37,343 nt of DNA from Methanomassiliicoccales archaeon (GTDB lineage: Archaea; Thermoplasmatota; Thermoplasmata; Methanomassiliicoccales; UBA472): the NCBI GenBank assembly GCA_038740345.1, contig JAVYMA010000018.1, forward strand, positions 1 through 37,343, read 5' to 3'. Positions 1 to 37,343 of this stretch are shown in pieces. The translations under genes were made by a program, and so were the position numbers. The notes beneath the pieces are model-generated. The model saw only the letters and a program-made list of their open reading frames with translations, was not told the DNA's origin and did not search any database. Within the stretch, counting starts at the first letter, position 1; each line of letters begins with the position of its first letter.

Positions 1-199
1 CTATTTATATCTTATTTGATAAACTATGAAATATCGAATCAAAATAGCAATTAGTTTGGATTGAACATAATAAATCAAAATAATAAATCAAAAGCGGGAC
101 TAAGTTTGCTGAGAAATTAACCACCAATCAGACACTCTATTAAGTTTTAAAATAATTTCTCTAAATTCGTCACTATCTTCTATGAGTGTCACGGAAGAA

Positions 200-210
200 A
201 TATTATAAAG
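200..210 (+). promoter_or_regulatory. TATA-like promoter for the zinc-ribbon membrane gene
   Basis: ATATTATAAAG is centred near 205. The usual archaeal spacing of about 25 bases puts transcription start near 230, about five bases before the ATG at 235. This implies a nearly leaderless mRNA, in keeping with the lack of a good ribosome binding site there. Assigned by motif and spacing only. Confidence 0.45.
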
Positions 211-234
211 AGGTATGAGAGTTCAGAGATTTGG

Positions 235-1089
235 ATGGACAAAAAATCTGGATTCAAGGAATGCCCCAGATGCGGCTTACGAAATAAGCCATCCACGGCC
301 CAGTGTGATTTCTGCGGTTGGGAGTTTCGTGACGTGGCAGATGAGTGGATATCTCATGTTCAAATACTTGAAAGAATGAATAGACCTGCTGACTCAATCG
401 TTCTTGATGATGAAGTATCAAGAAAGATAGAGTCAACAATTATTCGAACCGCAAGAGATGACCAAAACGTTAAGCCTTTGATAAACAAATCGGATTCTAT
501 AACATCTACACCCCCATCAAACAAGCTAGATATTGATTCCTCAGAAATAATAAGATCGAATGAGTCGACAAGTGTTCAACAAGATGAGCTCGAATCAAGC
601 GCTAAAGCGGAAGATATGGACATTCGTGCCTTCGTAGAAACAATGATCGGAGAACCCGTAACTGCTCAAGCCGCTGCGGCAGTGAATTCAACCATATCCG
701 AAGCAGTCGTGGTAGATCCACAGAAGTTGGAAACGAAAAGTGCAGAAAGCTATGTCGAGGTGCAGCAAGAATATGGTTTTCCATTTTATATAGATAGGTT
801 TTTATTGGGAATTGGCGTGGTGATATATGTAATTGCCCTAATTCTTTATTCGATGTCTTATGTTGATGTACCTATAGGATGGGCACTTTCAATTGCTGGA
901 GCCTTGACATTGACTATAGGCGTGAGTATGGCTTATGAAAGGTTTACTAAAAAATCTTCAAGTTTTGATAAAAAAATATACAATAATGCTAAGGTTGTAG
1001 AAGAAGTTATAATATGCCCTCGGTGCCATGAAGAAGTGGAAGAAACAGATGAGCGTTGTCCATCTTGCGGAGCTGCTTTTTCTCATTGA
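235..1089 (+). CDS. Zinc-ribbon protein with two membrane helices
   Basis: A 284-residue protein of unknown function. It opens with a four-cysteine zinc ribbon (C10, C13, C24, C27) and closes with a second one (C261, C264, C275, C278). Between them lie a long, polar, probably disordered stretch (about residues 70-180) and two hydrophobic helices (about 189-208 and 214-236). Both zinc ribbons would therefore be on the same side of the membrane, presumably the cytoplasm. No catalytic motif is visible. The layout resembles the many archaeal zinc-ribbon membrane proteins thought to be scaffolds or sensors, but no family can be named. The next gene starts 14 bases downstream on the same strand, so the two may be co-transcribed. 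Start chosen at the ATG just behind a TATA-like box. Confidence 0.8.
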   Translation: MDKKSGFKECPRCGLRNKPSTAQCDFCGWEFRDVADEWISHVQILERMNRPADSIVLDDEVSRKIESTIIRTARDDQNVKPLINKSDSITSTPPSNKLDIDSSEIIRSNESTSVQQDELESSAKAEDMDIRAFVETMIGEPVTAQAAAAVNSTISEAVVVDPQKLETKSAESYVEVQQEYGFPFYIDRFLLGIGVVIYVIALILYSMSYVDVPIGWALSIAGALTLTIGVSMAYERFTKKSSSFDKKIYNNAKVVEEVIICPRCHEEVEETDERCPSCGAAFSH

Positions 1090-1103
1090 ATGTAAGTGAT
1101 ATT

Positions 1104-1739
1104 ATGAAGATCATTTGGCATGGCCATGCATGCTTTGAGATTCAAGCGGAAAAGATTGTTTTATTGGATCCCCATGATGGAAAATCATTGGGAATAAAGG
1201 CTCCTGTCAGCAGACCTGATATTGTTTTAATTAGCCACGACCATTTTGATCATAACGCTGTGCGGGTTGTAAAAGGAGATTATGCAGTAGTTAAAGAACG
1301 CGGCGAGCATGAAATAAAGGGGATAAGGATACGCGGAATCGAAGCGTATCATGACGAGGTGCGTGGTTCGAAACGCGGAAAAATTAACTTATTCCGCTTC
1401 GAGGTTGGAGGTGCAAAGTTCCTTCACTGCGGCGATTTAGGACATATTCTAGGTAGGAAAGAACTAGAAGCCATTGGTGAGATAGATATTGCATTCATTC
1501 CCGTAGGAGGAGTGTTCACCTTGAATGGTTCTCAAGCCAAAGAATTGGTGGACATAATGAAACCTAAGGTCGTAATACCGATGCATTACAGATATGGTGG
1601 ACTATCATTGTCCATTCAAACCATCGATGATTTCCTTAAAAAAATACCGCAGGATAAAATTATAAAGGTAGGCAATGAAATCGAATTAACACCTGAAGAG
1701 CTTCCTAAAGAAACTGAATATTGGGTGTTTTCACCATAG
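1104..1739 (+). CDS. UPF0173 metal-dependent hydrolase (metallo-beta-lactamase fold)
   Basis: A 211-residue single-domain metallo-beta-lactamase-fold protein of the UPF0173/COG2220 type. The zinc-binding HxHxDH motif is visible as SHDHFDH (H45, H47, D49, H50). The later ligands are also recognisable: HCGDLGH after the core, and MHYRYG near the C-terminus. The start at 1104 gives the standard N-terminus MKIIWHGHACFEI; an upstream in-frame ATG at 1056 would add 16 unrelated residues overlapping the previous gene. The physiological substrate of this family is not known; hydrolysis of an ester, lactone or phosphodiester is an inference from the fold. It lies 14 bases behind the zinc-ribbon gene and converges on eif6. 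Confidence 0.88.
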   Translation: MKIIWHGHACFEIQAEKIVLLDPHDGKSLGIKAPVSRPDIVLISHDHFDHNAVRVVKGDYAVVKERGEHEIKGIRIRGIEAYHDEVRGSKRGKINLFRFEVGGAKFLHCGDLGHILGRKELEAIGEIDIAFIPVGGVFTLNGSQAKELVDIMKPKVVIPMHYRYGGLSLSIQTIDDFLKKIPQDKIIKVGNEIELTPEELPKETEYWVFSP

Positions 1740-1839
1740 ATATAAATAAATTATCATGGATTTAAATAAAATTTCAATGTTCGAAATATATAAATATAAA
1801 AAATTTATTATTAAAACCTACAAAATTTACTCATGTAAT

Positions 1840-2499
1840 TTAAATTATATCCAGCGCATCTTCAACGCGCCCTAATTCGATTGGCGTGGATTTATTCCCT
1901 ACCACCGCTCCCTTACTATTGGCTATCATGCATGCACCAACCATTGGTGCACCATAATTCAAAGTGCCTATTGACACAGGCACCTTAAGCATGTCTTTTA
2001 TTAACGCTATTTCATCTGGAGAAGCAGAAGGATGGCAAAGTACTCCTTTATTTGTGGCCGTACAAACAGAGCCTACAGTCCTATGCTCCGCAATCATCAT
2101 CTGATCGACCGGGACCTGTAGCGTCTCCTCAATTCCTTTAATCGTTCTCTTCGATAAGTCTGGATTAGCTACACACCCGAAATCATTAGCAAGTATGTTA
2201 TTTCCAGAGGCATTAACCTTATCCTCTATACGAAAAACTGGTAAAAAAGCCGAAATCGCTTCCATTTCTAGACTCGTTGTCATATTGGAAACGACGGCAC
2301 CGTATGAGTTCATCGAAAGTAAGGAACCTATTAAATTCGTTCCAGCTAGACTTACACGATGAGTTTCTACATCAAGCGCCTGTTGAATGTCTTTCATTAA
2401 AGAAATCGGCGCATCTTTAGGAACGAATGCTACAAACTCATTCGCTGCCGCATAAACGCCGATATATGGATTTCCGTTATAATGGCTGAGTCGTATCAT
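1840..2499 (-). CDS. eif6: Translation initiation factor aIF6
   Basis: A 219-residue protein matching archaeal IF6 over its full length, including the repeated beta-alpha units that form the five-bladed pentein ring (for example GNPYIGVYAAAN, SYGAVVSNMTT, GSVCTATNKG and GACMIANSKGAVVGNKST). aIF6 binds the large ribosomal subunit next to L14e/L24e and blocks premature joining with the 30S subunit. It is the last gene of a tight minus-strand operon, 14 bases after rpl31e. In many archaea the operon continues with L18a (LX), prefoldin alpha and ftsY. Here it stops and meets the convergent UPF0173 gene across about 100 AT-rich bases. Confidence 0.95.
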   Translation of the reverse strand: MIRLSHYNGNPYIGVYAAANEFVAFVPKDAPISLMKDIQQALDVETHRVSLAGTNLIGSLLSMNSYGAVVSNMTTSLEMEAISAFLPVFRIEDKVNASGNNILANDFGCVANPDLSKRTIKGIEETLQVPVDQMMIAEHRTVGSVCTATNKGVLCHPSASPDEIALIKDMLKVPVSIGTLNYGAPMVGACMIANSKGAVVGNKSTPIELGRVEDALDII

Positions 2500-2513
2500 C
2501 TAGTCTAGCTCAT

Positions 2514-2774
2514 TCATTCGGGCAAAGATACCTCAACCAGCCCGTCTTCGAATTTCACCGCTTTAATTCTAAGCCTCGACGGCGGCTTCTGAATACCTCT
2601 GGACCAGAGAACTTCATTCACCTGCTGGTCCATCCAAACGTCTTCAGGCCTTGCTTTCATGTGTTTTGCTACGTAATCTCGGATTTCTGAGACAGCCTTT
2701 TTTGCCTTCTTGGATCGGGGTGAGGCTTTCGTGACCTTGAGTGGTACGTTCATTATTTTCTCCTCTTCTACCAT
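2514..2774 (-). CDS. rpl31e: Large-subunit ribosomal protein L31e
   Basis: An 86-residue basic protein with the L31e signature: a start of the type MNVPLKVTKASPRSKKAKKAV, the RDYVAKHMKA helix, the VWMDQQVNEVLWSRGIQKPP core, and the terminal beta strand VKFEDGLVEVSLP. L31e sits near the exit tunnel of the 50S subunit. A second ATG (residue 8, MNVPLKV) is an equally possible start, because the first seven residues are acidic and not typical. It lies four bases after rpl39e and is part of the S19e-PDCD5-L39e-L31e-aIF6 order known from many Euryarchaeota. Confidence 0.95.
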   Translation of the reverse strand: MVEEEKIMNVPLKVTKASPRSKKAKKAVSEIRDYVAKHMKARPEDVWMDQQVNEVLWSRGIQKPPSRLRIKAVKFEDGLVEVSLPE

Positions 2775-2778
2775 GCCA

Positions 2779-2934
2779 TCACTCCTTTAATTTGCTCTGG
2801 CGCCAATTCCTGCGATGCGGGTGGCGTTGGACATTTCTATTCGTTCTTAAAATAACCCAACTAGGAACTCTGCGATTTTGCTTCACTTTACGATTTAGCC
2901 GCATCTTCATTGCCGGGGGTTTATTACGCGTCAT
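2779..2934 (-). CDS. rpl39e: Large-subunit ribosomal protein L39e (51 residues)
   Basis: A very small, strongly basic reading frame of 51 residues in the gap between pdcd5 and rpl31e. It begins [20 protein letters not shown] and continues [16 protein letters not shown] with [12 protein letters not shown] near the end. This is the L39e family: a long basic alpha helix threading the wall of the ribosomal exit tunnel. Its length (family about 50), its position between PDCD5 and L31e and its tight spacing (five bases after pdcd5, four before rpl31e) all agree. Automatic gene calling with a 60-residue cutoff would lose it. Confidence 0.95.
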
Positions 2935-2939
2935 TAACG

Positions 2940-3287
2940 TCACAACCTCTCTATCTTGATCTCCCTTTTCCTGGGCGCCACTCGCCTTAATATCTCCTTA
3001 AGTGTAGAATCATCTATTTGTTGCTGGATTCTTCCTGTCTGCACCAGCCCGATGAGCTGATCCTCAACCAAACGAGCGATTTCAGGGTATGCCATCTTCA
3101 AGTTAGATAATCGATCTCGTGCTTGTGGAGTCAGTATCTGGCGCATAATGGCTTGGCGCTGCATTTCAATTTGACGCTGTTGCTCCTGCGCCATAGCTTG
3201 CGCCTCCTGCTGTCTTTGAAGTTCCGCCAATTTGCGGCGGCGCAGTTCCTCAAGTTCAGCGTCATCCATATTCATCACGCTCATCAT
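2940..3287 (-). CDS. PDCD5/TFAR19-family DNA-binding protein
   Basis: A 115-residue protein of the PDCD5 (TFAR19) family. An N-terminal charged helix rich in Gln, Arg and Glu (about residues 8-45) is followed by the compact three-helix core with the signature [19 protein letters not shown] and the terminal [12 protein letters not shown]. Archaeal members bind double-stranded DNA in vitro; their cellular role is uncertain. The first residues ([15 protein letters not shown]) contain three possible ATG starts; the one at residue 7 (MDDAELEEL) matches the usual family N-terminus. The gene overlaps the end of rps19e by four bases, which suggests translational coupling within the ribosomal operon. 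Confidence 0.92.
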
Positions 3288-3709
3288 TTTAACCTGTCTG
3301 CAACTTCTTTAGCTGCAGCGTCAAGTAATTTTTGTCCTTTGGGGGTCAATATTCTACCCTTATTCTTGTTTTTTGCAACTAGCCCTGCAGCCTCAAGCTG
3401 CATAATGCTTTTTCTGACTATGTTCCGAGATCCCTTAACCGCTCGGTTTGGTTTCGAGCCCCGATCAGCAAATCCACCATATTCCTCAGCCAATCTTGAG
3501 GTGCCTATCGGACCTTTTATAGCAACCTTCCTTAGTATTGAAGCTGAACGAGTGTACCACCAATCTTTTTGGACTGGTGCCTTCTCTGTATGCCTCCCTG
3601 TTTTTACGAATTCTGCCCACTCTGGTGGTTTAATGAATTCTATATCCCTTAATTTGGATGCTACCTTGGCTATTAGCTCCTCTGCAGGGACGTCATGCAC
3701 TGTAACCAT
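3284..3709 (-). CDS. rps19e: Small-subunit ribosomal protein S19e
   Basis: A 141-residue protein with the complete S19e pattern: TVHDVPAEELIAKVA at the N-terminus, PPEWAEFVKTG and KDWWYTRSASILRKVA in the centre, then the winged-helix portion with YGGFADRGSKP, followed by LEAAGLVAK and GRILTPKGQKLLD. It belongs to the head of the 30S subunit and is needed for rRNA maturation in eukaryotic relatives. First gene of the translation operon. A TATA-like TTTAATATAA near 3778-3787 on the same strand would start transcription near 3757, giving a leader of about 50 bases. Confidence 0.96.
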   Translation of the reverse strand: MVTVHDVPAEELIAKVASKLRDIEFIKPPEWAEFVKTGRHTEKAPVQKDWWYTRSASILRKVAIKGPIGTSRLAEEYGGFADRGSKPNRAVKGSRNIVRKSIMQLEAAGLVAKNKNKGRILTPKGQKLLDAAAKEVADRLK

Positions 3710-3866
3710 TCTAATCTACCTCTGGCGTTGAGTGTAACTCTCCCAACAACCGGACAACTGTGCGCCTAATCATCTACTTATATTAAAGAGTTGCGCAGTC
3801 TAGATTCCATATGGATTGCTTATTCATATCTTGCATATTCAAATACTTCACGCTCAATGAAGATGC

Positions 3867-4409
3867 GTGCGATATTTAGTAGCAATCACAGGTAGCTCCG
3901 GCGTGGTATACGGAGTCAGATTGCTTCGTTGCCTCAAAGGGGAAAGATGGTTAATAGTCTCTAAAACAGCTAAAGGCATTTTAGAACGAGAGTTGCAAAT
4001 GAAAGCTGAAGAAGTAGCATCCCTTGCAGATATATGCTATGAGGATGATGACATGTTTGCTCCTCCTTCTTCAGGAAGTTGCTTGATAGACGCGATGATA
4101 ATAATCCCGTGCTCCATGAGCACCGTAGCCAAAATTGCCAACGGAATGGCGGATACATTGATAACTAGGGCGGCATCCGTGTTCATTAAGGAAGGTCGTA
4201 AATTGATTATTGTACCTAGGGAAACTCCGGTAAGTGCAATCATGCTGGAGAATGAGCTTAAGCTAGCTAGATTAGGGGTGACAATCCTACCTGCAAATCC
4301 TGGTTTCTATTCAAACCCTGAGAGTGTAGAAGACATAGTGAATTTCATAATTGGAAAGGTCCTCGATCAGCTTAAACAAGAACATCAACTTTTTACCCGT
4401 TGGGGGTAA
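3867..4409 (+). CDS. ubiX: UbiX-family flavin prenyltransferase
   Basis: A 180-residue flavoprotein of the UbiX/PAD1 type, which attaches a dimethylallyl group to FMN to make the prenylated FMN cofactor used by UbiD decarboxylases. Visible signatures are the N-terminal phosphate-binding loop ITGSSGVVYGVRLL, the active-site region PCSMSTVAKIANG, and PRETPVSAIMLEN. The only usable start is GTG at 3867, because an in-frame stop lies at 3858. No UbiD gene is present in this window, so the client enzyme must be encoded elsewhere. It converges with leuS, leaving a 26-base gap. Confidence 0.92.
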   Translation: MRYLVAITGSSGVVYGVRLLRCLKGERWLIVSKTAKGILERELQMKAEEVASLADICYEDDDMFAPPSSGSCLIDAMIIIPCSMSTVAKIANGMADTLITRAASVFIKEGRKLIIVPRETPVSAIMLENELKLARLGVTILPANPGFYSNPESVEDIVNFIIGKVLDQLKQEHQLFTRWG

Positions 4410-4435
4410 TAAAGATTTCTTCCAAATCGACCGCT

Positions 4436-7318
4436 TTATTCAATATATATAGCTGGACGGAAAGGCAGGGCGTTTTTCGCCTTACGACTTGGATCGAATA
4501 GCTCTGGTTCATCGGCTGAATGGACAATGATATCACATCCTAATTCTGAGGTCATAAACGCCGCCGCATCACGGAGATATCGTAACTCATCAACTTTGAT
4601 GAGGCTCCTCTCCACTTCCTCCATGGACCTTTTCATCAAGTCTTCCGCAACTCTTCTTGCAAAATCTGCAGCCTCCTTACCTTTAGACCTAAAATCATCC
4701 CGCATCATCACTTCTTTAGTTAAGGCGGATACACTAAGTTTCTTCTCCCTTGCCATCCCTAAAGCAATGTCGAAGATCAATTTTTTCCATTCAGGAGCAG
4801 TGTAAATATAAATGGACCTTGGCTTTATTCCGGTAACTTTGATTATCTCATTCACATCCGCCATTACCGATTTCAGGTACTCTTCTGCTTGCTCCGCTTC
4901 GTAATCTATTTGTGATGTGTCAGATTCTGGAAAAGGTGCTAAGGAGACGTAACTGCTACCCCCAATTACTTCCCATAGCTCTTCTGCTAAATGTGGAGTT
5001 ATAGGAGACATCATTCTTACCCATGCGTCGATGATTTTCTTTGTTGCATCCCCATTACAACCACCTCTACGCGCATACCATCTAAGGTCATTGTAAATTT
5101 CGAAATAAACTTCATTAGCTAAGAAGCGAAGATCATAATCCTCCATCGCCTTGTTTATCTTTAAGAGACGGGTGTTCATCCTTGAGATGAGCCAACGGTC
5201 TATATCATCCATCTGTCCCTTGCAAATATGAGTTCTCATTTCTTCTATTAGTTTGAAAATCCTCTCCAGTTTTGCTTTGTATTTTTCCACAGACTCCTCA
5301 TCCCATTCAACATCAGCAAAGGGAGAAGCTATGTGAGCATAATACAATCTCAGAGTGTCAACTCCGAAACGCTCGGCGGCCCCAGGTATAGGTTGTGCGC
5401 CTCCTTTAGACTTAGATATTTTACCCCCTTTGCCAATCACATACCAATTCACGAAGATTCCCCGGGGATAGTGCCTCTCGGGCATTATGGCGACATGGTT
5501 CATCAGAAATGCAGGGAAGTGCACAGTCATGTGCTCCTTACCACCCAGGTTCATATCCAAAGGATACCAATACTCTACATCTTTGCGTATTTCTTCAAGT
5601 AATGAGAGTTCAATGCTGCTAGTCTTGGCCACATTTTCCCCATTTCCTTTCCCCAATAAAACGTAGTCCAAAAGGGGCTCCTCCAATTGCTCCGTTTTTA
5701 GTTTTCCAGAGTTCACATAAAGGGATAATAAATAATATAATGGATAAAGGGTCGAATCAGAAATCGCTTCGATGATCCACTTGTCGTCGAAGGGGAATTT
5801 CGTTCCTAGCCAATTCCCTTGCCGCACACACGCCCGCTCCCTGAACCAGTCCAGGACAGAATGAATGTTTACGTGATATTCCTGCGGCAAGATATGCATG
5901 CGTTCTGCATGACGCTTGCTCCTCTCTGTGAGCTCCCTATCCCCGTAGTTTATGAACCATTGATCAGGTATCTTTTTTATTATCACCTTTCCCCCACACC
6001 GACATACAACCTCCTCAGAGAGATCATAGAAAATATCGGCCTCTCCCCTCTCGATCATCATCGCCTTTATCTTCTCCTTTGCCTTCTCTACTTCCATGCC
6101 AGCGAATTCTCGACAGTTACTATTCATCCTGCCTGTGTGGTATCCAGCTTTATAGATCTCCTTCTTTGCATCCAATAAACGAGGATCTCCACTGCGAGTA
6201 ATCCCCATCCTTTCTACTAGTTCTACAGCAGGAAGCGGCCCATAACCCTTAGTATCTATGATGGGTATTGGCTTAATCGCCTTGACTTCTTCTTCGATTA
6301 GACCAAAGGAAGCCATAGCTACTGGATCTTCTTGAAGATTCTTGAGAGCGATCCAATCGTCAGGCGCGTCAGAAGGCACACTAGTCACTAGACCCGTACC
6401 CACATTGGGATCGCAGAAACCAGCAGGCAATACCATTATCTCGCGGTGAATTACCGGAGCGACGCAATGCACACCAATCAGGTCTCTTCCCCGAAGTTCT
6501 CCTAGAATTTTCAGCCCTTCCTTTTGATAAGTTAATTTCTCATAGGCTTCCCTTGAGACGACCCATGTCTCATCTCCCACCCGTATTTTGACATAATTTA
6601 CCTCTGGATTCACCCAGAAATTGGTTTGACCAAACACCGTTTCGGGCCGGAGGGTAGCGGCGACGAGATACATGTCCCCTAATCTGAATTTTAGCAAGGT
6701 ATATTCGACTATCTCAGCACTACCACCTTTTTGGATATCGGTCTCTGACGCATCCACTGCCACTGGCCCGCAGTTGACGCAGGCAGGGGCATAATAGGGC
6801 TTTTGTATCAATAGTCCCTTTTCCATAAGTTTGCGGAATTGCCATTGTATAAATTTACCATAATCTGGACTAATAGTGCAGGTGAATCTTCTCCAATCAG
6901 CAAGGAAGCCAAATCTTTTCCAATAATCATTAACATAGACATTGTTGAAAAATTCTACCACTTTCAAGGGATCTTGAAGATCATCTAATTTCTCTGGTGG
7001 ACAACCATTCGCCAATAGATATTCTATTGTTTTAGGATCTTTTCTCTTTACTCTATTTGCAAGGCTGATGGCTCCATTTCCTGTTGCATGGGTCCCGACA
7101 GGAAATAGGACGTTGTCGCCCCTCATGCGTCGGTAACGTGTAATAGCGTCCACATAAGAAAAGCCACGCATATGTCCAACATGAAGATATCCAGTAACAC
7201 CAGGGTAGGCGAAAATCATCATGAATTTAGGGCAATCGTTTCTATTAGCCTCATTGATTTTAGCTTCATACCATCGACTCTGCCATTTTTTCTCGATTTC
7301 CGCCCAGCTATCGAACAT
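4436..7318 (-). CDS. leuS: Leucyl-tRNA synthetase, archaeal type
   Basis: A 960-residue class I synthetase charging tRNA-Leu. The HIGH-type motif is HVGH (residues 46-49) inside the stretch YLHVGHMRGF. The KMSKS-type motif is KISKSKGG at about residue 636. Between them is the large CP1 editing insertion (LRPETVFGQTNFWVNPE, GTGLVTSVPSDAPDDW). The length and the long C-terminal extension after the anticodon domain are those of the archaeal/eukaryotic cytosolic form rather than the bacterial one. A cognate tRNA-Leu gene lies at 16264-16347. The gene is divergent from the RHH regulator at 7523, with about 200 bases holding both promoters. Confidence 0.97.
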   Translation of the reverse strand: MFDSWAEIEKKWQSRWYEAKINEANRNDCPKFMMIFAYPGVTGYLHVGHMRGFSYVDAITRYRRMRGDNVLFPVGTHATGNGAISLANRVKRKDPKTIEYLLANGCPPEKLDDLQDPLKVVEFFNNVYVNDYWKRFGFLADWRRFTCTISPDYGKFIQWQFRKLMEKGLLIQKPYYAPACVNCGPVAVDASETDIQKGGSAEIVEYTLLKFRLGDMYLVAATLRPETVFGQTNFWVNPEVNYVKIRVGDETWVVSREAYEKLTYQKEGLKILGELRGRDLIGVHCVAPVIHREIMVLPAGFCDPNVGTGLVTSVPSDAPDDWIALKNLQEDPVAMASFGLIEEEVKAIKPIPIIDTKGYGPLPAVELVERMGITRSGDPRLLDAKKEIYKAGYHTGRMNSNCREFAGMEVEKAKEKIKAMMIERGEADIFYDLSEEVVCRCGGKVIIKKIPDQWFINYGDRELTERSKRHAERMHILPQEYHVNIHSVLDWFRERACVRQGNWLGTKFPFDDKWIIEAISDSTLYPLYYLLSLYVNSGKLKTEQLEEPLLDYVLLGKGNGENVAKTSSIELSLLEEIRKDVEYWYPLDMNLGGKEHMTVHFPAFLMNHVAIMPERHYPRGIFVNWYVIGKGGKISKSKGGAQPIPGAAERFGVDTLRLYYAHIASPFADVEWDEESVEKYKAKLERIFKLIEEMRTHICKGQMDDIDRWLISRMNTRLLKINKAMEDYDLRFLANEVYFEIYNDLRWYARRGGCNGDATKKIIDAWVRMMSPITPHLAEELWEVIGGSSYVSLAPFPESDTSQIDYEAEQAEEYLKSVMADVNEIIKVTGIKPRSIYIYTAPEWKKLIFDIALGMAREKKLSVSALTKEVMMRDDFRSKGKEAADFARRVAEDLMKRSMEEVERSLIKVDELRYLRDAAAFMTSELGCDIIVHSADEPELFDPSRKAKNALPFRPAIYIE

Positions 7319-7395
7319 ATTTACAACCTTCCAGGTTATTATGCATGACGGTAAATAGGATTTCGGCGATTTGAAGAGCTTTCTGGATAGTGAAT

Positions 7396-7408
7396 CTTTT
7401 AAATAAAA
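7396..7408 (-). promoter_or_regulatory. TATA-like promoter of leuS
   Basis: On the minus strand the sequence reads TTTTATTTAAAAG, centred near 7402. Transcription would begin near 7376, giving leuS a leader of nearly 60 bases. Motif and spacing only. Confidence 0.4.
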
Positions 7409-7428
7409 AAAATGCTATTAAGATTTAG

Positions 7429-7489
7429 TATGACAAAATGAGACTATTAAAGCAATGTTTAAATATTATCGTATGACATACATATGACA
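7429..7489 (+). promoter_or_regulatory. TATA box flanked by three phased TATGACA repeats
   Basis: TTTAAATATT (7458-7467) is a near-ideal archaeal TATA box and predicts transcription start near 7488. Three direct copies of TATGACA lie at 7429-7435, 7472-7478 and 7483-7489. The start-to-start distances are 43 and 11 bases, close to four and one helical turns, so all lie on the same face of the DNA. The middle copy is part of the palindrome GTATGACATAC (7471-7481). The repeats bracket the TATA box and cover the predicted start, where a repressor would act. Binding by the RHH protein encoded just downstream is inferred. Confidence 0.5.
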
Positions 7490-7522
7490 AGTCCACCTAT
7501 AAGGTGCTGGTGAGCTGCGAAA

Positions 7523-7885
7523 ATGGATGGCGAAAGGATCACACTTAGGTTAGAGCCCGAGGATTTAGAACTCATCGATGAATTCGTTGAGAAGAGACCT
7601 GAATTCTCGAATCGCTCTCATCTTGCACGCGTTGCCATTCGCACATTCATTGAAGGGGCTAGTGGTACACCAGTATCGGAGGAGCGGGGCGCTCGGATAA
7701 CGGTAGAGATGCCCAAAGCCGTGCTTCATGTACTGAATGCAATGGTTAAAGAGGGCTACTACAACTCAATCGCTGATGCGATAGAGGAGACCGTTAGAAA
7801 GGAGTTCATTTCCAAAGAGCATTTAGAAGATGCCAAGAAACGAGCTCTGGAGGCGCGAAAGAACACTCCTGAGTATGTCCCGTAA
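7523..7885 (+). CDS. Tandem ribbon-helix-helix transcriptional regulator (CdrS-like context)
   Basis: A 120-residue protein carrying two ribbon-helix-helix patterns in a row: RITLRLEPEDLELIDEFVE with the helix SNRSHLARVAIRTFI (about residues 5-42), and RITVEMPKAVLHVLNAMVK with the helix YNSIADAIEETVRKEFI (about 56-95). RHH proteins insert a two-stranded beta ribbon into the DNA major groove as dimers; two units in one chain could form an internal pseudo-dimer. A charged tail ends the protein. It is followed 107 bases later by an FtsZ-like gene. In haloarchaea the RHH protein CdrS is encoded next to ftsZ2 and controls cell-division genes, so a similar role is inferred. The phased repeats upstream suggest autoregulation. 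Confidence 0.85.
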   Translation: MDGERITLRLEPEDLELIDEFVEKRPEFSNRSHLARVAIRTFIEGASGTPVSEERGARITVEMPKAVLHVLNAMVKEGYYNSIADAIEETVRKEFISKEHLEDAKKRALEARKNTPEYVP

Positions 7886-7992
7886 AATACGGTGGGCGAA
7901 AAGGCTGGACGGTGAAAAGCCGCCAGAGGGGATGGGGTGCACGGTCACAAGGACCGATAGGTAACCTGTCCTCAACAGACCAGGAGGCAGGG
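7886..7992 (+). promoter_or_regulatory. GC-rich foldable leader before the FtsZ-like gene
   Basis: These 107 bases are clearly GC-richer than other spacers. Three hairpins can be drawn: CTGG-A-CGG pairing with CCG-CCAG (7905-7926, loop TGAAAAG), CGGTC/GACCG (7942-7956, loop ACAAG), and CTGT/ACAG (7966-7978). The strong ribosome binding site AGGAGG lies at 7982-7987. The stretch CCTGTCCT (7965-7972) can instead pair with AGGA (7982-7985) and CAGG (7988-7991), with two bulged bases, which would hide the binding site and exclude the third hairpin. This looks like a translational switch or a protein-binding leader. It does not match a riboswitch class I know; found by hand folding only. Confidence 0.4.
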
Positions 7993-8799
7993 ATGGCGAT
8001 GGATAGAGATGAGAGGGCTGAGCAGTTAGTAGCGATGCTCAGTAAAGGCATAGCTGAGCCAAAAATAACTGTTGTTGGCTGCGGAGGCGCGGGCAATAAC
8101 ATCGTGCATGGGTTATATTCTGAAAACAAGGGCAATGTTGTCACTATTGCAATCAATACTGACGAACGCAAGTTGCAGGAGATATCGGCTCACAAAAAGC
8201 TATTGATCGGAAAAGATGTGACGATGGGTAAAGGTGCCGGAGGATTCCCCGAGGTTGGTGAGTACTGCGCCGAGTGCGCCCGGCCTTATGTGCGTGAAGC
8301 TTTATATGGTAGCGATATCGTGATCATCGTCGCCGGTATGGGAGGCGGAACTGGTACTGGTGTCGCTCCTGTGGTAGCTCAGGTATCGAAAGAATTGGAT
8401 GCTGTAACTTTTGCTATTGCAATTTCACCTTTTTCCTACGAAAAGGAGAGAGCGCATAAAGCCAAAGAAGGGATTTTAAAGTTGAGGAAAGTGGTTAATG
8501 ACACCATCGTTCTGGATAACGATAGATTAATGGATATCGCTGGAGACATGCCATTGTCCGAGTCTTTAGCTATCATGGAGCGCAGTGTGGGTCGCATTAT
8601 AGATTCACTGTGCGCACAGATTACTGAATGCTTCGTGTCTCAGGTAACGCCTCAGGTTGAGGAAATGGTTCATCATACCGAGGAAGAGTCTTTGGTAGCG
8701 ACTTTAGCACCCCCAACAGAAGACCTTGCTCTAAACGCCAGCAGTCTTCACGTCAATAGAAAGACGCCGGAAATCCAAGACAACCTATTGATGCGTTGA
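7993..8799 (+). CDS. FtsZ-like GTPase lacking the T7 loop and C-terminal domain
   Basis: A 268-residue tubulin/FtsZ-superfamily protein. The GTP-binding half is well preserved: T1 loop VVGCGGAGNN (residues 28-36), T2 INTDERKL (55-61), T3 GKGAGGFPEVG (79-89), the tubulin signature GGGTGTG (117-123), T5 SPFSYEKER and T6 DNDRL (175-179). Helix H7 follows (about 187-210). The T7 loop with its catalytic aspartates (normally like NVDFADV) is absent, as is the whole C-terminal domain of 120 or more residues. A polar 55-residue tail ending PEIQDNLLMR replaces them. No FtsZ-like sequence continues in another frame, so this is not a simple frameshift. ATG 7993 is chosen because AGGAGG lies five bases upstream; the in-frame GTG at 7912 lies inside the structured leader. 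It should bind GTP but not build a normal filament active site; a role in modulating true FtsZ is inferred. Confidence 0.85.
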   Translation: MAMDRDERAEQLVAMLSKGIAEPKITVVGCGGAGNNIVHGLYSENKGNVVTIAINTDERKLQEISAHKKLLIGKDVTMGKGAGGFPEVGEYCAECARPYVREALYGSDIVIIVAGMGGGTGTGVAPVVAQVSKELDAVTFAIAISPFSYEKERAHKAKEGILKLRKVVNDTIVLDNDRLMDIAGDMPLSESLAIMERSVGRIIDSLCAQITECFVSQVTPQVEEMVHHTEEESLVATLAPPTEDLALNASSLHVNRKTPEIQDNLLMR

Positions 8800-8831
8800 C
8801 TACCTTTATACCTGGTCTGTGAAAGCAGGAC

Positions 8832-8870
8832 GGGGCTTTATCTTAATTATACGAGCCCCAACGATTTTTT
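8832..8870 (+). terminator. Hairpin plus T-tract after the FtsZ-like gene
   Basis: GGGGCT (8832-8837) pairs with AGCCCC (8854-8859), followed after a few bases by six T (8865-8870). It ends the RHH/FtsZ-like unit. Archaeal termination mostly needs only the T-tract, so the hairpin may instead stabilise the 3' end. Confidence 0.5.
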
Positions 8871-8960
8871 ATTTAAAAATAATTGAACTTGTTTTGAAGT
8901 GTTATCTTTCCAGCTTTTCCGTAATAAAAATCAGTTTTAAACGAGCGTAATAACATGTAA

Positions 8961-8970
8961 TTTATTATTT
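8961..8970 (+). promoter_or_regulatory. TATA-like promoter of the AcoX-like kinase gene
   Basis: TTTATTATTT centred near 8965 predicts transcription start near 8990, two bases before the GTG start at 8992. No ribosome binding site is visible. Both facts fit a leaderless mRNA. Confidence 0.45.
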
Positions 8971-8991
8971 GATTAAAAGAATCGGTCCTTC

Positions 8992-10092
8992 GTGAGAATA
9001 GGATTGATAATTAACCCTGTAGCGGGAATGGGAGGTTCAGTAGGTCTGAAAGGCACCGATGGATACTCAATTGTAATAGAGGCGAGACGGCGAGGTGCTA
9101 TTCCAAAGGCAGAGGAAAGGATGAGTCAAACACTAAAGAATATTGGTTTTTTGGAGGGTATATCCTTCCTAACCGCTAGCGGAGGAATGGGAGGGGATTT
9201 GCTAAGTAGGCTCAGTCTACCTCATGATATTATCCATATAGTCTCATCAGAAACGTCTGCTCTTGATACCAAAATCGCTTGTAAAATCTTCCTAGAAAAA
9301 AATGTTAGGCTGATCCTATTTGCTGGCGGAGATGGTACAGCTAGGGACATTTTAGACGCTGTGGGTGAAACGATCCCTGTAATAGGCGTACCTTCTGGAG
9401 TAAAAATGCATTCAGCTGTTTTTGCTAATACACCGAAAGATGCGGCGAACCTTTTTAGGAAATACCTTCAGGAAGGGCTTCCGCTTCGTAAGTCAGAAGT
9501 AATGGATATAGATGAAGAGGCTTTTAGGCAAGGGCGCCTCAGCGCTCGTCTTTATGGATATTTGCTCACTCCTTATGAGAAATCCATGGTACAACCTGTT
9601 AAAGGTGACTATGAAGGTAACGATATCGAAGCAGAGAAAGAGGCTATTGCTGACTATGTGGTAGATGAGATTAAGCCTGGAATTCTCTATATTCTTGGCC
9701 CTGGGACAACTTTGGAGGCGGTGGCTCGCAAATTGAAAATACCTAAGACACTCCTAGGAGTTGATGTCATCTTGGATGGGAAGGTGGTTGCGGCGGACGC
9801 CAGTGAATCTGTACTCTTGGAGTTGTTAGAACATCACCCAAAGGCGAAGATCTTGGTGACTCCCATTGGAGCGCAAGGTTTCATTCTAGGCAGGGGAAAT
9901 CAGCAGATATCTCCCAAAGTCCTGCGCAAGGTAGGGCTAGAAAATTTGGTTATTCTCGCAGCTCCTACAAAATTGCGCGAGACCAGGGTCCTTAGAGTTG
10001 ATACTGGCGATCCTAACCTTGATCGTGATTTGAGAGGATTTCGGAATGTTGTAGTCGGATTCCGCCTTGGCACCATGGTCAGGGTGGATTGA
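8992..10092 (+). CDS. ATP-NAD/AcoX kinase-family protein (COG3199)
   Basis: A 366-residue member of the AcoX branch of the ATP-NAD kinase superfamily. The N-terminus IGLIINPVAGMGGSVGLKG is the usual family start. The nucleotide-binding GGDGT motif appears as LFAGGDGTARD near residue 111, followed by PVIGVPSGVKMHSAVFA. The family phosphorylates NAD or a related small molecule; the exact substrate of archaeal AcoX-like proteins is not established. The start is GTG, just behind a TATA-like box. Its stop codon lies only three bases from the stop of the convergent iorB. Confidence 0.85.
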   Translation: MRIGLIINPVAGMGGSVGLKGTDGYSIVIEARRRGAIPKAEERMSQTLKNIGFLEGISFLTASGGMGGDLLSRLSLPHDIIHIVSSETSALDTKIACKIFLEKNVRLILFAGGDGTARDILDAVGETIPVIGVPSGVKMHSAVFANTPKDAANLFRKYLQEGLPLRKSEVMDIDEEAFRQGRLSARLYGYLLTPYEKSMVQPVKGDYEGNDIEAEKEAIADYVVDEIKPGILYILGPGTTLEAVARKLKIPKTLLGVDVILDGKVVAADASESVLLELLEHHPKAKILVTPIGAQGFILGRGNQQISPKVLRKVGLENLVILAAPTKLRETRVLRVDTGDPNLDRDLRGFRNVVVGFRLGTMVRVD

Positions 10093-10095
10093 GCA

Positions 10096-10686
10096 TTAGA
10101 GCTTCACGGCTTCTCTGCCAAGATCGAAAGCCTGCTCATTAATCTTCTTTGCCTTTTCGGGAACGCTAGCAATCAAAGCAGAACGCAAAGATTCTTCTGA
10201 CAGGGGAAATCCCTTGAGCGCTGATACGGCACCTATCAACACGGAATTCACTGTCAATTTACTCCCTGCTTTTTCCGCCAATCGGGTGGCTTCTAAAGGT
10301 AGGACGCTAAAACCAGCATCTCGCATGGCCGTGATGAGTTTCTCCACCTCGGGATAAGATTCACTTCCTGCCGTAACGGTTATAGGGATTATTTTTTGCA
10401 CATCGGTGACGATCATCGTGTTCTCATTTGCATATTGCAAAGCTCGATAAGTCTCTACTGGCTCGAAACCAAGTATAAGATCTGCACCTGCTTTGGGTAT
10501 AAGGGGGGATATTGTTCCTCTTCCGAATCGGACCACTGCGCTAACTGAGCCTCCGCGTTGTGCCATGCCATGGACTTCAGACATCGCCACCTCATGACCC
10601 TCGCTCATGGCCGCTTCTCCAAATACTCGTGAGGCGAGCAGGACTCCCTGTCCACCCACTCCGACTATCAAGATGTTAAATGTCAT
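10096..10686 (-). CDS. iorB: Indolepyruvate ferredoxin oxidoreductase, beta subunit
   Basis: A 196-residue protein of the 2-oxoacid oxidoreductase gamma/IorB family. It has the N-terminal glycine-rich segment ILIVGVGGQGVLLASRVFG (about 4-22), the SEVHGMAQRGGSVSAVVRFG motif and the GADLILGFEPVETYRAL motif typical of IorB. With IorA it oxidises indolepyruvate and other aryl pyruvates from aromatic amino acids to acyl-CoA, reducing ferredoxin; the reaction is reversible. Its start overlaps the end of iorA by four bases. Last gene of the six-gene oxidoreductase operon. Confidence 0.94.
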   Translation of the reverse strand: MTFNILIVGVGGQGVLLASRVFGEAAMSEGHEVAMSEVHGMAQRGGSVSAVVRFGRGTISPLIPKAGADLILGFEPVETYRALQYANENTMIVTDVQKIIPITVTAGSESYPEVEKLITAMRDAGFSVLPLEATRLAEKAGSKLTVNSVLIGAVSALKGFPLSEESLRSALIASVPEKAKKINEQAFDLGREAVKL

Positions 10687-12506
10687 TTACTCACCTCAAT
10701 TGCTCTCTTCGGGCATACCTGAGCGCAGCACCCGCATCCTATGCACAATTCTGAGATAATGCTAACATCTATGCCATCCCAGGATAGAGCTGGACAGGTG
10801 AACTTTGTGAAACATGTGCGGCACCTGACACACTTCGATTTATCGATGATGAAAGCTTTCCGTTCTAACTTTCCCCTACGCATCAATGCTAGAGGGCAGG
10901 GGCGACGTGAAATTATGGCTGAGAATTCATCAGTATCTAAAGCGGTCTTGATGGCCTGAATTGTAGCGGATAAATCATAAGGATCGACTGTACCTATATT
11001 ATGCACTCCCAGACCCTTCAACATCATTTCTATGTCCACGGGCGTGGTGGGGCTTGGCGAAGATCTTCCCGTTCCCGGATGCGGTTGATGCCCCGTCATT
11101 GCTGTCGTGCCATTGTCAAGCACCACTAATAAGAAATGATGTTTATTGAAAACAGCGTTTATAATACCTGGAATGCCAGAATGGAAAAGGGTGGAGTCCC
11201 CAATGAACGCGATTACTTTCTGATCTGTTGACTCTGCAAATCCGCCCGCTGCCCCCACACTCGAGCCCATGCACAACAGAAAATCTGCGGAGTTTAGGGG
11301 TGGGTTGAGCCCAAGTGTGTAACAACCAATGTCAGTGGAAAATATAGCTTCCCTGCCATTTAAAGCCTTTTTTACTGCATAGAAAGTTGCACGATGCGGG
11401 CAGCCAGCGCAAAGGACAGGAGGTCGAGTAGGTAATGGTATTGATTCAAATTTAGGTGTTTTTTTCATATTTTTAACTGAGATTTGTTCCCTAAGAGCCA
11501 AGACCGTATCAGGAGTATACTCAAAAGCCATGGGAAGATGCCCAGATAGCTTTCCTAACACTTGAGTTTGACACCCTTCTTCTCGGGCCATGCGCTGCAC
11601 GTGCTCTTCCACCAAAGGAGCCAATTCCTCAAATACAATAACACGGTCGAATCTTCGAAGGAATTTTTTGACTTTATATTCGGGCAACGGCCAAGTGAAG
11701 CCCAATTTAAGGATGCAGGCATCCTCGATGAATTCTTTGGCATATGTATAGGCTACACCTGAAGCAATAATGCCTACGCTACCGTCTCCAATTTCAAAAT
11801 TCAATGGTGACTCTTCAGAAATGGCCAAAGCCGACTTCATACATTCCAATTGCCTGATGCGACCTTTTCTAGCCACCGCGGGAACTGGCACGAAACGAAA
11901 AGGATCCTTTTCAAAATGCCCCTTCCTGGAAATATTTGGCAATGCCCTTAATTCGACTATACCACGCGCATGATTAACCCTGGTAGAGGTGCGAAGTAAT
12001 ACTGGTGTTTCCAATTTCTCTGATATTTCAAATCCTACATGAACCATTTCTTTTGCCTCGGCAGGTGTTGCAGGCTCAATCATTGGCACACCAGCAAGGC
12101 GGGCGTAGAATCTACTATCTTGTTCATTTTGGCTAGAATGCATAGATGGATCGTCAGCGCTAAGAACTACCATACCTTTGCGGACTCCGACATAACCCAA
12201 CGACATGAAAGGGTCGCTCGCTACGTTTAGACCAACATGTTTGAAGAAGACGAACGAACGCAATCCGGAAACTGCGGCGGCGGCTCCGACTTCTAATGCC
12301 ACCTTTTCGTTTATAGAATACTCAAAATACATGCCAGTATGTTTGGACATGGACTCGAGATAGCCTCCTATTTCTGAAGAGGGTGTACCTGGATAAGTAG
12401 CTGCCACCGCAACTCCTGCCTCAAGGCAAGCGCGTGCAATTGCCTCATTGGCCAACATCAATGCTTTAGTCCCTTGTGGCACCAGATTCAACCGCTCCTT
12501 TGACAT
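10683..12506 (-). CDS. iorA: Indolepyruvate ferredoxin oxidoreductase, alpha subunit
   Basis: A 607-residue thiamine-diphosphate enzyme subunit. The pyrimidine-binding part opens with LANEAIARACLEAGV and TYPGTPSSEI. The diphosphate-binding part has GDSTLFHSGIPGI and VVLDNGTTAMTGHQPHPG. The C-terminus carries two iron-sulphur motifs, CVRCRTC followed by CP, and CIGCGCCAQVCP, that pass electrons to ferredoxin. The ATG at 12506 lies inside the end of porB and has no good binding site. A GTG at 12482, preceded by AAAGGAG, would give MPQGTKALMLANEA, closer to the usual family N-terminus, and is a serious alternative. Confidence 0.95.
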   Translation of the reverse strand: MSKERLNLVPQGTKALMLANEAIARACLEAGVAVAATYPGTPSSEIGGYLESMSKHTGMYFEYSINEKVALEVGAAAAVSGLRSFVFFKHVGLNVASDPFMSLGYVGVRKGMVVLSADDPSMHSSQNEQDSRFYARLAGVPMIEPATPAEAKEMVHVGFEISEKLETPVLLRTSTRVNHARGIVELRALPNISRKGHFEKDPFRFVPVPAVARKGRIRQLECMKSALAISEESPLNFEIGDGSVGIIASGVAYTYAKEFIEDACILKLGFTWPLPEYKVKKFLRRFDRVIVFEELAPLVEEHVQRMAREEGCQTQVLGKLSGHLPMAFEYTPDTVLALREQISVKNMKKTPKFESIPLPTRPPVLCAGCPHRATFYAVKKALNGREAIFSTDIGCYTLGLNPPLNSADFLLCMGSSVGAAGGFAESTDQKVIAFIGDSTLFHSGIPGIINAVFNKHHFLLVVLDNGTTAMTGHQPHPGTGRSSPSPTTPVDIEMMLKGLGVHNIGTVDPYDLSATIQAIKTALDTDEFSAIISRRPCPLALMRRGKLERKAFIIDKSKCVRCRTCFTKFTCPALSWDGIDVSIISELCIGCGCCAQVCPKRAIEVSK

Positions 12507-13378
12507 CTAGCTTTCAGGGCCTCATACTCTTCGTCCACTTTCTTTTGTATCTCAAATAGCATCTCAGAGGTCAAATGCCTAAACCTACCTTGTAACATCA
12601 GATATTCCTCCACGGGCTTGTTCTTGATGTCCTTGGAAAGCGTCATTACGCCGTTCTCGTACTCGTAGAGCGGAAATATACCAGTTTGTGTTGCTAAGCG
12701 AGCCACCTCTACCGATTTGGAAGTAGGAATCTTCCAGCCAGGAGGACAAGGAGACAGCGCATGAATGAACTTGGGTCCCTTAATGCATCTTGACTTCTTA
12801 ATTTTGGCGATTAGATCTTCGGGATAAGCTATGGAGACCGTGGCTCCGTAGACTATCCCATTTGCGATAAGCATATCCATGATTCGCTTCTTTCCAATAT
12901 TTCTCCATTCCCTCTTTTTCCCTCCTGGATCAGTATTGGTCCAAGCATAGAGAGGCGTGCATCCGGAGGTCTGGACGCCTGTGTTCATGTATGCTTCGTT
13001 ATCATACATTATATAAAGGAAGTCTGTCCGGCGGTCAATCGCACCAGATAATGATTGTAACCCAATATCCGCTGTGCCACCATCTCCAGCCCAGCCCACA
13101 ACAGTAACATCATCTATTCCTTTTATCTCGAGGGCGGCACGAATGCCAGAACTCACTGCTCCAGTGCATTCGAAAGCATGGTCAACTACAGGAACTTTTA
13201 AAGCGGCTCTGGGCCAGACTCCTTGAACCACAGACCAGCAACAAGCAGGTGAATTTATGATTGTCTTTGGGCCTAAGGCTTTTAGACAAAATCTAGCTAG
13301 CAAAGTGGCTCCGCAGCCGGCACAGCCCGAATGTCCTTTGCTTAAATATTCTTCTTTAGGGATGGTGAATTTAGACAT
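12488..13378 (-). CDS. porB: Pyruvate (2-oxoacid):ferredoxin oxidoreductase, beta subunit
   Basis: A 296-residue thiamine-diphosphate-binding subunit. The N-terminal CAGCGATL motif supplies two cysteines of an iron-sulphur cluster, with a further cysteine in SPACCWSVV. The cofactor motif is GWAGDGGTADIGLQSLSGA followed by MYDNEAYMNTGVQTSGCTP, which is characteristic of PorB of the four-subunit archaeal enzyme. The complex interconverts pyruvate, CoA and acetyl-CoA plus CO2 with ferredoxin. It lies one base after porA and overlaps the annotated iorA start by 19 bases. Pyruvate is the most likely substrate given PorA, but a related 2-oxoacid cannot be excluded. Confidence 0.94.
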   Translation of the reverse strand: MSKFTIPKEEYLSKGHSGCAGCGATLLARFCLKALGPKTIINSPACCWSVVQGVWPRAALKVPVVDHAFECTGAVSSGIRAALEIKGIDDVTVVGWAGDGGTADIGLQSLSGAIDRRTDFLYIMYDNEAYMNTGVQTSGCTPLYAWTNTDPGGKKREWRNIGKKRIMDMLIANGIVYGATVSIAYPEDLIAKIKKSRCIKGPKFIHALSPCPPGWKIPTSKSVEVARLATQTGIFPLYEYENGVMTLSKDIKNKPVEEYLMLQGRFRHLTSEMLFEIQKKVDEEYEALKARCQRSG

Positions 13379-13379
13379 T

Positions 13380-14567
13380 TCACCACCTCATACTTCCATC
13401 CTTCAGCCCCACCCAATCCACTTGATTCGATGCTAAGCCGCTTCTACGCAGAGTTAAAAGATCATCAAATATCTTCTCGAAATCTGTTTCAGTCACATCT
13501 CTTCCGCCTAAGCCCCCTATGTAACCTTTAACCTTGAGATCTGCTGCCAAAGAGAATAATGCATTCCGAACCTCACTATATATCGCACCTCCATAGCCAA
13601 AAGTGTAGCTGCGGTCGAATACTCCGATTGTTCGAACATTCTCAGCGAGCTTTAGGAGCTCCTCATTAGGGAATGGACGGAAAACTCGCATCTTTGCCAC
13701 ACCCACTTTTTTGCCTCGCTCTCGCATGCGGTCCGCAGCTACTTTTGCCGTACCTGCAGCTGATCCAGTTATGATAAGGACTGCTTCTGCGCCCTCGCAG
13801 CGATAACTTTCAATTAGACTTGAGTAATCGCGACCAAAAGCTTTGCTAAATGCGGATCCTGCCTCTGCGAACTTCTTTTTTGCCTTCTCCATCGCCAGGT
13901 AATTATTATAACGAAATTCCATGGTCCAATCCGGCATGACTAAGCTTCCGTATCTTCGAGGTTTACGAAAGTTCACCTTAACATCTGGATTAAAAGGGGG
14001 CAGGAAGAAATCGACCTCCTCTTTGGCAGGAATGTCTACTTTTTCAAAGGTATGGGAAAGAATGAAGCCATCTTCGATGACCATTGTAGGTAGCATTACC
14101 TCTTTATCTTCTGCTACTTTGTATGCCAATAATATCAAATCTAAAGCTTCCTGATTATTTTCGCAGAAAAATTGCATCCAGCCAGTATCCCTCTCTCCAA
14201 TGACATCCATATGGTCTGTCCAAATATTCCAAGGAGGTCCTAAAGAGCGTGAAACCACGGTCATTACGATAGGACGCCGCGCCCCTGCGGCCCAGAACAA
14301 CATCTCATGCATTAGCGCAAGACCCTGGGAAGAGGTGGCTGTAAACGTCCTTGCTCCCATATAAGATGCTCCGATAAGGGCTGCCATCGCACTATGTTCG
14401 CTTTCGACCTTGATGTATTTGGCCTTAATCTCGTCATTGGCCACCATCTCGGCTAGTTTCTCAGATATCGAAGTTTGAGGAGTTATTGGATAAGCCGCAA
14501 CGACTTCGACTCCGGCGAGCATTGCTGCCTTAGCAGCTGCCACATTTCCTGTCATTAAATCTATCAT
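13380..14567 (-). CDS. porA: Pyruvate:ferredoxin oxidoreductase, alpha subunit
   Basis: A protein of 395 residues from the ATG at 14567. This start overlaps the porD stop in an ATGA junction and has GGGAGG a few bases upstream; an upstream in-frame start at 14609 would run 14 residues into porD. The N-terminal domain has TGNVAAAKAAMLAGVEVVAAYPITPQTSI and the YIKVESEHSAMAALIGASYMGARTFTATSSQGLALM block that positions thiamine diphosphate. Domain II follows (AVLIITGSAAGTAKVAADRMRERGKKVG). Alpha subunits of this type confer substrate preference; the PITPQTS segment fits pyruvate. Confidence 0.95.
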   Translation of the reverse strand: MIDLMTGNVAAAKAAMLAGVEVVAAYPITPQTSISEKLAEMVANDEIKAKYIKVESEHSAMAALIGASYMGARTFTATSSQGLALMHEMLFWAAGARRPIVMTVVSRSLGPPWNIWTDHMDVIGERDTGWMQFFCENNQEALDLILLAYKVAEDKEVMLPTMVIEDGFILSHTFEKVDIPAKEEVDFFLPPFNPDVKVNFRKPRRYGSLVMPDWTMEFRYNNYLAMEKAKKKFAEAGSAFSKAFGRDYSSLIESYRCEGAEAVLIITGSAAGTAKVAADRMRERGKKVGVAKMRVFRPFPNEELLKLAENVRTIGVFDRSYTFGYGGAIYSEVRNALFSLAADLKVKGYIGGLGGRDVTETDFEKIFDDLLTLRRSGLASNQVDWVGLKDGSMRW

Positions 14568-14839
14568 ATTGCATCCTCCCTCATCATGGAAATAGCTCCC
14601 ACCGGGCATTCATTGGAGCAGATACCGCAACCCTTGCAATGGTCCAGATCCACACGAGGATAATCGCCTTCTTCCCTTACCTCTATGCTTACATCTGGGC
14701 AGAATTTCCAACATGTGTAACAACGGGTACATTTTTTCAAGTCAATCACTGGTTGAAGTGTGCGCCAAGTACCTGTGCGTACGCTTTCAGTGCTTTGTAA
14801 TGTATAGCTCGACTGGGGTAGATCCCTATATGTCTCCAT
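14564..14839 (-). CDS. porD: Pyruvate:ferredoxin oxidoreductase, delta (ferredoxin-like) subunit
   Basis: A 91-residue ferredoxin-like subunit with two [4Fe-4S] motifs: CTRCYTCWKFCP and CKGCGICSNECP. It relays electrons from the thiamine site of PorA/PorB to soluble ferredoxin. The N-terminal 25 residues, before PVIDLKKC, are the usual PorD extension. Its start is directly behind the porG stop with no gap, and its stop overlaps the porA start (ATGA). Confidence 0.95.
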   Translation of the reverse strand: METYRDLPQSSYTLQSTESVRTGTWRTLQPVIDLKKCTRCYTCWKFCPDVSIEVREEGDYPRVDLDHCKGCGICSNECPVGAISMMREDAI

Positions 14840-15394
14840 CTACCACACCCCCTTTACGCTCTCATAAGCCTCCCTTGCCGCTGCTGCATTTTCCTCCCTA
14901 TTTCCTGGAGATGCTTTCATGATGCTCTCAATGATTTTTTCCAACGGTATTTGAGGACAAATTCTAGAAAATGCACCCAATATGGCTGTGTTCACTATCG
15001 GTGCTGTCTCTGAGCCCAAATCATGCCGGAGAGCTATTCTTGTGGCATCTACTGTGGCTACACGAGGCCATTTCTGGTTCAAATTTTCACGTCGCTCATC
15101 GGGGGTGTTAATCAAAATAATACCATCTGGCTTAAGACCATGAAGTACATTTGTCATTGTGAGAAGATCTGAGTCTAAGACTATTACATAGTCAGGATAG
15201 TATATTTCTGCATGCGTGCGAATTGGCTTCAGATCGATGCGGCAGAATGATGTCACAGGTGCGCCTCTTCTTTCCACACCAAAAAAAGGGAAAGCGGCTG
15301 CATGCAGTCGATTTAAAACGGCTGCTCGCGCAAGGAGCTCTGATGCTATTACTGCACCTTGCCCTCCTCTGCCGTGAAATCTCACTTCTATCAC
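14840..15394 (-). CDS. porG: Pyruvate:ferredoxin oxidoreductase, gamma subunit
   Basis: A 184-residue subunit of the POR gamma family, with the N-terminal RFHGRGGQGAVIASELLA, the FPFFGVERRGAPVTSFCRID segment, and the NTAILGAFSRICP segment near the C-terminus. First gene of the por-ior operon. The start is GTG at 15394. A TATA-like box (15421-15430) predicts transcription start near 15400, so the mRNA has almost no leader. The gene order gamma-delta-alpha-beta is the usual archaeal one. Confidence 0.94.
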   Translation of the reverse strand: MIEVRFHGRGGQGAVIASELLARAAVLNRLHAAAFPFFGVERRGAPVTSFCRIDLKPIRTHAEIYYPDYVIVLDSDLLTMTNVLHGLKPDGIILINTPDERRENLNQKWPRVATVDATRIALRHDLGSETAPIVNTAILGAFSRICPQIPLEKIIESIMKASPGNREENAAAAREAYESVKGVW

Positions 15395-15420
15395 AATATC
15401 AAATTTAGTCTAGGCTTTCT

Positions 15421-15430
15421 GAATATATAG
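15421..15430 (-). promoter_or_regulatory. TATA-like promoter of the por-ior operon
   Basis: On the minus strand CTATATATTC, centred near 15426, predicts transcription start near 15400, about six bases before the GTG of porG. It is the only good box before six tightly linked genes. Confidence 0.45.
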
Positions 15431-15510
15431 TTATCATCTATAATCATGTCACTGGCTATCAATGTGCAAACACAAAAATAATAATAATGCACTTTTCTTT
15501 TTAACCACTA

Positions 15511-15948
15511 ATGAGTTTGCACAACCTGCACTTTCGAGCCTTTTGCCATGCTACTGAGGATGAAGGAAAAGTGATGAAGGCTTTAATTTTCGCCTCTGGT
15601 TGTGAAGAAAATAATGTAGGGCGTATGAAATGTGAAGGACATCATGGCAACCCGATAATAATCTTAGATGTTGATATTCGTTCATCCATTGAAATCAGAA
15701 AAGTTTTCAGTAGATTATCAAAAAGAGATTTACAAACGCTCATTGATGATCTCGAAAGAAGAGTCGATGAAGAATGTTCCTTCTTTTTTAGATTGGATAA
15801 GCAAAATGCGTTCGAAGGAATAATGATTTTAGGAGAAAAAAATGAGGGCAACGATGTCATTGCTGTACATGGAAAAATAAAAACTTATCCAAAAAGCAGA
15901 AAACGAGCGCTTGAAACAATGAAAGAATATCTAATATCTATCGCTTAA
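15511..15948 (+). CDS. RNA-binding protein, predicted exosome-associated (COG1325)
   Basis: A 145-residue protein whose N-terminal LHFRAFCHATEDEGKVMKAL and following GHHGNPIIILDVDIRSS match the COG1325 family of predicted archaeal RNA-binding proteins linked to the exosome by gene context. The central KRDLQTLIDDLERRVDEECSFFFRLDKQNAFEG is also typical. No catalytic residues are evident. It stands alone, divergent from porG, with tRNA-Leu about 315 bases downstream. The functional link to the exosome comes from the family, not from this locus. Confidence 0.8.
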   Translation: MSLHNLHFRAFCHATEDEGKVMKALIFASGCEENNVGRMKCEGHHGNPIIILDVDIRSSIEIRKVFSRLSKRDLQTLIDDLERRVDEECSFFFRLDKQNAFEGIMILGEKNEGNDVIAVHGKIKTYPKSRKRALETMKEYLISIA

Positions 15949-16263
15949 GCCCAATATTCGATTAATAATTTTTGAAAATTTTTAATGAAATTTATAATTT
16001 AATATTGTGATAATAAATAAAAAAATATTTATTAAATATATTTTTATATTATTTGAAATGGAACCGATTTCCAAAATAATGTAATTTGCTTAGCCCTTTT
16101 TTCTGCATTTTAAAAAAATATATTTGACAATGATACGGATGATAATGATATCGAAGAATTATTGTTAATAAACTCTACCTGAAACTATGACCCTTTAGGA
16201 AGTATTTAGATCTTTTAAAACAATGGTAAAGTTTATTCATATGGCAAGCATCACACGCCACAA
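15949..16263. other. AT-rich spacer before tRNA-Leu
   Basis: About 315 bases of strongly AT-rich DNA. Apart from the tRNA promoter region at its right end I see no gene. The GGATGATAATGAT stretch near 16138 resembles a C box, but no matching D/C'/D' set follows. Confidence 0.5.
16231..16240 (+). promoter_or_regulatory. TATA-like element upstream of tRNA-Leu
   Basis: GTTTATTCAT lies about 28 bases upstream of the mature 5' end. It is a weak match to the archaeal box but correctly placed for a short precursor. Confidence 0.35.
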
Positions 16264-16347
16264 GCAGGGGTAGCCAAGCTTGGCCAACGGCGCAGGACTT
16301 AGGATCCTGTCCTTAGTGGTCCGTGCGTTCAAATCGCACCCCCTGCA
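16264..16347 (+). tRNA. tRNA-Leu (anticodon TAG)
   Basis: An 84-base tRNA with a long variable arm. The acceptor stem GCAGGGG pairs with CCCCTGC. The D arm closes GCC/GGC. The anticodon stem CAGGA/TCCTG encloses the loop CTTAGGA with anticodon TAG, which reads CTA. The variable arm TCCTTAGTGGTCC is class II, as expected for leucine. The T arm is GTGCG/CGCAC with loop TTCAAAT. The discriminator is A and no CCA is encoded (the next bases are CAT). A T-run follows directly (16350-16354) and can end transcription. No intron is present. Confidence 0.96.
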
Positions 16348-16707
16348 CATTTTTAGTCTTAAATTTTATAAAATAAAAATATAATAATAAAAATGTATTG
16401 AAATTTACTAGGTGCTTAGTTGATTTTGACCACTAAGTTTTTCATATATCATCCAAATTTTATGAAAAAATTTAGGATTCAGGTGAAGTGAGTGGATTTA
16501 AAATAGAAGCTTGCTTTTGCTTTACTACTTAGGCTAAAGAGATAAGCTTAAAAAATGTTTAAAATAGATTCATAAAATTGAATAAATAAATTAAAATACA
16601 TGATCTATCGTATAAAAATCTAACCCAATGATTAAACGTTCCAATAGGTCAACAGCAAAGACTACTATAGATCATGGAAACCTGATTTAAATTTTATATA
16701 ATACAAA
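16348..16707. other. AT-rich spacer after tRNA-Leu
   Basis: About 360 bases with no credible gene. One inverted repeat, CTTAGT (16415-16420) with ACTAAG (16432-16437), is followed by five T and looks like a weak terminator. Confidence 0.45.
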
Positions 16708-16926
16708 CTAATAATTATGTATTATAAGGCGACATTTTGGACATCTTTTAGCTTTTATATGTACAATGCCCCAAAGATTGGATTCATATATTCTTTCCCC
16801 TCCTAAACCTATACGGGAAAGCGAATTAATTTCCTTCCTCCATTTTACTCCAGAAACTAGACTCTCAGTCTCTAGCCATCCATCCTCCATTTCCTCACCA
16901 CAAGAAGGACATTTCATAATCTTCAT
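16708..16926 (-). CDS. Small zinc-binding protein (DUF6487-like)
   Basis: A protein of about 72 residues beginning MKIMKCPSCGEEMEDGWLE and ending RCPKCRLIIHNY. The two CPxC pairs, 50 residues apart, can form one zinc site around a small beta-sheet; the pattern resembles the DUF6487 family (PF20097) of short zinc proteins of unknown function. Start choice: a TATA-like GTATTTTATTC (16945-16955, minus strand) predicts transcription start near 16925, so the ATG at 16926 would be leaderless; the ATG at 16917 or the upstream one at 16941 are alternatives. It stands alone in AT-rich DNA. Confidence 0.7.
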   Translation of the reverse strand: MKIMKCPSCGEEMEDGWLETESLVSGVKWRKEINSLSRIGLGGERIYESNLWGIVHIKAKRCPKCRLIIHNY

Positions 16927-17115
16927 ACAATGAATCGGCAATTTGAATAAAATACTTGATTTGTCGAGAATGTTCTATGATATGTTAACAATATGCTTAT
17001 CCGTATTTTAGATTATAGAAATTTATCGCCATTCGAATAAATGTTTTATTATAATCGAAACAACGCTGAATATATTTTAATATTTTGAAAACAAAGAGAA
17101 ATGAAAGGGATAATA

Positions 17116-17502
17116 ATGAAAGAGTTCGACGTTTCTAGACATTCTTCACTTTCACGCGCTATTGCCAAAAAGGTTGGTTTGGAAAAAGATGCAGCTGATA
17201 CTTTGGCATTGAGGGTATTAAATTATTTTGGCTTTGAGAATGAAGTTATAGACAATACTCTTGACCAGGAAGATAGACGTTTATTTTATTTCCTACAAGA
17301 TATGGGGCTATTGAAAACTGCTTGGGAGGAAGCTTTACTGCCCAATGGTCGTAGTTGGAGAATTTTTTATTGGTATCTAAATACTGAAAAGATAGAGGAG
17401 TTCTCAAAGGATGAAATAATTCAAAATGAAGAGAAAGAGCTTTATAATACGTTACCAGCTGAAATCTGGGTTCGAGATGGAATCAAAATTGAAGAGAGTT
17501 GA
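17116..17502 (+). CDS. Conserved small protein of unknown function (DUF6015-like)
   Basis: A protein of about 128 residues. An N-terminal helical part, SLSRAIAKKVGLEKDAADTLALRVLNYFGF, is followed by the acidic DQEDRRLFYFLQDMGLLKTAWEEALLPNGRSWRIFYW. The helix-turn-helix plus strand pattern resembles a winged-helix fold. It reminds me of the DUF6015 family of Thermoplasmatota, but I am not certain. ATG 17116 is preferred because AAAGGGAT precedes it; ATG 17101 would add five residues. It lies 55 bases before apgM on the same strand and may share its transcript. Function unknown. Confidence 0.65.
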   Translation: MKEFDVSRHSSLSRAIAKKVGLEKDAADTLALRVLNYFGFENEVIDNTLDQEDRRLFYFLQDMGLLKTAWEEALLPNGRSWRIFYWYLNTEKIEEFSKDEIIQNEEKELYNTLPAEIWVRDGIKIEES

Positions 17503-17557
17503 AGATTAAACCGTTTTCTTTTTTAATTTCACAAGTTATACTAAAGTTATTGGTACG

Positions 17558-18787
17558 ATGCTGACGAGAAAGATATTAATTGTGGTTATGGATGGCCTGG
17601 GTGATAGAGCAGTAAAGGAATTGCAATGGAAGACACCACTTCAAGCAGCTAATCGCCCAAATCTCAATTGGTTCGCTGAGCAAGGTGCAACAGGAATTGT
17701 GGATGTTATTTCACCCGGCATTAGACCAGGAAGTGACACGTCACATCTTGCCATCTTGGGATATGATCCATATCGCGTTTATACAGGCAGGGGACCTATA
17801 GAAGCAGCTGGAATAGGAATCGAAGGGAGACATGGTGATATTGCTCTCCGATGCAATTTTGCTACTGTTGATAGTGAGATGAATGTTTTAGATCGCCGAG
17901 CGGGGAGAATAAAGGAGCCAGAAACAACCTTTTTAGTTGAGGCACTAAATGGATTAACCATTGAAGGTGTTGATATAATTGTAAAAGAAGCTACTGAGCA
18001 TAGAGCAGTTCTCCTGCTAAGAGGGAAAGGCCTTTCTGCAAAGGTGACTGATGTAGACCCTCATGCTGAATCCCGAGTACAAAAGTCTCGAGCATTAGAG
18101 CCAGAGGCTAGAAAAACAGCCAGAGTTATCAACCAGTTCGTAAAACTTTCATATGAAGTTCTGGATCAACATCCAATAAATGTGAAAAGGCGTGAGCAAG
18201 GCAAACCCCCTGCAAATATACTATTACCTCGTGGAGCTGGCATATTCCCCGATATCCAAAAATTTAGTGAGCGATACGGGTTGAAAGGCGCATGCGTAGC
18301 AGGCGTCTCATTAATAAAGGGCGTATGTAGACTTTGTGGCATTGATGTTGTGGATATAAGCGGTGCTACAGGAGGCCTGGACACAAATATGATATCAAAG
18401 GCCCAAAAGGCATTGCAATTATTGCAGACTTACGATTTCGTTCTAATGAACATTAAAGCCACAGATATCGCCTCTCATGATAAAAACGCAAAACAAAAGG
18501 TCAATGTTATTGAGCAGTTGGATGAAATGGCTGGAATCTTGAGACAAGGGCTTTCACAGGACGTTGTAATAGCATTTATGGCTGATCATTGTACGCCTAT
18601 TGAAGTAGGGGATCATACAGGAGATCCAGTACCATTTATGATATATTGCAAAGGCATTGTACCAGACACCAACACCAGATTTGATGAGGGTAGTTGTTCT
18701 CAAGGTGGTTTGGGGAGAATAAGAGGCATGGACGTCCTGCCTATTCTATTGGATAAGGCAGGGAGGTCTGAAAAATTCGGCGCATAA
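17558..18787 (+). CDS. apgM: 2,3-bisphosphoglycerate-independent phosphoglycerate mutase, archaeal type
   Basis: A 409-residue member of the alkaline-phosphatase superfamily that interconverts 3- and 2-phosphoglycerate in glycolysis and gluconeogenesis. The N-terminal metal site is VVMDGLGDRAV. The nucleophile region is RPGSDTSHLAILGYDPY. The second half of the metal site is seen in NIKATDIASHDKN and FMADHCTPIEVGDHTGDPVPFMIY. The length fits the archaeal ApgM family (about 400-420), which is shorter than and distinct from the bacterial GpmI enzyme. Complete, with no disruption. Confidence 0.94.
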   Translation: MLTRKILIVVMDGLGDRAVKELQWKTPLQAANRPNLNWFAEQGATGIVDVISPGIRPGSDTSHLAILGYDPYRVYTGRGPIEAAGIGIEGRHGDIALRCNFATVDSEMNVLDRRAGRIKEPETTFLVEALNGLTIEGVDIIVKEATEHRAVLLLRGKGLSAKVTDVDPHAESRVQKSRALEPEARKTARVINQFVKLSYEVLDQHPINVKRREQGKPPANILLPRGAGIFPDIQKFSERYGLKGACVAGVSLIKGVCRLCGIDVVDISGATGGLDTNMISKAQKALQLLQTYDFVLMNIKATDIASHDKNAKQKVNVIEQLDEMAGILRQGLSQDVVIAFMADHCTPIEVGDHTGDPVPFMIYCKGIVPDTNTRFDEGSCSQGGLGRIRGMDVLPILLDKAGRSEKFGA

Positions 18788-18841
18788 TGTTCTATCCCTA
18801 CTTAAAAGAGAATAATATAGTGGTGCTCGTATTGGATTTTT

Positions 18842-19198
18842 ATGAAATACTGTTACTGCCCCAAATGCCATGAGCTAAGGCCATGGAATTGGTACTCGCG
18901 AGACAACTGCGAGAATTGCAGTTCAAAATGCATCACCTTCAAGGTCGAGCGTTCAATCTTTTCCTATTTATTATATTTTACTTCTTTTGCAGCAATGATT
19001 CTAATAGCTTTTCATGTCCTATGGTATCAACTTTTTAACCCAGACTTCGAGTTTTATTCAGCGGTAACATGGGATTTTTCTGCTTTTATGATATTCATTC
19101 TTGTTTTAGCATCAATGGCCTTTTCTCTATTTGAAATTTCCAAAGCAACAAAAAAAGCTGAGATAATAATGCAGAAAAAAATGGTTAAAAAAAGATGA
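18842..19198 (+). CDS. Small membrane protein with N-terminal cysteine cluster
   Basis: A 118-residue protein. Cysteines at 4, 6, 9, 23, 26 and 30 form a zinc-ribbon-like head (CPKCH, CENCSSKC). Two hydrophobic helices follow at about 42-65 and 76-98, then a basic tail ending KKMVKKR. No family recognised. It converges on the pseudopilin-like gene with only one base between the stop codons, next to the secretion locus, but a functional link is only a guess. Composition and length suggest a real gene, though the ribosome binding site is weak. Confidence 0.6.
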   Translation: MKYCYCPKCHELRPWNWYSRDNCENCSSKCITFKVERSIFSYLLYFTSFAAMILIAFHVLWYQLFNPDFEFYSAVTWDFSAFMIFILVLASMAFSLFEISKATKKAEIIMQKKMVKKR

Positions 19199-19199
19199 G

Positions 19200-19694
19200 C
19201 TAAAGAATGCTCCATACCAGGAGAAGAGATGTTAGATCCTGTTCCCCTCCTGCAGGGTATTTTAAAGAGGAGCAAAATACGGTTGAGCCTATTTCTTTTA
19301 TCTCATCTGAGGAGGGCAGCTTATAGCGAACATCTTTTAAAACTATCTCCCATAAATACTTATAATCAGGACCAAGAAGATTGTTGAGAATCGTTTGGGC
19401 AATGAGTTCGATGTCCCCAGGAAGAGACCAATTTCCCTGTTCACTTAAATTGAAAAATTCAGGTATACATAACTCCAAGCCTTCCCTCTCTACAGTAGTT
19501 ATCAAAAGTACTCTATGTGCTTTAGTCACCCTTTCAATAATCTGATTCGAAATAAAATTCTCGTTTTCATAACTAGATTGAATAATTCCTGAAAAGGTAA
19601 TGAAATATGACAAACCAATTATAGTGACAAGAAACAGCCAAGCATCTAAGATAGTTCCAACTCCTCTTCGATTAGGAATTTTTAATCTTACCAC
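19200..19694 (-). CDS. Pseudopilin-like secreted protein
   Basis: A 164-residue protein with a class III (prepilin-like) N-terminus: basic residues, then RRGVGTILDAWLFLVTIIGL, in which a glycine is followed by a hydrophobic helix with an acidic residue six places on. The rest is soluble and beta-strand-rich, with no known domain. Its start overlaps the end of the upstream pseudopilin-like gene by seven bases, so the two are translated together. The neighbouring TadA/TadC genes make a structural role in a pilus or secretion pseudopilus likely. The prepilin assignment is from motif and context, not from a recognised family. Confidence 0.6.
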   Translation of the reverse strand: MVRLKIPNRRGVGTILDAWLFLVTIIGLSYFITFSGIIQSSYENENFISNQIIERVTKAHRVLLITTVEREGLELCIPEFFNLSEQGNWSLPGDIELIAQTILNNLLGPDYKYLWEIVLKDVRYKLPSSDEIKEIGSTVFCSSLKYPAGGEQDLTSLLLVWSIL

Positions 19695-20143
19695 ACTATC
19701 ACCACCATTTCAGCTGCTATAACTTTTCCATATCCAGCTTCAATCGCTACCGGACTTCTCAGAATTACACATCTCTCTAAGGATTTTGGAATAGAATCAG
19801 AAGAAAACACTGTCCATGGTTCTATCATCTCCCCTTGGCAGCAGATTGGTATGATGTCAATCTTAAAACCATCAGCTACCAATAAATTTATAGCGGTTAT
19901 TTCTTTTTTTTCTAGTTGCTCTGGCTTTAATAAACCTTTTTCATTCATCATCATGGAGAGTGATTTTTGTAGTATTGTGTTGGCATCTGATTCCAGCTCG
20001 TCCTCGCTGTTAAAGTTAAATAATAAAGGCAATTGCGAAGCTAATATACTAACTGCAGAAATCACAATAACCAACGCTATCAAAGTCTCAATGAAACTTC
20101 CAATGCCACAAAAGTCATTATGAAATTTTCTCCATTTCTTCAT
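19688..20143 (-). CDS. Pseudopilin-like protein
   Basis: A 151-residue protein with N-terminus MKKWRKFHNDFCGIGSFIET followed by the hydrophobic helix LIALVIVISAVSILASQL. A glycine followed six residues later by glutamate at the start of a long helix is the arrangement of type IV pilins and pseudopilins that are cut by prepilin peptidase. The mature part (about 115 residues) has no recognised domain. It shares the G-x-G-[ST] junction and the acidic residue at the same place with its partner at 19200-19694. No prepilin peptidase gene is present in the window. Confidence 0.62.
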   Translation of the reverse strand: MKKWRKFHNDFCGIGSFIETLIALVIVISAVSILASQLPLLFNFNSEDELESDANTILQKSLSMMMNEKGLLKPEQLEKKEITAINLLVADGFKIDIIPICCQGEMIEPWTVFSSDSIPKSLERCVILRSPVAIEAGYGKVIAAEMVVIVW

Positions 20144-20194
20144 AATTGATCAATTTTATTAATTAATACTCAAACAAACGATTACGATTATATT

Positions 20195-22120
20195 TCAATC
20201 GACTTTCTTTAAATAATGACCCGTTGTTATTGCCCCACATTTCCTTTTAATAATATTTTTTTTATTTATTTCATTATAATAAAATGATTTAGCAACTAGT
20301 GAGGCTAGATTTGGTGCTCTTCGCCTAAAATCCAAAGCCAATGAATCCACGCCCATTTCTCCAAGCTCATCAAGAAAGTCTAATAGCAATAAGTCTGCAC
20401 AATTTAGAATGTGAACATAACCTAAAGTATCACGATAGGTAGGAAAAGTCTTACCAGTAAGATCCCTAAGATTACCCGTTCCTAGATTAGGATCTTTAGA
20501 AACCATTAGTTCGACTCGCCCAAATGCTAATACTTCAATACGATTACACGTCCTTACTAATATTTCTTTTAATTCTTCACGACTCAATTCAACAGATGCC
20601 ATAGACTGATAGAAACCCTCTGTACTACAATGATTGAAGACGTTCATGGAGTAGTAGCCATACAGCCTATTTTTTTGATATTTATGGGCCTGATCAATAG
20701 AGCACACCATTATTGAATTTGATTTTATCTCAGGGATGGTGGGCGATACCCGTGGCAATATTGGAATGAATTCTATCCCACGTGATTTGCAAAAATCCTC
20801 AATTTCTACCATTTTTTTAGAAAAATCAAAATAAATACGATCAATAAAAGGCAATACTGCCTCAGCTGTTTTTAATGAAGATACAAGAGCAGATATTTTT
20901 GGTTTGCATGGCTTTCTTTCTCTAAAAGCGAAATTTAAAATTTCTTTCCGTCTTTTCATCTTTTGCTTTTTAGGAGAAAAATTTAATGATGAAATTTTAT
21001 TTTCAATCATATTAAACTCATTATCTCTTGTTTTATAGAGCTCGTAAAAACCGTCTTTTACAGGGAATTGTATGCTCAACAATCTATTGGCTACATGCTC
21101 TTTTGTGACTTTGAACCCTCCAATCTTCTCATCACCACGATACAAAGTGACTCCGTCCCCTTCACTTAGCCCGATAGGATAAGGATAAACAAACCCTCCT
21201 TTAACCTCGACATCCGCTAGAAACAATCCACGAGAATCAGGATATAGAGTGGATTTCATCTGAGATTCAGTATAGTAGCCTTGTGAGAAACCTCTGTTAA
21301 AAGCTATAGTTAAGAGCTTTTTTTCTTTCTCCGTTACCAAAGGTGCAATTCCTTTCAAAGCCCTCGCTATCGCCGCTTTATATATTTTCGTTGTTAAATA
21401 AACATATATGGGACTGCGCATTCTTCCCTCAATTTTAATTGCACTCACACCGATTGAAAGTAATTGAGGTATGATTTCAGCGCAAAATAGATCTGGCATG
21501 CTTAAAAGATAACCTTGCTCTTTCCCCAACCTATATTCCTTGCGGCAGGGCTGAGCGCACATTCCTCTATTTCCGCTTCTGCCACCGGCAAAACTGGAGA
21601 AAAGGCATTGCCCCGAGAAGCAATAACAAAGGGCTCCGTGAATAAAGACCTCCAATTCAATATTAGTGGACTTTTTAATTTTACTTATTTCATTTAGTCC
21701 TAATTCCCTTGCCAATATCACCCTTTTTATTCCTTTTTTCTCCGCCCATGCAGCCCCTTCAGGCGTGTGAATGCCCATTTGTGTAGACGCGTGAACAGGT
21801 ATTCTTATCCTGTCAAGAACCAACGATGCCAGTCCCAAATCTTGAACAATAATCGCGTCAGCACCTATATCTTTTAATTCCCCGATATAAGAAATTGCGT
21901 CATCCAATTCTGACTCTTTTATTAAGGTGTTAACGGTGATGTAAACTTTCGCCCTCCTTGAGTGTGCGAGTTCTATAGCTCCAATCAATTCCTCAAAGGA
22001 GAAATTTTGAGCGAACTTTCTAGCACCGAACCTTTTCCCACCTAAATAGATAGCATCAGCCCCTGCCAATAAGGCTGCTTTTAGAGCGTCAATAGAACCA
22101 GCGGGCGCTAGCACCTCCAT
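20195..22120 (-). CDS. U32 peptidase-family protein (RlhA/TrhP-like)
   Basis: A 641-residue protein. The N-terminal TIM-barrel U32 domain has MEVLAPAGSIDALKAALLAG and ADAIYLGGKRFGAR. The U32 signature EVFIHGALCYCFSGQCLFSS leads into GMCAQPC, supplying cysteines for an iron-sulphur cluster. The middle part (NRGFSQGYYT and following) resembles the extension found in E. coli RlhA. The end, GAITTGHYLKKV, is also typical. Bacterial relatives hydroxylate 23S rRNA C2501 or tRNA uridines rather than acting as proteases; an RNA-hydroxylation role here is inferred. It lies between the two halves of the secretion locus but is probably unrelated to it. Confidence 0.88.
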   Translation of the reverse strand: MEVLAPAGSIDALKAALLAGADAIYLGGKRFGARKFAQNFSFEELIGAIELAHSRRAKVYITVNTLIKESELDDAISYIGELKDIGADAIIVQDLGLASLVLDRIRIPVHASTQMGIHTPEGAAWAEKKGIKRVILARELGLNEISKIKKSTNIELEVFIHGALCYCFSGQCLFSSFAGGRSGNRGMCAQPCRKEYRLGKEQGYLLSMPDLFCAEIIPQLLSIGVSAIKIEGRMRSPIYVYLTTKIYKAAIARALKGIAPLVTEKEKKLLTIAFNRGFSQGYYTESQMKSTLYPDSRGLFLADVEVKGGFVYPYPIGLSEGDGVTLYRGDEKIGGFKVTKEHVANRLLSIQFPVKDGFYELYKTRDNEFNMIENKISSLNFSPKKQKMKRRKEILNFAFRERKPCKPKISALVSSLKTAEAVLPFIDRIYFDFSKKMVEIEDFCKSRGIEFIPILPRVSPTIPEIKSNSIMVCSIDQAHKYQKNRLYGYYSMNVFNHCSTEGFYQSMASVELSREELKEILVRTCNRIEVLAFGRVELMVSKDPNLGTGNLRDLTGKTFPTYRDTLGYVHILNCADLLLLDFLDELGEMGVDSLALDFRRRAPNLASLVAKSFYYNEINKKNIIKRKCGAITTGHYLKKVD

Positions 22121-22178
22121 GAACGTAAATTATCTCCTTAAATATTAGAACTGGTATTGATTCGTATAGGAATTGTAA

Positions 22179-22196
22179 TCTGCTCGTAATAGCAGA
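22179..22196. repeat. Inverted repeat in the U32/secretion divergent promoter region
   Basis: TCTGCT (22179-22184) and AGCAGA (22191-22196) are perfect complements around CGTAAT. They lie between two divergent genes, about 45 bases before the Cys-rich gene. Either an operator or a leader hairpin. Confidence 0.35.
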
Positions 22197-22240
22197 CCAA
22201 TTATCCAACTCTTCTCTCTTTACAATTGGTGAGAATGAGA

Positions 22241-22768
22241 ATGGCTTACAGGTCAAAAATTAAAACTCAATTAATTAATGAAAGCTCGAACGAACGACAA
22301 ACAGAAATAAAAGATGGCGAGGTTAGAATCGATTGCCGCGATTGCTCTGGACCTCAAGATCTAAAAGAACAAATGTGCATGCGATGCTGCCTGAAATCCT
22401 TTCAGGAAGCTTCTAACTGTGAAAAAATAATTCTATCTCGTTATATTGATGTAGCGTACGAAGGCCCCTCCATTGAGATAATAATAGAGCTTTCAGAAAT
22501 CGCCCAATTATGTCGAATGCCAATTGGAGTAGAAAATCATTTATGCAAAAATTGCTCTTCGCGCCCATCTTTAATTTTTGGAGAGCTCGCAGATTCGATT
22601 CCATTCTCCTTAACAGGAAAAAATAATTTGAAATCTGTCCGTCAGGCAAATGAAAAGTGCTATAATTGCGTTAATCGAATAAATGACCACCTATCCCATA
22701 TAAATTCTAGATTAAAAACAATCGAAAAGAAAGTCCAAAAAAGGGCCTTTATGGTCATCGAGGATTGA
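22241..22768 (+). CDS. Cys-rich protein encoded ahead of the TadA-type ATPase
   Basis: A protein of about 175 residues with four cysteine clusters (CRDC, CMRCC, CKNC, CYNC) that could hold two metal sites, and a C-terminal charged helix (SHINSRLKTIEKKVQKR). Nothing suggests a signal peptide, so it is probably cytoplasmic. It ends four bases before the TadA-type gene and is surely in its operon; an accessory or regulatory part of the secretion ATPase complex is the simplest reading. ATG 22241 is preferred because GGTGA lies eight bases upstream; TTG 22226, GTG 22229 and ATG 22235 are in frame too. No family recognised. Confidence 0.7.
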   Translation: MAYRSKIKTQLINESSNERQTEIKDGEVRIDCRDCSGPQDLKEQMCMRCCLKSFQEASNCEKIILSRYIDVAYEGPSIEIIIELSEIAQLCRMPIGVENHLCKNCSSRPSLIFGELADSIPFSLTGKNNLKSVRQANEKCYNCVNRINDHLSHINSRLKTIEKKVQKRAFMVIED

Positions 22769-22772
22769 TTTT

Positions 22773-24494
22773 ATGGCGAAGGTCCTGATTCCGAGATATT
22801 ACTCCGAAAGTTTAAATTATAATATGAAAGGATTAAGACGCTTACTTGACCAAGATCGGAGAACTTGCCCCCGTTATTCTCATTATTGGCTCAATTTAAT
22901 CCCTCCTTTAAACAGCAAAATTTTAGATGAATACGAAGTAGCTGGATCTAAAATACGTATATACTCGGTTGGTGGTGAATTAGATATATTATATCATCTC
23001 ACTCCATGGGAATACACGTTAGATATCATTGAAACCGAATTGATAATTCTTGCTACAGAAAGGATAATGTCTCTTACACCTTGCAATGAGGATTATGAGA
23101 AATGGCATCTCAGGCGTCAAATCCAATCTATTGCTTTGAAAGAGCTTCGGAAAGAAGTTCAGCGTAGAAAAATGTATCAAGGAAAGGAGTCACATGAAAT
23201 CGAACAAAGGCTTCTTTCCATGGCTGAAGTAGTTACGCGTTATACGGCAGGACTGGGTCTATTCGAGATCCTTCTTTCCGATCGTAGATTAGAGGATATC
23301 TATGTCGATGCCCCCTGTGAAACTAATCCAATTCATGTTACTATTTCCGGTTTAAGTAAGAATAGTTCATTTTTACGGTGTACGACGAATATCATAGTGG
23401 ATGAAAGGGAAATCCGAGCTTTCGTCGCCCGTATGAAATTTCACAGTGGACGCGCTTTTTCACAGGCATTTCCTATATTGGAAACTGACATACCAGGGTT
23501 TGACTCGAGGGCAACCGTAATCGGATCTCCTTTGAGTCCTCAGGGAATAGCATTAGCCCTTAGAAGACATTCCCCCGAGCCTTGGACATTGATGCGCTTG
23601 GTTAACTCAGGCATGATTGATTGTCATACAGCTGCACTAATATCTTTCCTGATAGATGGTAGGTCCACTATCTTAATTTGCGGGCCCAGAGGAGCAGGGA
23701 AATCAACATTATTAGGAGCCATCCTTTTTGAATTCCCGCCTGGCCAGAGAATCCTAACCATCGAAGATACCCTTGAGCTTCCAATTCGGCAAATGCAATC
23801 CATGGGATATAAGGTTCAATCCCTTGTGATAAATAATTCAGGCCAAGTAAATCTCGAATCGGCCGCAGAAGAAGCATTACGTGTTTCACTCCGTATGGGT
23901 GAATCAGCCATTGTTTTAGGAGAAGTACGTGGTCGAGAAGCTCAGGTCTTATACGATGGGATGCGAACTGGGAAGGCTGGATCAAGTGTGCTGGGAACCA
24001 TTCATGGAGAATCGGCCGTTTCAGTGTATGAAAGAGTGGTTCACGACATGGGAATCGCGCCAGAGGCATTTCTAGCAACCGATGCGGTGTTGACCATTGG
24101 CCTTATCAGACCTCGCGGATCGCAAAAGCCAACGCGCAAATTAATTGAAATCTCGGAAGTGGTGCGCGGACGGCCAGGAGATTTTAGGAATATTATTAAT
24201 TTTCATGAGAACGGATGCTCAGACATTTTAAAAAATGGGTCGCAATTAATAGATAAAATCGCGCAGTCATGGAATATAAGTTTTCAAGAAGCCCTGGAAA
24301 ATGTTTGCGCTAGGGCAAGAATGAGGGAGATTCTTCTAAACAATGCAATTAAGAGAAGTATGGATTTCCTTTCACCTGGTTGGACTAGAAGGGCCAATTC
24401 TCACCTCTGGGAGGGTATTGAAAAAGGAAAAGATTTGTTTGAAATCGTTCAAGAATTCGAGATGCTGGTTAAGGAAGGGGAGGTCCAGTCATGA
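22773..24494 (+). CDS. TadA/type II secretion-type ATPase
   Basis: A 573-residue ATPase of the TadA/VirB11/GspE superfamily. Walker A is GPRGAGKST (residues 304-312). It is followed by the Asp-box-like TIEDTLELPIRQ, Walker B in IVLGEVRGREAQVLYDGMRTG, and the His-box region LGTIHGESAVSVYERVVHDMG. The N-terminal 250 residues correspond to the variable domain typical of archaeal pilus/secretion ATPases. It powers assembly of pili or a pseudopilus from the cytoplasmic face of the membrane. It overlaps the next gene in an ATGA junction. It is more like archaeal Tad or adhesion-pilus ATPases than the archaellar FlaI, since no archaellum genes are near. Confidence 0.93.
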   Translation: MAKVLIPRYYSESLNYNMKGLRRLLDQDRRTCPRYSHYWLNLIPPLNSKILDEYEVAGSKIRIYSVGGELDILYHLTPWEYTLDIIETELIILATERIMSLTPCNEDYEKWHLRRQIQSIALKELRKEVQRRKMYQGKESHEIEQRLLSMAEVVTRYTAGLGLFEILLSDRRLEDIYVDAPCETNPIHVTISGLSKNSSFLRCTTNIIVDEREIRAFVARMKFHSGRAFSQAFPILETDIPGFDSRATVIGSPLSPQGIALALRRHSPEPWTLMRLVNSGMIDCHTAALISFLIDGRSTILICGPRGAGKSTLLGAILFEFPPGQRILTIEDTLELPIRQMQSMGYKVQSLVINNSGQVNLESAAEEALRVSLRMGESAIVLGEVRGREAQVLYDGMRTGKAGSSVLGTIHGESAVSVYERVVHDMGIAPEAFLATDAVLTIGLIRPRGSQKPTRKLIEISEVVRGRPGDFRNIINFHENGCSDILKNGSQLIDKIAQSWNISFQEALENVCARARMREILLNNAIKRSMDFLSPGWTRRANSHLWEGIEKGKDLFEIVQEFEMLVKEGEVQS

Positions 24495-26242
24495 AAATCT
24501 TTTTGGCTCTTCATTTACAACCGCCTCCATTTTTTGAAAAGTTTCTGGCACCTCCTTCGGATATTGTTACAAGAGAATACATGCGCCGACATATGTTATC
24601 TTATGAGAATGTTATGGAACATGCATGGAAAATTTTCATTTTAGGAATTATAGTTGGAATGTTACTTTTCCTTTTTATTTTCATATTTGTTGGAATCCTA
24701 GAGGGACTTCTAGCTGCCATTGTTGCTTTAATACTACCTTTTCTTCTATCTTCACATATATGCAATGGTCCTAAAAAATTAGCCACTAGAGAACAGAAAG
24801 CGTTCTTACGACAAGCGCCCGCAGTTATTGGATCTTTAGCCATGAGCATGACTTTGACTCCATCTCTGGATAAAGCTGTATTCTTTGCAGCCAGCATTAA
24901 TCGAGGAGAATTAGGTAAACGATTATCCTTAGTGAGCTGGGAAGTTTTGACACGCTGTCGAGATGATGTGGAGTCGTCACTTACAATTTTTATCTCCTCT
25001 TTGTCCTCAATAAATCAAGCCCTGAAACATTCACTTCACCTAATCATGGCCTCAACATATGAGCCGACCAAAGAAGGCATGGAACGTTTGATGGATAAAG
25101 CTCATGAGATTTCCGTCCAAGGTTTGAAACAAATAGTAGAGAGATATGTATCCTCTCTCAGCACTCAAGTAATGATTCTATATGCATTAGGTATTCTTTT
25201 ACCAATAATTCTCATATCAATGACACCGCTAATGGCCATATCAACTCCGATTCCATATGATAAAAATTATGTTGATGTTATCAGCATGCCTAGGTTTCCA
25301 ATAACGGCTCTCGCCTTTCTTTTATTAATAGTAATACCAACTTTTTCTTTTTATTATTCATACTCAATACTTGAAATAAGCCCACTTTCTAACCTCACAA
25401 TCTCTTTTAACAATATCAGGTGGGAAGACTTAGTTCCCTGGATTGCTGTTTTAATTCTAATCGGATTTATGATAATAATAGAGATAGCCATATCTTATCC
25501 AGAAATTTTCCTAATTGCGCTAAGCATTCTAATTAGCTTTAGTTTATGGAAGAAAAAGCCTTTACCAAAAAAAATTAAATTAATGGATGTTAGGAGAGAA
25601 TATATTTCTGGCCTTTATCAGATTGGTATTCGATTATCTTCAGGAGCGGGGATAGAAAAGGCATTGATAGAAGCAGCTGAATCCTCGCCTGGTACGCATT
25701 TTGAAAGATGGATAAAGGAAATCCTTTATGCTATGAAAATCAGTCGGATATCCTTGTTAGAGGCTATAGAGAATAGGAATAAAATTGAAGATTGGCCCCT
25801 CATCTACGAGGCCTTTAGAACAGTTGTTAATTGTGCACTATCGGATAGTGTGTCAGCTGGTAGAGTGGCTGTGCGCTTGGCGAAATCATTATCTGACATT
25901 GAAGATTGTGAGTTCGAAATTGTTGAAAAAACTAGACCTATAATGGATATGATGCAAAATACAGCCATGTTCTTCGCACCAATAGTACTCGGTTTGACCA
26001 TAGGGATGTTAAGCTTGACTTCTGGTCTGATTGTTTATGAAGATTTAAGAGCTAAAATGATCATAATTGCAGGAGTTTACATAATTGAATTATGCATTAT
26101 AGTGGCCTTCTTCAGCACTTTTCTTACACAAGAAGGCAACTGGCAACATATGGCACAATGGCTAACAAAACGAATGCCAATTGCGATTCTGGTTTTCACT
26201 TTAATTTCACTCTCATCGTTTGCGGGCTTCTCTCTACTATAG
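24491..26242 (+). CDS. TadC-type platform protein with two T2SSF domains
   Basis: A 583-residue polytopic membrane protein with two copies of the GspF/TadC (T2SSF) fold. The first is at about residues 80-260, with hydrophobic helices at 48-90 and 225-255. The second is at about 375-560, with VRREYISGLYQIGIRLSSGAGIEKALIEAAES in its cytoplasmic part. Further helices near 270-345 join the halves. It is the inner-membrane anchor for the ATPase encoded before it, with which it is translationally coupled. Its last 47 bases overlap the convergent FmdE-like gene. Confidence 0.9.
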   Translation: MKIFLALHLQPPPFFEKFLAPPSDIVTREYMRRHMLSYENVMEHAWKIFILGIIVGMLLFLFIFIFVGILEGLLAAIVALILPFLLSSHICNGPKKLATREQKAFLRQAPAVIGSLAMSMTLTPSLDKAVFFAASINRGELGKRLSLVSWEVLTRCRDDVESSLTIFISSLSSINQALKHSLHLIMASTYEPTKEGMERLMDKAHEISVQGLKQIVERYVSSLSTQVMILYALGILLPIILISMTPLMAISTPIPYDKNYVDVISMPRFPITALAFLLLIVIPTFSFYYSYSILEISPLSNLTISFNNIRWEDLVPWIAVLILIGFMIIIEIAISYPEIFLIALSILISFSLWKKKPLPKKIKLMDVRREYISGLYQIGIRLSSGAGIEKALIEAAESSPGTHFERWIKEILYAMKISRISLLEAIENRNKIEDWPLIYEAFRTVVNCALSDSVSAGRVAVRLAKSLSDIEDCEFEIVEKTRPIMDMMQNTAMFFAPIVLGLTIGMLSLTSGLIVYEDLRAKMIIIAGVYIIELCIIVAFFSTFLTQEGNWQHMAQWLTKRMPIAILVFTLISLSSFAGFSLL

Positions 26243-26633
26243 TTATGTGGAATATTTCTGAAGGCCTTTGATGAAAAATTTCTGTAGCCAACTCTTCTTC
26301 ATTCTGATTGGTCATCGTCTTCTCTAATTTTTCTCTAAGCTCATCAATAAGTTCGATTTCCATCAGATGTTTATCATCTAAAAACTGGACCTTGGCATCT
26401 CCAGACTCCATTACGACAATATTACCTTTGCCAAGAGTGCAAGAAGATGAAAATTGGACGCCATCAACAATGCATGAAAGTGGGGGTTTTTGACCAGTAT
26501 AGGAAACAGCCTTCAGCTTACCATGAAGCCGCTCTCTGGCGATCATGCCCATTTTATATCCAACAACTACAAAGGGTCCTAAGTGTCCATGGAACTTCTT
26601 AAGAGCTTTAAGTTCCTCAGGCAAATCCTCCAT
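26196..26633 (-). CDS. FmdE-family protein
   Basis: A 145-residue protein with the FmdE signature FHGHLGPFVVVGYKMGMIARERL and CIVDGVQFSSSCTLGKGN. The family was named for formylmethanofuran dehydrogenase subunit E, but most stand-alone members have no proven role and are suggested to act with molybdenum or tungsten enzymes or metal delivery. The C-terminal zinc finger seen in longer FmdE proteins is absent. No formylmethanofuran dehydrogenase genes are in the window, so this protein alone does not show methanogenesis. Its 3' end overlaps the platform-protein gene by 47 bases on the opposite strand. Confidence 0.85.
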   Translation of the reverse strand: MEDLPEELKALKKFHGHLGPFVVVGYKMGMIARERLHGKLKAVSYTGQKPPLSCIVDGVQFSSSCTLGKGNIVVMESGDAKVQFLDDKHLMEIELIDELREKLEKTMTNQNEEELATEIFHQRPSEIFHITIVERSPQTMRVKLK

Positions 26634-26737
26634 GTTTAACTGTTATAATCGGCCTCTTTTATTTCCTTTTTCAATATTTTCCAAAGATGTATGGTTAATC
26701 CATAAGTTGATATCGAGTTCTGTACTCCACATTAGCT

Positions 26738-27262
26738 ATGGCAAAATTGCCTAACAAAGTCAGAAAACTGGATTACGGATTTTTATCGATCTTCTCGTTT
26801 TGGCTATTTCTTGTTTTAATCTCTCCCCTAATGCTTCCTGAGAACAGCATAAAAGATCTTTCTGGAACTGTCAACGCAATTGACAATATGGAATCCATAG
26901 CAAACATGAATCCGATTCCAGCATTCGTGTATTGGATAGGAGATATTAATTGCCATCAAATGGCCACTCGCTCATATTTCTTGAATGGGAATCAGATGCC
27001 TTTTTGTGCTAGAGATGTCGGAATATTCGCTGGTCTGGTTATCGGTATGATTTTAGCGATTATATTCAATTTGAATCCTGCTTTTAGAATATTAATGGTT
27101 GGAGTTATACCTATGATGATCGATGGAACATTACAGCTATTAAGTCCGTATGAGTCTTCCAATCAGATGCGATTGATTACTGGCATAATTGCTGGTTCAA
27201 GTTTAGCAATTATATTACATAAAGTCGCAATAATTATCCAAAATAATGTCAAACCCACATAA
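26738..27262 (+). CDS. DUF2085 membrane protein
   Basis: A 174-residue membrane protein with about four hydrophobic helices. The central DUF2085 signature is recognisable as CHQMATRSYFLNGNQMPFCARDVGIF. As I recall the family, the last part usually reads CARC-TG, so the second cysteine is Asp here and a Cys pair is incomplete. Function of the family is unknown. It is divergent from the FmdE-like gene, with about 100 bases between, and is followed by psmB on the same strand after about 155 bases that contain psmB's own promoter. Confidence 0.85.
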   Translation: MAKLPNKVRKLDYGFLSIFSFWLFLVLISPLMLPENSIKDLSGTVNAIDNMESIANMNPIPAFVYWIGDINCHQMATRSYFLNGNQMPFCARDVGIFAGLVIGMILAIIFNLNPAFRILMVGVIPMMIDGTLQLLSPYESSNQMRLITGIIAGSSLAIILHKVAIIIQNNVKPT

Positions 27263-27340
27263 TGTCAAACACACGAATGCATAATTGATATCATAGATTA
27301 ACTAAATGATCATTTGAGTTGGTCCTCTCCAGTTTGCGAA

Positions 27341-27352
27341 AGTATTTATATG
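27341..27352 (+). promoter_or_regulatory. BRE/TATA promoter of psmB
   Basis: AGTATTTATATG, with TATTTATATGG at 27343-27353, is preceded by the purine-rich GCGAAAG, which fits a TFB recognition element. Transcription start is expected near 27373. Translation starts upstream of this point are therefore excluded, and the ATG at 27419 is supported. Confidence 0.55.
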
Positions 27353-27418
27353 GTTACTTTTATGTGCGATTTCGACGAAAAAGAAAATCCATCTTTTAGC
27401 ATATTTTGTAAGGGCGTG

Positions 27419-28081
27419 ATGGAAGTGTCAGACCAGCAATTGAAGACAGGAACGACCACAATAGGTTTGGTCAACAAAGAAGGAGTGATCCTAGCCTCTG
27501 AAAAGAGAGCTACCATGGGGAATGTGATCGCTCATAAAGATGTGCAGAAAGTTTTCAAGATTGATGATAATTTAGGATTAACCACAGCAGGTTTGGTTGG
27601 TGATGCCCAGTTATTGGCCAGATACATCAAGGCAGAAGTTGAGCTTTATCGCTTGAAACGCAATACTAGGATGAGCGTAAAATCTGCAGCTACCCTGATA
27701 TCTAACATTCTACATCGGGGAGGGGGCTCTATGGGTTTCTATTATGTTGGTCTCATCCTTGGCGGAATTGATCGAACAGGCGGACACGTTTATTCATTAG
27801 ATGCAGCGGGAGGCTCTATAAGAGATGATTACGTTGCTGTTGGATCAGGATCGCTTTTCGCTTATGGTGTTCTTGAAGATCTTTATGAAAAGGGTATGAC
27901 TATGGACGAAGGCATAGACCTCACCATTAGAGCTATGAATGCTGCCATGAAGCGTGACTCTGCCTCCGGGGATGGAATAAACATAGTTTGCATCACCAAG
28001 GACGGGTATAAGGAATTAACTGAGGAAGAGATACGCAAAAGAGCCATTAAACTGGGGATCGATTATCCCAAGCCAAAATAA
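27419..28081 (+). CDS. psmB: Proteasome beta subunit
   Basis: A 220-residue precursor of the catalytic 20S proteasome subunit. The short propeptide MEVSDQQLKTG would be removed before TTTIG to expose the catalytic Thr1. Counting from it, E17 (ASEKRA) and K33 (DVQKVF) complete the active site, and SGDG and DRTGGHVYSLD motifs are present. The frame is open further upstream to 27314, but the TATA box at 27343 lies inside that extension and GGG precedes the ATG at 27419. The neighbouring aCPSF1 gene on the same strand is also found next to psmB in other Euryarchaeota such as Methanocaldococcus. Confidence 0.95.
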   Translation: MEVSDQQLKTGTTTIGLVNKEGVILASEKRATMGNVIAHKDVQKVFKIDDNLGLTTAGLVGDAQLLARYIKAEVELYRLKRNTRMSVKSAATLISNILHRGGGSMGFYYVGLILGGIDRTGGHVYSLDAAGGSIRDDYVAVGSGSLFAYGVLEDLYEKGMTMDEGIDLTIRAMNAAMKRDSASGDGINIVCITKDGYKELTEEEIRKRAIKLGIDYPKPK

Positions 28082-28104
28082 TCTCTTCTTAATCACTTAT
28101 CTTT

Positions 28105-28116
28105 GATTATATAAAG
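28105..28116 (+). promoter_or_regulatory. TATA-like promoter of aCPSF1
   Basis: GATTATATAAAG centred near 28111 predicts transcription start near 28137, leaving a leader of about 20 bases before the ATG at 28159. Confidence 0.45.
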
Positions 28117-28158
28117 CTCTTAGATTTCAGAGAGAAAAGGGTCAGAAGTGAAAAATTC

Positions 28159-30108
28159 ATGAGCGCAGACAAATTGCTTGACGAGGTAAGGGATCAAGTA
28201 CGTCGCATAATTCCGACCACAGTCAACATCACAAACATAGATTTTGAAGGGCCAATGGTGGTTGTATATACCAAAGACATGGAGGCCTTCGCCTCAAATA
28301 ACGATATCGTACGTCAATTAGCCCAAGGATTGAGAAGGCGCGTGGCCATTAGACCGGATCCTTCAATATTAGCAGACCCTGAAGTAGTGGAAAAGCGTAT
28401 TCGGGAAATAATACCACCGGAAGCTGAGGTCACTGACATATATTTCGAGCCGGATACAGGAGAGGTTACGATTGAGGCAATGGCTCCAGGATTGGTTATA
28501 GGTAAGCAGGGAGCTGTTCTAAATGAGATTAAGAAAGAAGTCGGTTGGGCTCCAAAGGTGGTTCGCGCTCCTCCGATACCCTCTAAAACGGTTTCTGACA
28601 TCCGAAAGTATCTGCGACAAGTGCAGGAAGATCGCAAAGAATTCCTTCGAAAAGTAGGGAGAAGGCTCTTCCGTCCAAAAATAGAAAGCGGGGAAAGCTG
28701 GTTGCGCATGACAGCTTTAGGAGGATTTAGAGAAGTGGGAAGAAGTTGCACACTACTTTCAACGCGAGACTCTAAGATTTTAATCGATTGTGGTGCAGAC
28801 CCTTCAAGCACAGATGTGCATCCTTATTTCAATGCTCCTGAACTAATGCCTTTAGACTCGATAGATGCAGTAGTAATAACACATGCTCACTATGATCATT
28901 GTGGCATGCTTCCGGTTTTATTCAAGTATGGTTACAAAGGGCCGGTCTATTTAACTCCGCCTACTAGGGATCTAATGGCCTTAATATTATTGGATTCCAT
29001 TAAAGTAAGGAATGTTAAGGATGATGATGAAAAGAGAGATCATGATGAGGAGCAAGGGAGGAAAAAACCTCCATATTCCTCCGCTCATGTACGAGAGGCT
29101 GTAACACATTGTATTCCTTTAAAATATGGAGAGACCACTGATATCGCACCGGACATACGTCTTACTTTTCAAAATGCTGGACATATCCTTGGTTCTGCAG
29201 TATGTCATTTCCATATTGGAGATGGAATGTATAATATTGCCTTTACAGGAGATATGAAATTCGAGCGCTCGTGGCTATTTAATGCGACTGTAAATAAATT
29301 CCCAAGGTTAGAAACACTAGTCATGGAATCTACATATGGTGGATATCATGACATTCAGCCTTCTCGCGCAGATGCAGCGAATCAGCTTAAAAACGTCGTA
29401 GAAAGAACTTTGAATAATAAAGGAAAAGTGATAATACCTGTATTTGCCGTAGGTCGATCTCAAGAAGTTATGCTGGTTCTAGAAGAGCTTGTTCGCACAG
29501 GGAAAATTGAGAAGATACCAGTTTATCTTGATGGAATGATATGGGAAGCTACCGCTATTCATACAGCTTATCCTGAATATCTCAATTCTCAATTGCGCAC
29601 TCAAATCTTCCAGATGGGTCAGAATCCTTTTCTCTCTGATATATTCAAGAGAGTTGATTCGAAGGAAATGAGAGAGAATATATGCGGCGATCCGAATCCT
29701 TGTGTAGTCCTAGCTACTAATGGTATGATCAGTGGTGGACCTGTAATCGAATACGTAAAAGCCTGGGCCCCCGATTCAAATAATTGCCTTATATTTGTTG
29801 GATATCAAGCGGAGGGGACTTTAGGAAGACGTATTCAGAAAGGAGCGAACGAGATAATTCTTACTGAAAAAAAGCAACAGATATCCATTCCGATACGCAT
29901 GGCAATTGAAAACATAGATGGTTTCTCGGGTCACTCAGATCGAAGACAACTTATTAACTATGTTGCAACACTGGAACCTAAACCTGAACGAATCATAATT
30001 GGTCACGGCGAAGAACATAAATGTAGCGACTTGGCATCGGCTATATATAAAAAATTCAATATTGAAACTAGAGCACCCATGAATTTAGAAACGATTAGAA
30101 TGCGTTGA
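28159..30108 (+). CDS. aCPSF1/FttA transcription termination ribonuclease (KH plus MBL/beta-CASP)
   Basis: A 649-residue protein with the archaeal CPSF73-like architecture. Two N-terminal KH-like RNA-binding domains span about residues 1-170, with the GxxG loop in GLVIGKQGAV. The metallo-beta-lactamase domain follows, with zinc motif HAHYDH (242-247). The beta-CASP domain has VIPVFAVGRSQEVM, ATNGMISGGP, and the C-terminal histidine motifs GFSGHSD and IIGHGEEHK. In methanogens this enzyme binds U-rich 3' ends, cleaves nascent RNA and releases RNA polymerase. Full length and apparently intact, so T-tract-dependent termination should operate in this organism. Confidence 0.95.
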   Translation: MSADKLLDEVRDQVRRIIPTTVNITNIDFEGPMVVVYTKDMEAFASNNDIVRQLAQGLRRRVAIRPDPSILADPEVVEKRIREIIPPEAEVTDIYFEPDTGEVTIEAMAPGLVIGKQGAVLNEIKKEVGWAPKVVRAPPIPSKTVSDIRKYLRQVQEDRKEFLRKVGRRLFRPKIESGESWLRMTALGGFREVGRSCTLLSTRDSKILIDCGADPSSTDVHPYFNAPELMPLDSIDAVVITHAHYDHCGMLPVLFKYGYKGPVYLTPPTRDLMALILLDSIKVRNVKDDDEKRDHDEEQGRKKPPYSSAHVREAVTHCIPLKYGETTDIAPDIRLTFQNAGHILGSAVCHFHIGDGMYNIAFTGDMKFERSWLFNATVNKFPRLETLVMESTYGGYHDIQPSRADAANQLKNVVERTLNNKGKVIIPVFAVGRSQEVMLVLEELVRTGKIEKIPVYLDGMIWEATAIHTAYPEYLNSQLRTQIFQMGQNPFLSDIFKRVDSKEMRENICGDPNPCVVLATNGMISGGPVIEYVKAWAPDSNNCLIFVGYQAEGTLGRRIQKGANEIILTEKKQQISIPIRMAIENIDGFSGHSDRRQLINYVATLEPKPERIIIGHGEEHKCSDLASAIYKKFNIETRAPMNLETIRMR

Positions 30109-30398
30109 TATTTGTAAAAATCGTATTACTTTTTCAAAATTAAAATAAAAGGTCTTAAAAAGTCACTCGGACACGATAGTTTTTAATGATAATGAGAATA
30201 GAGATCAACAGCAAATCTTAGGAATCAACAAGGAAGAATCAAATTTATAACAAGATAATAAAAAAAATACATGTCTAAAAACTCTCGACATACCTAAATA
30301 ATGTTCATAAACTGATGCATTATTTCTTGCAATAAGTCGCTTTTCATCCTGATATGAAATTGAGAACGAGTTTTTTGATACGGGGAGCGAAAACTGTT

Positions 30399-31328
30399 TT
30401 AATCAAGTTCTAACTTTGGATTCTTACCATCTTGAGATAAAAGCACCACACGACTGTCTTTTTTCTCTTTTATTATTTTTAAACCTAAGAGCAAAGCTAA
30501 TTTCCCACCAAAAGAAGCGACCTCTTCATGAGATGGCATATTGTCAATGCTCATACGTTGCCTCGCATCTCCAACGAAGACAAAGCCTTTCGGTTCAATG
30601 AAAGTTGGATCTGCTCGTCTGTCTAACCTAGCATACTCCTCTTCCCAGCCGAGATTATATTCTCTTACAAGTGTATGGCGAATTACTTTGCGCGTGTTTA
30701 AAGAAGGCAAGAGATCGAGTGTTCGCATCAATCTTTCCCATCCATCTGGAATACGTGGTTGACAAACGTCGCGATAAACAAACTTGTTTGGAGCTGCGAC
30801 TGTGACGTAGAGCTGTGTCGGCATAGGATTCAGCTTTTCTAAAAATTCGGGCATTGTTCCATTTGTTACTAAAAAAGTTGTCATTCCTCTATGATGGCAT
30901 TCAGCAATCAATTCGCCCAGATAGGGATATATGGTTGGCTCCCCTGCTAATGATATTGCCACATGCTTTGGATCCCTGGCTTCCTTGTATTTTCTTATAT
31001 CGCAACGGGAATCACCTGGAAATCCAGTTATTAGCTTCCTTTGATGTTCTATGAGGGTATCTAACATCTCTTTAGGTTCCTGCCAACTTTCATTCATACC
31101 CTCGTGCCCTCTAACTCTCCAACAGAAGATACAATTATGTGTACAATCGTGTGCCACTGGAGTCATTTGCAGGCAGCGATGGGTGAAAATGCCATAGAAC
31201 TCCTGCTTATAGCAATGACGCTTATTCAATAAAGACTGCCTCATCCAGTGACAAAGCTTTACCGCCGCATGATCTCCACTCATTCTATATTGCTGCTTCT
31301 CCAATTTCTGCTTAAGTTCTGGCCTCAT
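30399..31328 (-). CDS. taw1: 4-demethylwyosine synthase (Taw1/TYW1)
   Basis: A 309-residue radical SAM enzyme that builds the tricyclic wyosine base on tRNA-Phe G37. The iron-sulphur motif is CTHNCIFC. Other family blocks are YGIFTHRCLQMTP, ISLAGEPTIYPYLGELI and TFLVTNGTMPEFL. The ATG at 31328 is chosen because it is preceded by GAGG and lies 10 bases after the rfcL stop; upstream in-frame starts would run inside rfcL. The adjacency to rfcL suggests co-transcription only; no functional link is known. Confidence 0.92.
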   Translation of the reverse strand: MRPELKQKLEKQQYRMSGDHAAVKLCHWMRQSLLNKRHCYKQEFYGIFTHRCLQMTPVAHDCTHNCIFCWRVRGHEGMNESWQEPKEMLDTLIEHQRKLITGFPGDSRCDIRKYKEARDPKHVAISLAGEPTIYPYLGELIAECHHRGMTTFLVTNGTMPEFLEKLNPMPTQLYVTVAAPNKFVYRDVCQPRIPDGWERLMRTLDLLPSLNTRKVIRHTLVREYNLGWEEEYARLDRRADPTFIEPKGFVFVGDARQRMSIDNMPSHEEVASFGGKLALLLGLKIIKEKKDSRVVLLSQDGKNPKLELD

Positions 31329-31338
31329 GCATATTTCC

Positions 31339-32784
31339 TCAATATTCAAACAAACTTTTCTGTTTGATGTTTTCTGATGCCTTATCATCCTCACTATAAG
31401 TTTTTTCTGAAATTTCATTGATTCTTATGGGTTTAATTCCATCATGCACTTCAGATTCGCCCATTTGTTTGCGATGCAATTCTTGGAATAGGTGCTTCAC
31501 CGTGGCTGAATCGATTTTTTCTCCCAGTAGAAAAGCTGCCTCCTCTTCGGTCAGATCTAAAATTTCAGTAGTACTTATACGAAATCCTCGATTAGAGCGG
31601 AATAGGCTAGCTATGTATGGTAAAATTTCTGTCATGGTATATTGCGAAGATGCATGACAATATAATCCAATTTTCATTGCTACTGATTGTTTCGTGCCTC
31701 TAACGATTTTACTTCTTCCCATTTTCATCAAATAACCTGGAAATTGATAGCGTATAAAGCCACGATTCAATCTGCTCTTTGAGGCACATACCCCAAACGT
31801 TGAAAGATCAGTGGCATATGACCATAAACCGAAATACTGACGCCTTGAAACCCTACCTAGCATAATATCTGCCCTGGAAAGGAGCTGAAAAGAATTACAT
31901 AAATCCTCGATATCACGATAAGCCAAAGGTAAATTTTCCTCAACCCAAAGAATGATGTATTCCGGTGCTTCCTGAAGATCTTGCGCCAGTCTCTGTGCAC
32001 TCCTAGGGCTGCTACCTTGAAAAATCTCAGCCATCAGATCGTACATGCTTTTAGTAACTAAGCGATTGTCTAAAGATAGTGCTTGCCTTTCTTCAATTTC
32101 AAGATTCCCTAATGCTAAAGCCTGTAGGTCTCGAAGCGACGCTCTGAGGTCGCCATTTGAATTCTTCGAGATTATCTCTAGGACATTGTCTGGTACAGAG
32201 ATTCCTTGAGCGGCAGCTATTTTACGAAGTAGTGCGCGAACTGTTGGAATAGGTATTTTATTAAATTTTATCTGAAGAGTTTTCTCTTTTATCGCAGAAC
32301 TTTTTCGGCTCAGACCATAAAAATCATTTACAATTAGTACGACAGGATGCTTTGTAATGGAAACAAGTTCGACGATTGCAGGGATTGCTCCCTGATCATC
32401 TTTCCCGAAAAGGTTGTCAGCTTCATCGAGGATGATTAATTTTTTTCTTCCTTCGCGATGTGATAAGAAGTTGCCCTCGTCAGAAAAAGTATCTGAGATT
32501 GCCCCGCGCAAGGCCACATTTCTTATAGCTTCTCCATTTCTTTGGTCGGAAGCATTCATCTCGATAACTCCCCAACCAAAGTCATTTGCCAAAGCAATGG
32601 CACTGGATGTTTTACCAACACCTGGAGGGCCTATTAACACGGCCACTTTTTTTACAGGGATTCCATTTTCCCAAGAGATGGCCCATTCTTTTAATTCCTT
32701 TATAGCTTTGGGATTTCCGACCACATCCTTTAGAGATTTCGGCCGGTATAATTCGGTCCAATCTTCCGACATTATTTTCATCAA
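31339..32784 (-). CDS. rfcL: Replication factor C large subunit
   Basis: A 481-residue AAA+ clamp-loader subunit. Walker A is GPPGVGKT (about 52-59) and Walker B is LIILDEADN (about 114-122). ELYRPKSLKDVVGN at the N-terminus and SNGDLRASLRDLQAL are typical of RFC-L. The extreme C-terminus QKSLFEY is a PCNA-interacting peptide of the archaeal type. The large subunit works with four small RFC subunits to load PCNA. The start could be the ATG four codons further in (MSEDWTELYRP), which matches the usual N-terminus better. Confidence 0.95.
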   Translation of the reverse strand: MMKIMSEDWTELYRPKSLKDVVGNPKAIKELKEWAISWENGIPVKKVAVLIGPPGVGKTSSAIALANDFGWGVIEMNASDQRNGEAIRNVALRGAISDTFSDEGNFLSHREGRKKLIILDEADNLFGKDDQGAIPAIVELVSITKHPVVLIVNDFYGLSRKSSAIKEKTLQIKFNKIPIPTVRALLRKIAAAQGISVPDNVLEIISKNSNGDLRASLRDLQALALGNLEIEERQALSLDNRLVTKSMYDLMAEIFQGSSPRSAQRLAQDLQEAPEYIILWVEENLPLAYRDIEDLCNSFQLLSRADIMLGRVSRRQYFGLWSYATDLSTFGVCASKSRLNRGFIRYQFPGYLMKMGRSKIVRGTKQSVAMKIGLYCHASSQYTMTEILPYIASLFRSNRGFRISTTEILDLTEEEAAFLLGEKIDSATVKHLFQELHRKQMGESEVHDGIKPIRINEISEKTYSEDDKASENIKQKSLFEY

Positions 32785-33656
32785 ATCTCTTACCTAGTGA
32801 TAAACATGACCTTTTGTAATTTGAAAGATTGAATTCTTTTAATTTGTGTTATACCTCAATTTTCTCATTTAAAAAAATCTTTAAAAATAAATACGCTATT
32901 GATATTTAATTTAAAATTATCAATGTATATAATTATCAATTTAATTTACAATATATAGTGATAATATATTATAATAATATAATATTAAAACAGTTTATTG
33001 TATTAATTAATGTTTACTTTTTTAAATAATTATTGATACCACTTTAATTTTTATTATTTTAATCTTCTTAAAAATTATATCCGCCAAAAAGCTGTAAAAA
33101 TTATTGATAAAAAATAAAATGATTCGAAAACTTCATAACAAAATGATAAAATAGCGATTTTCGAATAACGATTTTTTTATCTAATTTTTTAAAAAAATCA
33201 GGCAAAGAATTTGTTAAGTTAGAAATTATGGTCTTGCATTTCTCGGATTTGACAAATTTTCGTCATTTACTTTATAATAATGTAATTTATAAAGCACTTA
33301 TTCTAAAAGCTTATATTAATTATAAACCAACTATTTTCAGAATATAAATTTATTGCTGATCTCGATCTTTTTATATAATTGAAATTTTGATTAATTTACA
33401 ATTCAGATTCTTATTGAATCGTTTTTTATTACAAGAATGGAATTTTATCTTCTATGCCAAATATGTGCATTTTATATAGGTTCAATAAAAATTTAGTTCG
33501 TTTAGCTTCTACCTTAAAAAAAATTAAATCATTAACTAATGAATAAATTTGTACATCGAAGAATTAAACAAAAGTAGGTCTATTAAAAATCGAAATTTCT
33601 AATTTTTCAAGAAAATTGTTCATTCTTGCCTATGAAATTTTCAAATAAACCATAAT
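32785..33656. other. Very AT-rich gene-free region
   Basis: About 870 bases with very low GC and no credible gene; open frames of 30-40 codons exist but look random. One perfect inverted repeat, ATTCGAAAA (33122-33130) with TTTTCGAAT (33158-33166), stands out, along with runs of A and T. No tRNA or recognisable origin repeat was seen. Confidence 0.5.
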
Positions 33657-33806
33657 TTATTGATTTCTGTCTTGTTGATTTTTTTGTGAATTTTCATATA
33701 GGTCGCATAATTCATTTAAAAATTGATCATAAGTCCTTCTGAATTTTAAACGGAATAGGCGATCACGTGTCTCGGATTTGATTACGATACTTGTTTTTTC
33801 TTCCAT
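33657..33806 (-). CDS. Orphan antitoxin-like small protein (49 residues)
   Basis: A 49-residue frame in otherwise empty DNA: beginning MEEKTSIVIKSETRDRLFRL, then KFRRTYDQFLNELCDLYEN. This is the pattern of short archaeal antitoxin-like proteins (a beta strand TSIVIK, then ETRDRL, then TYDQFLNEL), related to the VapB/RHH group. AGGTG lies nine bases before the ATG. No toxin gene (PIN, RelE or similar) is beside it, so it is either an orphan regulator or the remnant of a lost toxin-antitoxin pair. Too short for standard gene calling, but its composition differs clearly from the surrounding AT-rich DNA. Confidence 0.7.
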   Translation of the reverse strand: MEEKTSIVIKSETRDRLFRLKFRRTYDQFLNELCDLYENSQKNQQDRNQ

Positions 33807-34096
33807 TTCATATTTCACCTTCAATTTCACTTTTATTAAATTTATTTAAGACTATATCATTATATGATTTATCATTGTTATAAATTTTATTATTGATAAT
33901 TGTATTATAGTATTAAATGATAATATTACTTATAATGAAAACATTAATTTATTGAACTATTGTGTTCAATTAAGTAAAAGACGGTAGCCCAAATATCAAC
34001 ACAAAATTCGAAGTTTAATTATTACAAATATTTCATTCTTAATTATAAATTTAAAAGACAATTAATTCTTTAACTATGTTAACAAACTTTTAAAAA
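33807..34096. other. AT-rich upstream region with ATCAT/ATGAT half-sites
   Basis: Gene-free. It holds three alternating half-sites, ATCAT (33856-33860), ATGAT (33864-33868) and ATCAT (33871-33875), about 50-70 bases before the small antitoxin-like gene on the minus strand, where an operator would be expected. Confidence 0.35.
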
Positions 34097-34156
34097 TTAT
34101 TTCCCTTTCTTAGAAGCTTTGAAGCCAGCATCAGGGATAATAATTTTAAATTTCAT
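34097..34156 (-). pseudogene. Possible 19-residue remnant of a racemase-like gene
   Basis: A short frame reading MKFKIIIPDAGFKASKKGK then stop. The first eleven residues resemble the N-terminus of Asp/Glu racemase-family proteins, but everything after is missing. It lies just behind the transporter's terminator. Could be chance. Confidence 0.2.
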
Positions 34157-34172
34157 TTTTACGGAATCAAAC

Positions 34173-34208
34173 AAAAAAATATTGTCTGGAGGGTAATTTC
34201 ACCCTCCA
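34173..34208 (-). terminator. Bacterial-style hairpin terminator behind the transporter gene
   Basis: A perfect 8-bp stem, TGGAGGGT (34187-34194) with ACCCTCCA (34201-34208), encloses a six-base loop 28 bases after the transporter stop. On the transcribed minus strand seven T follow (34179-34173). The hairpin-plus-T design is typical of bacteria and hints that the unit was acquired. Confidence 0.6.
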
Positions 34209-34236
34209 AAGGTTTCGTCGTTTGATATTTCTTTTT

Positions 34237-34797
34237 TCAACCTTTTATTAACAGAGGCAATACAGGCTTTCCCTTCAATACCAACAATCCTACGGCTGCC
34301 ACGAAATAAAGCGCCAGCAACATAGTGATGAAGGCAAATACGCCTGTAAGCATCTGATAGGTTTCATTTGCCAAGTCTCCCCACCACAGCCCAATGAAGA
34401 AGAACATCAGTGCCGCAATAATCAGGAATATTGGAAGCAATCTTATGGGCTGTGCCAAAGAAACAACGGCGAGAACCAAGAGGATAATTCCAACGAATAA
34501 AACGGCCATGCCACCATTTCCAAACACAGGATCGGATGCGATTTGCGGAAACGCCAGGGTAAAAACACCCAGGACGCCAAAAACCGCAGACATCAGATAG
34601 TTTTCATTGAAAAACGCAACCGCAGTCACGATCAAAAAGCCAATCCCTATCCAATAGCTTACTGCAAGGATGGCGGGACCAGCGGAAACCTGTTCAAAGC
34701 CCCACATTGCGACCATAAAGGTCAGGTAGGCAATGAGCACGCAACCGAGACCCTCTGCCATCCCCAGTTTTATGTGTATATTTCTGTCTTCAGCCAT
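34237..34797 (-). CDS. Six-helix membrane protein, acetate-uptake (GPR1/FUN34/YaaH)-like
   Basis: A 186-residue protein with six hydrophobic helices (about 14-34, 41-63, 66-86, 94-114, 117-138, 147-173), the size and topology of GPR1/FUN34/YaaH (SatP) transporters. The usual NPAPLGL start motif is not present; the region reads NIHIKLGMAEGLG. The family call is therefore tentative, and other small six-helix families are possible. A strong ribosome binding site AAAGGAGG precedes the ATG. Coding GC is visibly higher than in the surrounding DNA, and the gene has its own palindromic promoter element, long leader and bacterial-style terminator, which together suggest horizontal acquisition. Confidence 0.6.
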   Translation of the reverse strand: MAEDRNIHIKLGMAEGLGCVLIAYLTFMVAMWGFEQVSAGPAILAVSYWIGIGFLIVTAVAFFNENYLMSAVFGVLGVFTLAFPQIASDPVFGNGGMAVLFVGIILLVLAVVSLAQPIRLLPIFLIIAALMFFFIGLWWGDLANETYQMLTGVFAFITMLLALYFVAAVGLLVLKGKPVLPLLIKG

Positions 34798-35191
34798 TTC
34801 AACTCTCCTCCTTTAGCGGACATATTGAAAGTTGAAGGGGTTGCACCATCTCCGATGATGTGTAGGAACATTACACGATATTCAAATTACACATCCTCGG
34901 AATTCTAATCCCCCTTTCCTTTCGATGCCCCCGAACTGCTATTGCAGTCCTGTGGTTGATATCATTCTAATAGAATATATTAAACTTTATCTATCTCGGA
35001 TGAACGGTTGGCTTTTAAATTTCAATCTAAACGCTTTTAAGGAGATAAAAGTTGAACTTATAGATAAATATAAATATTATTATTGAGTGCAGGGTATTAT
35101 ATAAAATTGAAATATATTTTCAGGCTTAATAAAATATTACTCATTATCTTTATGTTCATTTGAATATTATTATTTATTTATAATATTTTAT
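34798..35191. other. Long leader and promoter region of the transporter gene
   Basis: On the minus strand a TATA-like GTTTAATATATTC (34973-34985) predicts transcription start near 34953, giving a leader of about 155 bases. It holds the hairpin ACTGC-TATT-GCAGT (34935-34948) and a trio of related sites: ATGTGTA (34858-34864), TTACAC (34871-34876) and TTACACAT (34887-34894). The part from about 34990 to 35191 is AT-rich and empty. Confidence 0.45.
34964..34976. promoter_or_regulatory. Operator-like palindrome at the transporter promoter
   Basis: ATTCTA-A-TAGAAT is a perfect palindrome with one central base. It touches the TATA-like box (34973-34985) on its downstream side, the position from which a bound repressor would block polymerase. 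Confidence 0.45.
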
Positions 35192-36004
35192 TTAAAACAT
35201 ATGTTTCTTTATTTTAATTTTTGCATCGAGCCTGAATCTGATTTTTTTCTGGACAGATTCGAATAGCTCCTTTGATACTATAGGTTCGTGATCAGTAGCT
35301 AATACCTTTCCGTCCCAAAACAAGTAACCTGCATATATTGGATTATGAAGTATGCGACTGATAGACCAAACAGTCCATCTACAACCGCGCTTAGTCAATA
35401 TTCCTTTTTGATTAAGCCTCCAAGCAATATCATCCATAGGAATTCCAGAATAATAAGATTGAAAAATTTCTAGAACCACAGGAGCTTCCGTGTCGTGAGC
35501 CACAATCTTGCCACTTTTGAAGCAATAACCATAGGGAGGATATGAGCCCATGGGTCCGCCTGAGCTTTCAGCTTTTTGAATCATCCCCATGTAAGTTCTT
35601 TCGCCGATTTGCTCGCTTTCAAGTTGCGCTATCCGTTGTATAATATCTACCACAAATCGACCAACGGCTGTAGAAGTATCCAACGATTCATTCATGGATG
35701 CAAACTTTTTTCCCCATTTCTCTAGATTTTCCATCATAGTCATAAAGTTCTTACTGTTGCGATGAATGCGATCCATCTTCATGACCAAAATGACGTCCCA
35801 AAAATCGCGTTCCTGCATCATTCTCTGATAGGCGGGCCTCTTGGTATTCCTGCCTGAATACCCATTGTCCTCATAACATGCTGCTATCTCCCAGCCCTGA
35901 CTTTCACAATATGCTATTAGTTTTTCTTTTTGCGCTTCAAGAGAAAAGCCTTCTTTAGCTTGGTCTTCTGTGGAGACTCTAATATACAGAGCCGCCCTAA
36001 CCAT
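35192..36004 (-). CDS. Serine recombinase, second of a tandem pair
   Basis: A 270-residue recombinase from ATG 36004. The N-terminal resolvase domain has the catalytic serine in YIRVSTEDQ (S11) and the arginines of MKMDRIHRNSKN. The long E helix (AQLESEQIGERT) follows. The C-terminal half is the Recombinase domain (PF07508 type), ending with ILHNPIYAGYLFWDG. The zinc ribbon and coiled coil found in 450-550-residue large serine recombinases are missing. The ATG overlaps the end of the upstream paralogue by eight bases (ATGGTTAG), so the two are translated in a coupled way. The last 20 residues are Lys-rich. Confidence 0.9.
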   Translation of the reverse strand: MVRAALYIRVSTEDQAKEGFSLEAQKEKLIAYCESQGWEIAACYEDNGYSGRNTKRPAYQRMMQERDFWDVILVMKMDRIHRNSKNFMTMMENLEKWGKKFASMNESLDTSTAVGRFVVDIIQRIAQLESEQIGERTYMGMIQKAESSGGPMGSYPPYGYCFKSGKIVAHDTEAPVVLEIFQSYYSGIPMDDIAWRLNQKGILTKRGCRWTVWSISRILHNPIYAGYLFWDGKVLATDHEPIVSKELFESVQKKIRFRLDAKIKIKKHMF

Positions 36005-36833
36005 GCGCCACACCACACGACTCTACTTTTTGTTTTTCTAATTCAGGCGACGCTTTTCTACGGCGAAGAAGCAATTCTAATTGAGTTTTATTGAATTCTT
36101 CTAAGGAAATTATTGATTGATGCTGCGCCTTTCGCAAAATCCCATTCCATTCAATATATCCACAATAAAGTGGATTTTTTAATATATTCGCAATGGTGCT
36201 TTTTTTCCAGACTTTATTCTTTTTTGTTGTTATTAAACGAGCATTCAGTCTATTGGCGATCTGTTCCAAACTCGCCCCTGCTAAGTAAGAATTGAAAATC
36301 TCTTTCACAATTGAAGCTTCGTTTTCTTTTAAAACCAATCTTCTTTCATGAAATTCATAACCATATGGCTCGGCGAAACCTAGATAACCACACCCTTTTT
36401 TCGCTTTTTGCATCATTCCCATCTTGACTCTCTCACCGATTTGCTCGCTTTCAAGCTGCGCTATCCGTTGTACGATGTCCATAACGAATCGCCCAATCGC
36501 GGTTGTGGTATCGAAATTTTCCTGCATCGAATTGAATTCCTTTTTCCATCGATTCAGATTGTCCATCATCTCAGCAAAATTACGACTATTACGATGTATC
36601 CGATCCATCTTCAGAACAACCAGTACATCCCATTTAGCATGCTCATGCATCATGAGTTGGTACGCTGGTCTTTTTATGTCTCTTCCACTAAATCCTTCAT
36701 CTACATATTCTCCTACTACGGACCAGCCTCTTGCTTTGCAATATGAATTAAGGCGTCTAAGTTGTGCAGCTATACTGTAACCCTCTTTAGCTTGATCTTC
36801 TGTGGAGACCCTAGCATACAGAGCGGCCCTCAT
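35997..36833 (-). CDS. Serine recombinase, first of a tandem pair
   Basis: A 278-residue recombinase with the same layout as its downstream neighbour. The catalytic S10 lies in YARVSTEDQ, followed by LKMDRIHRNSRN, the E helix AQLESEQIGERV, and a Recombinase domain ending ILKNPLYCGYIEWNG. It likewise lacks the zinc ribbon and coiled coil of large serine recombinases. A good ribosome binding site (GGAGGT) lies five bases before the ATG. The two genes share a nearly identical 36-base segment (36437-36472 and 35605-35640), so they arose by tandem duplication. Neither helix-turn-helix DNA-binding domain nor TnpB is present, so this is not an IS607-type element. Confidence 0.92.
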   Translation of the reverse strand: MRAALYARVSTEDQAKEGYSIAAQLRRLNSYCKARGWSVVGEYVDEGFSGRDIKRPAYQLMMHEHAKWDVLVVLKMDRIHRNSRNFAEMMDNLNRWKKEFNSMQENFDTTTAIGRFVMDIVQRIAQLESEQIGERVKMGMMQKAKKGCGYLGFAEPYGYEFHERRLVLKENEASIVKEIFNSYLAGASLEQIANRLNARLITTKKNKVWKKSTIANILKNPLYCGYIEWNGILRKAQHQSIISLEEFNKTQLELLLRRRKASPELEKQKVESCGVAHG

Positions 36834-36883
36834 TTTTTACCTCCATTTACCCACACCATGAATACATTGCGCAAATTATTAAA

Positions 36884-36899
36884 TCTGACAATTGTCAGA
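36884..36899. promoter_or_regulatory. Perfect 16-bp palindrome at the recombinase promoter
   Basis: TCTGACAATTGTCAGA is its own reverse complement. On the minus strand it lies 50-65 bases before the first recombinase ATG and covers the transcription start (about 36890) predicted from the TATA box at 36911-36920. It could be a repressor operator or a recombinase binding site. Confidence 0.55.
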
Positions 36900-36910
36900 C
36901 AATATTTCTT

Positions 36911-36920
36911 GATTTATATA
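36911..36920 (-). promoter_or_regulatory. TATA box of the recombinase operon
   Basis: On the minus strand TATATAAATC, centred near 36916, is a strong archaeal box. It predicts transcription start near 36890 and a leader of about 55 bases. Confidence 0.5.
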
Positions 36921-37343
36921 ATGATAGCGGTTAGAAGAATCAATTAAAGACGAAATATTAAAAATTATTACTAATAATGAATCTAACTAAAATATTTTCA
37001 ATTGATAAATATTATTGTATAAATTATGAACGACTCGTGAACTGGTACTCAACTATTTATTGATATGAATTGATTCAAGCTAACAATTCAAACATTATTT
37101 CAATTAATTAATTAAAAATATAACATGTTTCGTTATAACTTAATTAATTAAAGATTATTTTAATACGATACATAATTTATATTCGAGTTTGGACACTAAT
37201 GGCGTGCTATTTCTATAAAAAAATAGGAAAATATTATATTTATTTTCTGAATATTTAATAGCTATCAGATTATATTTTATAATATCAAATAAAAAATATG
37301 CTTTGTAAACCTTTTTCAGAAGAAAATAGTAAAGATGTATAAA

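Follow-up and report, generated by a model that had tools for sequence, protein, structure and literature searches.

A conserved FtsZ-family protein without T7 loop or C-terminal domain, encoded beside a tandem ribbon-helix-helix regulator in Methanomassiliicoccales

Two genes lie next to each other on the forward strand of the window, by which we mean the whole 37,343-nucleotide stretch of DNA that was analysed. The first encodes a tandem ribbon-helix-helix (RHH) regulator and the second an FtsZ-like protein that consists of an N-terminal GTPase domain and lacks the T7 loop (T7-less). An earlier note, made from the letters of the DNA, had described such a pairing, and Pfam indeed identified both partners, with RHH_1 and RHH_8 in the first product and PF00091 in the second. 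The locus contains the following features:

7429..7489 (+), promoter region with three TATGACA sites (7429-7435, 7472-7478 and 7483-7489), a candidate operator
7458..7465 (+), TTTAAATA, probable archaeal TATA box, putative function assigned from sequence
7523..7885 (+), tandem ribbon-helix-helix regulator gene, 120 aa (Pfam RHH_1 and RHH_8)
7983..7987 (+), GGAGG, likely ribosome-binding site of the T7-less FtsZ gene (sequence)
7993..8799 (+), T7-less, N-domain-only FtsZ gene, 268 aa (Pfam, TIGR00065, orthologue alignment, structure model and tree)
8062..8541 (+), Tubulin/FtsZ GTPase domain (PF00091, residues 24-183)
8335..8361 (+), T4 loop GMGGGTGTG, the tubulin/FtsZ signature (sequence)
8518..8523 (+), N176 D177, guanine-binding motif (invariant in 45/45 relatives)
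8554..8700 (+), H7 as a single 49-residue helix that replaces H7, T7 and the C-domain (AlphaFold2 model, helix 188-236)
8701..8796 (+), disordered tail ending ..NLLMR (pLDDT <50)

In the usual description FtsZ is a machine of two domains, and the active site of each subunit is completed by the T7 loop of its neighbour. PF00091 was the sole significant Pfam domain of the window protein, scoring 138.6 bits over residues 24-183, and no match to FtsZ_C (PF12327) was found by Pfam, whereas a control paralogue from the same genome (L005) matched both the GTPase domain and FtsZ_C, the latter at 2.5e-23. TIGR00065 aligned to residues 20-211 only, with a score of 205.8 bits that falls below its cut-off of 295.2. 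The T7 motif, which reads NLDF, NVDF or NLDY in the intact paralogues, is absent from the window protein and from those T7-less relatives that were read, and the window protein does not show the T7 loop with a catalytic NxDxxD-type motif by which an FtsZ is recognised. The GTP-binding half is intact, as the earlier note had read it, and its core residues (G1, N-T, the T4 glycines, E150, N176, which we take to be N166 of bacterial FtsZ, and D177) are invariant in all 45 aligned sequences. The note had, however, started the FtsZ-like gene at the GTG at 7912. Judged by the sequence this is very likely wrong, and the ATG at 7993, which has GGAGG shortly upstream and matches the N-termini of orthologues, replaces it.

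An AlphaFold2 model of the protein (mean pLDDT 83) showed an FtsZ N-domain and no C-terminal domain. Thus the loss of T7 and the C-domain, also claimed in the note, is seen by sequence, by HMM and in the model. The note had further described H7 followed by a short new tail; the tail is there and is disordered, and H7 itself is modelled as one continuous helix, with confidence falling along the extension. Foldseek aligned the model with M. jannaschii FtsZ (1w5a) over 192 columns at 42% identity, with a TM-score of 0.67 by query length. In the sequence comparison two entries, 4b45 and 4b46, are labelled cell division protein FtsZ but are presumably CetZ. Their matches, at 6e-11 and 1e-7, were far weaker than those of FtsZ entries at 1e-41, and CetZ is not the closest relative. 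The possibility that the tail is a divergent C-domain, which would have undone the note's reading, is ruled out by the HMM search together with the structure model. The end of the tail resembles that of some full-length FtsZs (..VDFIR), a likeness that may have functional meaning. Such FtsZ-like ends (..LMR, ..LSR and ..LTR, compared to ..DFIR) are common outside one family, f2, and are absent from the aligned f2 sequences.

In the 120-residue RHH protein, Pfam placed RHH_1 at residues 5-44 and RHH_8 at residues 58-99. Its first half resembles the CdrS model NF058555 (E 3.8e-10), scoring 39.6 bits against a cut-off of 100. A three-way alignment with two congeneric genomes revealed that the TATGACA sites upstream are conserved and the TATA box largely so, while the spacer around the sites diverges. 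We scanned five genomes for a paired TATGACA site with at most one mismatch and found it once per genome in the source genome (G000), G001, G002 and G013, and not in G007. In the first three it is located at the promoter of the RHH and T7-less genes, and in G013 it lies on the same contig as the T7-less gene, ~500 bases upstream of it. The repetition of these sites near the TATA box suggests local autoregulation by the RHH protein. A role for this protein as a global regulator is not supported because the paired operator occurs once per genome, a count that covers paired sites only and leaves room for single half-sites or looser ones.

Relatives of the window protein are widespread. We read T7-less status from the sequence because degenerate homologues in f2 are short (~270-300 aa) and still contain a C-domain, so that ORF length alone was unsuitable and was rejected as a test of T7 loss. 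A T7-less gene is present in 54 of the 61 genomes of the order Methanomassiliicoccales; the seven without it include G005 (99% complete) and G018 (90%), the other five being less complete. Of 32 f2 genomes sampled, 31 carry it, and the remaining one (G245) gave only a weak match (E 3e-4). Beyond the order, but in the same class, it also occurs in at least six families (f8, f12, f16, f20, f24 and f26), and its presence in f11 and f17, which form long branches, is less certain. Among 145 genomes sampled across the phylum, the matches listed outside the class were nearly all long open frames, and one short frame (L104) still has T7 and runs off the end of its locus. In every case where the sequence extends far enough upstream, the T7-less gene is preceded by an RHH gene; two loci (L129 and L131) are cut by contig ends. 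The gene order leuS, RHH, T7-less gene, NAD kinase is shared by most loci of the order and extends to families f8 and f24 outside it.

Because the 45 aligned relatives keep the N-domain-only layout, and because the GTPase part compared with congeners shows a low dN of 0.10-0.17 with synonymous sites saturated, chance or decay as the source of this layout is excluded. A local truncation, which the note had named as fatal to its reading, or a frameshift is ruled out by the layout of the orthologues, which lack T7 likewise, by the synteny and by the dN values. One might still regard the gene as a relic that is decaying and no longer serves any purpose, and a few copies do have an altered T4 loop (GGHAGTE in G027 and GGRTGTG in G267). 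However, strong purifying selection, the invariant GTP site and retention across many families make this hardly credible. The T7-less FtsZ subfamily is old and well conserved, and the window protein is almost certainly a member of it, as a conserved subfamily of the class that includes Methanomassiliicoccales.

Full-length FtsZs are also encoded in the source genome, where the earlier note had suggested they be sought. A Pfam search of G000 returned eight FtsZ/tubulin loci (L001-L008, on contigs C12, C8, C4, C18, C2 and C1), five of which are full-length with canonical T7, and SepF is present as well. One of the full-length copies, L005, has a two-RHH gene directly upstream, and the window locus is a shortened version of this ordinary RHH-FtsZ layout. 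The arrangement itself is the known archaea-wide cdrS-ftsZ2 unit (PMC7439475). Like that unit (PMC7439475, PMC8406309), the window has an RHH gene followed directly by an FtsZ-family gene on the same strand, and the T7-less clade lies near RHH-linked full-length FtsZs in our tree. In contrast to it, the window RHH protein has two RHH domains and falls below the CdrS equivalog cut-off (NF058555), the FtsZ member lacks T7 and the C-domain and is not a full-length FtsZ2, and the genome holds a normal RHH-FtsZ unit at another place (L005).

In the N-terminal tree all 43 T7-less rows group together (SH-aLRT 95). A quick tree built from the columns before H7, without three long branches, splits these rows once, and enforcing a single T7-less clade on those columns gave a better likelihood and was not rejected (AU 0.76). 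These trees are consistent with a single origin, in which an RHH-FtsZ (cdrS-ftsZ2-like) unit was duplicated and one copy then lost T7 and the C-domain; this would be the simplest reading, short of proof. As to the remaining loci of this 1.8 Mb genome, three of the eight are close together on C12. L007 (1393-1986), an FtsZ copy interrupted by a stop codon and with its T4 loop altered to GGGRGTR, looks like a pseudogene, and L008 (1132-2097) is a divergent FtsZ relative with the T4 loop GGETGSS, an altered T7 and a C-domain-like part.

Because G000 holds full-length FtsZ, capping of filaments, as proposed in the earlier note, is possible there. The GTP-loaded N-domain would dock on the T7/C-domain end of a filament and, its own bottom face missing, block further addition, and its GTP would be hydrolysed only by the T7 of its partner. 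The retained GTP site and the lost T7/C-domain face fit such a cap, as do the presence of canonical FtsZs and SepF in the same genome and the FtsZ-like C-terminal ends that are common outside f2 and missing within it. With the GTP site kept, and many of the proteins ending in a hydrophobic-Arg motif, the sequences make a cap plausible in FtsZ-bearing species. FtsZ-binding inhibitors such as SulA and MciZ offer a comparison of working mode only, since they are not FtsZ relatives; the complexes 1ofu and 4u39 were among the structure-match entries. As a general role, however, capping is not supported. The T7-less gene persists in f2, where every canonical FtsZ is gone and none scores above the cut-off, and even in genomes where no other FtsZ-family gene was detected. 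It is the sole such gene found in three genomes, and capping of FtsZ therefore cannot be its only or constant function. Overall, we regard a cap as a somewhat unlikely account.

Family f2, with small and often closed genomes, probably represents the host-associated Methanomethylophilaceae, and none of 31 f2 genomes encodes an FtsZ above the TIGR00065 cut-off. At the place of L005, beside the same methyltransferase gene, f2 genomes carry a second homologue that is decayed in sequence. Its model shows a complete two-domain FtsZ fold (pLDDT 88; Foldseek TM-score 0.80 to 2vap) and the T7 motif has given way to another sequence, in most cases a GPFFSTF-type loop. Among the RHH-linked FtsZs of f2 (L105-L124), that of G054 is a long protein without the T7 aspartates and the others are ~266-296 aa with the GPFFSTF-type loop. 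The two proteins could form a split FtsZ, a mixed dimer or polymer with the T7-less protein as its GTP-bound half and the C-domain contributed by the degenerate homologue. Their decay is indeed partly complementary: the T4 signature is kept in 16 of the 17 f2 T7-less copies counted (a rough count by regex that missed some rows), and the second homologue combines a more variable T4 loop and the GPFFSTF-type loop at T7 with its complete fold. Many second homologues nevertheless retain a canonical T4 loop, and four f2 genomes (G022, G237, G206 and G213) yielded the T7-less gene but no second homologue, which leaves a split FtsZ quite unlikely. In three of these (G022, G237 and G206; loci L187, L188 and L189) an RHH gene adjoins the methyltransferase gene and the FtsZ gene expected between the two is missing; the corresponding locus of G213 is harder to read, being short and occupied by other genes.

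The two genomes of genus g8, as well as G206, yielded no FtsZ-family gene other than the T7-less one. Of the 24 f2 genomes searched for SepF, 14 gave no match, G022, G237, G206 and G213 among them, and two further matches were below the cut-off. ESCRT-III was found in none of 33 genomes, a weak negative as the model misses its own cut-off in the Sulfolobus control too. Because the T7-less gene, with its T4 signature, stays in f2 genomes where another FtsZ was undetected, its product probably has a function independent of one. It might be a minimal FtsZ that self-assembles through the long H7 and the GTP face and remains as the division filament where no other FtsZ exists. The lone genes of g8 and G206 and the extension of H7 to 49 residues agree with this, but the T7/C-domain contact surface is absent. 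Moreover, eleven near-complete genomes of the class gave no match to an FtsZ-family profile (for example G091, G107 and G151 of family f22), so that division without FtsZ may be possible there and a substitute needless. We consider a minimal FtsZ very unlikely. A broader idea is that some archaea of the order, which have no ESCRT-III, lost all other FtsZ as well as SepF and retained only the T7-less member of the FtsZ family together with its RHH neighbour. It would then be either an FtsZ that has become purely a GTP-state regulator or a minimal FtsZ without hydrolysis that continues to serve division; this too seems unlikely, if less so.

We tentatively favour a GTP-state regulator that acts independently of filaments and is tied to the RHH protein. 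The T7-less protein would bind GTP but could not supply the catalytic T7 aspartates to a neighbour. Because these aspartates and most of the 'bottom' contact surface are missing, it would not be expected to form normal FtsZ filaments. Repression of the shared promoter by the RHH protein, acting at TATGACA sites just after the TATA box, is the most likely mode of control and would keep the T7-less protein at a set level. The T7-less protein would work without a filament and signal to the division programme whether GTP is bound, perhaps through an effect on the RHH protein. In FtsZ-bearing species its GTP face could also dock on the exposed T7/C-domain end of a filament.

We prefer action independent of filaments because the RHH protein, and not FtsZ, is the constant companion of the T7-less protein across lineages. 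The RHH linkage, the synteny, the invariance of the GTP site, the persistence without FtsZ and the once-per-genome operator all count for the GTP-state regulator. However, RHH-FtsZ adjacency is archaea-wide (PMC7439475) and may have been inherited for co-regulation only, and co-regulation alone would also explain a constant RHH companion. Canonical FtsZ and SepF are, moreover, present in most lineages, the hydrophobic-Arg end by which many T7-less proteins resemble full-length FtsZ fits a role at the ring, and lineages without other FtsZs may be special cases with a changed role. Taken together, a GTP-state regulator is slightly more likely than a cap, and capping may be added in FtsZ-bearing lineages.

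Compared to canonical FtsZ (TIGR00065; M. jannaschii FtsZ, 1w5a), the T7-less protein has the same N-domain fold and GTP loops but a longer H7, no T7, no C-domain and a score below the FtsZ cut-off. Plant ARC3, which carries MORN repeats, and moss and algal FtsZ3 are similar in working mode only, as FtsZ-derived proteins that regulate the ring. They differ in origin and have no RHH gene, and the T7-less protein contains no MORN repeats or any other significant Pfam match beyond PF00091. In moss and algal FtsZ3 the GTPase domain binds FtsZ2 (PMC13274647). The RHH-FtsZ pairing is already known. For a family whose FtsZ member lacks T7 and the C-domain, in agreement with the earlier note, which knew of none with this layout, we found no description in the literature searched, which covered few subscription papers.

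The long retention of an FtsZ half with an intact GTP site implies that evolution separated nucleotide binding from filament formation. For archaeal genomes without a recognisable complete FtsZ, SepF or ESCRT-III, the question of how division occurs becomes concrete, and the T7-less gene and its candidate operator are testable candidates.

A minor observation concerns C92 (window 8266-8268), which follows the T3 loop and is invariant in 45/45 T7-less proteins. The RHH-linked FtsZ L005 also has a cysteine at this position, and the other full-length FtsZs of the genome have alanine.
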